This document shows positions 1 to 64,000 of a stretch of DNA of 64,000 nucleotides, one piece after another (the stretch's first letter is position 1; each line of letters begins with the position of its first letter). This DNA comes from Aestuariivirga litoralis (GTDB taxonomy: Bacteria; Pseudomonadota; Alphaproteobacteria; Rhizobiales; Aestuariivirgaceae): NCBI RefSeq assembly GCF_003234965.1, contig NZ_QKVK01000005.1, positions 62,001 through 126,000 on the forward strand, read 5' to 3'. The position numbers were made by a program, and so were the translations under genes. The notes beneath the pieces are model-generated. The model was not told where the DNA came from. It saw nothing but the letters and a program-made list of their open reading frames with translations, and did not search any database.

Positions 1-206
1 AAACCGAGAAATCCGCCGAAGATCGGCTCATGCCCGCTGCCGCCGCCCACCAGCAGCGCCACCTTGCCATCGGGAATCTGCTTCAGGAAGAAGGCGCCGT
101 GCCCCTCCACCTTGCCCACCTTGCCGTCATAGCCCAGCACCAGGCCTTCCATCATCTCGTCGGTGGCGCGGCGCGGGTCGTTGAGAATCTTCTTCGGCGT
201 CTTCAT
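1..206 (-). CDS. DhaK-type dihydroxyacetone kinase subunit (N-terminal fragment, runs off the left edge)
   Basis: Only the first 68 codons are in the window. The family (DAK1/DhaK) binds dihydroxyacetone or a similar small ketose covalently through a histidine; a DhaL domain or subunit then supplies the phosphoryl group. Visible features are the basic N-terminus (MKTPKKILNDP), the EMMEGLVLGY stretch and the glycine-rich loop GGGSGHEP at residues 54-61, typical of the substrate pocket. The substrate histidine and any fused DhaL part lie outside the window. The ATG at 204-206 is preceded by GGGGAA six bases upstream. The gene is divergent from the acyl-CoA dehydrogenase, with 84 bp between the starts. 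Whether it is ATP- or PTS-dependent cannot be told from this fragment. Confidence 0.85.
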   Translation of the reverse strand, partial: MKTPKKILNDPRRATDEMMEGLVLGYDGKVGKVEGHGAFFLKQIPDGKVALLVGGGSGHEPIFGGFLG

Positions 207-209
207 GGC

Positions 210-238
210 TTGTTCCCCGTATTTTCACGAGCCATAAC
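210..238 (+). promoter_or_regulatory. possible sigma-70 promoter of the acyl-CoA dehydrogenase gene
   Basis: TTGTTC at 210-215 and CATAAC at 233-238 are separated by 17 bases, 53 bases before the ATG at 291. Both hexamers match consensus only partly. This is the only paired -35/-10-like arrangement I see in the 84-bp divergent gap. Confidence 0.28.
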
Positions 239-290
239 ATGTGAGGTCTGCCACTTGAAGCCGCCCCGCGCCAAGCCCTATCCTCAACCC

Positions 291-1436
291 ATGATGCATG
301 ACGACATTCGCGCCTCCGTCGCCAAGTTGTGCGAGGCCTATCCCGGCAGCTACTGGCGCGCGCTGGACCGCGACCGCGCCTATCCGGCGGCTTTCGTGGC
401 GGAGCTGACGCGCGCGGGCTTCCTCGCTGCGCTCATTCCGCAAGCCTATGGCGGCTCCGGCCTGCCGCTCGGCGCCGCCGCGGCGATCCTCGAGGAGATC
501 CAGGCCGCAGGCTGCAACGGTGCGAGCTGCCATGCGCAGATGTATGTGATGGGCACGCTGCTTCGCCACGGCAGCGAGGGCCAGAAGCGCAAGTACCTGC
601 CGCGCATCGCATCCGGCGAGCTGCGCCTGCAGGCCTTCGGCGTCACCGAGCCCGGCAGCGGCACCGACACGGCCTCGATCACCACGACAGCGCGGCGTGA
701 CGGCAATCGCTACATCATCAGGGGCGCCAAGATCTGGACCAGCCGGGCGGAGCATTCCGACCTGATGATCCTGCTCGCCCGCACCGCGCCGGTCACCGAA
801 GGCATGAAGCGCACTGCGGGCCTCTCCGTCTTCCTGCTCGACATGCATGAGGCGAAGCAGAACGGCTTGAGCATCGCGCCCATCCGCACCATGATGAACC
901 ACGCCACCACCACGATCACCTTCGACGACGTGCCGGTGCCCGCGGAAAACCTCATTGGCACGGAGGGCGAAGGCTTCCGCTACATCCTCTCCGGCATGAA
1001 TGCCGAGCGCATCCTGATCGCCGCCGAATGCGTGGGTGACGCGCGCTGGTTCATCGCCAGGTCCACGGCCTATGCCAAGGAGCGCGTGGTCTTCGGCCGC
1101 CCCATCGGCCAGAACCAGGGCATCCAGTTTCCCATCGCCAGGGCCTATGCCAACATGCGCGCCGCCGGCCTGATGGTGGCGGAGGCGCTGCGCAAGTTCG
1201 AGGCGGATGAACCCTGTGGCCCCGAGGCCAACATGGCCAAGATGCTGGCGGCCGATGCCAGCTTCGAGGCTGCCAACGTGGCGATCCAGACCCATGGCGG
1301 CTTCGGCTTCGCCGAGGATTTCGACATCGAGCGCAAGTTCCGCGAAACGCGGCTCTACCAGGTGGCGCCCGTCTCCACCAATCTCATCCTGTCTCATCTC
1401 GCCGAGCATGTGCTCGGCCTGCCGAGGTCCTACTGA
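291..1436 (+). CDS. acyl-CoA dehydrogenase family protein
   Basis: 381-residue flavoprotein of the acyl-CoA dehydrogenase superfamily, expected to introduce an alpha,beta double bond into an acyl-CoA and pass electrons to ETF. Domains run in the usual order: an N-terminal helical part (1-115), a beta domain with the FAD/substrate motif TEPGSGTD at 119-126, and a C-terminal helical domain with QTHGGFGF at 333-340. The C-terminal YEGT motif that carries the catalytic Glu in many relatives is replaced by RLYQVAPVST (354-363), so the base must sit elsewhere or the chemistry may differ. ATG 291 or 294 is chosen because an earlier in-frame start would overlap the divergent dhaK gene; no clear ribosome binding site is seen. 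The stop overlaps the next start (TGATG), so the two are probably translated together. The acyl substrate is unknown. Confidence 0.9.
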   Translation: MMHDDIRASVAKLCEAYPGSYWRALDRDRAYPAAFVAELTRAGFLAALIPQAYGGSGLPLGAAAAILEEIQAAGCNGASCHAQMYVMGTLLRHGSEGQKRKYLPRIASGELRLQAFGVTEPGSGTDTASITTTARRDGNRYIIRGAKIWTSRAEHSDLMILLARTAPVTEGMKRTAGLSVFLLDMHEAKQNGLSIAPIRTMMNHATTTITFDDVPVPAENLIGTEGEGFRYILSGMNAERILIAAECVGDARWFIARSTAYAKERVVFGRPIGQNQGIQFPIARAYANMRAAGLMVAEALRKFEADEPCGPEANMAKMLAADASFEAANVAIQTHGGFGFAEDFDIERKFRETRLYQVAPVSTNLILSHLAEHVLGLPRSY

Positions 1437-2251
1437 TGGAAGACTTCACGGATTGGATCGGCCGCAGCGCCACGCGCATCGACACGCTCACCCAGCGCCT
1501 GTTCGACAAGTACCATGCGACGATGGCGCCCTTCCTGTTCGAGCCGGGAGATCGCATTGCGCCCCCTGGCCTGCATTTCGGCCTGGCGCCGGTGACGCCC
1601 GAGGCGGAAGAGACCGGCCCCGATGGCGCCGAACTCAAGGGCCTGTTCCTGCCGCCCATTGCGCAGCCGCGCCGCATGTGGGCAGGGGGCTCCATCGAGA
1701 CGCTGCGGCCCTTGCGCCATGGCGCGCTGGTGATCCGCACCTCGACCATCACCCGGATCGAGGCCAAGCAGGGCAGCAGCGGGGCCATGCATCTCGTTTC
1801 GGTCGAGCATGACATTGCCGATGGCAACGGCACCGCCATCCGCGAACGCCAGGACCTCGTCTTCCGCGATCCGCCGGCGGGCGGCGTGCCGCCCCTCGGG
1901 CCGCCGCAGAAGATCGCCGCCGAATGGCAGGTCGATGCCACGCCGCTGCTGCTGTTCCGCTTCTCGGCCTTCACCTTCAACGGTCACCGCATCCACTATG
2001 ATCTGCGCCACGCCCAAGCGGAGGGCTACCCGGACCTGCTCGTCCATGGCCCCCTGCAGGCGGCGCTGATGCTCAACCTCGCGGCCGACAAGCTGGGCTA
2101 TGTGCCGCAACGCTTCGATTACCGCTGCCTGGCCCCGCTCTTTGCCGGTGCCCGCTTCGGCGTCACATGGGACAGCGGCACGCTGCGCGTCCTGCGCAGC
2201 GACGGCGTCACAACGGCGGAAGGCCAAGTTCGCGCTCGAGGAACAGGCTGA
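1436..2251 (+). CDS. MaoC/FAS1-like dehydratase, similar to mesaconyl-C4-CoA hydratase
   Basis: 271-residue protein of the hot-dog hydratase group that includes HTD2-type 3-hydroxyacyl dehydratases and mesaconyl-C4-CoA hydratases. It looks like a double hot-dog: an N-terminal FAS1-like half (about 1-135) with the typical opening EDFTDWIGR, and a C-terminal MaoC-like half (150-265) with the segment LLVHGPLQAALML near 200. The family adds water to or removes it from a CoA-bound double bond. Its translational overlap with the acyl-CoA dehydrogenase suggests consecutive steps of one acyl-CoA pathway. The stop lies inside the convergent NUDIX gene (44-bp overlap of the 3' ends). The physiological substrate is not determined. 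Confidence 0.8.
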   Translation: MEDFTDWIGRSATRIDTLTQRLFDKYHATMAPFLFEPGDRIAPPGLHFGLAPVTPEAEETGPDGAELKGLFLPPIAQPRRMWAGGSIETLRPLRHGALVIRTSTITRIEAKQGSSGAMHLVSVEHDIADGNGTAIRERQDLVFRDPPAGGVPPLGPPQKIAAEWQVDATPLLLFRFSAFTFNGHRIHYDLRHAQAEGYPDLLVHGPLQAALMLNLAADKLGYVPQRFDYRCLAPLFAGARFGVTWDSGTLRVLRSDGVTTAEGQVRARGTG

Positions 2252-2792
2252 GCATCACCGTCTTGGCATCGATGATGCGCCCCTCCTGCACCAGGCGGCG
2301 CATCGCGTCGAAGGCCATTTCGAGAACCTCGATGTCCTCGCCCTCATGCGCCTCCCCGCCACCAGCACCCACGCGCGCATCGTGGTCGTAATCGGCAATG
2401 AACAGCGACAGGCGCTCGGTCACCGCGCCGGGCGTCATGTAAACCGTGGTCATGAAGCGCAGGTTGGCGAGGCGAAAGCCCAGCTCCTCCTCCGCCTCGC
2501 GCTTGGCGCATTGCGCCGGGTCATCGCCATCGAGAAGCCCCGCACAGGCCTCGATCAGGAAGCCGTCATGGTCGTGGAGATAGGCGGGCAGGCGGAACTG
2601 CCGCACCAGCAGCACCGTGCCCCGCCTCGCGTCATAGGGCAGCACCGTGGCGCCATGGCCATGGTCATGCACCTCGCGCTCCAGAACGTCCTCCCGGCCA
2701 TCGCTGCGCTGGTAGCGGATGGTATAGCGGTCGAGCTTCGCCCAGCGGTGCGACAGCGGTTCCACCTTGTCGATCACCACGCGGCGCTTCAT
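2208..2792 (-). CDS. NUDIX hydrolase of the NudK/AdpP type (nucleoside diphosphate sugar pyrophosphatase)
   Basis: 194-residue NUDIX enzyme, expected to split NDP-sugars into NMP and sugar 1-phosphate with Mg. The NUDIX box is at residues 84-106 (AGLLDGDDPAQCAKREAEEE and then LGF). It keeps the catalytic REx2EE core but starts with Ala and has Asp at position 7, as I recall for E. coli NudK (AGLLDNDEP...). The downstream segment MTPGAVTERLSLFIADY is typical of the YffH/AdpP family. The start at 2792 overlaps the glgX-malQ stop (ATGA), so it is the last gene of the glycogen operon; the upstream extension in this frame is only readthrough. The context makes ADP-glucose a candidate substrate, but GDP-mannose or ADP-ribose are equally possible from sequence. 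Confidence 0.88.
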   Translation of the reverse strand: MKRRVVIDKVEPLSHRWAKLDRYTIRYQRSDGREDVLEREVHDHGHGATVLPYDARRGTVLLVRQFRLPAYLHDHDGFLIEACAGLLDGDDPAQCAKREAEEELGFRLANLRFMTTVYMTPGAVTERLSLFIADYDHDARVGAGGGEAHEGEDIEVLEMAFDAMRRLVQEGRIIDAKTVMLSLFLERELGLPPL

Positions 2793-5700
2793 GCCTCTCG
2801 CTCCTGCTTCACGGCGTCCAGAATGCCACGCGCCAGCGGGCCCTGCGCCAGTTCCTCCACCGGCACCTGCACGCGGCGGCGCCAATTGGGCCATTCGCGG
2901 TCGGTGCCGGGCACGTTCAGCGGGTCGCGCTCGCCCGCCAGGTCATCGGCCTGCACCAGCATGATCTGCGCCGGCGTGCCGGCCACGAAGCGGTGGGCCG
3001 CGGCGCTCGCCGCAAGGTCATCTTCCCCGGCATATCCGGTGCGCGCGCCCAGCAGCCGCTCCTCCTCCCGCCGTTCCGCCTTGCGCGCGGCCGCCTCCGC
3101 CGCATCGATCTGGCCGATGGCCTGCGCGATCTCGATGTCGCGCCCGGCGCGCCAGCCCATGAAGGTGGGCAGGTCATGCGAGGCGAGGCAGGCCAGCGCC
3201 CGCTGCGGATAGGCCTCCGCGGGCTTGAAGCCGGCACCCTCGCGCTCGAACCACAGCACGCGGTAGGAGAAGATCTTCGCCGCCGCGAGCCTCTCGCGCA
3301 GGCCGCCCGGCACCGTGCCGAGGTCTTCGCCGACCACGAGGCAGCGGTGGCGCCGGCTTTCCATGGCCGTCACCGCAAGCAGTGCATCGAGGGGAAAGCG
3401 CACATAGGCGCCGAAGCGGCCTTCCGCTCCCTCCGGCACCCAGAATTGCCGCGCCAGGCCCAGCACATGGTCGATCCGCAGGGCCGCGGCGTGGCGCATG
3501 CTGGCGGCAATGACGCGGCGTATCGGCTCCATTCCAAGGGCATCGAGCGCAAGGGGCGAAAAGGGCGGCAGGTTCCACACCTGCCCCGCCGCCGAGAACG
3601 GGTCCGGCGGCGCGCCGATGGATACGCCCCGGGCGAAGGCCGCAGGGTTGGCGGCAAGCTCGCCGCCATCGAAGGCGCAGCCGAGGGCGAGGTCGCCATA
3701 AAGGTTCCCGTGCCGCGCCGCCTCCGCCAGCTGCCCATCCGCCACCCATTGCAGGAAGGCGCGATAGGCGATGCGCTGTGGCGTCGGCTGCTCGCCCATG
3801 CGCAGCGCCTCGAAGCGGCCATGCGCCGCCAGCTGTTCGCCGCCCGCCGCCACGAAGGCGTCGAAGGCCGGGCTTCCGGGAAATTCCGCGAAGGCGCTCT
3901 CCAGCAGCCGCGCCTTGGCCTCCCACACTGCGGCATAGTCGACCAGCGGCAAGGCATCGAACCGTGCGAAGGCGGCGCGTGCGTCGCGCGCCAGCGCCGC
4001 CGTCCGCGGCAGCGCCAGCCCGGACAGCAGTCTCTCGATCGAGATGTAGATCGGGTCGACGTAATGCCGGTCCGACGGCTGGTAGGGGCTCGCCCGGCTG
4101 CGGTCGGACGGAAACATGTGGTGCAGCGGATTGAGCCCCGCATGGCGCCCGCCGATGCGCGCGGTCAGCGCCGCGAAATGCTGCAGCGTGGCAAAGTCGC
4201 CGATGCCCTCGCTGTTCCCATGCCGCAGCGCATAGAGGTGCGATGCCAGCCCGAACACCTTGTCGCCCGACGCGATGTCGTCGGGCACGAAGCAGGTGCC
4301 GGGACTGGTGATCACCGGCCTCGGCCGCGCCAGCACCGCCTGCGCGTGCTCGATGTCGTCTCCCGTCGCGAAGCCGAGCCCCATCGCGGAGAGCAGCGCG
4401 CGCTGCGTCTCGAGGCTGACGCGGTGGTGCGTGCCATCGACCTCCCACCACTCGGGTTCGATGCCCGCCGCCACGGCCAGCGCCGCGACCTCGGCATCGG
4501 CAACACCCTGCGACGCGATGCGCTCCTCGGCGAAGACGCAGACGGAGCGCGCGGGCAGTTCCTCGCCTCCTGCCGAGCAGAACAGCCGCGTCCACCGCCG
4601 TCCCTCGCGCTTCGGCAACACCAGTGCACGCGCCTCGCCGCGGTTGAACACCAGCGCCAGCCGCCTGGCGCCCGCGGTGAGCAGAAGCCCCAGCACCGTG
4701 GCCTGCGCATCCTGCCAGTCCATGCCAGCACCATCGGCGCCGAACCACTGCGCCGTGTCCTGCGTCAGGAAGTGATCGGCAAGGAACGGCGAAAGCGCCC
4801 GGCGCAGATGGACCAGGGCGGCGGTGAAGCCGATGAGCCGCTCGTCGGCGCGGGCCCAGTCCAGCCAGGTGATCTCGTTATCCTGCGCATAGGCATTGTT
4901 GTTGCCGCCCTGGCTGCGGCCGAACTCGTCGCCCGCGGTGAGCATCGGCGTGCCGCGCGACAGGAACAGTGTCGCCAGCAGCGCGCGGGCGTCACCGCCT
5001 GGCCAGGAGGGCTCATGCGCATTGCCGTCGCGGTTGTCCTCGCCATTGGCATGATTGTCCTTCGCGGCATAGGTCACGCAGTCGTGCAGCGTGAAGCCGT
5101 CATGCGCCGCGATGAAGTTGATGCCGGCCGACGGAGGCCGGTGCTGTCCGCCGAAGATGTCGGAGGATCCGGCGATGCGCGTGGCGAAGCCCCCGGCTCC
5201 TGGGTCGCCCCGCCAGAAGCGCCGCACCTCGTCGCGGTAGCGGTCGTTCCACTCCTGCCAGCGCGGCGGGAAGTGCCCGAGCTGGTAGCCGCCGGGCCCC
5301 ACGTCCCAGGGCTCGGCGATCATGGTCAGCCGCGACAGCAGCGGGTCCTGCTCGATGGCCGCGAGCAGCGGCGCCCGCGGAGAAAAGCCGGATGCCGTGC
5401 GGCCCATCACCGTCGCGAGGTCGAAGCGGAAGCCGTCGATCCCCGTGCGCATCGCCCAGCTGCGCAAGCTGTCCATGGCGAGCTGCATCACCGCAGGCTC
5501 ATCGAGGGCCAGCGTATTGCCGCAGCCCGTGTCATTGATCAGCACCTCGCCCGCGCGCGCGTAGTATAGCGCCTCGTCCAGCCCGCGCAGCGACAGGGTG
5601 GTGCCGTAGACGTCGCTCTCGCCCGTATGGTTCAGCACCACGTCCAGCACCACGCGGATCCCCGCCGCATGCAGCGCGTCGACGGTGGCACGGATTTCCG

Positions 5701-6349
5701 CGAGGCCCCCGGGCGCGAGGCGTGGATCGGGTGCGAGGAAGCTCACCGGATTGTAGCCCCAGCTGTTGGACAGCCCCAGCGCCGGCAGGTGCCGTTCGTC
5801 GATCCAGGCGGCCAGCGGCATCAGTTCCACCGTGTCGGCGCCGAGCCGCTTCAGGTGCTCGATGATCACCGGCTCCGCCAGTGCCGCCACCGTGCCGCGC
5901 TTCTCCGGCGGCACATGCGGGTGCAGCATGGTGAAGCCGCGCACCGGGATTTCATAGATGAATTCCGGCCGCTGCGGCGGCAGCGCCTGAGCGTCAGCAG
6001 GCACGTGACCGGCAATCGCCTTGGGCACGAGGTGCTGCGTCTCCACCCCGCGCTGCATCAGCTCCGGCAGGTGCCGGAAGGCGCCGGTGAGCTGTGTCGC
6101 ATAGGGGTCGAGCAGCAGCTTCTCGCGGTCGAAGCGAAGTCCCCGCTTCGGCGCCCACGGCCCCTCGGCACGAAGCCCGTATCGCGTGCCCTCGATCAGC
6201 CCCGGAACGACGCCATAGTGCACATCGCCCAGGCGCTGCGTCAGCGGCACCCGCGCCACCTCCGCCCCGCCCTCGAAGAGCGACACGAACACCCGCTCCG
6301 CGTGGCGCGACACCACGGCGGCGTTCGCGCCCTCGGCCGAAGGCGTCAC
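2789..6349 (-). CDS. glgX-malQ: GlgX-MalQ fusion: glycogen debranching enzyme (GH13) joined to 4-alpha-glucanotransferase (GH77)
   Basis: A fusion of two glycogen-degrading enzymes, about 1186 residues from the GTG at 6349. Residues 1-110 are a CBM48-like beta domain. Residues 130-590 are a GlgX-type GH13 isoamylase with nucleophile D310 in DGFRFDLA, acid E346 in AEPWD and D417 in HDGFTLHD. Residues about 640-1186 are a GH77 amylomaltase with nucleophile D960 in RIDHVLGL, acid/base E1008 in VVGEDLGT and D1059 in SHDLPT. GlgX removes short branches left by GlgP; MalQ disproportionates the released maltodextrins. The GTG start cuts into the CBM48: the reading frame upstream still encodes TDAARPFPLGV, which looks like a true GlgX N-terminus. 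A CTG at 6380-6382, overlapping the pgm stop, would restore it. No ATG, GTG or TTG fits better. Confidence 0.93.
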   Translation of the reverse strand: MTPSAEGANAAVVSRHAERVFVSLFEGGAEVARVPLTQRLGDVHYGVVPGLIEGTRYGLRAEGPWAPKRGLRFDREKLLLDPYATQLTGAFRHLPELMQRGVETQHLVPKAIAGHVPADAQALPPQRPEFIYEIPVRGFTMLHPHVPPEKRGTVAALAEPVIIEHLKRLGADTVELMPLAAWIDERHLPALGLSNSWGYNPVSFLAPDPRLAPGGLAEIRATVDALHAAGIRVVLDVVLNHTGESDVYGTTLSLRGLDEALYYARAGEVLINDTGCGNTLALDEPAVMQLAMDSLRSWAMRTGIDGFRFDLATVMGRTASGFSPRAPLLAAIEQDPLLSRLTMIAEPWDVGPGGYQLGHFPPRWQEWNDRYRDEVRRFWRGDPGAGGFATRIAGSSDIFGGQHRPPSAGINFIAAHDGFTLHDCVTYAAKDNHANGEDNRDGNAHEPSWPGGDARALLATLFLSRGTPMLTAGDEFGRSQGGNNNAYAQDNEITWLDWARADERLIGFTAALVHLRRALSPFLADHFLTQDTAQWFGADGAGMDWQDAQATVLGLLLTAGARRLALVFNRGEARALVLPKREGRRWTRLFCSAGGEELPARSVCVFAEERIASQGVADAEVAALAVAAGIEPEWWEVDGTHHRVSLETQRALLSAMGLGFATGDDIEHAQAVLARPRPVITSPGTCFVPDDIASGDKVFGLASHLYALRHGNSEGIGDFATLQHFAALTARIGGRHAGLNPLHHMFPSDRSRASPYQPSDRHYVDPIYISIERLLSGLALPRTAALARDARAAFARFDALPLVDYAAVWEAKARLLESAFAEFPGSPAFDAFVAAGGEQLAAHGRFEALRMGEQPTPQRIAYRAFLQWVADGQLAEAARHGNLYGDLALGCAFDGGELAANPAAFARGVSIGAPPDPFSAAGQVWNLPPFSPLALDALGMEPIRRVIAASMRHAAALRIDHVLGLARQFWVPEGAEGRFGAYVRFPLDALLAVTAMESRRHRCLVVGEDLGTVPGGLRERLAAAKIFSYRVLWFEREGAGFKPAEAYPQRALACLASHDLPTFMGWRAGRDIEIAQAIGQIDAAEAAARKAERREEERLLGARTGYAGEDDLAASAAAHRFVAGTPAQIMLVQADDLAGERDPLNVPGTDREWPNWRRRVQVPVEELAQGPLARGILDAVKQEREA

Positions 6350-6378
6350 GCCGAGCGGAAAGGGTCGGGCTGCGTCTG

Positions 6379-9427
<3,049 letters not shown>

Positions 9428-9431
<4 letters not shown>

Positions 9432-10690
9432 GACGTCAGGCGGTCGATCATCGGCTGGGTGATGAGGCAGATGCCGCTCGCCGTGCGGCGGAAGCGCTTG
9501 GCGTCGAGCTCCGGGTCCTCGCCGACGACGAGGCCCTCGGGGATGCGCACGCTGGTGTCGATCACCACCTTCTTCAGGCTCACATTGCGCTCGATGTGGA
9601 CGGACGGCAGCACCACCGCCTCCTCCAGCGACGAGAAGGAATTCACCCGCACATTGGGCGACAGCATGGTGCGCTTGATGGAAGCCCCCGACACGATGCA
9701 GCCGCCGGAGACCAGCGAGGCCACGGCGGAGCCGCGCCGCCCCTCGAGGTCATGCACGAACTTGGCGGGCGGTGTCACCTCGGAGTAGGTCCAGATCGGC
9801 CATTCGGTGTCATAGAGGTCGAGTGCGGGCAGGGTCTCCGTCAGGTCGATGTTGGCCTCCCAATAGGCATCGACCGTGCCGACGTCGCGCCAGTAGGATT
9901 CCGTCTCGTATTCGGAACGCACGCAACTCGCAGTGAAGCGGTGCGCCACCGCCTTGCCGTTGGCGACGAGGAAGGGAATGATGTCCTTGCCGAAGTCGCG
10001 GCTCGAAGCGGGGTTCGCGGCATCCTCGCGCAGCCATTGCGCCAGTTTCGCCGTCTCGAACACATAGATGCCCATCGAGGCCAGCGCCATCTCCGGGTTG
10101 CCGGGAATGGCCGGCGGGTCCTTGGGCTTTTCCACGAAGGCGGTGATGCGGTCCTGCTCGTCCACCGCCATCACGCCGAAGCCCGTCGCTTCCATGCGCG
10201 GCACCTCGAGGCAGCCGATGGTGACGTCGGCGCCGGAGTTGACGTGCTGCTGCAGCATCAGCTCATAGTCCATCTTGTAGATGTGGTCGCCGGCCAGGAT
10301 CACCATGTATTGCGGGCCATAGCTCAGGATGATGTCGAGGTTCTGGTACACCGCGTCCGCCGTCCCGGCATACCACTGGTCCTCGGAAACGCGCTGCGAG
10401 GCGGGCAGGATGTCGAAGCTCTCGTTGCGCTCGGGGCGGAAGAAGTTCCAGCCGCGCTGCATGTGGCGGATCAGGCTGTGCGCCTTGTATTGCGTCGCGA
10501 CCCCGATGCGCCTGATGCCCGAATTGAGCGCGTTCGACAGTGCGAAGTCGATGATGCGCGACTTGCAGCCGAAGGGCACGGCGGGCTTGGCGCGCCGGTC
10601 GGTCAGCTCCATCAGCCGGCTGCCGCGTCCGCCCGCCAGCACATAGGCCATCGCATCGCGCGCCAGCGGTCCTGTCCGTCTCTGTGCCAT
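9428..10690 (-). CDS. glgC: glucose-1-phosphate adenylyltransferase (ADP-glucose pyrophosphorylase)
   Basis: 420-residue enzyme that makes ADP-glucose and PPi from ATP and glucose 1-phosphate, the committed step of glycogen synthesis. The N-terminal nucleotidyltransferase has [15 protein letters not shown] with the [15 protein letters not shown] segment, the [12 protein letters not shown] motif and the VEKPKDPP motif containing the glucose 1-phosphate lysine. The C-terminal part is a left-handed beta-helix with allosteric sites, as in fructose 6-phosphate/pyruvate-regulated rhizobial enzymes. It is separated from glgB by a 175-bp gap that holds a palindromic repeat, the largest gap inside the operon. 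Confidence 0.98.
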
Positions 10691-10720
10691 GGCCGTCCTC
10701 CCTCTGCGTCCATCTTGTCA

Positions 10721-10836
10721 TCCCCTCCCCCTTGTGGGGAGGGGCAGGGGTGGGGGTGATGCCGGACCGTTCTCCACGAAGGTCTGCCACGTGGCGCGAC
10801 CCCCACCCCCACCCCTCCCCGCAAGGGGGAGGGGGA
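10721..10836. repeat. palindromic intergenic element (CCCTCCCCCTTG type)
   Basis: Two imperfect inverted arms of about 38 bp (10721-10758 and 10798-10836) flank a 40-bp centre. Each arm starts from a CCCTCCCCCTTG core; the left arm also folds on itself as CCCCTCCCC-CTTGT-GGGGAGGGG. Elements of this look are common between genes in Rhizobiales genomes. Transcribed with the operon, it would form a very stable hairpin between glgB and glgC; that it affects mRNA stability is only an inference. Confidence 0.85.
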
Positions 10837-10865
10837 CGAGGTGGGAAGAGCCTGATCCTGCGTCC

Positions 10866-13061
<2,196 letters not shown>

Positions 13062-13076
13062 GGGTCGTCCGCCTCC

Positions 13077-15521
13077 TTAAGGGGTGGGCACGGTCCAGAT
13101 GTCGCGGGCATATTCCCGGATCGTCCGGTCGGACGAGAACCAGCCCATGTTCACCGTATTGAGGATCGACTTCTCCGTCCAGTCCTGGGTCCGCCGCCAC
13201 AGTCCGTCGACCGCGCGCTGCGCTGCGGCATAGGCGTTGAAGTCGGAGGCCACCATGAACCAGTCGCCATGGGTGATGCTGTCGACGATGGGCCGGTAGC
13301 GGTTTGCATCGCCCGGCGAGAACACGCCGGAGCCGAGTTGGTCGAGCACGATCCGGAGCTCCGGAACAGCATCCAGAAGTGCAACAACATCAACGCCAAT
13401 GCGACGTCTTTCATCAACTTCCGCAGCCGTCAGACCGAAGATGAAGATGTTGTCGGAGCCCACATGCTCCAGCATCTCGACGTTCGCACCATCGAGCGTG
13501 CCGATGGTGAGCGCGCCATTGAGGGCGAACTTCATGTTGCCTGTGCCCGAGGCCTCCATGCCGGCGGTGGAGATTTGTTCCGACAAATCGGCCGCGGGAA
13601 CAATGACTTCGGCGAGGCTCACATTGTAGTTCGGGATGAACACGACCTTGAGGAGATCGCGGATGTCCGGGTCGTTGTTGACGACCTGCGCCACGTCGTT
13701 GACCAGCTTGATGATGAGCTTCGCCTGCGCATAGCTCGCCGCCGCCTTGCCTGCGAAGATCTTGACGCGCGGCGCCCAGGGTCGCTCCGGGTGGGCGCGG
13801 ATCGCGTTGTAAAGAGCGATTGTTTCCAGGATGTTGAGCAGCTGGCGCTTGTATTCGTGGATGCGCTTCACCTGCACGTCGAACATCGCTGCCGGATCGA
13901 CCTTCAGTCCCATCCGCGCCGAGATGAGGTTGGCGAGCTCATCCTTGTTGTGCCGCTTGATCGCGGCGAAGCGCTGCTGGAACGCGGCATCCGATGCAAA
14001 GCGCGCCGCTTTCGTCAGAACCGTGGCATCATCCATCACATTGGCGCCGACGGCATCGTTCAGGAGTGCCGTAAGCTGCGGATTTGCCTCGAGAAGCCAG
14101 CGCCTGGGCGTGATGCCGTTGGTCTTGTTGTTGATGCGGCCGGGGTAGAGTTTGTTCAAGTCGCGGAACACGCTCTGCTGCATCAGTTCGGTGTGGAGCG
14201 CGGAGACGCCATTGATCGAATGCGCGCCGACGAAGGCAAGCTGCCCCATGCGCACCCGGCGCCCGTTATGCTCGTCGATCAGGGACACGGAGGCGAGAAA
14301 GTCATCGCTGGAAAAGTTGCTCTTCTGTGCATCCGCGATGAGTTTTGCGTTGATGCCGTAGATGATCTGCATGTGCCGCGGCAACACGTGTTCGAAGAGG
14401 TGGACGGGCCAGCTCTCCAGTGCTTCCGGCAACAGAGTGTGGTTGGTGTAGCCGATCGCCGCCCTGGTGATCTCCCAGGCCTGCTCCCAGTCCAGCCCAT
14501 GATGATCGACCAGGATGCGCATCAGCTCGGCGACCGCCACCGCGGGGTGGGTGTCGTTGAGTTGGATCGCCACCTTGTCCGCCAGCAGCCGGATGTCGTC
14601 ATACTGCTGCATGTGGCGGCGGATGATGTCCTGCAGCGAGGCGGAGGTGAAGAAATACTCCTGCCTCAGCCGCAGCTCCTGCCCCGCCGGCGTTGAATCG
14701 GCGGGATAAAGGACGCGGGTGATGATCTCCGCCTTGTTGCTCTCCGACAATGCCGCCGCATAGTCGCCGCTGTTGAAGGCATCGAGGCGGATGGGGTCCG
14801 GGGCGCGCGCCGTCCAGAGCCTCAGCGTGTTCACCCGCCTGCCGCGCCAGCCCACCATGGGCGTGTCGCAGGCCGACGCGATGAGCTTCTCGGCCGGTTT
14901 CCAGCGCCGCTGGTGGCGGTTGTTCTGGTCGATGCCGGGCACCACCTGGCCGCCGAAGCCGATCTCGTAGGCGGCCTCGCGGCGCGGGAATTCCCAGGGG
15001 TTGCCGTGCTCGAGCCAGTTCTCCGGCAGTTCAACCTGCCAGCCATCGGTGATCTTCTGGCGGAACAGGCCGTGATTGTAGCGGATGCCATAGCCATAGG
15101 CCGGGATGTCGAGGCTCGCCATGCTCTCCATGAAACAGGCGGCGAGACGGCCGAGGCCGCCATTGCCCAATGCCGCATCGGGCTCCAGTGCCTCGACGAG
15201 GTCGATGTCGACGTTGAGCCCGGCGAGCGCCTCGGTGAAAGCGGCGGTGAGTTGCAGGTTGCTCATCGCATCGCGCAGCAGGCGCCCCACCAGGAACTCC
15301 AGCGACAGGTAATAGACGCGCTTGGACTTGGCCTGGTAGGCGCGCTTGGTCGACTCCATCCAGCGGTCGATGATCCGGTCACGCAGTGCCAGGATGGTGG
15401 CGTTGAGCCAATCATGGCGCTTGGCCACGGCGGGGTCCTTCCCCACCGAATAGGCGAGCTTCTCGAGGATTTCGGCGCGGATCGTCTCGGGGTCGGTGCC
15501 GCGCGGGGCTGGCTTGATCAT
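13077..15521 (-). CDS. glgP: glycogen/maltodextrin phosphorylase
   Basis: 814-residue GT35 enzyme that releases glucose 1-phosphate from glycogen ends with inorganic phosphate. The PLP-lysine motif EASGTGNMKFALNGALTIGT lies near residue 660, and the N-terminal segment EALEPDAALGNGGLGRLAACF and the KRIHEYKRQLLN motif are intact. I chose the ATG at 15519-15521 (MIKPAPRGTDPE); an upstream TTG would only add a non-family leader. It is the first gene of the glycogen operon. A candidate promoter and operator lie 34-86 bp upstream. Confidence 0.97.
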   Translation of the reverse strand: MIKPAPRGTDPETIRAEILEKLAYSVGKDPAVAKRHDWLNATILALRDRIIDRWMESTKRAYQAKSKRVYYLSLEFLVGRLLRDAMSNLQLTAAFTEALAGLNVDIDLVEALEPDAALGNGGLGRLAACFMESMASLDIPAYGYGIRYNHGLFRQKITDGWQVELPENWLEHGNPWEFPRREAAYEIGFGGQVVPGIDQNNRHQRRWKPAEKLIASACDTPMVGWRGRRVNTLRLWTARAPDPIRLDAFNSGDYAAALSESNKAEIITRVLYPADSTPAGQELRLRQEYFFTSASLQDIIRRHMQQYDDIRLLADKVAIQLNDTHPAVAVAELMRILVDHHGLDWEQAWEITRAAIGYTNHTLLPEALESWPVHLFEHVLPRHMQIIYGINAKLIADAQKSNFSSDDFLASVSLIDEHNGRRVRMGQLAFVGAHSINGVSALHTELMQQSVFRDLNKLYPGRINNKTNGITPRRWLLEANPQLTALLNDAVGANVMDDATVLTKAARFASDAAFQQRFAAIKRHNKDELANLISARMGLKVDPAAMFDVQVKRIHEYKRQLLNILETIALYNAIRAHPERPWAPRVKIFAGKAAASYAQAKLIIKLVNDVAQVVNNDPDIRDLLKVVFIPNYNVSLAEVIVPAADLSEQISTAGMEASGTGNMKFALNGALTIGTLDGANVEMLEHVGSDNIFIFGLTAAEVDERRRIGVDVVALLDAVPELRIVLDQLGSGVFSPGDANRYRPIVDSITHGDWFMVASDFNAYAAAQRAVDGLWRRTQDWTEKSILNTVNMGWFSSDRTIREYARDIWTVPTP

Positions 15522-15554
15522 CTGTCGCTCTCGGGTCCTGCCGTGTCGACCCAA

Positions 15555-15607
15555 GGATAAATCAGGGGAGTTGATTTATCCAAGTCAATTCTGACACGTC
15601 AATTCTG
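15555..15607 (-). promoter_or_regulatory. candidate glycogen-operon promoter with a dyad operator and a direct repeat
   Basis: On the minus strand TTGACG (15597-15602) and ATAAAT (15574-15579) are spaced by 17 bases, a good sigma-70 pair. The -10 lies within one arm of a perfect 10-bp inverted repeat, GGATAAATCA - 7 nt - TGATTTATCC (15555-15564 and 15572-15581). A 10-bp direct repeat, GTCAATTCTG at 15584-15593 and 15598-15607, covers the -35 region. The AT-rich dyad stands out from the GC-rich surroundings. The hairpin has no T-run, so a terminator for the upstream transporter gene is less likely. Confidence 0.5.
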
Positions 15608-16465
15608 GGTCACCGACATTGTTGCCACGGCAGTGACGATCATGGCGAGTCCCACCCACTGCCCGGGGGAGACTTTTTCCCGGAGGAAGATCATCGCCAT
15701 GATCACCGAGAGCGCGCCATAGGCCGAAATGCCGATGCCGGCGAACTCCTTGCCCGGAAAATGGCCGGAGGCGTTGACGGCGATCACCCCGAACACATCC
15801 AGCGTTCCCATGACGAAGATGCCGATCCACTGGTTGCGGGTCAGCACGGAGCGCTTGCCATCGAGGAAGGCGAACGGCAGCAGCACCAGCAGGGCGACGG
15901 GGCGCGACAGCCAGGTGGCATCCACCTCGCCCACGCTCAGCGCCGCCTGCTGGCCCAGCACGATGGAGGAGGAATAGCCCAGCACAGCCATGACGGCGAA
16001 GAACAGCAGTGCCGGCATCTTGCCCGGAGCCACGGCATTGATGCCGCCATCGGGCTCTCCCGAACGCGCCACGATGATGGCGCCGAGCAGGGTGGCCCCG
16101 ACACAGGCCCATTGCAGGGCCGTCGGCTCCAACCCGTTGAAAACGCCCCACAAGACCGCCAGCACGGGGTAGCCCGCCGTGATCGGGCCCACCAGCGACA
16201 CCGGGCCGAGGCTGAAGGCCTTGAACAGCCCGCCCACGCCGAAGCCATAGGCGAAGCCCAGCAGCAGCCCGGAGAAGATGGCGGGGCCGGAGGCCTGCCA
16301 CACCGAGCCATCCCACAGCACATAGGCCGACAGCACGATGAAGCCCGACACCATGACCCAGGCTGCCGTGCGGAAGCCGCCCACCGAACCGGCGATCGAC
16401 CGCGCGATCACGTCATGGATCGACCAGCACAGCGCGGCAAACACGCCGAAAAGCACGGCAATCAT
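15599..16465 (-). CDS. DMT-superfamily (EamA) membrane transporter
   Basis: 288-residue inner-membrane protein with ten predicted hydrophobic segments arranged as two EamA repeats (about 1-135 and 150-288). Each repeat ends in a Pro/Gly-rich helix of the drug/metabolite transporter type, for example LREKVSPGQWVGLAMI. Such carriers export or import amino acids, nucleotides or other small metabolites; the substrate cannot be predicted. The ATG at 16465 opens directly into the first membrane helix (MIAVLFGVFAALCWSIHDV); a longer upstream reading is not hydrophobic and is rejected. The 3' end carries one copy of the direct repeat that lies upstream of glgP. Confidence 0.87.
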   Translation of the reverse strand: MIAVLFGVFAALCWSIHDVIARSIAGSVGGFRTAAWVMVSGFIVLSAYVLWDGSVWQASGPAIFSGLLLGFAYGFGVGGLFKAFSLGPVSLVGPITAGYPVLAVLWGVFNGLEPTALQWACVGATLLGAIIVARSGEPDGGINAVAPGKMPALLFFAVMAVLGYSSSIVLGQQAALSVGEVDATWLSRPVALLVLLPFAFLDGKRSVLTRNQWIGIFVMGTLDVFGVIAVNASGHFPGKEFAGIGISAYGALSVIMAMIFLREKVSPGQWVGLAMIVTAVATMSVTQN

Positions 16466-16490
16466 GGTGGCCTCAGTCCCCTCGTCAGCT

Positions 16491-16519
16491 CCCTGCCCGG
16501 TATTTGAGCACGGGCAGGG
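16491..16519 (-). other. hairpin between the HhH protein gene and the transporter gene
   Basis: CCCTGCCCG (16491-16499) pairs perfectly with CGGGCAGGG (16511-16519) across an 11-nt loop. There is no T-run on either strand. It could be a factor-assisted terminator, an mRNA 3' end or a leader hairpin of the transporter gene. Confidence 0.4.
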
Positions 16520-16584
16520 GAGGGCGGGAACTGCAATTCCGGAATGGCGGGCGGCGTTCGGCCACCCCGGGCGGAAAAGGCGGC

Positions 16585-17508
16585 TCAGTAGCCCCGGTTC
16601 TTCAGCGCGATGTTGCACTGGCTCCAGAACTGCGGCCAGGTGATGCCCTCGGGGATCTTGCCCTCCGCCTTGGCACCGCGCCACTTGGCACCGCACATGC
16701 GGATGCGCTTCTGGGCGGCCTCGCGGCCCGGCGTACCCGGCGCGGCGGCGGCCTTGCCGGATACCGCCACGACCTCGGTGGCGCTCTTGAACTTGTCGAA
16801 GACGCCCGCCGGGATGACGGCCTTCTGCTCGAACTGGGCGAGCGAGGCATAGGGGCGCCCGTCCACGATGGCCTTGGCGCGTGCCGGGCCAACACCCGGC
16901 AGCACCTCGAGTTCCTCAGGCGTTGCCGAATTGAGGTCGATCTTGCCGGTGGGCTCCGGCACGTTCCTTTCCTCGGGCGTGTCCGCCGCCACCGGCTTCG
17001 GCTTGGTGACGGTCACGTCGCCCTTGAACTTCTCGACGGTGGAGGCCGCGACGATGTTGCGGGCCTCGAAATCCTTCAGCGACTTGTATGGGCGGCCCTC
17101 GACGATGGCCTTGGCCTTGGCGGGCCCGATGCCGGGGAGCGACTGCAGCTCGTCCACCGTGGCGGTGTTGAGGTCGATCCTTTCGGCCGGTGCCGCTGCT
17201 TCGGCGGCCGTGGGCTTGGCCTTGGCCACCGTGACCTGGCCCTTGAGCTTATCCGCCACGGCAGGGGCGACGATGTTGCGCGACTCGAAGTCCTTGAAGG
17301 ATTTGTAGGGGCGACCCTCGACGATGGCCTTGGCCTTGACCGGCCCGATGCCGGGGAGCGCCTGAAGCTCCTCGAGGCTGGCCGTGTTGAGGTCGACCTG
17401 GGCGGTGGCGGCCGTCGCCGATCCAGTCCCGACCAGGCTCAGCTGCGGAGCGGCGACGAGGGGGAGGGCCAGGAGCAGGCCGATGGACAGCCATTTGCGG
17501 AGCGACAT
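16585..17508 (-). CDS. exported protein with three ComEA-like helix-hairpin-helix repeats
   Basis: 307 residues. An N-terminal signal peptide (RKW followed by a Leu/Ala-rich core, likely cleaved near ATA-ATA at 31-37) points to export. Three near-identical modules follow at about 38-90, 111-163 and 190-242. Each has the form xDLNTAxxEELQxLPGIG, then AKAIVEGRPYKS, as in the DNA-binding helix-hairpin-helix of ComEA. Ala/Lys/Pro-rich linkers separate them. The C-terminus (265-303) has a separate motif, C272-x3-W276 to W291-x2-F294-x3-C298, like small secreted alphaproteobacterial proteins. Three such repeats in one exported protein are unusual; a periplasmic DNA-binding role is inferred, and no competence genes are nearby. 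Confidence 0.85.
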   Translation of the reverse strand: MSLRKWLSIGLLLALPLVAAPQLSLVGTGSATAATAQVDLNTASLEELQALPGIGPVKAKAIVEGRPYKSFKDFESRNIVAPAVADKLKGQVTVAKAKPTAAEAAAPAERIDLNTATVDELQSLPGIGPAKAKAIVEGRPYKSLKDFEARNIVAASTVEKFKGDVTVTKPKPVAADTPEERNVPEPTGKIDLNSATPEELEVLPGVGPARAKAIVDGRPYASLAQFEQKAVIPAGVFDKFKSATEVVAVSGKAAAAPGTPGREAAQKRIRMCGAKWRGAKAEGKIPEGITWPQFWSQCNIALKNRGY

Positions 17509-17645
17509 TGGGGGTTCCTTGGACGTGAATTGTGAAATCGATTGTTTTCGACATTACGCCCGGTTGTGCAACCGTTCAATATCCGGAGGTTGAGTTGCCT
17601 GGGTGGGGACCAGCCTAACCTTCGAGCCTCGTCCCTCCTCCGTAT

Positions 17646-17726
17646 CGTCACCCCGGCGAAGGCCGGGGCCCCGCTTCGGGCGGCCGTCACGGGGAAAGCT
17701 GGGCCCCAGCTTTCGCTGGGGTGACG
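17646..17726. repeat. palindromic intergenic element (CACCCCGGCGAAGGCCGGGG type)
   Basis: Arms 17646-17671 and 17701-17726 are inverted copies of CGTCACCCCGGCGAAGGCC-type sequence with a few changes, around a 29-bp centre. The type is frequent between genes in Rhizobiales. The rest of the 317-bp gap 17509-17825 shows no other element that I can support. Confidence 0.8.
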
Positions 17727-17825
17727 AACTGTGGGGGTGTGCCGACCCGCCAGCCAGACGTTTATGGCGCAAAAGGCGGCAGATCCGGCTATGCTGCCGG
17801 TTCCGAACAATGATTTCTGGTTGCT

Positions 17826-19214
17826 ATGTTCCTCTCCGTCTTCGACATCTTCAAGATCGGCATCGGCCCCTCCTCCTCCCACACGGTGGGGCCGATGGTG
17901 GCGGCCGAGCGGTTCCTGGCCCTCGCCTCCGCCGCCTCGCTCCCGCGCACCGGGCGGCTGACGGTGACGCTGCATGGCTCGCTCGCCTTCACCGGCAAGG
18001 GGCACGGCACCGACCGCGCCGTGATCCTGGGGCTTGCCGGAGAGCGGCCGCAGACCATGGACCCCGACCGGGTGGACGACGTGCTGCGCCAGATGGCGGA
18101 GATCGGGCGCATCCAGATCGGCGATGACTTCGCGGTGGCCTTCAACCCGGCGACCGACGTGATCTTCGACTTCGGGCCGGCGCTGAAGGGCCATGCCAAT
18201 GGCATGGTGTTCCGCATCCTCGACGACGACAACAACGTGCTGCTCTCGGAAACCTATTTCTCGATCGGCGGCGGCTTCGTGCAGACCGAGGCCGAGCGCG
18301 CCCAGAGCATCGCCGCGGGCAAGAGCGAAAAGCCGTCCGTCGACGTGCCATACCCGTTCCGCACCGCGGCCGAGATGCTGGAGATGGGCAGGCGCTCCGG
18401 CCTTTCGATCGTCGCGATGAAGCGCGCCAACGAACAGGTGGCGCAGACGCCGGACCAGCTCGACGCCAATCTCGACCGCATCTGGCACGCCATGCGCGAC
18501 TGCATGAACCGTGGGCTTCGCCAGACCGGCACGCTGCCGGGCGGGCTCAAGGTGAAGCGCCGGGCCGCAGAGATCTACAAGCGGCTGAAGGAAGAGAAGG
18601 GCAACAACGCCATCCAGCCGCACCAGCTGATGGACTGGCTCTCGGTCTATGCCATGGCGGTGAACGAGGAGAATGCGGCAGGCGGCAAGGTCGTCACCGC
18701 GCCCACCAATGGCGCGGCGGGCGTGATCCCCGCCACCATCCGCTATTACCTCGACCATTGCCTTGGCGCCGACGAGAAGGGCATCCGCACCTTCCTGCTC
18801 GCCGCTGCGGCAATCGGCGGCCTCATCAAGCACAATGCCTCGATCTCGGGTGCCGAAGTGGGCTGCCAGGGCGAGGTGGGCTCGGCCTCGGCCATGGCGT
18901 CCGCCGGTCTGTGCGCGGCGCTGGGTGGCACGAACGAGCAGGTGGAGAACGCAGCCGAGATCGCGCTCGAGCATCACCTTGGCATGACGTGTGATCCCGT
19001 GGGCGGCCTCGTGCAGGTGCCCTGCATCGAGCGCAATGCCTTCGGTGCGGTGAAGGCCGTCACGGCGGCCTCGCTGGCGCTGCGCGGTGACGGCACGCAT
19101 TTCGTGCCGCTCGACACCTGTGTGGAAACCATGCGCCAGACGGGGCTCGACATGAGCGAGCGGTATAAGGAGACCTCCACCGGCGGCCTTGCGGTGAACG
19201 TGGTGGAGTGCTGA
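17826..19214 (+). CDS. sdaA: L-serine ammonia-lyase (iron-sulfur type)
   Basis: 462-residue single-chain enzyme that deaminates L-serine to pyruvate and ammonia with a [4Fe-4S] cluster. The N-terminal ACT-like beta part begins with [17 protein letters not shown]. The catalytic alpha part carries the three cluster cysteines C347 (GAEVGCQGE), C389 (GMTCDP) and C400 (QVPCIERN), spaced as in the family. The ATG at 17826 has no clear ribosome binding site. It is followed after 10 bp by an acyl-CoA dehydrogenase gene on the same strand. Confidence 0.97.
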
Positions 19215-19224
19215 AATCCGGGGC

Positions 19225-20994
19225 ATGCCTGTCTTTGCCCCGCCGATCGCCGACCACCTCTTCACCCTCTACGAGCTTCTCGACTTCGAGAGCCATGCGC
19301 AGCTCCCTGGCTTCGAACACTGCACGCGCGACGTGATCGCCGCTGTGCTGGAGCAGTCGGCACGGTTCTCCTCCGAAGTGCTCTATCCGCTGCATCGCAC
19401 GGCCGACGAGGAGGGCGTGCATTTCGACAATGGCACGGTGACGACGCCGAAGGGCTTCAGGCAAGCTTACGCGCAACTCGTCGAAGGCGGCTGGCCCGCA
19501 CTCACCGCGAGCCCGGAACACGGCGGGCAGGGCATGCCGCACATGGTGAACTTCCTGTTCGAGGAGATGCTCAACGGCGCGAACCTGTCCTTCGGCCTGT
19601 TTCCCGGGCTCACGCGCGGCGCCTATGTGGCACTCGCCCAGCATGGCAGCGCGGAGCAGAAGGCGCTTTATGCACCGAAGCTGGCAAGCGGCGAATGGGC
19701 GGGTTCCATGTGCCTGACCGAGGCGCATTGCGGCACCGACCTCGGATTGCTGAAGACCCAGGCCATGCCGAAGGGCGATGGCTCCTATGCGCTCACCGGC
19801 ACCAAGATCTTCATCTCGGCGGGCGAGCATGACCTGACCGAGAACATCATCTATCTCGTGCTGGCGCGGCTGCCGGATGCGCCGAAGGGGACGAAGGGCA
19901 TCAGCCTGTTCGTCGTGCCGAAATTCCTGGTCGATGCCGCTGGCGCGCTGGGCGCGCGCAATGCCGTCTCCTGCGGCTCCGTCGAGCACAAGATGGGCAT
20001 CCATGGCTGCCCCACCTGCGTGATGAATTTCGACGGCGCCACCGGCTGGCTGATGGGCGAGGCGAACCAGGGCCTGAAGGCCATGTTCGCCATGATGAAC
20101 ACCGAGCGTATCGCCGTCGGCATCCATGGCCTCGCCATTGCCGAGGCTTCCTACCAGAATGCGGTGGCCTATGCGCGAGAGCGGCTGCAGGGCCGTGCGC
20201 CGTCGGGCGCGCGCGATGCGGCAAAGCCCGCCGACCCGATCATCGTCCACCCCGACGTGCGCCGCATGCTGATGACGCAGCGCGCCTTGACCGAAGGCTG
20301 CCGCATGCTGGCGCTGTGGACGGCGCAGGCCCTCGACGTGAGCGAGCGGCATGGCGATGCGGAGGTGCGCGCCAAGGCCGATGCCATGGTGCAGCTGATG
20401 ACGCCGGTGGTGAAGGCCTTCCTCACCGACTGCGGCGTCGAGGTGGCCAATCTCGGCGTGCAGGTGCTGGGTGGGCACGGCTTCATTCGCGCCAATGGCC
20501 AGGAGCAATATCTGCGCGACGTGCGCATCACGCCGATCTACGAGGGCACCAATGGCGTGCAGGCGATGGACCTGCTGGGGCGCAAGGTGCTGCACCTCGA
20601 CCTGTTCCACCATTTCGCCGTGCCGGTGCAGGGCTTCGTCGAACGCCATGAGGGCGACGAGGCGCTGGCCGAATTCGTGGAGCCGCTGGCCGCGAGCTTC
20701 GACCTGCTGGAGGACTCGACACGGATGATCCGCGAGCGGGCGGGCCTGCATCCGGAAGAAACGGGTGCGGCGGCGGTCGACTACATGCGGCTCTTCGCCT
20801 TGACCGCGGTCGCCTATCTCTTCGCCCGCGCGGCGGAGGTGTCGCTGCCCAAGAGCAATGATGCGTTCCACCGCGCCAAGCTCGCCACCGCGCGCTTCTA
20901 CATGCAGCGCGTGCTGCCGGATTCGGCGGCACTGCATGCGAAGATCCTCGCCGGTGCCGGGCCGGTGATGGCGATGGATGAGGCGATGTTCTGA
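19225..20994 (+). CDS. acyl-CoA dehydrogenase, DmdC-like long form
   Basis: 589 residues, longer than classical acyl-CoA dehydrogenases, with the C-terminal extension domain (about 465-589) of the DmdC/3-methylmercaptopropionyl-CoA dehydrogenase group. The FAD motif region is MCLTEAHCGTD (162-172), and the catalytic Glu is E440 in ITPIYEGTNGVQAMDLLGRK. The N-terminus (MPVFAPPIADHLFTLYELLD) is typical of the group. Members oxidise short or methylthio acyl-CoAs; without dmdB or dmdD nearby the substrate stays open. It lies directly downstream of sdaA, probably on one transcript. Confidence 0.92.
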   Translation: MPVFAPPIADHLFTLYELLDFESHAQLPGFEHCTRDVIAAVLEQSARFSSEVLYPLHRTADEEGVHFDNGTVTTPKGFRQAYAQLVEGGWPALTASPEHGGQGMPHMVNFLFEEMLNGANLSFGLFPGLTRGAYVALAQHGSAEQKALYAPKLASGEWAGSMCLTEAHCGTDLGLLKTQAMPKGDGSYALTGTKIFISAGEHDLTENIIYLVLARLPDAPKGTKGISLFVVPKFLVDAAGALGARNAVSCGSVEHKMGIHGCPTCVMNFDGATGWLMGEANQGLKAMFAMMNTERIAVGIHGLAIAEASYQNAVAYARERLQGRAPSGARDAAKPADPIIVHPDVRRMLMTQRALTEGCRMLALWTAQALDVSERHGDAEVRAKADAMVQLMTPVVKAFLTDCGVEVANLGVQVLGGHGFIRANGQEQYLRDVRITPIYEGTNGVQAMDLLGRKVLHLDLFHHFAVPVQGFVERHEGDEALAEFVEPLAASFDLLEDSTRMIRERAGLHPEETGAAAVDYMRLFALTAVAYLFARAAEVSLPKSNDAFHRAKLATARFYMQRVLPDSAALHAKILAGAGPVMAMDEAMF

Positions 20995-21016
20995 CCCGCG
21001 GCGTCACCCACACCTC

Positions 21017-21093
21017 CATCATCGCCGGGCTTGTCCCGGCGATCCTTTTTGGTAGCCGGGAAAAGGATGGCCGGGACAAGCCCGGCCATGATG
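21017..21093. repeat. palindromic intergenic element (CCGGGCTTGTCCCGG type), copy 1
   Basis: 33-bp arms at 21017-21049 and 21061-21093 are inverted copies with two differences; each arm also contains an inner GCCGGG-CTTGT-CCCGGC hairpin. It lies between convergent genes and could act as a bidirectional transcript end. Related copies are at 37791-37866 and 44641-44716. Confidence 0.88.
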
Positions 21094-21125
21094 ACGAAGT
21101 GGTGGTGAGCGGGGAGTGAGCGTGC

Positions 21126-22742
21126 CTAGCCCAGCTTCCGCAGGAACTTCACCAGCCCAGCCGTGGAGGAATCGAGCCCCTCCGTGCCCTTCTTGCCCTC
21201 GACGACAGGCTGCAATCCCGTCGCCAGTTCCTTGCCGAGTTCCACGCCCCACTGGTCGAAGGCGTTGATGTTCCAGATGGCGGCCTCCACAAACACGCGG
21301 TGTTCGTAGAGCGCGATCAGGCGGCCGAGCGTGAAGGGATCGAGCTGCCTGTAGGCGAGCGTCACCGACGGGCGGTTGCCGGTGAAGACACGGTGCGGGG
21401 CCAGCGCCTTCGCCTCCGCCTTGCTTTTCCCCATGGCGAGGAGCTGGGCTTCCGCTTCCTTCTCGGTGCGGCCCAGCATCAGCGCCTGGCTCTGCGCCAG
21501 GCAGTTGGCGACAAGCAGCGCGTGGTGCTCGCGCATCGCCTTGTCCTCATGCGGGTCGGCCGCGATGAGGAACTCGACCGGGATGATGCCGGTGCCCTGG
21601 TGCAGCAGCTGGAAGAAGGCGTGCTGGCCATTGGTGCCGGGCTCGCCCCAGACGATGGGGCCGGTGTCGCCCTTCACCGGCTTGCCGCTCTTCGTCACCC
21701 GCTTGCCGTTCGACTCCATGTCGAGTTGCTGCAGATAGGCGGGAAAGCGCGACAGGCGCTGGTCGTAAGGGATGATGGCACGCGAGGGATAGCCGCAGAT
21801 GTTCCGGTGCCACACGCCCAGCAGGCCCATGAGCATGGGCAGGTTCTCGAGCACGGGCGCCTCGCGGAAGTGGCGGTCCATCGCGTGGCCGCCCTCGAGG
21901 AAGTTGATGAAGCGTTCCGGCCCGATGGCGATCATCAGCGGCAGGCCGATGGCCGACCAGATCGAATAGCGCCCGCCCACCCAGTCCCAGAAGCCGAAGA
22001 TGCGGTCTTCGGAAATGCCGAAGGCCTTGACCTTGGGAATGGCGGTGGAGATGGCGGCGAAGTGTTCGCCCACATGGGCTTCGCCCAGCTTTTCCGCGAT
22101 CCATTTGCGCGCCGTCTGCGCGTTGGTCATGGTCTCGATGGTGGTGAAGGTCTTCGACGCGATGAGGAACAGCGTCGTCTCGGGTTTCAGCAGCTTCAAC
22201 GTGTCGGCGATGTGGGCGCCGTCGACGTTCGAGACATAATGCAGTCGCGGGCCATCGTGGTAGGGGGCGAGTGCCAGCGTGGTCATGGCGGGGCCGAGGT
22301 CCGAGCCGCCGATGCCGATGTTGACGACGTCGGTGATCTTCGACTTGCGGATCTTGCGGGCGAAGGCGGCCATGCTGGCGAGCACGGCGTTCACATCCGG
22401 CATCACGTCCTTGCCACTCACCAGCACGGGCGTGTTGGCGCGGTTGCGGAGGGCCGTGTGCAGCACGGCGCGCTGCTCGGTGCTGTTGATGATGGCGCCC
22501 GCAAACATCTGGTCGCGCTTGGCCTCGACGTCGCAGGCTTTCGCGAGCTGTGCGAGCAGCTTCATGGTGCGCGTGTTCACCGCGCATTTGGAATAGTCGA
22601 GCAGCAGGTCGTCGGCCTTGGCGGAGAATTCCGCGAAGCGTTTGGGGTCGCGCTCGAAGGCGCGCCGCATGTCGATCGGCGCGCCCTTCCTGCGATGGGC
22701 CTTCAGATCGGCAAGGATTTTGCGGCTGTCGGCCCTGGCCAT
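21126..22742 (-). CDS. pgi: glucose-6-phosphate isomerase
   Basis: 538-residue phosphoglucose isomerase, interconverting glucose 6-phosphate and fructose 6-phosphate. Family segments seen are [14 protein letters not shown], the catalytic-loop region [19 protein letters not shown], and the C-terminal region with [12 protein letters not shown]. The start is only 2 bp after the pheT stop on the same strand, so pgi is probably the last gene of the rpmI-rplT-pheST transcript. Confidence 0.98.
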
Positions 22743-22744
22743 GG

Positions 22745-25138
22745 TCAGCTCCTCAAGCTTCCGCCGGTGGCCTTGGTGACGGCCTGCACGATCTTGGCCG
22801 AGACGGCCTCGATCTCCGGTTCGGTGAGCGTTTTGTCCTTCGGCTGCAGCGTCACCTCGATGGCGAGGGATTTCTTGCCGCCCTCGAGCTTGTAGAGGTC
22901 GAAGACCGACACATCGGCGATCAGCGCCTTGTCGGCACTCTTTGCGGCCTTCACCAGCTTGTCGGCCTCCACCGCATCATCCACCACGAAGGCGAAATCG
23001 CGCGACAGCGGCATGAGGTCGGAGATGACCAGAGGCGGCCGCGTGGCGCCCTTCGACTTCGATCCCGGAATGGCGTTGAGGATCAGCTCGAAGGCGACGA
23101 GCGGGCCCTTCACGTCCATTGCCGCGAGCACGCGCGGATGGATTTCGCCGAAGAAGCCGAGCTTGTTCTGCGGGCCCATCTGGATCGTGCCGGAGCGGCC
23201 GGGGTGGAACCAGGCGGGAGCGCCCGCCACCACCTGCAGCGTCGCCACGGGCGCGCCTGCAGCCTCGAGAACGGCGAGCGCATCGGCTTTTGCGTCGAAG
23301 GCATCGACCGCGCGGGCGCCACCATGCACGTTGCGGCCGGTGAAGGCGCCACGGCGGATGCCGGCGGCGCGCAGCGTCTCGTCTTGAGGGCGGTCACCGG
23401 CATAGGCATGGCCCACTTCGGCCAGCATCATGTCGGCGAAGCCGCGGTCCATGTTGCGGCCGGCGGCTGCGATGAGGTTCGGCAGCAGCGAGGGGCGCAT
23501 GTCGGAGAGTTCCGACGAGATGGGGTTCGCCAGCTTCAGCTCCGGCTGGCCGCCGCCGAAGAGCTTCGCCTGATCTTCGGGCAGGAAGGCCCAGGTGATC
23601 GCCTCGTTGAAGCCGCGCGAGGCAAGTGCGCGGCGTGCGCCGAGCATGCGCTTCTGCAGCGGGTTCAGCACCGGCTTCGCGATGGCGCTGGTGCGCTCCA
23701 TCGGCTGGGGCGGAATGTTGTCGAGACCCCAGATGCGGGTGACTTCTTCCACCAGATCGGCCTCCCCGTGGACATCCGGCCGCCAGGAGGGAACAGCGCA
23801 GGTGAAGGTGTCTGCATTCTCGGTGACACCGTAGCCGAGCGCCTGCAGGATCTCCTTCTGCCGCGCGACGGGAATGTCGGCACCGGCGAGCGAGGCGACG
23901 CGGGTCTTGCGCAGGTCGTAGCTGCGCGACGTGTCGGGCACCGCACCGGCGACGACGACATGCGAGGCCTCGCCGCCGCAGAGGTCGAGGATCATGCGGG
24001 TCGCGATCTCGGCGCCCACGGGCGTGAAGGCCGGGTCGACGCCGCGCTCGAAGCGGTAGCGCGCATCCGAGGTGATGCCGAGCTTGCGGCCCGTCGCGGC
24101 GGTCTTCAGCGGGTCGAAATAGGCGGCCTCGAGGAAGACGTTGACCGTCTCGTCGGTGCAGCTCGACGGAATGCCGCCGATGATGCCGGCAATGGCCTCC
24201 GGCCCTGCGTCATCCGCGATGACTGTCATGCCCGCTGACAGCGTGTAGGTCTTGTTGTCGAGCGCTTCCAGCGTCTCGCCATCCTTCGCAGGCCGCGCAC
24301 GGATACTGCCCTTCACCTTGTCCGCGTCGAAGACATGCAGCGGGCGGCCATAGGCGAAAGTGATGTAGTTGGTGACGTCGACGAGCTTGGAAATCGGACG
24401 CAGGCCGATGGCCTTCAGCTGGCGCTGCAGCCATTCGGGCGAGGGGCCGTTCTTCACGCCCTTGATGTAACGCCCGACGAAGAGCGGGCAGGGCTTCATG
24501 TCGCCATCGGGGAAATCGAGCGACACCTTGATGGGCGACTCGAAGCTGCCTTCCACCTTCTTCGCATCGAGCGGCTTCAGTGTCCCCACGCCCTTCGCCG
24601 CAAGGTCGCGCGCGATGCCGTAGATGCCGAGCGCATCGGGGCGGTTGGGCGTGACCTTGACGTAGATCATCGGGTCATCGAGGCCCAGCGCCTTCGCCGC
24701 CGGCGTGCCGACCGGCCAGTCGCCCTCGATCTCGATGATGCCGTTGTGCTCGTCCGAGATGAGAAGCTCGCGTTCCGAGCACAGCATGGCCTGGGATTCG
24801 ACACCGCGTATCGTGGCGGGCGCGAAGACCGCTCCCGTCGCCGGAATGGTGACGCCGGGGAGTGCGATGATGGCCTTGATGCCGGTGCGCGCATTGGGGG
24901 CGCCGCAGACGACCTGCTTCGTCCCGTCCTTCGTTTCCACCACGCATTGCCGCAGCTTGTCGGCATTGGGGTGCTTCTCGGCAAGCGTGACATGCGCCAC
25001 GCTGAAGTCGGCGAGCAGCTTCGTCTTGTCGGTGACCTCCTCCACCTCGAGGCCAACGCCGACGAGACCCTCGCAGATCTCGTCGAGGCTGGCTGTGGTG
25101 TCGAGATATTCCTTGAGCCAGGAGAGGGTGAATTTCAT
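22745..25138 (-). CDS. pheT: phenylalanyl-tRNA synthetase beta chain
   Basis: 797-residue subunit of the alpha2-beta2 enzyme that charges tRNA-Phe; the beta chain holds editing and tRNA-binding domains. Order seen: N-terminal [14 protein letters not shown], an OB-fold tRNA-binding domain (about 40-150), B3/B4 editing domain (200-390), B5 domain (400-475), a pseudo-catalytic core and a C-terminal ferredoxin-like anticodon-binding domain (about 700-797). The ATG at 25138 overlaps the pheS stop by 4 nt; an upstream extension in the same frame is readthrough of the opposite phase of pheS. Confidence 0.98.
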
Positions 25139-26205
25139 GACAGGCCTCCGGCAAGTGTCGGCACCTGGAGTGCCTTGAATCCATAGTGGCGAAGCCAGCG
25201 CAGGTCGGCTTCGAAGAAGGCGCGGAGGTCGGGGATGCCGTATTTCAGCATGGCGATGCGGTCGATGCCCATGCCAAAGGCCCAGCCCTGGACCTGGTCC
25301 GGGTCCATGCCGCCAGCGCGGATGACGTTCGGGTGCACCATGCCGGAGCCCAAGATCTCCAGCCACTTGTCGCCGGTGCCGATCTTCAACTGGCCGCCCT
25401 CGCGCGAATACTGGATGTCGACCTCCATCGAGGGCTCGGTGAAGGGGAAGTGCGAGGCGCGGAAGCGCATCTTCACGTCGTCGACCTCGAAGAAGGCCTT
25501 GCAGAATTCGGTGAGCACCCATTTCAGGTTCGCCAGCGTCGCCTTCTCGTCGATGACGAGGCCCTCGACCTGGTTGAACATCGGCGTGTGCGTCATGTCC
25601 GAGTCGCAGCGGAAGGTGCGCCCCGGCGCGATGATGCGGATCGGCGGCTTGGAGGCCAGCATGGTGCGGATCTGCACCGGGCTCGTGTGGGTGCGCAGCA
25701 GCATGCGCGAGCCGCCGGCCTTCTCGTTGAAGAAGAAGGTGTCGTGTTCCTGCCGTGCCGGATGCTCGGGCGGAATGTTCAGCGCATCGAAATTGTGGAA
25801 GTCGTCCTCGATGTGCGGGCCTTCCGCCACCGAGAAGCCGAGGTCGCCGAAGATCTGCACCACTTCTTCCCAGACCTGGGAGACGGGGTGCACCGTGCCC
25901 GACACCTGCGGGCGGCCGGGCAGCGTCACATCGATCTTCTCGGAGGCCAGCCGCGCTTCCAGCGCCACTTCCTGCAGCTTCGCCTTGCGGGACGACAGGG
26001 CGTCGGCGACCTTGTCCTTGAGCACGTTCAGGGCGGCACCTGCTTCCTTGCGCTCCTCGGGGCTCATGGCGCCAAGGCCCTTCATGCGCTCGGAGATCGA
26101 GCCTTTCTTGCCGAGGGCGGAGACGCGCACCGCCTCGAGCGAAGCCTCATCGCTGGCGGCTTCGATCTCGGCGAGGATCGACTGTTCGAGAGTGGCGAGA
26201 CTCAT
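25135..26205 (-). CDS. pheS: phenylalanyl-tRNA synthetase alpha chain
   Basis: 356-residue class II synthetase catalytic subunit. The N-terminal coiled-coil region (1-85) is followed by the catalytic core with motif 2 ([19 protein letters not shown]) and motif 3 ([18 protein letters not shown]). It starts ATGAGTCTC and is preceded by a 108-bp gap to rplT that holds a strong hairpin, which may attenuate transcription. Confidence 0.98.
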
Positions 26206-26230
26206 TCAGGATGTTCCTCTGGAAACGACA

Positions 26231-26274
26231 TGACCGGGCACAGGTGCCGTGGAAGACACGCTGTGGCCCGGTCA
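26231..26274 (-). promoter_or_regulatory. stem-loop in the rplT-pheS gap
   Basis: TGACCGGGCACAG (26231-26243) pairs with CTGTGGCCCGGTCA (26261-26274) with one bulged base. On the transcribed strand it is not followed by a T-run, so it is not a simple terminator. It could be a processing site or part of a leader controlling pheST; no Phe-rich leader peptide is visible. Confidence 0.45.
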
Positions 26275-26313
26275 AGGCAATCGGAATTCGACGTGGTGAT
26301 CTACGAGGCTTGA

Positions 26314-26670
26314 TTAAGCCTGCGCAGCCTTTGCCTTCTCGACGAGAGCGGCGAAGGCGGCCTGATCATGCACGGCGAGATCGGCGAGAACCTTGCGGTC
26401 CACCTCGATCCCGGCCTTGGCCAGGCCATGGATAAATCGGCCATAGGTGAGGCCGAGTTCGCGGGTCGCGGCGTTGATGCGCTGGATCCACAGGGCGCGG
26501 AAATTGCGCTTCTTGGTGCGGCGGTCGCGATAGGCATACTGCTCGGCCTTCTCGACGGCCTGGACAGCGACGCGGAAGATGTTCTTGCGGCGGGAGAAGT
26601 AACCCTTCGCAGCCTTGATCACCTTCTTGTGGGACTTGCGGGCGACGACGCCGCCTTTTGCACGTGGCAT
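26314..26670 (-). CDS. rplT: 50S ribosomal protein L20
   Basis: 118-residue ribosomal protein that binds 23S rRNA early in large-subunit assembly. The basic N-terminus ([19 protein letters not shown]) and the segment [19 protein letters not shown] are characteristic. It is 17 bp downstream of rpmI. In many bacteria L20 represses its own operon by binding the leader mRNA; no such site was identified here. Confidence 0.99.
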
Positions 26671-26687
26671 TGGTCTATCTCCTCGGC

Positions 26688-26891
26688 TTACTTGGCGATG
26701 TAGGGCATGTGGATCTTGACGAGGCGCTCATCGCCTGCCGCCAGAACCATGGTGCCGCGCTGGTTGCGGATCTGCTTGTTGGTCCGCTTGATCATGCCAT
26801 GGCGCTTGCCGGCCTGACCTGCCTTGATCTTGCCGGAAGCGGTGACCTTGAACCGCTTCTTGGCCGAGGACTTGGTCTTCATCTTGGGCAT
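26688..26891 (-). CDS. rpmI: 50S ribosomal protein L35
   Basis: 67-residue small basic ribosomal protein: [20 protein letters not shown], then a [19 protein letters not shown] stretch. The ATG at 26891 is preceded by AAGGA about 8 bases upstream. It is the first gene of the rpmI-rplT-pheS-pheT-pgi group. infC is separated from it by 375 bp with its own terminator. Confidence 0.98.
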
Positions 26892-27094
26892 TTTGCTTAA
26901 TCCTTTCAAAGCGTTATAAAGCCGCCATGGCATGCCCTTTACAGGCCAGGCGGCTAGAACGGGCGGGTTTAAGCAAAAACAGGCCGGAAAAGCAAGGGTG
27001 AGGGCGGGACGGCACCCAACCTCTGGTAACCTCCCGTTAGGTCAAGGGAGCTAATGGGTTGGATGAACATTGGGATTGGGGAGTGGAGCGGCGG

Positions 27095-27178
27095 ATGCTT
27101 GAAGCTGTGTTGCTGTTTGCCAGTGCCGTCTCAGCTGCCTTCGTCGTCGGCCTTGCCTATCTGGCCTCGGTTTCCTGA
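27095..27178 (+). CDS. candidate small membrane protein (27 residues)
   Basis: ATG at 27095 with GGAG (27085-27088) six bases upstream, ending in TGA at 27178. The product begins MLEAVLLFASAVSAAF and continues with VVGLAYLASVS: one hydrophobic helix of about 22 residues and almost no charge. An in-frame GTG at 27083 would add four residues (MERR, a positive N-terminal flank). It lies alone on the plus strand in the rpmI-infC gap. The ribosome binding site and clean helix support it; no homologue is known to me, and so short a reading frame can arise by chance. Confidence 0.4.
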   Translation: MLEAVLLFASAVSAAFVVGLAYLASVS

Positions 27179-27211
27179 GGGGGCCGGCGCTGCGGTGAGC
27201 CGCGTCCCCCA

Positions 27212-27241
27212 AGGAAAATGCCCGGGACGGGGCCCGGGCAT
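27212..27241 (-). terminator. rho-independent terminator of infC
   Basis: On the minus strand ATGCCCGGG pairs with CCCGGGCAT (27233-27241 with 27218-27226) across a 6-nt loop, followed by TTTTCCTT (27211-27218). It is 25 bp after the infC stop. The hairpin also sits downstream of the small plus-strand ORF but has no T-run in that direction. Confidence 0.7.
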
Positions 27242-27266
27242 GATCGTGCGGGAACAGGGATAAGCC

Positions 27267-27797
27267 TTACTTCGGCGCCAGGACCATGACGATCTGGCGG
27301 CCCTCGAAGCGCGGCTCCGACTCGACCTTGGCGATCTCGACGACGTCCTTCTTGACGCGGTCGAGGAGCTGCTGGCCGAGTTCCTGGTGGGCCATTTCGC
27401 GGCCGCGGAAGCGCAGCGTGATCTTGACCTTGTCGCCTTCCTCGAAGAAGCGCCTGATCGCCTTCATCTTCACGTCGTAGTCGTGATCATCGATCATCGG
27501 GCGCATCTTGATCTCCTTGATCTCGATGACCTTCTGCTTCTTGCGAGCCTCGGCGGCCTTCTTCTGTTCCTGGAACTTGAACTTACCGTAGTCGAGGATC
27601 TTGCAGACCGGGGGCTTGGCGTCCGGCGAAATCTCGACGAGGTCGAGGTTCGCTTCCTCGGCCATCATGATGGCCTGGCGGATCGGCACGACGCCGACAT
27701 TGGCGCCATCGGCGCCGATCAGACGCACTTCGCGCGCGTCGATGCGGTTGTTGATCCTGTGTCCTTCTTCCTTTTGCGGGGGGGCGGCTCCGCGGAT
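27267..27797 (-). CDS. infC: translation initiation factor IF-3, probably started at an ATC codon
   Basis: 176-residue IF-3, which binds the 30S subunit and checks the start codon. The N-domain holds [15 protein letters not shown] and [20 protein letters not shown]; the C-domain holds [26 protein letters not shown]-3 genes often start with a rare AUU that IF-3 itself discriminates against. Here a perfect AGGAGG (27804-27809) lies six bases before ATC at 27795-27797, giving I(M)[11 protein letters not shown]. The in-frame ATG at 27818 has no such site, and AGGAGG would fall inside its coding region. The gene is monocistronic, with a terminator at 27212-27241. Confidence 0.93.
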
Positions 27798-27890
27798 TGA
27801 CGGCCTCCTGGGTGGCATTGGCAAGTGGTCTTCAGCTCCTGTGAAAGGGGGTCCGGCATGAATCCTCCCCCTGTGGTTTGGTTGCGACCG

Positions 27891-27921
27891 CTATAGACAT
27901 TGAATGGGGCACCCCCGTCAA
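27891..27921 (-). promoter_or_regulatory. candidate infC promoter
   Basis: On the minus strand TTGACG (27916-27921) precedes CTATAG (27891-27896) by 19 bases, resembling alphaproteobacterial housekeeping promoters (TTGAC ... CTATA) though with long spacing. It would give a leader of roughly 85-90 nt before the ATC start. Confidence 0.42.
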
Positions 27922-27925
27922 GCGC

Positions 27926-27950
27926 GGAAAAACCGGGTTTATGCCCGGTT
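27926..27950 (-). terminator. rho-independent terminator of the histidine kinase operon
   Basis: On the minus strand AACCGGG (27944-27950) pairs with CCCGGTT (27931-27937) across CATAAA and runs into TTTCC. The histidine kinase stop codon TAA lies in the hairpin loop, so transcription ends right at the end of the gene. Confidence 0.7.
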
Positions 27951-29408
27951 GCGGGCGCCGCGGCGGCCGGGGCGGAGCTCCACCACGGCATCCGGCACCA
28001 CCACGTGGAACACGGTGCCTGCGGGGCCGGTTCCGTTGAGCCTGATCTCGCCGCCATGGGCCCTGATCAACTCCGCCGCGATCGCCAGCCCCAGCCCCAC
28101 GCCGCCGGGCTTGGCGGCACTCTGGAAGGCCTCGAACAGCTTCGGGCGCACCCGCTCCGGAATGCCGGGGCCATTGTCCTTCACCTCGATCACCACCACC
28201 GCGCCCTCGCGCCATGAGGAGAGGGTGACGCGGCCGTCCTCCTCCGAGTCCTGGGATTCCAGCGCCTGGATGGCGTTGCGGACGAGGTTGGTGAGCACGC
28301 GGTTCAGGTGCTCGCGGTCGGCATCGATGAGCAGGCCCGGCGGCACGTGGTTGAAGAGGACGACGCGGGAGGAGGCCTGCAGCACCGCGGTGTCGATCAC
28401 CTCCTCGGCGATGTCCTTGAGGGGCAGGCGCTCGCGCATCGGCGGGGCCTCCTCGGCGCGGCCGAATTTCAGCGTGGCGGTGAGGAAGGAGATCGCCCGG
28501 TCGAGGCTGATGATGAGCTTGGGCGCAAAGCGCTTCACCGTCGGGTCCTCCGCCATCGCCAGGCGGTCGGAGATGATGTGCGCGGAGGACAGCATGTTGC
28601 GCAGGTCATGGCTCACCTTCGACACCGCTAGGCCCAGTGCGGCAAGCCGGCTCTTCTGCTGCAGCATGGCGGCGAGTTGCGACTGCATGTCATGCAGTTC
28701 GCGCTCGGCAATGCCGATCTCGTCCTGGCGCGCCGAGGGCACGATGATGCGCGAACGGTCCTCCGGGTTCTGGGCGAAGGCCATCATGTTGCGGGTCAAT
28801 CGCTTCATCGGGCGGATGAGCGCGAAGGTGAGGGCGAGGTAGACCAGCCCCGCGACGATCACCGAGAGCACGACGGAGAGCAGGAAGATGTTGAAGCCGA
28901 AGCGCAGCATCGCCTCGCGCAGCGGCTTCTCGAACAGCGCCACCTCGATCACGTCACCCGACATGTTGGGCGGCTTGTCGATGACCCCGATCACCCGGTC
29001 GGTGGGCCGCAGCAGCACGGCGAAGGCATCGGTGACGGCGGGAAGCCACGGCACGTCGCGCAGGTCATAGGAGGTATCGATCATGTGATCGGTCTCGCTC
29101 CGCAGCATCAGCTTGCGGGTCTCGCCGCGGGTGAGTGAGACGACGAGCACGCCAGCGCCCTTGAGGATCTCGGTGCGGAGGTCGGGCGACAGGATGCGGT
29201 CCGGTGCGGCTTCGGCGGCCAGCGCCGCGATCTCCGCCTGGGCGATGCGGCCCTTCAGCCACTGGATGCGGAAATTGGCGATGGAGGGCAGGAAGATCAG
29301 CACCTCGCCCAGCATGACGAAGAGGATGGTCATGACCAGCACCTTGCCGGACAGGCCCCGGAACGGGGGCGGCCCTTCGCGCCGCACGGTCTCGCTGCTG
29401 CCCGTCAT
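27939..29408 (-). CDS. membrane sensor histidine kinase (orphan)
   Basis: 489-residue sensor kinase. A first membrane helix (22-42), a periplasmic sensor region (about 45-168), a second helix (171-199) and HAMP (195-250) precede the dimerisation domain, with phospho-accepting H267 in KVSHDLRNMLSSAH. The ATPase domain has the N box LVRNAIQAL, G1 DNGPGIP and G2 GGVGLGLAI. No response-regulator gene is adjacent. The ATG overlaps the stop of the upstream flavoprotein gene (ATGA), and a terminator follows at once. The signal is unknown; its co-operon genes suggest membrane or redox status, as inference only. Confidence 0.93.
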   Translation of the reverse strand: MTGSSETVRREGPPPFRGLSGKVLVMTILFVMLGEVLIFLPSIANFRIQWLKGRIAQAEIAALAAEAAPDRILSPDLRTEILKGAGVLVVSLTRGETRKLMLRSETDHMIDTSYDLRDVPWLPAVTDAFAVLLRPTDRVIGVIDKPPNMSGDVIEVALFEKPLREAMLRFGFNIFLLSVVLSVIVAGLVYLALTFALIRPMKRLTRNMMAFAQNPEDRSRIIVPSARQDEIGIAERELHDMQSQLAAMLQQKSRLAALGLAVSKVSHDLRNMLSSAHIISDRLAMAEDPTVKRFAPKLIISLDRAISFLTATLKFGRAEEAPPMRERLPLKDIAEEVIDTAVLQASSRVVLFNHVPPGLLIDADREHLNRVLTNLVRNAIQALESQDSEEDGRVTLSSWREGAVVVIEVKDNGPGIPERVRPKLFEAFQSAAKPGGVGLGLAIAAELIRAHGGEIRLNGTGPAGTVFHVVVPDAVVELRPGRRGARNRA

Positions 29409-30814
29409 GGAATGATCCTGCTCACCAGCCCCATTACGTGCCGGAGCAGCCGGTTGGATGCGAGGCCGGCGAAATATCCGATGGCCGCGCGGCGGGAGGC
29501 CTCGCCCCGCGTCGGATAGGGCAGCACGGAGGAGGCCAGCGCGCTGATCTTCAGCCTGCCCTGCAGCGCCAGCACCCAGGGTTGGATGAGGTCGCCCGCG
29601 CCGGCCCCGGCGATGCCGGCACCGAGGATGCGGCCGCGCCGCGTGGTGATCACCTTCACCAGGCCCTCGACCTCCGCCTCGGTCACCGCCCGGTCATTGC
29701 CGCTGAAGGGCGCGCGCAGCACGCGCACGCCGTCGCCATGGGCAGCACGGGCTTGGCGCTCGGTGAGGCCCACCTGCGCCAGTTCCGGGTCGGTGTAGGT
29801 GACATGGGGAATGGCGGCCGTGGCCCTGGCGGGAAGCCCGAACAGCGCGCTGCGGATGACGATGCCCGCCTGGTAGCCCGCCTCATGGGTGAAGCGCCCG
29901 CCCGCCACGTCGCCAATGGCATAGGCGCGGCGGTTGGAGGTGCGCAGCCCCCTGTCGACGGTGATGCCCCGGGGCGTGACGGCAATGCCCGCGGCTTCGA
30001 GGCCCAGCTTCTCGATGTTGGGCCTGCGCCCCGTAGCGACCAGGAGGTGCGAACCGGTGATGCTGCGGCCGCCGACCTCGAGGGTGATGCCGCCGCCGCT
30101 GGAAGAGACGCGCGACACGGCCGCGGAGGTGATGATCCCGACCCCCTCTCTCGCGAGGTGGCCGAGCACCACGGCGGCGAGTTCAGGGTCGTCCTGTGCG
30201 AGCGGGGCCGCGGCTTCGATCACGGTGACCTCTGATCCCAGGCGCCGGTGCGCCTGCGCCATTTCCAGCCCGATGGCGCCGCCACCGATGACGAGAAGAT
30301 GCGACGGCAGCGTCTCGCTGGCGAAGAGCGTCTCGTTGGTGAGGTAGGGGACCTCCGCGAGCCCCGGGATGGGCGGAATGGCGGGACGCGAGCCGGTGGC
30401 GATGATGAAGCGGCGGGCAGTGTAATGTTCGCCGCGGGCCTCGACGGTGCGGTCATTGACGAAGTGCGCCGCAGCCCGAATGACGCTGACGCCGAGGGCC
30501 TCGAAGCGCTGCTGGCTGTCATGCGGGGCAAGGGTGGCGATTGTCCGCTGCACATGGGCGCGCACCGCCGCGAAATCGACCGTGGGCGCCACCGGCGTGA
30601 TGCCGAAGCGTGCCGCAGTCCGCATCGCCTGTGCCTGGCGTGCCGCGGCGATGAGCGCCTTCGAGGGCACGCAGCCGGTGTTGAGGCAGTCCCCGCCCAT
30701 GTCGCCCGCCTCGAACAGCACCACCCTGCAGCCGAACTGCGCCGCCGCCGCCGCTGCCGAGAGGCCGCCCGAGCCCGCGCCGATCACCGCGATGTCGAAA
30801 TGCCGGGCCCTCAT
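29405..30814 (-). CDS. FAD-dependent pyridine nucleotide-disulfide oxidoreductase (MerA/Lpd-like)
   Basis: 469-residue flavoprotein of the dihydrolipoamide dehydrogenase/mercuric reductase family. The FAD motif IGAGSGGLSA, the redox-active pair C43-C48 (GDCLNTGCVPSK), the NAD(P) motif VIGGGAIGLEMA and the second FAD segment YAIGDVAGG are intact. The C-terminal catalytic His of true Lpd (HPTxxE) is replaced by YPTRGE, and there is no MerA N-terminal metal domain or C-terminal Cys pair, so mercury reduction or lipoamide oxidation is doubtful. It starts at ATG 30814, overlapping the TVP38 gene stop (ATGA); such pairing with TVP38/TMEM64 proteins is common. The substrate is unknown. Confidence 0.93.
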   Translation of the reverse strand: MRARHFDIAVIGAGSGGLSAAAAAAQFGCRVVLFEAGDMGGDCLNTGCVPSKALIAAARQAQAMRTAARFGITPVAPTVDFAAVRAHVQRTIATLAPHDSQQRFEALGVSVIRAAAHFVNDRTVEARGEHYTARRFIIATGSRPAIPPIPGLAEVPYLTNETLFASETLPSHLLVIGGGAIGLEMAQAHRRLGSEVTVIEAAAPLAQDDPELAAVVLGHLAREGVGIITSAAVSRVSSSGGGITLEVGGRSITGSHLLVATGRRPNIEKLGLEAAGIAVTPRGITVDRGLRTSNRRAYAIGDVAGGRFTHEAGYQAGIVIRSALFGLPARATAAIPHVTYTDPELAQVGLTERQARAAHGDGVRVLRAPFSGNDRAVTEAEVEGLVKVITTRRGRILGAGIAGAGAGDLIQPWVLALQGRLKISALASSVLPYPTRGEASRRAAIGYFAGLASNRLLRHVMGLVSRIIP

Positions 30815-31617
30815 CGCGGGCGGTTCCGCCACAGCCGCAGCAGGGTGGGCAGCAGCGCCACGACGCCGAGGCCCGTCAGCCCCCACAGCAGTTCCGGCGA
30901 GATCAGCATGCCGGGGCTCAGGGTGAGGTGGCAGTTCTCCGCCCCGTTCTGCTCGGCGCAGACCTTGAAGGCGAGGAGCTGGTCGTCGATCACCCCGTCG
31001 AGCCCCGCCCCGATCAGCGCGAAGGCAATGGAGCCCGGAATGATGCCGATCAGCGTGGCGGCGAGGAAGGTGGAGAGCGGCATGCGGCTCAGCCCTGCCA
31101 CCGCATTCACCGCCCAGAACGGAAACACCGGCGTCAGCCGCAGGAACAGCAGCAGGCCGAAGCCATTCTCCGCAAAACCCCTCGACAGCCGGGTGAGGAA
31201 GGGGCCGGAGCGCTCCGCCAGGGTGGCGCCGAGCGAGGTCTTCACGATCTCGAAGACGATGGCCGCCCCCGCGGTGGCGGCCAGCGTGGTGACCGGTGCA
31301 CTCACCATCCAGCCGAACAGGAAGCCGCCGGCGAGGCTCAGCGCCGCGGCCGCCGGCAGCGACAGGGCGACAACGGCGACGTAAAGGGCGGCGAAGCCCG
31401 CCAGCGCCAGGGTGAAGTGGCCCTCCACCCAGCCCCTGATGGCATCGCGGTGCTCGATGAGGGCGGGAAGCGACAGGCGGTTCTGCAGCCCGAGGCCATA
31501 GCCCAGCCCAATGGCGAGCAGCAGCAGCAAGGCCGGCAGCCAGCGCCACAGACGGCGGGGCTGGGCCGGGCCGGGCAGGCTGTCGGTCGGGTGGGGCGGG
31601 CTGGCCTCGGTCATCAT
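30811..31617 (-). CDS. TVP38/TMEM64 family (VTT domain) membrane protein
   Basis: 268-residue inner-membrane protein. A Pro-rich cytoplasmic N-terminus (1-24) precedes a first helix (25-45); the VTT/SNARE-associated domain (about 70-200) contains the motifs ALSLAGGFLFGW and FLRLTPVFPFWAVNAVAGL with re-entrant helices, as in DedA-like proteins; a last helix is near 240-262. Relatives act in lipid scrambling or membrane homeostasis. It is the first gene of a coupled three-gene operon with the flavoprotein and histidine kinase. Confidence 0.9.
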   Translation of the reverse strand: MMTEASPPHPTDSLPGPAQPRRLWRWLPALLLLLAIGLGYGLGLQNRLSLPALIEHRDAIRGWVEGHFTLALAGFAALYVAVVALSLPAAAALSLAGGFLFGWMVSAPVTTLAATAGAAIVFEIVKTSLGATLAERSGPFLTRLSRGFAENGFGLLLFLRLTPVFPFWAVNAVAGLSRMPLSTFLAATLIGIIPGSIAFALIGAGLDGVIDDQLLAFKVCAEQNGAENCHLTLSPGMLISPELLWGLTGLGVVALLPTLLRLWRNRPR

Positions 31618-31844
31618 CAGGATGCCATGCTTGGACCATATGGCGCGCAGGCGAAAGGGGGCTCACGCCCACGTGACCGGTGGCCACGAAGCGTGTTCAG
31701 CGCCTCGTTGACTTCCCCCGGCTTTTCGCCCATAAGCGCCCTCCAACTTCCCGACGTGGCCGGAGAGGCCCTCGGGGCATGCCTGTTTCAGCAGGTCATG
31801 TTGTTGAAAACATTGGCTGAAAAGCCTAATTCGGAGTACCGATC

Positions 31845-31979
31845 GTGAAGCGCACCTACCAGCCGTCCAAGCTCGTCCGCAAGCGCCGCCATGGCTTCCG
31901 CGCCCGCATGGCGACGGTTGGCGGCCGCAACGTCCTCGCCCGCCGCCGCGCCAAGGGCCGCAAGCGCCTCTCGGCCTAA
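31845..31979 (+). CDS. rpmH: 50S ribosomal protein L34
   Basis: 44-residue ribosomal protein starting at [21 protein letters not shown], then a basic C-terminus with [18 protein letters not shown]. The length and sequence are those of L34. It is placed in the classical order rpmH-rnpA-yidC. A weak promoter-like TTGAAA at 31804 lies upstream in the 227-bp gap 31618-31844, which otherwise shows no element I can support. Confidence 0.98.
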
Positions 31980-31997
31980 GCGCCGGACCGCCTGACA

Positions 31998-32354
31998 ATG
32001 GAGCGCCTGAAGCGTCGGCAGGATTTCGTTGCCGCCGCCCGGGCGCTTTATGCCGCCATGCCGGGCATGGTCGTGCAGATGCGCGCCCGGGGTGACGAGG
32101 CGCCCCCCCGCGTCGGCTTCACCGCCACCAAGAAGATCGGCAATGCCGTGGTCCGCAACCGCGTCAAGCGCCGGCTGCGGGAACTGGCCCGGTTGCAGCT
32201 GGCCACGGTGGCCCGCCCCGGCCATGACTATGTGCTGATCGGCCGCGCGCCCACCTTCGAACGCGCCTTCCCCGATCTCGCGAAAGATCTGAGCTCCGCC
32301 TTGAAAAGGCTGCACCGCACCGCCCACATCGCGGCGGACAAGGGAACACCATGA
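31998..32354 (+). CDS. rnpA: ribonuclease P protein component
   Basis: 118-residue basic protein subunit of RNase P, which trims the 5' ends of tRNA precursors together with the RNA subunit. The N-terminal MERLKRRQDFVAAAR and the RNA-binding motif KIGNAVVRNRVKRRLRE are diagnostic. The stop overlaps the yidC start (4 nt). The yidD gene that often lies between rnpA and yidC is absent here. Confidence 0.97.
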   Translation: MERLKRRQDFVAAARALYAAMPGMVVQMRARGDEAPPRVGFTATKKIGNAVVRNRVKRRLRELARLQLATVARPGHDYVLIGRAPTFERAFPDLAKDLSSALKRLHRTAHIAADKGTP

Positions 32355-34126
32355 ATTTCGAGAACAAGAATTTCATCGCGGCCATCCTGCTGTCGATGGC
32401 GATCATCTTCGGCTGGCAGTATTTCTATGCGGCACCCCTGCAGAAGAAGCTGGCCGAGACCCAGACGGCGGAGACCCAGCAGGGCACCACCGCGCCCGCC
32501 ACCGGCGGCGCCGTGCCCGGCACGACCGCCCAGGCCGCGCCGGTGAGCCGCGAGGAAGCCCTGGCCGCCTCGCCGCGCCTGCCGATCAAGACCGACTTCG
32601 TCTCGGGCTCGATCAACCTCAAGGGCGCGGTGATCGACGACCTGCACCTGCTGCGCTACCGCGAGACGATCGACCCCAAGAGCCCGACCATCACCTTCCT
32701 GTCGCCGTCGGGCACGCCGGGTGCGCTGTTCGCCGAACAGGGTGTGGTTCCCGCCACCGGCACCACGGCGAAGCTCCCGGACTCGAACACGGTGTGGACC
32801 GCCCCCGCCGGTGCGGTGCTGAGCGAAGACAACCCGGTGACCCTCACCTGGGACAATGGCGCGGGCCTCAAGTTCTCGCGCAAGATCCAGATCAGCGACG
32901 AATATCTCTTCACCGTCGAGCAGACGGTCGAGAACACCTCCGCCGCCGCCGTGGCGATGATCCCCTATGCCCGCATCCAGCGCCAGGACACGCCCGTCGT
33001 CTCCGGCTACTGGGTGTTCTTCGAGGGCATGCTGGGCTGGCTCGACGGCAGCCTGCACGAGATCCACTACAAGGACGTGAGCGAGCAGAGCGAGCCTGAC
33101 CGCCGCGACACCACGGGCGGCTGGATCGGCTTCACCGACAAGTACTGGGCCGCCGCCATCGTGCCGGACCAGGCCATGCCCGTCACCGCGAGCTTCATCC
33201 ACACCAAGCGCGACAACCGCGACCTCTACCAGACCGACTATCTCGCCAAGGATGCGATGGTGGTCGAGCCCGGCAAGTCCGCGTCCTCCACCGGCCGCCT
33301 GTTTGCCGGCGCCAAGGTGGTGCGCACCATCAATGCGATCGAGAGCCTCTACCAGATCCAGGGCTTCAGCTACATCATCGACTGGGGCTGGTTCTATTTC
33401 CTGACCAAGCCGTTCTTCTACCTGCTCGACTGGCTGAAGGGCATCGTCGGCAATTTCGGCATCGCCATCCTCGTCGCCACGGTGCTGGTCAAGGCGGCGG
33501 TCTTCCCGCTGGCCAACAAGTCCTATGCCTCGATGAGCAAGATGAAGAAGCTCCAGCCGGAGATGGAGCGGCTCAAGAAGGAATATCCCGAAGACAAGAT
33601 GAAGCAGCAGCAGGAGATGATGGCGCTCTACAAGCGCGAGAAGGTCTCGCCGCTGTCGGGCTGTCTGCCTGTGGTCGTCCAGATCCCCATCTTCTTCGCG
33701 CTCTACAAGGTGATTCTCACCTCGATCGAGCTGCGCCATGCGCCGTTCTTCGGCTGGATCCATGACCTTTCGGCGCCCGATCCGACGAGCCTGTTCAACC
33801 TCTTCGGCCTCATCCCCTGGACGCCGCCGCACATGCTGATGATCGGCGTGTGGCCGATCATCATGGGCATCACCATGTGGCTGCAGATGCGCCTCAACCC
33901 GGCCCCGCCGGACCCGGTGCAGGCGAGCCTGTTCAACTGGATGCCGGTGATGTTCACCTTCATGCTCGGCTCCTTCCCGGTGGGTCTCGTCATCTACTGG
34001 GCGTGGTCCAACACGCTCTCGATCCTGCAGCAGTCGCTGATCATGAAGCGCCATGGCGTGGACATCGACTTCTTCGGCAATGTGAAGAACAGCATCCCCT
34101 TCCTGAAGAAGAAGGCCACCAGTTGA
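32351..34126 (+). CDS. yidC: membrane protein insertase YidC
   Basis: 591-residue insertase that places proteins into the inner membrane alone or with SecYEG. N-terminal signal anchor [20 protein letters not shown], a large periplasmic beta-sandwich domain (about 60-345), then the conserved five-helix core (365-585) with the charged cytoplasmic hairpin ([16 protein letters not shown]) and [16 protein letters not shown]. The length fits Gram-negative YidC. It overlaps rnpA and engB by 4 nt each. Confidence 0.98.
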
Positions 34127-34755
34127 GCGAGCGTTTCAACGAGGACCAGATCGATGCGGGCCGCCGTCTGTTCGGCGGCCCGTCCCGTTTCCTCAAGGGT
34201 GTGGCGAAGCTCGAGCAGCTGCCGCCGTCGGACGGCGTCGAGATCGCCTTCGCCGGGCGCTCCAATGTCGGCAAGTCGTCGCTCATCAATGCGTTGACCA
34301 ACGTCAATGGCCTGGCGCGTGCCTCCAACACGCCGGGCCGCACGCGCGAGCTCAATTTCTTCGACGTGAACGAGGCGCTCACCCTCGTCGACATGCCGGG
34401 CTATGGCTATGCCAAGGCGCCCAAGCACGAGGTGAAGCAGTGGCAGGCGGTGCTGAGGGGCTATCTCCGCGGCCGCCCGGGCCTGACGCGCGCCTTCGTG
34501 CTGATCGACAGCCGCCATGGTATCCTGAAGGCCGACGAGGAGATGTTCGATCTTCTCGACGAGGCCGCCGTGACCTACCAGGTGGTGCTGACCAAGACCG
34601 ACAAGATCAAGCCCGCCGAGCTCGAGAAGGTGAAAGAAAAGGTCGCTGCGGCGATCAAGAAGCACCCTGCCGCCTTCCCCGAGATCCACGCGACCTCCAG
34701 CGAGAAGGCACTCGGCATCCCCGAGCTCCGGGCGGAGATCGCGGGGCTGCTCTAA
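34123..34755 (+). CDS. engB: ribosome biogenesis GTP-binding protein EngB/YsxC/YihA
   Basis: 210-residue TRAFAC GTPase needed for 50S assembly. P-loop GRSNVGKSS at 45-53, G3 DMPGYG and G4 TKTDK are visible. The start is a TTG at 34123-34125 overlapping the yidC stop (TTGA), with AAGG about nine bases upstream; an ATG further in would remove the N-terminal helix. The order yidC-engB-argB is usual in Rhizobiales. Confidence 0.96.
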
Positions 34756-34861
34756 GGAATTGTCTTCTCCCGCTGAACAAGCGGGAGAAGACCTCCAACG
34801 ACCCTTTGAAACCTTCACATTTCTCCTGTAATGCGCTTCGCCACTGACCCGGGGGAACTTC

Positions 34862-35752
34862 ATGGACGAAATCGCCGCGACGGCCCGAATCCTTTCCGAG
34901 GCGCTGCCCTTCCTGCAGCGCTATGACGACCAGATCATCGTGGTGAAATATGGCGGCCACGCCATGGTGGACCCCAAGCTCGCCCACCAGTTCGCCCGCG
35001 ACATGGTGATGCTGAAGGTCTGCGGCCTGAACCCCATCGTCGTCCATGGCGGCGGCCCGCAGATCAACAAGATGCTCGACAAGCTCGAGGTGCAGCCGGA
35101 GTTCCGCGAGGGCCTGCGGGTGACCGACGAGGCCACCATGTCGGTCGTCGAGATGGTGCTCTCGGGCTCGATCAACAAGTCGATCGTCGCCTCCATCCAG
35201 CAGGCGGGCGGCCGCGCGGTGGGGATTTCCGGCAAGGACGGCAACCTGATGATCGCCGAGAAGCTGACCAAGAAGAAGACCGACCCCGAAACCGGCAAGG
35301 TGGTCGAGATCGACTTCGGCTTCGTCGGCGAACCGGTGAAGGTCAACACCGAGATCCTCGAGACCATCATGAAGTCCGACGCCATTCCGGTGATCGCACC
35401 CGTCGGCGTGGGTGCGAATGGCGAGACCTTCAACGTCAATGCCGATACGGCGGCGGGAGCGGTGGCCACCGCCACCAGGGCCAAGCGCCTGCTGCTCCTC
35501 ACCGACGTTGCCGGCGTGCTCGACAAGGACAAGAACCTGATCAGCGAGCTCGCCGTCGAGGAGCTTCCCAACCTCATCGCCAACGGCACCATCACCGGCG
35601 GCATGATCCCCAAGGTCGAGAGCGCGGCGGATGTTGTGAAGTCCGGCGTCGAGGGCGTCATCATCCTCGATGGCCGCGTGCCGCATTCGGTGCTGCTCGA
35701 ACTGCTGACGCCGCACGGCGTGGGCACGCGCATCTCGCGGGCAGGGGCATGA
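34862..35752 (+). CDS. argB: acetylglutamate kinase
   Basis: 296-residue amino-acid kinase that phosphorylates N-acetylglutamate, the second step of arginine synthesis. It has the [13 protein letters not shown] phosphate-binding strand, [10 protein letters not shown] for substrate and ATP binding, and the C-terminal [18 protein letters not shown] 34862 is preceded by a GGGGGA ribosome binding site. The N-terminal helix ([19 protein letters not shown]) is the kind that mediates the arginine-sensitive hexamer in other bacteria. Overlaps the next gene (ATGA). Confidence 0.98.
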
Positions 35753-36447
35753 ACGACTTCTCCCACGTCGACACCTGGGTCTTCGACCTCGACAACACGC
35801 TCTATCCGGCCTCCTGCCGGCTGTTCGACCAGATCGACGTGAAGATGGGGAATTTCGTCTCGAAGCTCCTCAATGTCGACTATGCCGAGGCCAAGCGGCG
35901 CCAGAAGGAGATGTTCTACAAGTATGGAACGACACTCCGCGGGCTGATGACCGAGCATGGCATCACGCCGGACGACTTCCTCGACTATGTGCATGACATC
36001 GACCATTCGCCGGTGCCGCTGAACAGGCCGCTCGACGAGGCACTCCATGCGCTGCCGGGCCGCAAGCTGATCTTCACCAACGGTACGGTGGCCCATGCCG
36101 AGAAGGTGCTCGCCCGCATTGGCATCACCCACCATTTCGGTGACATCTTCGACATCGTGCATTCGGATTTCATCCCCAAGCCGGAGATGGAGCCCTACCG
36201 CAAGTTCGTGGCCCAGACGGGGATCAACCCCGAAACCTCCGCCATGTTCGAGGACATCGCGCGCAACCTCGAGGCACCGCATGCGCTGGGCATGCGCACC
36301 GTGCTGGTGGTGAGCCCGGAAAACCACGACGCCGAGCACCTGAACAAGGCCACCGGCGGCACCGCCCAGCCGCACATTGACCACGTGACCGACGACCTCG
36401 CCAGCTTTTTGGCGGGATTGACGAAGGACCTCCAAACCCGGTCTTGA
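35749..36447 (+). CDS. HAD-superfamily pyrimidine 5'-nucleotidase
   Basis: 232-residue HAD phosphatase. Motif I is [15 protein letters not shown] (D13 nucleophile, D15), motif II is the FTNGT segment, motif III lysine lies in FIPKPE, and motif IV is MFEDIARN. The NTLYPAS signature identifies the SDT1/pyrimidine 5'-nucleotidase subfamily, which dephosphorylates UMP/CMP or related monophosphates. Translational coupling with argB and closeness to dapD are conserved in alphaproteobacteria; the reason is not known. Confidence 0.9.
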
Positions 36448-36498
36448 CCGGGCCTGCCTTTTTGGCGAAAGCCAGCCGAAACGAGTGAGGGGACAGCC

Positions 36499-37335
36499 AT
36501 GACCGATCTTCAGAGCACCATCGAACAGGCCTGGGAGGGCCGCGACAAGGTCAACCTCGAAACCAAGGGCCCGGTGCGCGACGCCGTGGTGGCCGCCCTC
36601 GAACTGCTCGATTCCGGCAAGGCCCGCGTCGCCGAGAAGCGTGACGGCGAGTGGCACGTGAACCAGTGGCTGAAGAAGGCGGTGCTCCTCTCCTTCCGCC
36701 TCAACGACATGCAGATGATCTCCGGCGGCCCCGGCGGGTCCTCGTGGTGGGACAAGGTGCCCTCCAAGTTCGATGGCTGGGCGGAGAAGGACTTCCGCGC
36801 CGCGGGCTTCCGCTCGGTGCCCAACTGCGTGGTCCGGAAGTCGGCCTATGTGGCACCCGGCGCCATCCTCATGCCGTCCTTCGTCAACCTCGGCGCCTAT
36901 GTCGACACCGGCACCATGGTGGACACCTGGGTGACGGTCGGCTCCTGCGCCCAGATCGGCAAGAACGTTCACCTCTCGGGTGGCGTTGGCATCGGCGGCG
37001 TGCTGGAACCGATGCAGGCCGGCCCCACCATCATCGAGGACAACTGCTTCATCGGTGCACGCTCGGAGGTTGTCGAGGGCGTGGTGGTGGGCGAGGGCTC
37101 GGTCATCTCGATGGGCGTGTTCATCGGCCAGTCCACCAAGATCATCGAGCGCGACACCGGCAAGGTGCACATGGGCAAGGTGCCGCCCTATTCCGTGGTG
37201 GTCTCCGGTTCCCTGCCGCAGAAGCCCTATGCCGACGGCTCGCCTTCGCCGTCCCTCTACTGCGCGGTGATCGTCAAGCGTGTGGACGAGAAGACGCGGT
37301 CGAAGACCTCGATCAACGAGTTGCTGCGCGACTGA
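36499..37335 (+). CDS. dapD: tetrahydrodipicolinate N-succinyltransferase
   Basis: 278-residue trimeric acyltransferase that succinylates tetrahydrodipicolinate in the lysine/meso-DAP pathway. An N-terminal helical domain (1-95) is followed by a left-handed beta-helix with hexapeptide repeats (about 100-235), including [20 protein letters not shown] and [15 protein letters not shown]. The ATG has a GAGGGGA ribosome binding site. dapE is about 600 bp downstream on the same strand. Confidence 0.98.
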
Positions 37336-37422
37336 CAAGGCGGCTTCCGCGAATCTCCGATCTCGTTCATAGTTCAACCTGCGGGTACCGGCGCATCACG
37401 CGCCGCGCAAAGGGGGTTGGAC

Positions 37423-37776
37423 ATGGACTGGAAATATCTGTTCACGAGCCTCGAGGGCCGCATCGGCCGCCAGAGCTACTGGATGGGGGTGATCGCCATG
37501 ACGGTGATCACCATCATCGCAGCACTGATCGACATGGTGCTGGGCACGGCCGGCGAGAATGGCTACGGCATCGTCAGCATCATCGTGGCGCTGGCGCTGA
37601 TCTATCCCGCCATCGTTCTCTATGCCAAGCGCTGGCATGACCGCGGAAAGTCCGGCTGGTGGACGCTCATCGGCCTCGTGCCGATCATTGGCGGCATCTG
37701 GATGCTGGTCGAGCTCGGCTTCCTCCGGGGCACGGATGGCGAGAACCAGTATGGGCCGGACCCGCTGAGATACTGA
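37423..37776 (+). CDS. DUF805 family membrane protein
   Basis: 117-residue inner-membrane protein with four hydrophobic segments and the DUF805 features MDWKYLFTSLEGRIGRQSYW, RWHDRGKSGWW and a C-terminal GENQYGPDP. ATG 37423 has AGGGGG about seven bases upstream; the in-frame TTG two codons earlier is unlikely. The function of DUF805 is unknown. It lies between dapD and dapE. Confidence 0.92.
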   Translation: MDWKYLFTSLEGRIGRQSYWMGVIAMTVITIIAALIDMVLGTAGENGYGIVSIIVALALIYPAIVLYAKRWHDRGKSGWWTLIGLVPIIGGIWMLVELGFLRGTDGENQYGPDPLRY

Positions 37777-37790
37777 GGCCTCAGGAGTTT

Positions 37791-37866
37791 CATCATCGCC
37801 GGGCCGGTCCCGGTGATCCGTTGTGCGCCCGGGAGACGGATGCCCGGGACGAGCCCGGGCATGATG
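37791..37866. repeat. palindromic intergenic element (CCGGGCTTGTCCCGG type), copy 2
   Basis: Left arm from CATCATCGCCGGGCC (37791) and right arm ending GCCCGGGCATGATG (37866) are inverted copies; inner arms read GATCCGT and ACGGAT. It sits between the DUF805 gene and dapE on the same strand, so it could be transcribed as a hairpin. Confidence 0.85.
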
Positions 37867-37943
37867 GGGCGGGGTGATCTCTCCCGCCTCCCGGCAGATC
37901 ATCGGGGGTGCATGTCCGTGGCCGATGCAATAGACTGATCCCC

Positions 37944-39116
37944 ATGAAAAACACCCCCACCGATCCCGTTCCGCTGCTGCAGGACCTGATCCGCTGCAAG
38001 TCCGTCACCCCTGCCGAGGGGGGAGCACTCACCTATCTCGAGAACCTGCTCTCGACCCATGGCTTCGTCTGCCAGCGGCTGATCTTCCGCGAGGCGGGCA
38101 CGCCGGATGTCGAGAACCTCTTCGCGCGCATCGGCTCCGGCAGCCCGCATCTCTGTTTCGCCGGCCACACCGATGTGGTGCCGGAAGGCATCGTCGAGAG
38201 CTGGACGCACCAGCCCTTTGCCGCCGAGATTGCCGATGGCTTCGTCTACGGCCGCGGCGCCACCGACATGAAGGGCTCGGTCGCGGCCTTTGCCGGTGCC
38301 GCCATCGACTTCGTGCGGAATGCAGGCAAGTTCAAGGGCTCGATCTCCTTTCTCATCACCGGTGATGAGGAAGGCCCCGCCATCAACGGCACGGTGAAGG
38401 TGCTGCAGTGGATGGCAGAGAACGGCCACATCCCTGACCATTGCATCGTGGGCGAGCCGAGCTGCGTGGAGACGCTGGGCGACACCATCAAGATCGGCCG
38501 CCGCGGCTCCTTGAGCTTCACCGTCACGGTGGAAGGAAAGCAAGGCCATGCCGCCTATCCGCACAAGGCGGACAACCCGATCCCCAAGCTCGCCCGCTTC
38601 GTCGACCGCATCGCGCATGCGACACTCGACGAGGGCAACGACCATTTCGATCCCTCGACGCTGGCGGTGACGACCTTCGACGTGGGCAACCCTGCGGGCA
38701 ATGTCATCCCCTCGCGCGCCACCGTGAAGTTCAACATCCGCTTCTCGCCCGTGCATTCCTTCGCCTCGCTCAAGACATGGGTGGACGAGCAGATCGCCGT
38801 GACCCGGCAGGAGATGGGCGGCACCTGGACGGTATCGGCCACCGAGGGCGCCGATGCCTTCATCACCGAGCCCGGCCGCTTCGTCGGGCTCGTGCAGGAC
38901 GCGGTGGAGCACGAGACGGGCGTGCTGCCGAAGCTTTCCACCAGCGGCGGCACGTCGGATGCGCGTTTCGTGAAGGATTACTGCCCGGTGCTGGAATTCG
39001 GCCCCACCAATGCGACGATCCACCAGACCGACGAGCGTATCTCGATCGACGAGCTGCGCGCCACGCAGGCGATCTACGCCCGCATCATCGCGGATTATTT
39101 CTCGGCGGAACTGTAG
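37944..39116 (+). CDS. dapE: succinyl-diaminopimelate desuccinylase
   Basis: 390-residue M20 zinc hydrolase that frees LL-diaminopimelate from its succinyl derivative. Metal ligands lie in [11 protein letters not shown] and [10 protein letters not shown]; the catalytic Glu is in ITGDEEGPA; the dimerisation lid and a C-terminal His motif ([12 protein letters not shown]) follow. ATG 37944 gives the usual N-terminus ([21 protein letters not shown]). The 3' end overlaps convergent truA by 22 bp. Confidence 0.98.
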
Positions 39117-39847
39117 CCGACGCGGAGGAGATAGAGCCCGTCCGGCGGCGCCACCGGCCCGCAGGCGCTGCGGTCCGCCGCGTCGAGGGCCTTCTTCATG
39201 TCGCGCGGGCTCCACTTGCCCTCGCCGACGAGGCGCAGCGAGCCCACCATCGAGCGCACCTGGTTGTGCAGGAAGGAGCGGGCGTCCGCCCGCACCTCGA
39301 TCAGCTCGCCGTAGCGCGCCACCTCGAAGTGATCGAGCGTCTTCACCGGCGAATTGGCCTGGCACTGCGCGGCCCGGAAGGTGGTGAAGTCATGCTTGCC
39401 GACGAGATGGCCCGCCGCCTCGTGCATCGCATCCGAGTCGAGGTCGACCGGCAGCCACCAGACCTTGCCCCTGTCGAGGGCCGGCGGCGCGCGCCGGTTG
39501 AGGATGCGATAGAGATAGTAGCGCCTGGTGGCGGAGAAGCGGGCGTGGAAGTCATCCGGCACTTCCTCCGCCTCCAGCACGCTCACCGGGTGTTCGCGCA
39601 TGTTGCCGTTCAGCGCGTTGCGAAGCTTGAACGGGTCCCATGATTTCACGAGGTCGACATGCGCCACCTGCGCCAACGCATGCACACCCGCATCGGTGCG
39701 ACCCGCGCCATAGACCATCGAATGACCGCCGTTGATGATGGCGACCGCGCGCTCCAGCACGTCCTGCACCGAGGTCCCGCCGGCCTGGGATTGCCAGCCG
39801 GTGAAGGGTGTGCCGTCATACTCGATGGTGAGGCGATAGCGCGGCAT
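39095..39847 (-). CDS. truA: tRNA pseudouridine(38-40) synthase
   Basis: 250-residue enzyme that makes pseudouridine in the anticodon stem-loop. It starts [19 protein letters not shown]; catalytic D52 lies in [11 protein letters not shown], and [10 protein letters not shown] and [11 protein letters not shown] segments follow. The ATG overlaps the fmt stop by one base. The 3' end overlaps dapE. Confidence 0.98.
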
Positions 39848-40752
39848 CAGGCGGCCTCCGTGCCCTTGGCGATGGGAAAGCCGCGCAGGAAGTCGGTGGC
39901 CTCCATCGCGCCCTTGCCCTCGCGCTGCAGCCTGAGAAGGCGGATGGCCCCGGTGCCGCAGGCGATGGTAAGGTTGTCGTCGAGGAAGGTGCCGGGCCTG
40001 CCGCTCGCTTGCACCACCTCGCAGAGCAGCGCCTTGAGGCGCGTAGCCTTCACCGGGAACCATGCGCCGGGGAAGGGCGAGAGGCCGTGGATGTGGTTGC
40101 GCACCTCCTCCGCGCTCCGCGTGAGGTCGATGCGGGCCTCGGCCTTGTCGATCTTCCTAGCATAGGTGACGCCGTCCGCAGGCTGCGGCGTGCAGCTGAT
40201 CTCCGGCTGCGCCAGAACCTCTACCATCAGTCGCGCGCCGAGCGCGGCGAGTTCATCATGCAGCGACTGCGCGGTGGTGGTGGGCGTGATCGCATGCCTG
40301 CGCACCTTGCACATCGGCCCGGTGTCGAGGCCTTCCTCCATGCGCATGATGGTGACGCCGGACTCGGCATCACCCGACATGATGGCGCGCTGGATGGGCG
40401 CGGCCCCGCGCCAGCGCGGCAGCAGCGAGGCGTGAACGTTGAAGCAGCCGAGCCGGGGGGCCGCGAGCACGGGCTTGGGCAGCAGCAGGCCATAGGCGAC
40501 GACCACCGCGGCATCGGTTTCAAGCGCCGCGAAGCGGGCCTGCTCGTCGGCCGACTTCAGCGAGGCGGGCGTTCGCACCTCGATGCCTTGTGCTGCCGCG
40601 AAGGCGTGGACGGGCGAGGGCCGTTCCGCCATGCCGCGGCCGGCGGGGCGCGGCGGCTGCGAGTAGGCACAGGCGATGTCGTGCCCGGCGGCGATCAGCG
40701 CCTTCAGCGTCTCGACCGCGAAGTCCGGCGTGCCCATGAAGACGAGGCGCAT
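39847..40752 (-). CDS. fmt: methionyl-tRNA formyltransferase
   Basis: 301-residue enzyme that formylates initiator Met-tRNA with 10-formyl-THF. N-terminal [19 protein letters not shown], the folate-site motif [21 protein letters not shown]-type segment, and a C-terminal OB-fold (about 205-301) are all present. It lies 4 bp after def, the usual pairing of formylation and deformylation. Confidence 0.98.
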
Positions 40753-40756
40753 CGGC

Positions 40757-41275
40757 CTAGAGCTTTCCGAGCTTGTGGGCCTTCTGGAATTTCTTCACCA
40801 CCCGCTCGCGCTTCAGTCGCGAGATGTGGTCGATGAACAGGATGCCGTTGAGGTGGTCGATCTCGTGCTGCAGGCAGGTGGCCATCAGGCCGGTGGCGTG
40901 CATCGTCCTGGCCTCGCCCTGCCGGTCGACATAGTCGATGCGGATCTCGGCGGGCCTGGTCACCATCTCGTAATACTCCGGGATGGAGAGGCAGCCCTCT
41001 TCGTAGTCGCTCTGCTGTTCGCTCATCCAGGTGATCTCCGGATTGGCGACGAAGAGTGGGGTCTTCGGCTCCCCGTCCTTGGCGAGGTCGATGACGAGCA
41101 GGCGTTGCGGCACGCCCACCTGGATGGCGGCCAGGCCGATGCCGGGGGCGCGGTACATGGTCTCCAGCATGTCGTCCCACAGTTTCTTGACGTGGGAATC
41201 GATCGAGGCCACGGGCTTCGAAACCTCGCGGAGGGTCTTCTCGTCGGGAAGCGTTACGATGGGGAGCAGCGACAT
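40757..41275 (-). CDS. def: peptide deformylase
   Basis: 172-residue metalloenzyme removing the N-formyl group from new proteins. The three motifs are GIGLAA (45-50), EGCLSIP with C95 and QHEIDH with H137, E138 and H141. The ATG is at 41275. It heads def-fmt-truA; the BA14K gene upstream on the same strand ends 35 bp away. Confidence 0.98.
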
Positions 41276-41310
41276 GGCCGTCCCTTAGTCAAGCCTTGGC
41301 CGCCGGTCAA

Positions 41311-41730
41311 TCAGCCGCCATAGGGGCTGCGGCACTTCATCAGCTGGTAGCCGCGGCCCTTGTAGAAATTGGTGGTGGGGTCATAGGTGCGGTAGTGATC
41401 GCTGCACCACGCCACATGGGCGGCGGAGTAGCGGCGGCCCCAATGGGCGCGCTGCGGCTTGAAATCGCCATAGCGGTAAACCTGGAAGGGCTTCTGGTAC
41501 CAGTAGCTGCCCGGCCGCGCCACCATGGAGCGCTGGAAGGGGGCATAGTCCATCCGTGCCCTGCAGTGGTAATACCAGTCACCCGAGCAGTTCTTCTCGA
41601 TCACATAGGGCTTCCAGATCCGAACATAGCCGTCGTCATTCGTGCCGTAGGGGTCGGAGGCCAGCGCAGCCGTGGTCAGGGCCGCGAGGCCGAGGAGGCC
41701 CAGAAGGGGTGTGACGAGCGTCCTGAACAT
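41311..41730 (-). CDS. exported BA14K-domain protein
   Basis: 139 residues: a signal peptide (1-25, ending TTAALASDP), a Tyr/Arg-rich middle, and a C-terminal BA14K-type motif with HVAWCSDHYRTYDPTTNFY and MKCRSPYGG. BA14K proteins were first described in Brucella as immunoreactive, lectin-like surface proteins and are common in Rhizobiales. The four remaining Cys could form disulphides in the periplasm. Divergent from the SRP RNA gene. Confidence 0.85.
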   Translation of the reverse strand: MFRTLVTPLLGLLGLAALTTAALASDPYGTNDDGYVRIWKPYVIEKNCSGDWYYHCRARMDYAPFQRSMVARPGSYWYQKPFQVYRYGDFKPQRAHWGRRYSAAHVAWCSDHYRTYDPTTNFYKGRGYQLMKCRSPYGG

Positions 41731-41820
41731 GCGGAAATCTCCCTGAAAGCCCCGATGCGGCGGGGAATCTGCCTCTCCGGCAGAATGCAGCCGCGCCCGG
41801 CGCTTTGCAAGCCGTGGTGC

Positions 41821-41849
41821 TTGCCTTTTGTTCCCGTTCCCCCCATATA
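41821..41849 (+). promoter_or_regulatory. candidate promoter of the SRP RNA gene
   Basis: TTGCCT (41821-41826) and CATATA (41844-41849) are 17 bases apart, placing the start about six bases downstream at the 5' end of the predicted RNA. The position supports it more than the match to consensus. Confidence 0.5.
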
Positions 41850-41854
41850 GCCCC

Positions 41855-41955
41855 CGGGAGGTTGGCGGCGGACGTGCCGCTCGCCAACCGGGTCAGGTCC
41901 GGAAGGAAGCAGCCCCAACGAGACCGGAACGGGTTGCCCGTCCAGCCTCCCACCC
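41855..41955 (+). ncRNA. ffs: signal recognition particle RNA (4.5S, small bacterial type)
   Basis: About 100 nt. The conserved apical SRP54-binding region GGTCAGGTCCGGAAGGAAGC plus AGCC is at 41891-41914. The closing stem pairs GGGAGG (41856-41861) with CCTCCC (41946-41951). With Ffh it targets nascent membrane proteins. Its place immediately upstream of dnaX is typical for Rhizobiales. Exact ends are estimated from pairing. Confidence 0.95.
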
Positions 41956-41981
41956 TTTAAGCTGCCCCGCGGAAGCCCGCC

Positions 41982-43679
41982 ATGGACGACACTCAGAGCG
42001 GCGCGAACGCAGCAGGGTATCGCGTTCTTGCCCGGAAATACCGCCCGCGCACCTTCCCTGACCTCATCGGCCAGGAAGCGATGGTGCGCACCCTCACCAA
42101 TGCCTTCGCCTCGGGCCGCATCGCGCAGGGCTTCATGCTGACCGGCGTGCGCGGCGTGGGCAAGACGACGACCGCCCGCCTCATCGCCCGCGCCCTGAAC
42201 TATGGCGACCGGCCAGCCATCGACATGCCCGACATGGGCCCGCACTGCGAGGCCATCCTCGAATCGCGCCACATGGACGTGATCGAGATGGACGCCGCCT
42301 CCAACACCGGCGTCGACAACATGCGCGAGATCATCGACAGCGTGCGCTATGCACCCGTCCAGGCGCGCTACAAGGTCTACATCATCGACGAAGTGCACAT
42401 GCTCTCGAAGAGCGCCTTCAACGCGCTGCTCAAGACGCTGGAAGAGCCGCCGCCGCATGTGAAGTTCATCTTCGCCACCACCGAGATCAACAAGGTTCCC
42501 GTCACCATCCTGTCGCGCTGCCAGCGCTTCGACCTGAAGCGGCTCGATGCCGCACTGCTCGCTTCGCACTATGCCGGCATCGCCGTGAAGGAAGGGGTGG
42601 AGGCCGAGGCCGATGCGCTGGCCATGATCGCGCGTGCGGCGGAGGGCTCGGTGCGTGACGGTCTCTCGCTGCTCGACCAGGCCATCGCTTACGGCGAGGG
42701 CAGGGTGAAGGCGGCGGACGTCGCCTCCATGCTGGGCCTGATGGACCGCTCGCGCATCATCGACCTGTTCGAGACGGTGATGGCGGGTAACGCGAAGGGC
42801 GCCATCGAGGAGATCGAGGCGCAGTACCAGGGCGGCGGCGATCCGGCCACCATCCTCAGCGACCTTGCCGATTACGTGCACTGGGTGACGCGCCTCAAGG
42901 TGGTGAAGGAGGGGGCACTCGCCGACTCCTCGCGCACCGAGGCGGAGAAGACGCGCGGCGCCGAGCACGCCCAGAAATGCGGCATCGCGCATCTGACGCG
43001 CGCCTGGTCCATGCTCTTGAAGGGCATCCGCGAGACCGAGCTTCATTCAGATCCGCTGATGGCGGCCGAGATGGTGCTGATCCGCCTCTGCCACGCGGCG
43101 GACCTGCCGGGCGGCGAGGAACTGGCGAAGATCGTCAAGCAGGCGCAATCCTCCGAGCGCGTGGTGCCGATGAGTGCCCGCGAACTGCTGCGCAACAATT
43201 CCGAGACGCCGGTCGAGTCGCAGGGTTCCCTTGCGGTGAAGCCGCAGGTGGCGGCCCCCACCGAGACGCGCGCCTTCTCGAGCCTCAAGGACCTCATCGC
43301 GCTCGCCACCGAGAAGCGCGACATCAAGCTCAAGACCGACCTCGAAAGCCTGATACGCCCGATCCGCGTTGCGCCGGGCCAGTTCGAGCTGGCGCTGGAA
43401 CCCGGTGCCCATGCAGGCCTCGCCAACGAGATCGGCCGCAAGCTCGAGGCCTTCACCTCCATGCGCTGGATCGTGATGGTGGCGAAGGACGGCGGCGACA
43501 AGCCCGTCGCCCGCCAGCGCCAGGAGGCCAAGGACAATCTGTTCATGACCGCGCGCGAACACCCGGACGTGCAGGCGGTGCTGAAGCGTTTCCCGGGGGC
43601 GGAGATCATCGACGTCAAGCTGCCGGATGACAGCCTGCCGCCCCCCAACATGAGTGAGAGCGATGAAGAACCTCGGTGA
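41982..43679 (+). CDS. dnaX: DNA polymerase III subunits gamma/tau
   Basis: 565-residue clamp-loader ATPase. Walker A GVRGVGKTTTAR (about 54-65), Walker B YIIDEVHMLS, SRC sensor motif ILSRCQRFDLKR, and a C-terminal tau-like domain (about 430-565). The zinc module that has four Cys in E. coli keeps only one here (GPHCEAI), a change I recall in Rhizobiales. I see no A-rich slippery site that would make a short gamma form. The order SRP RNA-dnaX-ybaB-recR is conserved; the dnaX end overlaps ybaB by 17 bp. Confidence 0.97.
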   Translation: MDDTQSGANAAGYRVLARKYRPRTFPDLIGQEAMVRTLTNAFASGRIAQGFMLTGVRGVGKTTTARLIARALNYGDRPAIDMPDMGPHCEAILESRHMDVIEMDAASNTGVDNMREIIDSVRYAPVQARYKVYIIDEVHMLSKSAFNALLKTLEEPPPHVKFIFATTEINKVPVTILSRCQRFDLKRLDAALLASHYAGIAVKEGVEAEADALAMIARAAEGSVRDGLSLLDQAIAYGEGRVKAADVASMLGLMDRSRIIDLFETVMAGNAKGAIEEIEAQYQGGGDPATILSDLADYVHWVTRLKVVKEGALADSSRTEAEKTRGAEHAQKCGIAHLTRAWSMLLKGIRETELHSDPLMAAEMVLIRLCHAADLPGGEELAKIVKQAQSSERVVPMSARELLRNNSETPVESQGSLAVKPQVAAPTETRAFSSLKDLIALATEKRDIKLKTDLESLIRPIRVAPGQFELALEPGAHAGLANEIGRKLEAFTSMRWIVMVAKDGGDKPVARQRQEAKDNLFMTAREHPDVQAVLKRFPGAEIIDVKLPDDSLPPPNMSESDEEPR

Positions 43680-43986
43680 CATGATGAAACAGGTCCAGGC
43701 CATGCAGTCCCGCATGGCCGAGATGCAGGCCAAGCTGGAGCAGGCAACCGTCACCGGCCAGTCTGGCGGCGGGCTTGTGAAGGTGACACTCTCCGGCAAG
43801 GGTGTCATGACGGCGCTGTCGATCGACCCCTCGCTGATGAAGGCGGACGAGAAGGACATCCTCGAGGACCTGATCCTCGCCGCCCACACCGATGCCAAGA
43901 ACAAGTCCGAAGCCATGATGGCGGAGGAGATGAAGTCGGTGACCGGCGGGTTGCCGCTGCCGCCGGGCTTCAAGCTGCCCTTCTGA
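43663..43986 (+). CDS. ybaB: YbaB/EbfC family nucleoid-associated protein
   Basis: 107-residue DNA-binding protein, dimeric in the family, thought to work with RecR in recombination and to bind the nucleoid. The Met-rich coiled N-terminus ([20 protein letters not shown]) and the C-terminal [14 protein letters not shown] are diagnostic. ATG 43663 is inside the dnaX end; a GTG nine bases earlier is possible. It overlaps recR by one base. Confidence 0.95.
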
Positions 43987-44591
43987 TGTCGCGCCGCACG
44001 ACAGGACCCGAAATCGAGAGGCTGATCCAGCTGCTGGCGAAACTGCCGGGGCTCGGCCCCCGCTCGGCCCGGCGTGCGGCCCTGTTCCTGATCAAGAACC
44101 GCGAGCGGCTTCTGGCCCCCATGGCGCTCGCCATGGCGGAGGCGCAGGAAAAGGTGACAATCTGCACCGCATGCGGCAACGTCGACACCGTCGATCCCTG
44201 CACGCTGTGCACCGATGCGCGCCGCGACCGCACCACGATCTGCGTGGTGGAAGAAGTGGGCGACCTCTGGGCGCTGGAGCGCGCAGGTGCCTGGGGCGGG
44301 CTCTATCATGTGCTCGGCGGCACGCTCTCGGCCATCGAGGGTGTGAGGCCGGAGGACCTGAGCATCGGCGCGCTGATCGAGCGCGCCGGGGCGGGCGAGG
44401 TGAAGGAAGTCGTGCTGGCCTTGAACGCCACCGTCGAGGGGCAGACCACGGCGCATTACATCACCGAGCGGCTGAAGACGCTGGGGATTGCGGCGTCACG
44501 GCTGGCGCATGGTGTGCCGGTGGGGGGCGAGTTGGATTATCTCGACGAGGGGACGCTGACCCAGGCCATCCGGGCGCGGCGGCCGCTGTAG
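43986..44591 (+). CDS. recR: recombination protein RecR
   Basis: 201-residue toroidal protein of the RecFOR pathway. A helix-hairpin-helix ([18 protein letters not shown]), a four-Cys zinc finger ([16 protein letters not shown]), a Toprim domain ([14 protein letters not shown]) and a C-terminal Walker B-like part ([19 protein letters not shown]) are all present. The start overlaps the ybaB stop (TGATG). Confidence 0.98.
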
Positions 44592-44640
44592 GGCGGAAGG
44601 CCGCTCACGTCTGCTTCAAGGCAGCCTCATTCATTCACCG

Positions 44641-44716
44641 CATCATGCCCGGGCTTGTCCCGGGCAACTTTTTTGGGTCCGCGAAAAGGATCGCCGGGTC
44701 AAGCCCGGCGATGATG
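44641..44716. repeat. palindromic intergenic element (CCGGGCTTGTCCCGG type), copy 3
   Basis: Left arm CATCATGCCCGGGCTTGTCC (from 44641) and right arm ending GCCCGGCGATGATG (44716), with AACTTTTTT facing GAAAAGGAT at the inner ends. It lies after recR and could serve as its transcript end. Confidence 0.85.
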
Positions 44717-44850
44717 AGAGGAAGGGAGGGGCGCAGAAATGAATTCGTAACGATTGCTTTTTGGAAAGTCAGATGAAGGCTAGTCCCCTAGCGACTTCTG
44801 CATAAATCCCCTCTGCGACATCCCTGAGGCCTCTACATGTGTGGCCACGG

Positions 44851-44954
44851 CCCAGAGCTGGATCCCGGCCTTCGCCGGGATGACGGCATTGAGGGTGGCG
44901 TCAGGGCCTTGAGGGCCGGGTGACGGCAATGAGAGCCGGGTGACGGCATTGGGG
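44851..44954. repeat. half palindromic element followed by degenerate 20-bp tandem units
   Basis: 44851-44886 is one arm of the CACCCCGGCGAAGG-type repeat in reverse orientation (GATCCCGGCCTTCGCCGGGA). It runs into two adjacent 20-bp units, GCCGGGTGACGGCAATGAGA at 44915-44934 and GCCGGGTGACGGCATTGGGG at 44935-44954, with a related unit near 44875. The 388-bp gap 44592-44979 holds only these repeats; no gene is visible. Confidence 0.7.
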
Positions 44955-44979
44955 AGGGATGACTGGAGGAGAGTGGGAC

Positions 44980-46104
44980 CTAGCCCCGCTCCACCAGCTT
45001 CGGCCGCACGATCTCCACGCCGCCTTCCGGCTCCTGCAATTCCAGGCTCTCGATCCGGGCGCTGCGCCGCGTGATCTTGTCGGCGGAGACGGCGAGCTTC
45101 TCGAGGTCGTTGGAGGCGGCGCCGAAATGCTTCTGCAGGTCGCCGACGCGTTCCCTGAGGCGGTCGACGTCCTCGAGGAGCTTGGTCACTTCCACCTTGA
45201 TGAGGCCGGCCTGCTCGCGCATGCGGGCGTCGCGGAAGATGGCCTGCAGCGTTTGCACCAGCAGCATCAGCACGTTGGGCGAGGCGAGGATGACGCGCGC
45301 GCGATGCGCCTTCTGGATCACGTCCTCGAACTTCTCGTAGAGCTCGGCATAGACCGACTCCGAGGGCACGAACATGATTGCCGTCTCATGCGTCTCGCCG
45401 GCGAGCAGGTATTTCTCGGCAATGTCCTTGACGTGCTTCAGCACGTCGCCCCTGAGCCGCGCCTCGGCATTGCGGAGTTCGGTCTCGCCGGTCGCGGCCT
45501 TCAGCGCGTTGAAGGCTTCCAGCGGAAACTTGGCGTCGATGACGAGCTTGATGTCCGAGTCGGGGAGCGAGACCAGGCAGTCGGGCCGTGTGTTGTTGCT
45601 GAGCGAGCCCTGGAAGGCATAGGCGGTTGAGGGCAGGCCGTCGCGGATGATCGCCTCCATGCGCGCCTGGCCATAGGCGCCGCGCGCCTGCTTGTTGGAG
45701 AGGATGTCCTTGAGGCTCAACATCTCGCCGGACAGTGCCGCGATGTTCTTTTGCGCGGCGTCGATCACCGCGAGGCGCTCGTGCAGCTGCTTCAGCGACT
45801 GGCCGGTGCGTTCCGCCTGGTCGGTGAGGCGTTCGTCCAGCGTGGAGACGAGATGGATCTGCGAGCCCTGTGACTGTTCCGCCAGGGTCCGCAGCGCGCC
45901 GGAAAGCTCGGCGATGCGGTATTCCAGTTCGGCGGCGCGGCGCTGGGTGGCGATGCTGTCGCCCAGCCGGGCCGCCTGGGCCCGCCACGACAGGATGACG
46001 GCCGCGACCAGCAGCAGCAGGGCGAAGAGCCCGGCGACGAACAGGAGATGGAGGAGCGTGACGGGGGCGCCGCCGATCTCAAGCAGGGTGCGGTCGAGGT
46101 CCAT
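44980..46104 (-). CDS. rmuC: DNA recombination protein RmuC homologue
   Basis: 374 residues. An N-terminal membrane helix (about 17-43), a coiled coil (45-115), then the RmuC nuclease-like domain with LKDILSNKQARGAYGQARME and IKLVIDAKFPLEAFNAL (Asp and Lys of a PD-(D/E)xK-like core), and IMFVPSESVYAELYEKFE. RmuC limits inversions and rearrangements at repeats. ATG 46104; no partner gene. Confidence 0.95.
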   Translation of the reverse strand: MDLDRTLLEIGGAPVTLLHLLFVAGLFALLLLVAAVILSWRAQAARLGDSIATQRRAAELEYRIAELSGALRTLAEQSQGSQIHLVSTLDERLTDQAERTGQSLKQLHERLAVIDAAQKNIAALSGEMLSLKDILSNKQARGAYGQARMEAIIRDGLPSTAYAFQGSLSNNTRPDCLVSLPDSDIKLVIDAKFPLEAFNALKAATGETELRNAEARLRGDVLKHVKDIAEKYLLAGETHETAIMFVPSESVYAELYEKFEDVIQKAHRARVILASPNVLMLLVQTLQAIFRDARMREQAGLIKVEVTKLLEDVDRLRERVGDLQKHFGAASNDLEKLAVSADKITRRSARIESLELQEPEGGVEIVRPKLVERG

Positions 46105-46413
46105 GGCGCGAGATTACGCCGATTCGGTTCCCAGAACGTAAGTGGCCCGCCCATACCGGCAGGGTATGGACGGGCCGATGGCCTTCACGACTCGGGACGG
46201 CGACAGGAGCCATGCGGGCCAAACTGGTGGCAGGTTGCGTCTATCAACGCTTCCGCTTCGGGGTGGTTCCGGGAATTCCGCAGAAAAGTTGCATCGCCCC
46301 GACCGCCCCTCTGGAAGTGACAATGCCCTCCAATCCGGGCCGGAGCGGGGAGGGCACGTGGCATTGTGGTGGCGGGACTGGTGAATTCCCGCCCAAACGT
46401 CGGAATGTGAACC
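46105..46413. other. intergenic stretch with hairpins only
   Basis: No supported gene. A strong stem is at 46144-46176: GGCCCGCCCATACC facing GGTATGGACGGGCC with one mismatch. A second is at 46371-46394 (GGCGGGA facing TCCCGCC). Neither is followed by a T-run. ACAATGCC at 46320 also faces GGCATTGT at 46360. The stretch may be the 3' region of the small ORF at 46414-46548 or the rmuC leader. Confidence 0.4.
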
Positions 46414-46548
46414 CTAGCGGCGGGTGCCGCGCTTCACCGGGGTCGGGTTGATGCCGCGGGCGGTGGTGTCCTGGCGCTCGCTGAAGAACAGGCCGAAACC
46501 GCGGGTCAGGCCGTCGGCCAGGTCGCGCATGGCGGAGAAAACGATCAT
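46414..46548 (-). CDS. candidate small protein of 44 residues, function unknown
   Basis: ATG at 46548 with GAGG five bases upstream (CGAGGCAACC-ATG) and TAG at 46414. The product starts MIVFSAMRDLADGLTRGFGL, continues FFSERQDTTARG and ends INPTPVKRGTRR: an amphipathic N-terminal helix and a basic tail. It lies alone between pip and rmuC. The good ribosome binding site and protein-like composition support it; I do not recognise a family. Confidence 0.5.
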   Translation of the reverse strand: MIVFSAMRDLADGLTRGFGLFFSERQDTTARGINPTPVKRGTRR

Positions 46549-46664
46549 GGGTTGCCTCGAGACGTTGGAGTGGTGCGTTTCTTCTGTTGACCCTCCATAT
46601 GGCGATCAATTGTGAACAGATTGCAGCAATCGTGCTGCACTGCACACAGAGCCAGCCATGCAAT

Positions 46665-47621
46665 TCACGCATGGCGAAACTGGTCCGTCGCCCGCACCAG
46701 CGCATCTGCGATGCCAGGCTCGGTTGCCGTATGGCCGGCATCGGGCACCATGATGAACCGGGCCTCCGGCCAGGCCTTGTGCAGGTCCCAGGCGGTGACG
46801 GGCGGGGTGACCACGTCATAGCGGCCCTGGATGATGACGCCCGGAATGCCGGCCAGCCTGCGGGCCTCGGCGATCAGCTGCCCGTCCTGCCGGAAGAAGC
46901 CGTGGTTGACGAAGTAGTGGCACTCGATGCGGGCGAAGGCCAGGGCGAAGTGGTCGCTGCCGAATTCCGCCACCCGTTTGGGGTCCGGCAACAGGGAAAT
47001 GGTCGCTCCCTCCCACTGGCTCCACGCCCGGGCGCAGGCGATTTGCGCCGCCTTGTCCGGCCCGGTCAGGCGGCGGTGATAGGCCGAGAGCAGGTCGTGC
47101 CGCTCGTCCGGGGGGATGGGGGCGATGAAACCCTCCCACAGGTCGGGGAAGAGCTGGTCCGCCCCTTCCTGGTAGAACCAGCGGATCTCGCTTTTCCTCA
47201 AGGTGAAGATGCCCCGGGTGATGAGTTCGGTGACCCGGTCGGCATGGGTCTCGGCATAGGCCAGCGCCAGGGTGGAGCCCCAGGAGCCCCCCACCACCTG
47301 CCAGCGCTCGATCTTCAGGTGCCGGCGCAGCGCCTCCATGTCGGCCACGAGGTCCCAGGTGGTGTTCTCGGCGAGTTCCGCATGCGGCGTCGACTGGCCG
47401 CAGCCGCGCTGGTCGAACAGGATGATGCGATAGGCCCTCGGGTCATGCAGCTGCCGCAGGAAGGGCGAGATGCCGCCGCCGGGCCCGCCATGCAGCACCA
47501 CGGCAGGCTTGCCCTTCGGGTTGCCGCACTCCTCGAAATAGATCTCGTGCAGAGGCGAGACCCTGAGGCGGCCCCGGCTGAAGGGCTGCAGGTCGGGGTA
47601 GAATGTGCGGCGTTCCAACAT
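46665..47621 (-). CDS. pip: proline iminopeptidase
   Basis: 318-residue alpha/beta hydrolase (S33) that removes N-terminal proline from peptides. The oxyanion segment LHGGPGGG (43-50), the nucleophile S113 in GGSWGSTLAL, the Asp in GRYDVVTP and the His in AGHTATE complete the triad. Length and order match Serratia/Xanthomonas-type Pip. It is divergent from mscL, with 111 bp between starts. Confidence 0.96.
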   Translation of the reverse strand: MLERRTFYPDLQPFSRGRLRVSPLHEIYFEECGNPKGKPAVVLHGGPGGGISPFLRQLHDPRAYRIILFDQRGCGQSTPHAELAENTTWDLVADMEALRRHLKIERWQVVGGSWGSTLALAYAETHADRVTELITRGIFTLRKSEIRWFYQEGADQLFPDLWEGFIAPIPPDERHDLLSAYHRRLTGPDKAAQIACARAWSQWEGATISLLPDPKRVAEFGSDHFALAFARIECHYFVNHGFFRQDGQLIAEARRLAGIPGVIIQGRYDVVTPPVTAWDLHKAWPEARFIMVPDAGHTATEPGIADALVRATDQFRHA

Positions 47622-47732
47622 CTGATTCGCTGTCCTGCGCTATGGGGCCTTTGATTTTGCCAGCATCGGCAGGATAATGGCAGTGACAGATCATCAAACC
47701 CGGGATGCAGATCCCGACTCGAGGGGGACGAC

Positions 47733-48176
47733 ATGGCAGGCGATACGGTGCGCAGGGAATGGAGCGACTTCAAGTCCTTCGCCTTCAAGGGAAATGCGTT
47801 CGACCTGGCGGTCGGCGTCATCGTCGGCGCGGCCTTCAGCCGGATCGTCGACGGCATCGTCAATCTTCTCATCATGCCGATCATCGGCGCGCTCACCGGC
47901 GGGCTGAACTTCGATGACTATTTCCTGCCGCTCAATGCCAACGTCACGGCCACCACGCTGGCCGCGGCGCAGAAGCAGGGCGCGGTGCTGGCCTATGGCG
48001 CCTTCATCACGGTGGTCATCAACTTCCTGCTCGTCGCCTTCGTGCTGTTCCAGCTGGTCAAGGTCTCGAACCGGCTGAAGCGCGAGGAGCCCGCCCCGCC
48101 GCCCGCTCCGCCTACCAAATCGGAAGAGCTGCTGGCCGAAATCCGCGATGCGCTGAAGGCCAAGAACCCCGCCTGA
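47733..48176 (+). CDS. mscL: large-conductance mechanosensitive channel
   Basis: 147-residue channel that opens under membrane tension at hypo-osmotic shock. N-terminal amphipathic helix, TM1 with [19 protein letters not shown], a periplasmic loop, TM2 [18 protein letters not shown] and a C-terminal bundle helix ([13 protein letters not shown]). GAGGGGGA precedes the ATG. A terminator follows at 48205-48238. Confidence 0.98.
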
Positions 48177-48204
48177 TGCGGGCCCAGCGATGCAGCCTTG
48201 CGCG

Positions 48205-48238
48205 CCGGGGTGGTGGACACCCCGGTGCCTTTGTTTAA
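48205..48238 (+). terminator. rho-independent terminator of mscL
   Basis: CCGGGGTG (48205-48212) pairs with CACCCCGG (48218-48225) across a 5-nt loop and is followed by TGCCTTTGTTT. It lies 28 bp after the mscL stop and 10 bp before the next gene. Confidence 0.75.
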
Positions 48239-48247
48239 GTTCCGCCC

Positions 48248-49441
48248 ATGACCGATGAGAAGCTTCTCGCCGCACTGACACCGCAGGCCCGCAACGAGCC
48301 CGACAGCGGCATCGTCAAGGCCGCCATGTATGGCTTCACCGTGCCCGGCATCATCCCGCTGTGGTCGGGCGAGGGCAACCAGCCCACGCCCGAGGCCTTC
48401 GCCAGGCCCGCCGCCGAGGCCCTGCTCAACGGCGAGACATTCTACACCTGGCAGCGCGGCATCCCCGAACTGCGCGACGCGCTGGCGCGCTATCACACGC
48501 GCAATTTCGGCCGCAGCTTCGAGCCTGAGAATTTCTTCGTCACCTCGGGCGGCATGCATGCGATCCAGACCATCGTGCAGATGATCACCAGCGATGGTGA
48601 CGAGATCGTTCTGCCCACGCCGGCCTGGCCCAATTATGCCGGCGCACTGCGCATCTCGGGTGCGAAACCCGTCGAGGTGCCAATGAACTTCGCCAATGGC
48701 AAATGGACGCTCGATCTCGACCGGCTGTTCGACGCGGTGACGGAGCGCACCCGCGCCATAGCACTCAATTCGCCGTCGAACCCCGTGGGATGGACGGCAA
48801 CGCGCGACGAGCTCGTCGCGGTGCGCGACTTCTGCCGCAGGCGCGGTATCTGGATCTTCGCCGACGAGGTCTATACCCGCTTCTATTATGGCGACAACGG
48901 CGAGACGCGCGCGCCCTCCTTCCTCGACATCTGCGAGGACGAGGAGCAGCTGCTGCTCGCCAACACCTTCTCCAAGAACTGGGCGATGACCGGCTGGCGC
49001 GTCGGCTGGCTGCAGGCGCCCAAGGCGCTGGGCCCGGCGATCGAGCGCATCGTGCAGGTGTCGTCCTCCGGCACGCCGGCTTTCCTGCAGCGCGGCTGCG
49101 TGGCGGCACTCGACCATGGCGACGCGTTCATCGAACGCCAGGTGCTGATGGCCCGCCACCGCCGCGACCTCACCGTGCTGATGCTGAAGGAATTGCCGGG
49201 GCTGCAGTTCGAGGTGCCGCAGGGTGCCTTCTACCTGTTCTTCGGCATCGACGGCATGACGGATTCGGCGGCCACCGTCCGCCGCCTGATCGACGAGGCC
49301 AAGGTCGGCTTCGCGCCGGGCAGCACCTTTGGCGCCGGCGGCGAGGGCCACCTCCGCATGTGCTACCTGAAGGACCTGGGGCCCCTCGAGGAGGCGCTGG
49401 GCCGCTTCGTCGACTGGATGCGCAGGCACGGGCCGGTCTGA
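48248..49441 (+). CDS. class I/II PLP-dependent aminotransferase
   Basis: 397-residue fold-type I aminotransferase. PLP contacts: TSGGMHAIQ (99-107), N178 in NSPSNPVGW, D206 in IFADEVYTRFYYG, K243 in NTFSKNWAMTGWRVGW; the substrate carboxylate Arg is in GHLRMCYL. It groups with aspartate-type enzymes of broad specificity; the amino acid used is not determined. The gene stands alone, directly after the mscL terminator. Confidence 0.92.
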   Translation: MTDEKLLAALTPQARNEPDSGIVKAAMYGFTVPGIIPLWSGEGNQPTPEAFARPAAEALLNGETFYTWQRGIPELRDALARYHTRNFGRSFEPENFFVTSGGMHAIQTIVQMITSDGDEIVLPTPAWPNYAGALRISGAKPVEVPMNFANGKWTLDLDRLFDAVTERTRAIALNSPSNPVGWTATRDELVAVRDFCRRRGIWIFADEVYTRFYYGDNGETRAPSFLDICEDEEQLLLANTFSKNWAMTGWRVGWLQAPKALGPAIERIVQVSSSGTPAFLQRGCVAALDHGDAFIERQVLMARHRRDLTVLMLKELPGLQFEVPQGAFYLFFGIDGMTDSAATVRRLIDEAKVGFAPGSTFGAGGEGHLRMCYLKDLGPLEEALGRFVDWMRRHGPV

Positions 49442-49582
49442 CCGTTTGCTGAAAAGACAGGCGCTGCACTGCACAATGAGGGGGCAGCCAGTGCGCGGGC
49501 TCGATATGGTTAAAGCATCTTTTACGACCTAAAATCTCATTATTACAAATATTTAGCCTGATATCCCCGGTGACGCCCGGTC

Positions 49583-49598
49583 TGGCACCGCCTTTGCA
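49583..49598 (+). promoter_or_regulatory. near-consensus sigma-54 (RpoN) promoter
   Basis: TGGCAC (49583-49588), five bases, then TTGCA (49594-49598). The invariant GG (49584-49585) and GC (49596-49597) are exactly ten bases apart, as in the -24/-12 consensus. It points to a start near 49609, just before the predicted small RNA. The upstream 49507-49560 is unusually AT-rich and could hold activator contacts; I could not identify an enhancer site. Confidence 0.68.
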
Positions 49599-49608
49599 AT
49601 GCACAAAG

Positions 49609-49730
49609 CGGCGCACACGTCTTTCTTGGGTCCTCCCATTCTCAAGCGAAGAGTACTCGGAGCGTCCCGGCCTTGGGCCGGCTCAGGGGTGAACGGTTGT
49701 TGGTTGCTGCCGTTCACCCCTCTTTTTTTG
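49609..49730 (+). ncRNA. candidate trans-acting small RNA, suhB/mmgR (alpha-r8)-like
   Basis: About 105-120 nt, no reading frame. Hairpin 1 (49620-49652) has the stem CTTGGG/CTCAAG and a 10-nt loop TCCTCCCATT, an anti-Shine-Dalgarno loop suited to pairing with ribosome binding sites. Hairpin 2 is CCGGCC-TTG-GGCCGG (49667-49681). Hairpin 3 is the terminator. This architecture, with a CCTCCC loop and strong terminator, is that of Rhizobiales small RNAs; from memory it most resembles suhB/mmgR, which is nitrogen-controlled in Sinorhizobium. The 5' end is inferred from the sigma-54 site. It fills most of the 431-bp gap 49442-49872. Confidence 0.65.
49685..49729 (+). terminator. strong rho-independent terminator of the small RNA
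   Basis: A perfect 12-bp stem, AGGGGTGAACGG (49685-49696) with CCGTTCACCCCT (49710-49721), a 13-nt loop, one C and seven T (49723-49729). It is 244 bp from the nearest upstream stop codon, so it is more likely to belong to an independent transcript than to the aminotransferase gene. Confidence 0.92.
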
Positions 49731-49872
49731 CCCGCGCGCGCTTGTGCGGCGGCGAAGCATCCCCACATGGTCATCAGACGGGTCCGGGCCCCTCTGGCAG
49801 CCACGCGGCTGCGATGTCGGACTCTTCCACCTTGAAGGCGCGTCTCGCGCCGCAATCTGGGAGATGAACGCA

Positions 49873-50244
49873 ATGACCAGCCCCTCGATCACCCTTGACC
49901 TCACGCCACAGGGCACCATGCAGCGGCTCGAATGGCTCGCCTGGTTTTCCGACTCGGCCCTGCGCATTCCCGGCACCTCGCGCAGCGTGGGTGCGGATGG
50001 CGTGCTGAGCCTCGTCCCCGGTGTTGGCACGCTCGTCGGCACCGGCATGTCGCTCTATGTCATCGGCGAGGCCGTTCGCCATGGCGTGCCGGCGCGCCTT
50101 CTCACCCGCATGGGCCTCAACATCGCGGCGGACACCGCACTCGGCGCCATTCCGGTGATCGGCTTTGTCTTCGACATGGCCTTCAAGGCCAATACGCGCA
50201 ACCTCAACCTGCTGCGGCAGCACCTCGCGGAGACTCATCGATGA
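49873..50244 (+). CDS. DUF4112 family protein
   Basis: 123 residues matching the DUF4112 pattern: LEWLAWFSDSALRIPGTSRSVGADGVLSLVPGVG, a hydrophobic hairpin, a second repeat-like IPVIGFVFDMAFKANTRNLNLL. It probably sits in or at the inner membrane through two glycine-rich hydrophobic hairpins. ATG 49873 is chosen because GGGAG lies nine bases upstream; the ATG at 49864 would touch that site. Function unknown. It overlaps the next gene by 4 nt. Confidence 0.85.
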   Translation: MTSPSITLDLTPQGTMQRLEWLAWFSDSALRIPGTSRSVGADGVLSLVPGVGTLVGTGMSLYVIGEAVRHGVPARLLTRMGLNIAADTALGAIPVIGFVFDMAFKANTRNLNLLRQHLAETHR

Positions 50245-50534
50245 AGACCCTCGTCTGGACCCTCACCACTGTGGTGATCGCGCTGTGGTCGCTGGTGGCC
50301 TGGATCACCCATGGCCTCGTGGGCGTGGCCGGCGGCCTCGTTGCCAGCAATGCCGACATCCTCCCGGCGGATCCGATGCTGGTCGAATGGGCCTCGTGGC
50401 TGGCCTCGGCCGGAGCGGGCGTGGGCGAGTGGCTGGTCGTTGCCCTCTGGGGCTTCGTGACGCTGGTGCTCGTGGCGCTGGGCTTCGTGGCGACGAAGCT
50501 GGTGCCGCGGCTCAGTTCAAGTGCCAGGGCGTGA
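50241..50534 (+). CDS. small membrane protein, function unknown
   Basis: 97 residues with two strongly hydrophobic segments (about 3-35 and 60-88) separated by an acidic stretch (NADILPADPMLVEW), ending in Lys/Arg/Ser. ATG 50241 overlaps the DUF4112 stop (ATGA), so the two are translationally coupled and may act together. I recognise no family. The 3' end overlaps convergent marC-like gene by 23 bp. Confidence 0.75.
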   Translation: MKTLVWTLTTVVIALWSLVAWITHGLVGVAGGLVASNADILPADPMLVEWASWLASAGAGVGEWLVVALWGFVTLVLVALGFVATKLVPRLSSSARA

Positions 50535-51150
50535 TGGCGGAGACGCCGTCGATCACGAACTGCACCGCGAGTGCGGCGAGGATGATGCCGAGAAGCCTGG
50601 TCAGCACGGCGCGGCCTGTCACGCCCATCAGTTTCGAGATGCGCTCGGCCATCAGGAAGGCGACGAAGCAGGCGGCCATGACCAGGGCCGCCACGCCATA
50701 GAGCGACACGAGCCAGGTGATGCGCCCCTCGGCGCGGCCCGCCAGCAGGATCATGGCGGTGATGGCGCCGGGCCCCGCCATCAGCGGAATGGCCAGCGGA
50801 AAGGCCGCGATGTTCTTCACATGGTCGACGGTGATGGCCTGTTCGACGGTGCTCTTCAGCCGCTCGCTCCTCCGGTCGAACACCATCTCTGCCGCGGCTG
50901 ACAGCAGCAGCAGCCCGCCCGCGATGCGGAAGGCCGAGAGCGAGATGCCGAGCAGGTCGAGGAGCTTTGCGCCGCCGAGGCCCGCCGCCAGCAGGATGCA
51001 GAAGGCGATGATCGAGCCGCGGAGCGCCACCTCGCGCCGGTGCTCCCGGGTCATGCCATGGGTGATGCCGAGGAACAGCGCGCTCATCAGCACCGGGTCG
51101 GCAACGACCAGCAGTGTGGCGAGGGCGGAGGTGATGTAGTCGATGAGCAT
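50512..51150 (-). CDS. MarC family (UPF0056) integral membrane protein
   Basis: 212 residues, six hydrophobic segments. Family marks: N-terminal LLVVADPVLMSALFLGIT and the central IPLMAGPGAITAMILLA. MarC-type proteins are inner-membrane proteins of uncertain, possibly export, function; the name comes from E. coli marC, which does not itself give resistance. Monocistronic, ATG 51150. Confidence 0.92.
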   Translation of the reverse strand: MLIDYITSALATLLVVADPVLMSALFLGITHGMTREHRREVALRGSIIAFCILLAAGLGGAKLLDLLGISLSAFRIAGGLLLLSAAAEMVFDRRSERLKSTVEQAITVDHVKNIAAFPLAIPLMAGPGAITAMILLAGRAEGRITWLVSLYGVAALVMAACFVAFLMAERISKLMGVTGRAVLTRLLGIILAALAVQFVIDGVSAITPWHLN

Positions 51151-51194
51151 GGCCGACCCCTGCTAGCACGCGGGGGTGCGTTCCGCCACCGGCC

Positions 51195-52742
51195 TCAGTT
51201 TACCGTGTCGGGCAGCACTTCCTCGCGCTTCGCGATGAAGTCCTTGAGGCCCTCGGCGATGCCCTCGTCCATTTTCGGTGGCTCGTAGGCCTGCAGCATC
51301 TGGCGGGCCTTGTCGCGGCCGCGCGTGGCGTGGTCCTTGGCCCCTTCCGCCGACCACTGCTCGAAGGAGTTGAAGTCCATGATCGAGGGGCTGAAGAAGG
51401 CCTTCTCGAAATGCTCCAGCGTATGCTGCGTGCCGAGGAAGTGGCCCTGCGGACCCACCTCGCGGATCGCCGCCATGGCATCCTTGAAGTCGGCGAAGGA
51501 GACGCCGCCCGCATATTTGTACCAGCCGACCAGCTGCTCGGCATCGGTGACGAACTTGGAATAGTCGCAGCACAGGCCCGCTTCCAGCCAGCCTGCCACG
51601 TGCCAGATGTAGTTGGCGCCCGACAGGATCGCGGCATGCATCAGCATGTTGGATTCATAGCCCGCCTGCGCGTCGTTGAGCTTGGAGCCGACATGGAAGC
51701 CCGAGGTACGCCACGGCAGCCTGTACTTCCGCGCCAGCTGCCCCATCAGGTACATCATCTGGGCGGCTTCCGGCGTGCCCCCCATGGGGGCACCCGACTT
51801 CATGTCCACCGCCACCATGAACTGGCCATAGATGACGGGCGAGCCCGCGCGGATCAGCTGGGTGAAGGCCACACCCGCCAGCGCCTCGGCATTGACCTGC
51901 GCCACCGCCCCCACCGCCGAGGCCGGCGTGGAGGCCCCGCACAGCGCGAAGGGCGCGCAGATGACGGGCTGGTTGTGCGCGGCATAGACCTTCATTGCAT
52001 CCAGCATGGTGGCGTCCCACACCAGCGGCGAATTGCAGTTGGTGATCGAGACGACGACCGTATTGTCCTTCACGTAGTCTTCGCCGAAGACGATGCCGGA
52101 CATCTTCATCACGTCCTCGGCGCGCTCCTTCGAGGTGACGATGCCCATGAAGGGCTTGTCGGAATGCGTCAGTGCCGAGTGGATGATGTGCAGGTGGCGC
52201 TTCGGCACCGGGATCTCCATCGGCTCGACGCAGATCGAGCTCGAGGAGTGGAGTGCGGGCAGCATGTAGGCGAGCTTGTGGAAGTTGTTGAGATCCTCGA
52301 GCGAGCCATAGCGGCGGACGTTGTCGAGGTCACGCACGTAGGGAGCCCCATACATCGGCACGAAGACGGAGTTGCGGCCGCCGATCCGCACCGTGCGCCC
52401 GGGATTGCGGGCGTTGAGGGTGAATTCCTCCGGCGCCTTCGCCACGAGGCTCATGAGCAGCGCCCGGTCGATGCGGACGCGGGTGCCTGTCACATTGGCG
52501 CCGGCGGCCTTCCACATGGCGATGGCCTCGTCGTCGCGGAACTCGCAGCCCACCTCCTCGAGGATCTTCAGCGATTCATCGTGGATCAGCTCCACCGCCT
52601 CGTCGGGGACGAGATTGTAGACCGGAATGTCGCGCACCAGCGTCGGGAAGGACGCCATGGGAGTGGCGCGCAGCGCGCGGCGACCGTCGCGCCCGCCGCT
52701 GCGGCGTGCGTTGGGGGTTGTGGCGGGGCTGGCGTCGGTCAT
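51195..52742 (-). CDS. trimethylamine methyltransferase family protein (MttB-like, without pyrrolysine)
   Basis: 515 residues of the COG5598/MttB superfamily. Some non-pyrrolysine members demethylate glycine betaine or similar quaternary amines, passing the methyl to a corrinoid protein. Family traits: N-terminal DEAVELIHDESLKILEEVG, a central TIM-barrel with VSITNCNSPLVWDATMLDAM, GVAFTQLIRAGSPVIYG and a C-terminal GTQHTLEHFEKAFFSP. There is no in-frame TAG, so pyrrolysine is not used. ATG 52742 has AGGAGA upstream; the next ATG (MASFPTL) is 28 codons later and is an alternative. No corrinoid protein or reductive activase is nearby. A LysR gene lies directly upstream on the same strand. Confidence 0.88.
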   Translation of the reverse strand: MTDASPATTPNARRSGGRDGRRALRATPMASFPTLVRDIPVYNLVPDEAVELIHDESLKILEEVGCEFRDDEAIAMWKAAGANVTGTRVRIDRALLMSLVAKAPEEFTLNARNPGRTVRIGGRNSVFVPMYGAPYVRDLDNVRRYGSLEDLNNFHKLAYMLPALHSSSSICVEPMEIPVPKRHLHIIHSALTHSDKPFMGIVTSKERAEDVMKMSGIVFGEDYVKDNTVVVSITNCNSPLVWDATMLDAMKVYAAHNQPVICAPFALCGASTPASAVGAVAQVNAEALAGVAFTQLIRAGSPVIYGQFMVAVDMKSGAPMGGTPEAAQMMYLMGQLARKYRLPWRTSGFHVGSKLNDAQAGYESNMLMHAAILSGANYIWHVAGWLEAGLCCDYSKFVTDAEQLVGWYKYAGGVSFADFKDAMAAIREVGPQGHFLGTQHTLEHFEKAFFSPSIMDFNSFEQWSAEGAKDHATRGRDKARQMLQAYEPPKMDEGIAEGLKDFIAKREEVLPDTVN

Positions 52743-52829
52743 TCTGCGTCTCCTGCTGCGAGCCGCCATAGAACGCCGCACCGGTGCCGGCTTCAAGCGA
52801 GGCTTTTGCGCCCCTTGCTTGAGTTCATC

Positions 52830-53726
52830 TCAAGCTGGCTGCTGCAGCAGCCAGTCGCGCAGGATCTCCGCTTCGGGCGTCAGCGGCTGGCGCGCTGGCC
52901 AGGTGAGATAGAAGGACTGCGGCGCCTCGATCTCCGCCGGGCCCGCCTTGGCCAGCAGCTTGCTTGCCAGCAGGGGCTTGACCAGGCTCATCCAGCCCAG
53001 CGCCACGCCCTGGCCCGCCTGCGCAGCCTGAAGTGCGATGACATAGGAGTTGAAGCGCCGCACATTGAGCTTGCGATGGGACGCGCCGGCAGCCTTCAGG
53101 AAATCGGCCCAGGTGGTCCAGGTCCAGTCCACGCCTTCGACCGACAGCAGCGGCAGGGACGAAAGGTCCTGCATGCTCTTCACCTTGTGGCGCGCCAGGA
53201 AGGCGGGTGCGGCCACCGCCACGATCCGGTCGCCGAACAGCAGTGTCGCGGTTTCGTCGGTGAAGCTGCCATCGCCATAGCGCACGCGCAGGTCGATATC
53301 CGCACGGCTCGCCTCATGCGGCCGGTCGGAGATGATGTGGTCGAGCACGATGTCCTGGTGCCTCGTCCAGAAGTCACCGAGCCGCGGCATCAGCCACAGC
53401 TGCGCGAAGGCCATGGTGGTGCCGATCGAGACGGAGCGCGGGCTTCCCGAGAGCCCGACCTGCCGGATCGTGCTCGACACGCGCTCGAAGGCATCCTTCA
53501 GGCTCTGGTAGACGGCGTGGCCCTCGGGGGTCAGTTCCAGTGCCCGGTGCAGGCGCAGGAACAGCGGCCGCCCGATCTGGTCCTCCAGCGCCTTCACCTG
53601 CTTCGACACGGCGCCAGGCGTGACGTTCAGTTCCGCGGCGGCGCGGGTGAGGCTCAGGTGGCGGGCGGCAGCCTCGAAGGCTGCGAGCGCGTTCAGCGAG
53701 GGGAGATCGTAGTGGCGGCGGACCAT
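52830..53726 (-). CDS. LysR-type transcriptional regulator (GcvA-like)
   Basis: 298 residues. The winged HTH (about 8-65) has LNALAAFEAAARHLSLTRAAAELNVTPGAVSKQVKALE, close to GcvA/AmpR-type LysR proteins. The effector domain (95-298) includes ADIDLRVRYGDG and GVALGWMSLV. ATG 53726 is chosen over a longer reading that would cover the operator. It is divergent from the APC permease and upstream of the MttB-like gene, so both are candidate targets. A dyad at 53753-53769 fits the LysR operator form. Confidence 0.92.
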   Translation of the reverse strand: MVRRHYDLPSLNALAAFEAAARHLSLTRAAAELNVTPGAVSKQVKALEDQIGRPLFLRLHRALELTPEGHAVYQSLKDAFERVSSTIRQVGLSGSPRSVSIGTTMAFAQLWLMPRLGDFWTRHQDIVLDHIISDRPHEASRADIDLRVRYGDGSFTDETATLLFGDRIVAVAAPAFLARHKVKSMQDLSSLPLLSVEGVDWTWTTWADFLKAAGASHRKLNVRRFNSYVIALQAAQAGQGVALGWMSLVKPLLASKLLAKAGPAEIEAPQSFYLTWPARQPLTPEAEILRDWLLQQPA

Positions 53727-53752
53727 GGCATCGGACGTGGCAGTTCGGTTGA

Positions 53753-53769
53753 CGTGAGGAAAGCTCACG
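53753..53769. promoter_or_regulatory. candidate LysR operator (T-N11-A dyad)
   Basis: CGTGAG-GAAAG-CTCACG, a perfect 6-bp inverted repeat with a 5-bp spacer; T53755 and A53767 give the T-N11-A rule of LysR sites. It is 27 bp from the LysR start and about 64 bp from the -35 of the divergent permease promoter, a place that allows autorepression and divergent activation. Confidence 0.6.
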
Positions 53770-53832
53770 CGAACAGAATGCACTGCCTCTCCCGCGCGCA
53801 CAACTGCTCGCTTTGCAATCAGTTACGACACG

Positions 53833-53861
53833 TTGACCGATTGTAAATTCCGTTACAGAAT
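53833..53861 (+). promoter_or_regulatory. candidate sigma-70 promoter of the APC permease
   Basis: TTGACC (53833-53838), 17 bases, CAGAAT (53856-53861). The leader of about 95 nt to the ATG holds the hairpin CGCTGG-CCCAAG-CCAGCG near 53884. Confidence 0.5.
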
Positions 53862-53963
53862 GATCACGGGGAAAAGGGGCTTCGCTGGCCCAAGCCAGCG
53901 ATTCCAGCACAGCAAACACAACAACACGCCAAGAATCCCCTGGGGCGTGGGGGAGATGCCTTT

Positions 53964-55535
53964 ATGGAACACATGACCGAGGACGAAAAAGTCCTCCACA
54001 ACATGGGTTATGCGCAGGAACTTGCGCGCCGCATGAGCGGGTTCTCGAACTTCGCGATTTCCTTCTCGATCATCTGCATCCTGGCCGGTGGCATCACCGC
54101 GTTCCCGGTGGCCTTCTCGTCGGGCGGCGGCTTCTCGGTGTCGATCGGCTGGCTGGTGGGCGGCTTCTTCGCCCTCGTGGTCGCCGCATCGGTCGGCCAG
54201 ATCGCCTCGGCCTATCCGACTGCCGGCGGCCTCTATCACTGGGCCTCCATCCTCGGCGGCCGCGGCTGGGGCTGGCTCTGCGCCTGGATCAACCTCGTCG
54301 GCCTCATCTTCGTGGTCGCCTCGGTGAACTTCGGCGTCTACCTGCTGCTGAAGGACCTCGTGATCACCGGCGTCTTCGGCGTCGACACCTCGGCCTGGGG
54401 CGCGCTGCATGCCAGCATCTTCGTGACGATCTTCGCCGTCACCCAGGCGCTGTTCAATCATTTCGGCATCAAGATCACCACGATGCTGACGGACTTCTCC
54501 GGCTACCTGATCTTCGTGGTGGCGATCGGCCTCACGCTTTCGATGCTGATCTGGGGGGCGTCCTTCGACCTGTCGCGGCTGTTCACCTTCGTCAACAACT
54601 CGGGCGAGCCGGGCGGCCTCGTGGTGCCGGAGCCGCGCACCGCGCTGGTGGCCTTCCTCATCGGCCTGCTCTACCCGCTTTACACCATCACCGGCTTCGA
54701 TGCCTCGGCGCACACCTCCGAGGAAACCATCAATGCCAGGTCCACCGTGCCGAAGGGCATGCTGAACTCGGTGTTCTGGTCGCTGCTGTTCGGCTTCTTC
54801 CTCGCCTCGTCCTTCGTGCTGGCCATGCCGGACACGACGGTGGCGGCAAAGGACGGCTTCAACTCCTTCTTCAACCTGTTCAACACCCTGCCGATGCCGG
54901 AGCTCCTGCGTGACCTGCTGGCCATCGGCATCGTGATCGCCAACTACATCTGCGGCCTCGCCGGCATGACCTCCACCTCGCGCATGATCTATGCCTTCGC
55001 GCGTGACGGCGGCCTTCCGGCCTCCAAGGCCCTGGCGACCATCCACCCCAAGCACCGCACGCCCGTCAATGCCATCTGGCTGACGGCGGCGCTGTCGGCG
55101 GGTGCCTGCTACTATGCGCCCTTCATGTTCGCGCTGGCCGCCGGCTGTGCGCTCTTCCTCTACATTTCCTACGCCATGCCGGTGGCCGCGGGCCTGTTCG
55201 CGGAAGGCAAGACCTGGACCGAGTACGGCCCGTTCCGCCTCGGTGCCTGGTCGAAGCCCTTCGCGATCATCACCATCATCGGCGTGGTCATCCTCGCCTA
55301 TGCCGGCATTCAGCCGCCCTTCAACCCGATCATCCTGCCGCTGTTCCCGGACCTCGTGTTCCCGCTGAACCAGCTCACCAATCCGCTGATCTTCCTGGCG
55401 GTTGCGATGGGACTGGGCTGGTTCCTGTCGGAGCGCAAGCGCTTCAAGGGCCCGCCCATCGGCGAGGAGATCAAGCGCCGCCAAGCCGAGATCGCGGCCC
55501 GCGAGAAGGCGCTCGACGCGGCGGAAGCCTCGTAA
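53964..55535 (+). CDS. APC family amino acid/polyamine permease
   Basis: 523-residue inner-membrane carrier with 12 hydrophobic segments. APC marks are the first helix region SNFAISFSIICILAGGITAF, the GGLYHWAS motif after helix 2, TGFDASAHTSEETINA and AFARDGGLPASKALATIHP. These are typical of the amino acid/choline/GABA permease branch. The C-terminus is a charged helix (EIKRRQAEIAAREKALDA). Substrate unknown; amines or amino acids are likely given the MttB-like and LysR neighbours. A strong terminator follows. Confidence 0.92.
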   Translation: MEHMTEDEKVLHNMGYAQELARRMSGFSNFAISFSIICILAGGITAFPVAFSSGGGFSVSIGWLVGGFFALVVAASVGQIASAYPTAGGLYHWASILGGRGWGWLCAWINLVGLIFVVASVNFGVYLLLKDLVITGVFGVDTSAWGALHASIFVTIFAVTQALFNHFGIKITTMLTDFSGYLIFVVAIGLTLSMLIWGASFDLSRLFTFVNNSGEPGGLVVPEPRTALVAFLIGLLYPLYTITGFDASAHTSEETINARSTVPKGMLNSVFWSLLFGFFLASSFVLAMPDTTVAAKDGFNSFFNLFNTLPMPELLRDLLAIGIVIANYICGLAGMTSTSRMIYAFARDGGLPASKALATIHPKHRTPVNAIWLTAALSAGACYYAPFMFALAAGCALFLYISYAMPVAAGLFAEGKTWTEYGPFRLGAWSKPFAIITIIGVVILAYAGIQPPFNPIILPLFPDLVFPLNQLTNPLIFLAVAMGLGWFLSERKRFKGPPIGEEIKRRQAEIAAREKALDAAEAS

Positions 55536-55550
55536 GCCACACCACGTCCG

Positions 55551-55586
55551 AAGGGGCGGCGCGCAAGTGCCGCCCCTTTTTCGTTT
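55551..55586 (+). terminator. rho-independent terminator of the APC permease
   Basis: AAGGGGCGGC (55551-55560) pairs with GCCGCCCCTT (55569-55578) across GCGCAAGT and runs into TTTCGTTT. It separates the permease from the oxidoreductase-kinase trio, which must then have its own promoter or rely on readthrough. Confidence 0.9.
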
Positions 55587-55603
55587 GTGCTAGGATCGCA
55601 GCC

Positions 55604-56959
55604 ATGCAGCGGAGCTTCGACATCGCGGTGATCGGCGGCGGCGTGGTGGGCCTCGCCATCCTGCGCCGCTTCGCCATGGCCGGTCTTTCCGCCGTGCTGC
55701 TGGAGCGCGGTGCCGATATCCTGAGCGGCGCCTCCAAGGGCAACAGCGCGCTGCTGCATACGGGCTTCGATGCGCCCACGGGAAGCCTCGAGCTCGCCTG
55801 CATGCAGGCGGGCCATGCCGAATATCTCGAAATCCGTGACCGGCTGAATCTGCCGCTGGTGAGGAGCTCCGCCCTCGTCGTGGCGTGGTCGGAGGAGGAG
55901 CAGGCGAAGCTCGACGGCATCGTGGCCAAGGCCCATGCCAACGGCGTCGCCGACGTGCGTCCTGTCGCGCGCGATGAATTGCGGCTGCTCGAGCCTGAAC
56001 TCGCACCTGCAGCGCGCGCCGCCGTGCTGGTGCCGGGCGAACACATCATCGATGCCTGGTCCGCCCCGCTCGCCTATGCCCACCAGGCGCTGGCCCATGG
56101 CGCGGTGATCCTGCGCCATGCGGAGGTGACGGGCGGTGACTTTGCGAACGGAGCGTGGACGCTTGCCAGCAAGGCAGGTCCCGTCACTGCGCGCGTGGTC
56201 GTCAATGCCGCCGGGAATTTCGGCGACCTCGTGGAAGCGATCGCGCGGGCCTCTCCCTTCACCATCACGCCGCGCCGCGGGCAATTCGTGGTCTTTGACA
56301 AGCAGGCCTCCCGGCTGGTCGATGCCATCATCCTGCCCGTGCCCACCGAGCGCACCAAGGGCGTGGTGCTGTTCCGCACCGCCTTCGGCAATCTCGCCAT
56401 CGGCCCCACGGCGGAGGACGTTCCTGAGCGCGAGGTGGCCGCGACCGACATCGCGACACTGGAAAAACTCAAGGCACGCGCGCTGGAGATGGTGCCCGCC
56501 CTGCAGGGCATCGGCGTCAACGCCATTTATGCGGGCTTGAGGCCCGCGACGGAACACAAGGACTATGTGATCGAAGCGCTGCCCGACCGCGGCTGGATCA
56601 CCGTGGGCGGCATCCGCTCCACCGGCCTCACGGCCAGCCTCGGCATCGCGCGGCATGTGGCGGGGCTCTATGCGTCCAATTTCGGCGCGCTGCCTGAGGC
56701 GCCACAGCCTGTCTGGACGCCGGTGCCCAACCTCACCGAGGGGCGGCCGCGGCCCTACATGGACGGCGGCGAGATCGTCTGCCATTGCGAATGGGTGACG
56801 CGGGCTGAGATCGAGCGGGCCCTCGAAGGGCCTCTGCCCGCAGGCGACCTTGGCGGCCTCAAGCGCCGCACGCGCGCCATGATGGGGCGCTGCCAGGGCT
56901 TCAACTGTTCCGCCCATGTCGAGGCCATGTTCCGGGAGAAGACCTATGGAACGGCGTGA
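55604..56959 (+). CDS. FAD-dependent oxidoreductase with a BFD-type [2Fe-2S] domain (GlpA/GlpO-like)
   Basis: 451 residues. The DAO domain starts with the FAD motif VIGGGVVGLAILR and contains a GNSALLHTGFD segment and GLRPATEHKDYVIE, as in glycerol-3-phosphate dehydrogenase/L-2-hydroxyglutarate oxidase proteins. A C-terminal BFD-like domain carries C393, C395, C430 and C435 (CHCEW ... GRCQGFNC) for an iron-sulfur cluster. It overlaps the next gene, a second flavoprotein, and an FGGY kinase follows; together this suggests a glycerol 3-phosphate or similar polyol-phosphate dehydrogenase complex. The true substrate is inferred from context only. Confidence 0.85.
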   Translation: MQRSFDIAVIGGGVVGLAILRRFAMAGLSAVLLERGADILSGASKGNSALLHTGFDAPTGSLELACMQAGHAEYLEIRDRLNLPLVRSSALVVAWSEEEQAKLDGIVAKAHANGVADVRPVARDELRLLEPELAPAARAAVLVPGEHIIDAWSAPLAYAHQALAHGAVILRHAEVTGGDFANGAWTLASKAGPVTARVVVNAAGNFGDLVEAIARASPFTITPRRGQFVVFDKQASRLVDAIILPVPTERTKGVVLFRTAFGNLAIGPTAEDVPEREVAATDIATLEKLKARALEMVPALQGIGVNAIYAGLRPATEHKDYVIEALPDRGWITVGGIRSTGLTASLGIARHVAGLYASNFGALPEAPQPVWTPVPNLTEGRPRPYMDGGEIVCHCEWVTRAEIERALEGPLPAGDLGGLKRRTRAMMGRCQGFNCSAHVEAMFREKTYGTA

Positions 56960-57812
56960 CGTGGTCATCATCGGCGGCGGACCCGCAGGGCTTTCCGCCG
57001 GGCGGCGCTTTTCCGAACTGGGCATCGCTGCCACGGTGCTGGAGCGCGAACAGCAGGCGGGTGGCATTCCGCGCCATTGCGGGCATCTGGGCTTCGGCTG
57101 GCAGAGCCACCGCCGCATCTGGACCGGCCCGCGCTTTGCCCAGCAGCTGCGCGCAGACTCGGAGAAGCTCGACCTGCGCACCGGCCACACCGTGCTCGGC
57201 ATCGACGGTGACATTCTGCGCGTCCAGAACGCGCAGGGCATCCACGACATGTCGGCCGGCAGGATTCTGCTTGCGACGGGCACGCGGGAATCACCGCGCG
57301 CCCCGCGCTTCGTCGGCGGCGCGCGCCCGCGCGGGGTGATGACCACCGGCGCGCTGCAGGCCAATGTCTATCTGCAGAACTTCAAGCCTTTCGAACGGCC
57401 TGTGATCATCGGCAGCGAACTGGTCGCCTTCTCCGCCATCCTCACCTGCCGCCACTTCGGCATCCGGCCCGTGGCGATGATCGAGGCGCAGGACAGCATC
57501 TCCGCGCCCCGCACCGGCGATCTCGTCGCGCGGCTTCTCTATGGCGTGCCGGTGTGGACGAAGACCAAGCTCGTCGCCATCGAGGGGCGCGCGCAGGTGG
57601 AGGCGGTGGAGATCGAGCGCGAGGGCCGGCATGAGCGCGTGGCCTGCGATGGCGTGATCTTCACGGGCCAATGGGTGCCGGAGGCCGCGCTGCTGGTGAA
57701 CCGGCCGAAGGTGACGCTCGCCGGCAATGTGCATGGCGCGCTCAAGACCTCCGGCGCCTGCTGGCGCGAGGGCCGCGCGATCGCGGAGAAGATGGCAGGA
57801 GAATTGGCGTGA
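56946..57812 (+). CDS. FAD/NAD(P)-binding oxidoreductase subunit (GlpB/HcnB-like)
   Basis: 288 residues: FAD motif VVIIGGGPAGLSAGRRF (residues 6-22), a GGIPRHCGH segment, ATGTRESPRAPRFVGGARP, and a second, degenerate nucleotide fold with VIIGSELVAFSAILTCRHFG. Close in pattern to the small flavin subunits that partner BFD-containing dehydrogenases (HcnB, opine oxidase, anaerobic Glp systems). The start at 56946 overlaps the upstream gene by 14 bp, and the stop overlaps the kinase GTG. Confidence 0.83.
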   Translation: MERRDVVIIGGGPAGLSAGRRFSELGIAATVLEREQQAGGIPRHCGHLGFGWQSHRRIWTGPRFAQQLRADSEKLDLRTGHTVLGIDGDILRVQNAQGIHDMSAGRILLATGTRESPRAPRFVGGARPRGVMTTGALQANVYLQNFKPFERPVIIGSELVAFSAILTCRHFGIRPVAMIEAQDSISAPRTGDLVARLLYGVPVWTKTKLVAIEGRAQVEAVEIEREGRHERVACDGVIFTGQWVPEAALLVNRPKVTLAGNVHGALKTSGACWREGRAIAEKMAGELA

Positions 57813-59230
57813 AAGTCGTTGCAGTCGACCAGGGCACCACGGGCACCAAGTCCTATGTCTATGACGCGGACGGACGCTTCACCTCCGTGGCCGGTTTCGA
57901 GCATGCGCAGGTCTATCCGCAGCCGGGCTGGGTGGAGCATGATCCGGACGAATTGCTGCGCCATGTCACCGAGGCCATCGCCGCGGCAGGAGAGGTCGAC
58001 GCGATCGGCATCGACAACCAGGGCGAAACCGTCATCGCCTGGGACTCTGCGACGGGCCGCCCCATCCACAACGCCATCGTCTGGCAGGATGACCGCACCA
58101 AGGACGTGACCGCGCGGCTCAAGGCCGAGGGGGCCGAGGAGCTGACGCAGCGCGTGGCGGGCCTGCCGCTCGACCCTTACTTCTCCGCTGCCAAGCTGCG
58201 CTGGTTCATCGACCATGTGCCGGAGGCGAAGCAGCTGCTGAAGGAGAAGCGCCTGCGGCTCGGCACCTCCGAGGCCTTCTTCCTCGCGCGCCTGACCGGA
58301 CACTTCGTCACCGACGTCACCAATGCCTCGCGCACCAGCCTGATGTCGCTCGATTCGTTCCAGTGGGATTCGCAGCTCTGCGATCTCTTCGGCGTGCCGG
58401 TGGAGTGCCTGCCGGAGATCAGGCCTTCGACCGGGCCCTTCGGCGAGCACAGGGGCGTGCCCGTCACCGCGAGCTTCGTCGACCAGCAGGCGGCCCTCTT
58501 CGGTCATGGTTGCTCAGGTCTGGGCGACGTGAAGATCACCTTCGGCACCGGCGCCTTCGCGCTGGCGATTGCCGGGGCGGAACGGTTGAATGGCAGCCGC
58601 TTCGGCATCGTGCCCACGGTCGCCTGGCAGCAGATGAGGGACAGGCCCCATTTCGCGCTGGAAGGCGGTGTCTACAATGCGGCCTCGGCGGTGAACTGGG
58701 CCAGGCAGCTCGGGCTTTTCAGCGACCTTGCGGAGATCAACGCCTTCGACAAGCCACCCGCCATCCTGCGTGACCTCGCCTTCGTGCCTGCGCTTTCGGG
58801 CCTCGCATGCCCGCACTGGGACCGCGCGGCCTCAGGAATGTGGATCGGGTTGGGGCTGGATACGACGCGCGCCGACCTGATGCAGAGCCTCATCGAGGGC
58901 GTGGCGCTGCGTGCGGCGGAGGTGATCGCGGCGATGGCCGAGTTGCTGCCGCTGTCGGCCACCGTCTCGGTCGATGGCGGCATGGCGCGAAACCCTTACC
59001 TCTTGCAGGTGCTGGCGGATGTGACGGGGCGGACCATCGTGGTTCCGTCCTCCACCGACCTCACGGCACTGGGAACCGCCCGCATGGCGATGCGGGGGCT
59101 GGGTGCGGCACGTCTTCCCGACATGCCGCCCCCGGCCAGCAGCGTGAAGCCGGTGGGGACCTATGGCCCTCAGGCGCGCAGCCGCTTCGCCACAGCGATA
59201 ACGCGCGCCCGGGGCTGGAAGGAAGCTTAG
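57809..59230 (+). CDS. FGGY-family carbohydrate kinase (glycerol kinase-like)
   Basis: 473 residues from a GTG that overlaps the previous stop (GTGA). N-terminal FGGY: AVDQGTTGTKSYVYD phosphate loop; IGIDNQGETVIAWD and NAIVWQDDRT resemble glycerol kinase QRETT and WQDRRT. C-terminal: GLACPHWDRAASGMWIGL and VSVDGGMARNPYLLQVLADV. It is a little shorter than GlpK (about 500). With the two flavoproteins it would phosphorylate a polyol that the dehydrogenase then oxidises; glycerol is the simplest guess, not proven. The 3' end overlaps the convergent GNAT gene by 4 bp. Confidence 0.87.
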   Translation: MKVVAVDQGTTGTKSYVYDADGRFTSVAGFEHAQVYPQPGWVEHDPDELLRHVTEAIAAAGEVDAIGIDNQGETVIAWDSATGRPIHNAIVWQDDRTKDVTARLKAEGAEELTQRVAGLPLDPYFSAAKLRWFIDHVPEAKQLLKEKRLRLGTSEAFFLARLTGHFVTDVTNASRTSLMSLDSFQWDSQLCDLFGVPVECLPEIRPSTGPFGEHRGVPVTASFVDQQAALFGHGCSGLGDVKITFGTGAFALAIAGAERLNGSRFGIVPTVAWQQMRDRPHFALEGGVYNAASAVNWARQLGLFSDLAEINAFDKPPAILRDLAFVPALSGLACPHWDRAASGMWIGLGLDTTRADLMQSLIEGVALRAAEVIAAMAELLPLSATVSVDGGMARNPYLLQVLADVTGRTIVVPSSTDLTALGTARMAMRGLGAARLPDMPPPASSVKPVGTYGPQARSRFATAITRARGWKEA

Positions 59231-59751
59231 GCGGCCTGCCGTTGAGCGGCCTCGCGCCGGCCGCAGCCGGCGACGAAACCTTCCGCGCCGTCGAGCGCAC
59301 CGGGGATCAGTTCGATCCCGAGGAAGCGCGCGCGGTCCACCGGGCCCGGCAGGTGCAGGTCCGCCATCGGGGCACCCGAGAAGCCGAAGCGCGCATAGTA
59401 AGGCGCATCACCGACCAGGATGATGGCCGCATGGCCGAGGAGCTTCGCCTCGGCGATCGCATGGCGCATCAGTGCCGCGCCGATGCCCTTGCCCTGGTGC
59501 CTGCAGTCGACGGCCAGCGGCCCCAGCAGCAGGGCAGGGCCGGCGGAGCCCGCCACCACGTCCCACAGGCGCAGCGTGCCGACGAGCCTGCCCTTCTCGT
59601 CGACGGCGCTGAAGGCGAGGCCTTCCGACGGCAGGCGGCCCTCGCGCAGGCGCTCGGAGGTCTTGCGGCGGCGGCTCTTGCCGAAGGCGCGGTCGAGCAG
59701 GCGCTCGCGGGCGGCCACGTCGGCCTGGGTCTCGGTGCGGATCTGGATCAT
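59227..59751 (-). CDS. GNAT family N-acetyltransferase
   Basis: 174 residues, start ATG 59751 (MIQIRTETQADVAARERLLD). The acetyl-CoA motif A is LLLGPLAVDCRHQGKGIGAALMRHAI, with a GDAPYYARFGFSGA motif B typical of the YhbS-like branch. The substrate is unknown. Confidence 0.9.
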   Translation of the reverse strand: MIQIRTETQADVAARERLLDRAFGKSRRRKTSERLREGRLPSEGLAFSAVDEKGRLVGTLRLWDVVAGSAGPALLLGPLAVDCRHQGKGIGAALMRHAIAEAKLLGHAAIILVGDAPYYARFGFSGAPMADLHLPGPVDRARFLGIELIPGALDGAEGFVAGCGRREAAQRQAA

Positions 59752-59765
59752 GTCGAAAGCCTTCC

Positions 59766-59837
59766 TGTCATCCCGGCGATACGCGCCGGAACCCAAAGAG
59801 TGAGGAGGTCCCCCGGCACGGGCCGGGGGCGACGGGA
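59766..59837. repeat. palindromic intergenic element (CACCCCGGCGAAGG family, diverged)
   Basis: GTCATCCCGGCGATACGCGC (from 59767) faces a second arm with CCCCCGGCACGGGCCGGGGG (59810-59829) in inverted order. It is more diverged than the copy at 17646-17726 and lies between the GNAT gene and the decarboxylase gene. Confidence 0.6.
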
Positions 59838-59849
59838 GTGTGGGTTACG

Positions 59850-60986
59850 TCAGATGACGTAGGACTTGAGCGGCGAGAAGCCGTTGAAGGCCACGGCCGC
59901 ATAGGTCGTCGTATAGGCGCCGGTGGCCTCGATCAGGACCTCGTCACCCACGGTGAGCGTCACCGGCAGGTCGTAGGGCACCTTCTCGTAGAGCACGTCG
60001 GCCGAGTCGCAGGTCGGGCCTGCGATCACGCAGGGGGCCTTCTCGTCGCCGTCCTTCGCCGTCACGATCGGGTAGCGGATCGCCTCGTCCATCGTCTCGG
60101 CGAGGCCGCCGAACTTGCCGATGTCGAGGTAGACCCAGCGGTGGTTGTCGTTGGCGTGCTTCTTCGAGATCAGCACCACCTCGGCCTTCACCACGCCGGC
60201 ATTGCCCACCATGCCGCGGCCCGGCTCGATGATCGTTTCGGGGATCGCGTTGCCGAAATGCTTGGTCAGCGCCTCGTGGATGGCATTGGCGTAGCTGCCC
60301 GTGCCCGGCACCTCTTTCAGGTACCTGGTCGGGAAGCCGCCGCCGAGGTTCACCATCTTGAGCGTGATGCCGCGAGCCTGCATAGCATCGAAGATCGCCT
60401 TCGACTCCTCGAGCGCCTGGTCCCAGGCCTCGAGCCTGGTCTGCTGCGAGCCGACGTGGAAGGAGATGCCATAGGCCTCGAGCCCCAGCCTGTGGGCATG
60501 CATCAGCACGTCCACCGCCATGGCGGGCTCGCAGCCGAACTTGCGCGACAGCGGCCACTCCGCACCGGCCCCATCGGTGAGGATGCGGCAGAACACCTGC
60601 GCGCCGGGGGCGGCGCGGGCGACCTTCTCCACTTCCTCGTCCGAATCGACGGCGAAGAGCTTTACTCCGAGGGCGTGGGCGCGCGCGATGTCGCGCTCCT
60701 TCTTGATGGTGTTGCCGAAGGAGATGCGGTCCGCCGTGGCGCCGGCGGCAAGGGCCATCTCGATTTCCGGCACCGAGGCGGTGTCGAAGCAGGAGCCCAT
60801 GTCGGCCAGCATCTTGAGGATCTCCGGTGCCGGGTTGGCCTTCACCGCATAGAAGATGCGGGTGTCGGGCATGGCGCGGCGGAAGGCGCGGTAGTTGTCG
60901 GCAATGACCTCGAGGTCGACGACGAGGCACGGGCCTTCGGGACGTCGGTCACGCAGGAAGTCGAGAATGCGGGCGGTGGCGGCCAT
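59850..60986 (-). CDS. ornithine/lysine decarboxylase (PLP fold type III)
   Basis: 378-residue alanine-racemase-fold decarboxylase that makes putrescine and/or cadaverine. PLP lysine K49 in FYAVKANP, H177 in ISFHVGS, the GGGFP loop, E254 in EPGRGMVGN and catalytic C326 in AGPTCDSADVLYE are in place. In the family the region around the 310-helix sets ornithine versus lysine preference; I cannot decide from sequence. ATG 60986 gives the family N-terminus. A leader of about 250 nt with strong secondary structure precedes it. Confidence 0.94.
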   Translation of the reverse strand: MAATARILDFLRDRRPEGPCLVVDLEVIADNYRAFRRAMPDTRIFYAVKANPAPEILKMLADMGSCFDTASVPEIEMALAAGATADRISFGNTIKKERDIARAHALGVKLFAVDSDEEVEKVARAAPGAQVFCRILTDGAGAEWPLSRKFGCEPAMAVDVLMHAHRLGLEAYGISFHVGSQQTRLEAWDQALEESKAIFDAMQARGITLKMVNLGGGFPTRYLKEVPGTGSYANAIHEALTKHFGNAIPETIIEPGRGMVGNAGVVKAEVVLISKKHANDNHRWVYLDIGKFGGLAETMDEAIRYPIVTAKDGDEKAPCVIAGPTCDSADVLYEKVPYDLPVTLTVGDEVLIEATGAYTTTYAAVAFNGFSPLKSYVI

Positions 60987-61245
60987 GGGTCTATCTCCCG
61001 GAATCAAGAATGCGTTGCCTGCGCCGGAATGATGACGCTCGCCCCGCGCTGTGGAGACGCGGGATACGCTCGGATCAGACTGACGTTCGCCTTGGCTTGA
61101 TCGGGAATGTCCCAATCGCACATGGGGCAAGGATAGTGGTGCCTCTCAGTAACCCCGGCCTTTGGAGGAGCCGGCAGAGACCAAAAAGCCCGCACCGTCG
61201 TTGCTTTGGGGATGTCCTTGAGGCACGTGCGACTTTGGGCGAGCG
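60987..61245 (-). promoter_or_regulatory. structured leader of the decarboxylase gene, probable speF-type RNA element
   Basis: On the minus strand the 319-bp gap shows a possible promoter (TTGCAT at 61270-61275, CATATC at 61247-61252, 17-bp spacer) and then several stems: CCAAAGC facing GCTTTTTGG around 61180-61215; CTCTGCCGGC facing GCCGGGGTTACTGAGAG (61142-61182); GATTGGGA facing TCCCGATC (61101-61119). The speF RNA motif is described upstream of exactly this gene type in alphaproteobacteria, which is why I propose it. I could not run a covariance search. Confidence 0.5.
61004..61123 (-). CDS. candidate 39-residue upstream ORF in the decarboxylase leader
   Basis: ATG at 61123, TGA at 61004, ending 17 bp before the decarboxylase ATG. 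The product begins MCDWDIPDQAKANVSLIRAY and ends PASPQRGASVIIPAQATHS. No good ribosome binding site is seen (CCTTGCCCC before the ATG). Leader peptides control some polyamine genes (for example E. coli speFL), but the sequence is not related to one I know; it may simply be an open stretch within structured RNA. Confidence 0.28.
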   Translation of the reverse strand: MCDWDIPDQAKANVSLIRAYPASPQRGASVIIPAQATHS

Positions 61246-61281
61246 CGATATGTTCCTGTTCGCCGTCACATGCAAGGATTT

Positions 61282-61306
61282 TTTGCCCCCGCGGGCAAAG
61301 TTTTTT
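61282..61306 (+). terminator. terminator-like hairpin acting on the plus strand
   Basis: TTTGCCC (61282-61288) pairs with GGGCAAA (61293-61299) across CCGC and is followed by GTTTTTT (61300-61306). On the minus strand the hairpin is flanked by A-runs, so it would not end the CDP-alcohol phosphatidyltransferase transcript. No plus-strand gene is annotated upstream; it would end a transcript antisense to the decarboxylase leader. Confidence 0.4.
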
Positions 61307-61911
61307 CAGCCGAAGGCCTTCCAGCCGGCGTGAAGCCGCGTCGCCGCTGTCAGCGCACAGAGCGCTGCATAGAAATACGCCAGCACCGCGAAGTGCTCCG
61401 GCCACACGCACATGGCGAGGAAGCAGGCGATGGTCTCGGTGCCCTCGGTGAGGCCGCCGAGATAGTAGAAGGCCTTGGAGGGATAGTCGGTGCTCTTGAG
61501 GCCGCGCTTCTCCGCCAGCACGGCGAAGGCGAGGAAGCTCGTTCCCGTCACCACGAAAGCGGCGAGCAGCACGGCGGCGGCGAGTGCATTCTCGCCCGGT
61601 GCGGCGATACCGAAGGCCAGCGGGATCGCGGCGTAGAAGACGAAGTCGAGCGAGATGTCGAGGAAGGCGCCGCGCTCCGAGGAGGTGGAAAGCCGTGCGA
61701 GTGCGCCGTCGATGCCATCGAGGGCGCGGTTGGCGAGCAGTGGAACGAGCGCCAGCAGGCTGTGGCCGGAGGCCACCAGCCCGGCGGCCAGCATGCCAAG
61801 CGCAAAGCCCGCCAGCGTCACCTGGTCCGCCGTGATGCCACGCGCGGCCAGCCACCGGGCAGCGGCGTCGACGGCGGGCTTCACGAGCTTCAGGGCCAGC
61901 CGGTCAAGCAT
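61306..61911 (-). CDS. CDP-alcohol phosphatidyltransferase family protein (YnjF-like)
   Basis: 201-residue membrane enzyme with the family signature D65-G66-x-D68-G69-x2-A72-R73-x7-G81-x3-D85-x3-D89, which binds two metals and CDP-linked lipid. Hydrophobic segments cover most of the remainder. It would transfer a phosphatidyl group to an alcohol acceptor; the acceptor is unknown. It follows the ABC genes with an 8-bp overlap, the same partner order as ynjF in E. coli. Confidence 0.9.
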   Translation of the reverse strand: MLDRLALKLVKPAVDAAARWLAARGITADQVTLAGFALGMLAAGLVASGHSLLALVPLLANRALDGIDGALARLSTSSERGAFLDISLDFVFYAAIPLAFGIAAPGENALAAAVLLAAFVVTGTSFLAFAVLAEKRGLKSTDYPSKAFYYLGGLTEGTETIACFLAMCVWPEHFAVLAYFYAALCALTAATRLHAGWKAFG

Positions 61912-62548
61912 GGGCCACCTTGCCGTCCTTCAGCCGCAGCACGCGGCCGCCGGGCGGCACGTCGGCGTCATCATGCGTCACCATCAGGCAGGGAATGCGG
62001 CGGGCCGCGATGTGCTCGAACACGAAGCGGCGCATCGCCTGGCGCAGTTCCGCATCGAGCTTGTTGAAGGGCTCGTCCAGCAGCATGGCCCGGGGCTCCG
62101 CCACCAGGGCGCGCATGAGCGCCACGCGGGCGCGCTGGCCGCCCGACAGCGTGTGCGGCGGCCGGTCACCGAAGCCCGGCAGCTCCGCTTCGGCCAGCGC
62201 GGCGTCGACCTTCGCCAGCCGCTCCGCACGGGCCCCGCGCGGCATGCCGAAGAGCAGGTTCTCCGCCACGGTGAGATGCGGGAAGAGCAGGTCGTCCTGG
62301 AACAGCCGCCCGATGTGCCGCGCCTCGGGCGGCAGGCCGCCGAGGGCCGCGCCGTCGAGGCTCACGCCGCCCGCGGCGGTGAAGAGCGGGTCGAGGTCGC
62401 CTGCGATGAAGGACAGCAGCGTCGACTTGCCGGAGCCGCTGCCGCCCATCAGCGTCACCGTTTCGCCGGGCGCCACGGTGAGCGACAGGGGCTGGATCAA
62501 GCTCCAGTCTCCGAGGCGGATCGACACCTGCTCCAGCCTCAGCGCCAT
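61904..62548 (-). CDS. ABC transporter ATP-binding protein (YnjD-like)
   Basis: 214-residue ATPase. Walker A GGSGSGKST (35-43), Q-loop Q84, signature LSGGQ (134-138), Walker B AMLLDEP (154-160) and the switch His in VTHDDAD. It is the energy subunit for the permease encoded upstream (10-bp overlap). Substrate unknown; E. coli YnjBCD is also uncharacterised or only tentatively linked to thiamine-like uptake. Confidence 0.92.
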   Translation of the reverse strand: MALRLEQVSIRLGDWSLIQPLSLTVAPGETVTLMGGSGSGKSTLLSFIAGDLDPLFTAAGGVSLDGAALGGLPPEARHIGRLFQDDLLFPHLTVAENLLFGMPRGARAERLAKVDAALAEAELPGFGDRPPHTLSGGQRARVALMRALVAEPRAMLLDEPFNKLDAELRQAMRRFVFEHIAARRIPCLMVTHDDADVPPGGRVLRLKDGKVAHA

Positions 62549-64000
62549 CGGGGCCTCCCCAGCAGGGCAGCGGCGAGGAAGGCGATGAGCGGCGGCGCGG
62601 CCAGCGCCAGTGCGAAGGCGGCGGTGAGGGCGCGGTTGCCGCCAGCGGCGAGCGTCACCGCCTCCATCGGCAGCGTGCTGAAGCGTCCCGCGGCGATGAG
62701 TTGTGCGGGCACGTATTGCGCGATCGACACGGCGAAGCCGATGGCGGCCGCCGTGAGCAGCGGCGCCTTCAGCAGCGGCAGCTTCACGGCGAGCAGCGCG
62801 CGCATGCGGGACGCGGAGAGGGCGCGTCCCGCCGCCACGTAACGCCCGTCGAAGCTGCGCCAGGGCCCTGCGAGCACGATCAGCACATAGGCGGCAACCG
62901 GTGTGAGATGCGCGAGGAATAGCCCGGCCAGCGTGCCGGTGAGGCCCAGCGGCAGGAACAGCCGGTATTGCCCGCCGGCACTCGCCATCTGCGGCAGGGC
63001 GAGGGCGACGAGCGCGAGGCCGATCACCCAGCGGTCACGCGACGGCGCCTGCGTTTCGAACCACATCATGGCCAGCATGACGGCCGTGATGGCGGCGGCG
63101 AGTGACAGCGTGAGGCTCAGCCACAGGGGCGCTGCCGTCACCTTCATCCAGGCCGCGCCATCCGCTGCTGGCGGCAGCAGCGCAGGGTAGGGCCAGCGCG
63201 GCGCCAGGGAGAGGATGACCAGCACCACCATCGCGAGGACGAGAATGGCAAGTGCAAAGGCCCCGACAAGCGCAGCGAGGCCGCGGGGTGCGCGCAGTGA
63301 TGACGGACCCACGGTAAGAAGCCGGTGCAGCGGGCCATGGGCCTGCCGCAGCACCAGCGCCACGCCGCCCAGCAGCAGCGCGAGCGCGGCGGTGAGCAGC
63401 AGCACCATGGCGAGGCCCATGCCATTCATGGCCGTGTCCACGTCGTTGAGTGCATGCCAGATCACCACGGCCAGCGTCGGCGGCTGCGTCGGCCCCAGCA
63501 CCAGCGCCATGTCCACCACCGTGGCGCCATAGACGAAGACGATCACCAGCGGCCAGCGCAAGTCCTTGAGCAGCGGCGGCAGCACCACGCGCAGGAAGGC
63601 GGAGCCCGGCGAATGGCCGAGGCTCGCTGCCGCGCGGCAGGCCTGCCGCAGCCGCAGCGCCGCGTCACCGCGTGACAGGATGCCGAGCCCGGCGGTGAGC
63701 AGGAAGGGCAGCTCCTTCAGGGCAAGGGCCAGCGACAGGGTCAGCCCCCAGGGGTCCTGGACCGTCACCCATTGCGGCGGCGCCTCGCCCCCGATGACGA
63801 GCCGCGCCAGCAACCCCGATGGCATGACGAGGAAGCCGAAGCCGATCGCGAAGGCGAGGTGCGGAATGGCGAGGCCCGCGGCCGCGAGGGATTGCAGGCT
63901 GTACCAGAGCCGGCTGCGGTAGAGCCCGGCGAGCAGCGTCAGCGTGAGGGCCAGCGCGAGAAGGGTGGAGATGGCCCCGGTGCCGAGCGACAGGGCGAGC
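62539..64000 (-). CDS. ABC transporter permease (YnjC-like), 5' end outside the window
   Basis: At least 486 codons; the reading frame stays open to the right edge, so the internal ATG at 63825 is not the start. It is a fused two-domain binding-protein-dependent permease: one EAA-type loop near GSAFLRVVLPPLLKDLRWPLV, the second near MRALLAVKLPLLKAPLLTAA, each with about six membrane helices. Double permeases of this kind occur in YnjC, ThiP and Fe(III) systems. The binding protein gene is expected beyond the window. Confidence 0.9.
   Translation of the reverse strand, partial: LALSLGTGAISTLLALALTLTLLAGLYRSRLWYSLQSLAAAGLAIPHLAFAIGFGFLVMPSGLLARLVIGGEAPPQWVTVQDPWGLTLSLALALKELPFLLTAGLGILSRGDAALRLRQACRAAASLGHSPGSAFLRVVLPPLLKDLRWPLVIVFVYGATVVDMALVLGPTQPPTLAVVIWHALNDVDTAMNGMGLAMVLLLTAALALLLGGVALVLRQAHGPLHRLLTVGPSSLRAPRGLAALVGAFALAILVLAMVVLVILSLAPRWPYPALLPPAADGAAWMKVTAAPLWLSLTLSLAAAITAVMLAMMWFETQAPSRDRWVIGLALVALALPQMASAGGQYRLFLPLGLTGTLAGLFLAHLTPVAAYVLIVLAGPWRSFDGRYVAAGRALSASRMRALLAVKLPLLKAPLLTAAAIGFAVSIAQYVPAQLIAAGRFSTLPMEAVTLAAGGNRALTAAFALALAAPPLIAFLAAALLGRPRWR

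Follow-up and report, generated by a model that had tools for sequence, protein, structure and literature searches.

A small RNA family with a conserved sigma-54 promoter in one little-studied bacterial genus, and an upstream region that may balance nitrogen supply against carbon reserves

A small RNA (sRNA) gene with its own promoter and terminator lies on the forward strand of the analysed DNA (the window, a stretch of 64,000 nucleotides), and its features are collected in Table 1. The 5' end of the RNA was placed from the usual start distance after the -12 GC of a sigma-54 promoter, and the 3' end from the terminator.

Table 1. Features read at the sRNA locus and in its upstream control region (window positions)
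Feature	Positions	Strand	Basis and remarks
PhaR(AniA)-type core YGCRNYGCR, TGCACTGCA (putative)	49465..49473	+	118 bp upstream of -24 T; 25/31 homologues
NtrC-type TGC-N11-GCA (putative)	49470..49486	+	overlaps PhaR-type core; begins 113 bp upstream of -24 T
IHF-like site	49543..49555	+	40 bp upstream of -24; window copy has 2 departures from WATCAANNNNTTR
Sigma-54 -24/-12 element TGGCACCGCCTTTGCA	49583..49598	+	exact match; kept in relatives
Small RNA, ~122 nt	49608..49729	+	fold; model R1 match 49607-49728, 123.6 bits
Hairpin 1, inner stem CUUGGG/CUCAAG, anti-Shine-Dalgarno loop UCCUCCCAUU (49631-49640)	49625..49646	+	fold, covariation
Hairpin 2, GC-rich, CCGGCC/GGCCGG	49667..49681	+	fold, alignment
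Intrinsic terminator, 13-bp stem and seven T	49685..49729	+	fold; stem kept in 21 copies

The predicted fold of the RNA has an energy of −53.3 kcal/mol (z −3.4), and 0/200 shuffled sequences folded as low. The first-pass annotation had described, in order, a hairpin with an anti-Shine-Dalgarno (anti-SD) loop, a GC-rich second hairpin, and a 12-bp terminator with seven T. The anti-SD sequence was found to make up the entire 10-nt loop of hairpin 1 and is conserved in relatives; the second hairpin was found as well, in a region whose sequence and length differ among relatives. The terminator is present with a slightly longer stem, of 13 bp and 2 inner pairs (49685-49721), followed by seven T at 49723-49729; a simple terminator scan, which permits only loops of 3-8, reported none here. 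Covariation was assessed on 27 distinct rows. In the loop hairpin, 24 cells were changed on both sides compared with a shuffled mean of 8.2 (0/500 shuffles reached 24), and 87.0% of cells were paired compared with 77.6% in shuffles (0/500) and at most 69.8% in slid versions. Four of the 6 pairs were changed on both sides (2.4 in shuffles, 19/500 of which reached 4), and further pair types showed no excess (10, compared with 10.4 in shuffles). The features of an anti-SD trans-acting sRNA, an unpaired anti-SD seed and an own terminator, are thus present in the sequence, and the claim of a small RNA gene is supported by the fold, the terminator and the conservation in relatives.

It is highly improbable that no free RNA is made and that this stretch is the 3' end of an aminotransferase transcript or the leader of the next gene. 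An aminotransferase gene in the same orientation does immediately precede it, both in the window and, judged by eye, in the majority of the relatives read, but the RNA has its own promoter and terminator, and each tandem copy has its own sigma-54 element. The downstream neighbour also varies by eye, being DUF4112-like in the window, MarC-like and pointing towards the RNA in L002 and L011, and MttB-like and pointing towards the RNA in L010.

Other RNAs were seen in the window. A terC RNA motif (RF03067, 54.3 bits, 49776-49829, forward strand) begins 47 bases after the last T and precedes a DUF4112-looking gene, not terC; similar sequence was recognised by eye in L003, L004, L006, L007, L008, and L009. 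Rfam additionally placed a speF leader adjoining an ar45 RNA at 61026-61240 (reverse strand) and a small SRP RNA at 41857-41953 (forward strand).

The exact GG-N10-GC sigma-54 element claimed in the first-pass annotation was found in its place, with 0 mismatches to TGGCACN5TTGCA, the GG at 49584-49585 and the GC at 49596-49597. It is one of 10 matches in the sigma-54 scan of the window, the remaining nine having 2 mismatches each. Across the 4.23-Mb genome, TGGCACN5TTGCW occurs at 4 sites (2 for the reversed control pattern), and the form scanned for among homologues, [TC]GG-N9-TGC, has a density of approximately 1.4 per kb and strand over an 800-kb sample. A sigma-70 promoter for the sRNA was rejected, as none was found by a scan of 49400-49900. 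The genome encodes RpoN (PF04552, 225 bits) and has 7 matches to sigma-54 activator domains, four of them strong; from neighbours, sequence and family features, we take these four to be NtrC, NtrX, a HupR-like regulator, and an orphan. With GG-N10-GC, the TGGCAC-N5-TTGCW pattern and RpoN all present, the element is classed by sequence as a sigma-54 promoter.

The locus was searched for by DNA in the genome of the window and 60 relatives (36 congeners and 24 others), and was found in 17/61 genomes, namely its own, 16/36 congeners and 0/24 others. The resulting alignments held 20 copies with promoter and 21 RNAs, the extra one being the second tandem copy in G017, whose loop reads differently (GUUCCUCCCUACC). 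When a covariance model was built from the RNA only, with no promoter, it matched 27/37 genomes of the genus (its own and 26/36). The same model matched 7/397 genomes in a sample of the order, all within the genus; since 13 of the 397 belong to the genus, 0/384 outside it match, although the filters of this search were stricter and missed the weak members G013 and G020, so that faint members outside the genus are possible. Ten of the matches in the genus search were weak (26-45 bits, none in the model), and that in G003 begins at a contig end. A scan for the sigma-54 element and loop pattern across 84,980 species, each represented by a single genome, returned 23 stretches, 21 of which are matched by model R1. 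The stretch in L083 is cut off, yet reads as a member; that in L086, from Verrucomicrobia, resembles a segment of a coding gene and was put down to chance.

Within the alignment of 20 copies with promoter, the TGG, TTGC, and TCCTCCCATT columns are invariant, and [TC]GG-N10-GC is present in 31/31 homologues with upstream DNA (from 32 copies, comprising 31 R1 matches and L083). L083 had been found via the promoter and the 21 training copies via DNA that includes it, so only nine are independent; these nine weak homologues with upstream DNA lie outside the training set and were found by the RNA-only model without promoter information, and 9/9 show TGG-N10-GC and the UCCUCCCAU loop. The first-pass annotation had staked its reading on the conservation of promoter and loop in relatives, and both are conserved. 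Tandem pairs of the RNA gene occur in L002, L003, L007, and L017, and in these the a-type copy, the one lying upstream, is equipped with a separate sigma-54 element yet lacks the PhaR-type box described below.

At its own thresholds, Rfam gave no match at the sRNA locus. A fold resembling suhB/mmgR had been claimed, and a search with the Rfam suhB and alpha-r models recommended, in the first-pass annotation; kinship was not supported, as neither suhB nor alpha-r is listed at E values up to 10 in 49400-49900 and the RF00519 gathering score of 41 bits is not reached there. A separate RF00519 copy lies elsewhere in the same genome (62.5 bits), and its upstream 300 bases contain a PhaR-type core and TGC-N11-GCA, with no sigma-54 element found by scan. 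Membership in AbcR/alpha-r15 was rejected for lack of an Rfam match at the locus, and membership in cuckoo/alpha-r14 because the RNA has one loop UCCUCCCAUU, not several hairpins with CCUCCUCCC, and likewise no Rfam match. In L022, a sub-threshold suhB-like match (1501-1575, 29.7 bits) with TTTCCTCCCA and a terminator-like sequence was seen directly 3' of an apparent MttB-like gene. By sequence, the gene, its promoter, loop and terminator, their conservation, and two upstream islands are present, and this is a genuine small RNA family, unmatched in Rfam, with a sigma-54 promoter, occurring in many species of one little-studied genus. No description of this RNA, or of a sigma-54 sRNA tied to PhaR, was recognised among the open-licence papers searched.

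Upstream of the promoter, 25/31 homologues share an island, YGCRNYGCACA-N9-C, located 106-120 bp upstream of the -24 T (118 bp in 9, 117 in 9, 120 in 3, and 115, 116, 107, and 106 once each). The distance is therefore 117 or 118 bp in 18/25 boxes and 106 or 107 bp, about one helical turn less, in two; a near-fixed distance with a step of about one turn is as expected of an enhancer site. The box is absent from 6/31 promoters, these being the a-type tandem copies G001a, G018a, G035a, and G017a, together with G011 (a single copy, a-like in appearance) and G006. In a footprint over the 18 copies with a distance of 117 or 118 bp, islands stand out at the box, at approximately -40 and over -24/-12, and the intervening sequence carries little information. 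The island near -40 is IHF-like: a site with at most 1 mismatch to WATCAANNNNTTR, which we take to be the IHF consensus, lies 39-40 bp upstream of -24 in 16/25 box-bearing homologues, while 9/25, the window among them, have no site within 1 mismatch at that distance.

Two motifs overlap in the box and, in the window, have one TGC in common. One is a PhaR-type core, after the consensus YGCRNYGCR from S. meliloti (PMC12542648), and the other an NtrC-type TGC-N11-GCA (PMC10746234). The 9-bp PhaR-type core is kept in 25/25 boxes and the complete TGC-N11-GCA in only 10/25, window included; all 25 boxes have a C at offset 20 (counted from the box start), a position that the PhaR core does not cover. 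Both motifs are loose (802 occurrences of YGCRNYGCR, about once per kb, and 328 of TGC-N11-GCA in 800 kb), and it is placement and conservation, not presence, that carry the weight. The genome has a PhaR, and cores of the PhaR type precede each of its two phasin genes as well as its RF00519 RNA; TGC-N11-GCA, too, was seen in the scanned stretches ahead of this RNA and of one of the phasin genes. The glnK-amtB genes of this genome (locus L107) have a sigma-54 element with TGC-N11-GCA 120 bp upstream and a PhaR-type core, GCTGCAGCGCACAA, directly upstream of that element.

The box might serve an activator only (NtrC, NtrX, the HupR-like regulator, or the orphan), with the same sigma-54 sRNA and with the PhaR likeness a coincidence of two TGC-rich motifs. 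The near-fixed distance and the one-turn step suit an activator, PhaR-type cores occur as often as about once per kb, and the genome has four strong activator domains. We consider this rather unlikely, however, given a core kept in every box when the full NtrC-type site is kept in fewer than half of them, and given the same core before both phasin genes, as reported for phaP1 and phaP2 of S. meliloti (PMC12542648). The opposite assignment, in which PhaR alone occupies the box of the same sRNA gene as a distant regulator and the sigma-54 activator is bound elsewhere, would draw on the conservation of the core, the presence of such cores ahead of the phasin genes and of the RF00519 RNA, and the scarcity of the full NtrC-type site; it appears improbable, as the invariant C lies outside the PhaR core and near-fixed spacing over 100 bp would be unusual for a repressor site.

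Candidate targets were sought by complementarity to the loop. The 8-nt loop complement before an ATG, TGGGAGGA-N3-10-ATG, returned 28 rows representing 27 sites in the genome, compared with 2 for the reversed pattern. By eye, 16 of these were kept as plausible gene starts and 11 dropped as tiny, internal, or spurious-looking frames (L113, L114, L119, L120, L122, L126, L129, L131, L132, L136, and L137). Fifteen of the kept 16 have a Pfam match, and six are ABC substrate-binding proteins. In a ranking of 265 starts from 800 kb, which depends less on choice by eye, substrate-binding proteins made up 0/20 of the best-pairing starts and 1/20 of the controls (20 starts from the lower three quarters); 9/20 and 7/20, respectively, were without a Pfam match at 1e-8, which means that neither set is free of false or unknown genes. 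An ABC-transporter regulon, suggested by the one count and unsupported by the ranking, is therefore not claimed.

A longer complement, GGAGGACCCAA, pairs with the 5' stem arm and the loop together and is the more telling of the two. Four occurrences were counted on both strands of 864 kb (the sample plus the window), once as the RNA gene itself and three times directly before start codons, two of them within a single molybdenum-hydroxylase gene cluster and the third ahead of a 548-aa protein that has no family match. The first-pass annotation had proposed that the RNA would silence many mRNAs; this may or may not be so, as the 8-nt complement has 27 sites and long complementarity was found at few starts. 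CCCA follows GGGAGGA in 3/18 starts compared with 0/100 starts with five other SD words, though the numbers are small. Among congeners with the RNA, GGAGGACCCAA was found once before a start in 320 kb of three (in G001), and G018 has a copy ending in T at apparently the same gene. None was found in 80 kb of two other congeners with the RNA, in 140 kb of a congener without an RNA match or in 260 kb of two other genera (all small samples), and 0/5 GGGAGGA starts in three congeners with the RNA continue with CC. With at most 1 mismatch, GCTGCAYTGCACA occurs at 17 places in the genome, compared with 1 in the reversed control; of seven inspected besides the RNA's own, one lies before a phasin gene and several apparently inside genes (by eye). 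The only other exact GCTGCAYTGCACA in the genome lies at window 46634-46646, at the end of a peptidase gene and, by eye, near the start of a small minus-strand frame.

From these features we infer transcription, the binding of NtrC, PhaR, and IHF, the antagonism of the two regulators, and all targets. Expression of the sRNA is probably under the nitrogen-stress sigma factor, and the probable effect of the sRNA is to block translation of selected mRNAs. In the proposed mechanism, the gene encodes a trans-acting sRNA and is served by a sigma-54 promoter of its own. When nitrogen is limiting, phosphorylated NtrC would occupy the TGC-N11-GCA that begins 113 bp upstream of the -24 T, IHF would bend the DNA about 40 bp upstream of -24, and sigma-54 polymerase would start at approximately 49608-49610. 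Because the PhaR-type core shares its central TGC with the NtrC-type site, PhaR that is off PHB granules would block activation, and production of the sRNA would call for nitrogen shortage together with stored carbon. The 10-nt loop, with the 5' stem arm for some targets, would then pair with GGGAGGACCCAA-type ribosome binding sites and block translation.

A composite operator as the enhancer of a genus-specific sRNA is put forward as a possible, tentative form of this mechanism: NtrC and PhaR would compete for the same TGC, the promoter would act as an AND gate for nitrogen shortage and carbon stored as PHB, and translation would be shut off at genes with a GGGAGGACCCAA complement in their ribosome binding sites, with molybdenum hydroxylase genes and a sugar-binding protein as candidates. 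Both the NtrC-PhaR competition and the list of targets are offered as hypotheses. The layout of the control region suggests that nitrogen supply is balanced there against carbon stores, and the NtrC-type/PhaR-type overlap would tie nitrogen stress to PHB storage directly and in a testable way. If the mechanism is true, the same nitrogen and carbon inputs may be wired to two different RNAs in one genome.

Among known systems, the gammaproteobacterial CrcZ/CrcY and GlmY are likewise sRNAs made directly by sigma-54 polymerase, but they are other RNAs, and CrcZ/CrcY target Hfq/Crc instead of working by a single anti-SD loop. AbcR1/AbcR2 (alpha-r15) resemble the present RNA in having anti-SD motifs in unpaired regions and tandem genes, and perhaps in their ABC-transporter targets, which are suspected here from one count only. 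They differ in carrying two anti-SD motifs, where one loop and a sigma-54 promoter are found here. NfeR1 and the cuckoo RNAs (alpha-r14) share an anti-SD loop and an NtrC-type TGC-N11-GCA upstream; in NfeR1, however, CCUCCUCCC is carried by three hairpins and the promoter is of the sigma-70 type and repressed by NtrC (PMC10746234), and that NtrC can repress an sRNA gene counts against the NtrC-activation reading.

In its control region the gene resembles MmgR/suhB (alpha-r8); the RNA here is approximately 122 nt long compared with 77 and has no RF00519 match. Both have one anti-SD motif in the first loop. In S. meliloti, mmgR is reported to be turned up by NtrC and down by AniA, with RpoN among its predicted promoters (PMC7143759), and its promoter to contain a PhaR-type site (PMC12542648). 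The first-pass annotation had held that a sigma-54 promoter fits the nitrogen control of mmgR; the part of this that stands is the control region, whose putative PhaR-type box, NtrC-type site and sigma-54 element resemble the reported mmgR control, and the part that falls is the RNA itself, which is not suhB/mmgR. We give about even odds to the reading that sigma-54 polymerase makes this anti-SD sRNA when nitrogen is limiting and that PHB gates it by way of PhaR, in close likeness to the reported control of mmgR. An RNA family unmatched in Rfam would then have a promoter logic that is readable from sequence and that resembles the one reported for MmgR.
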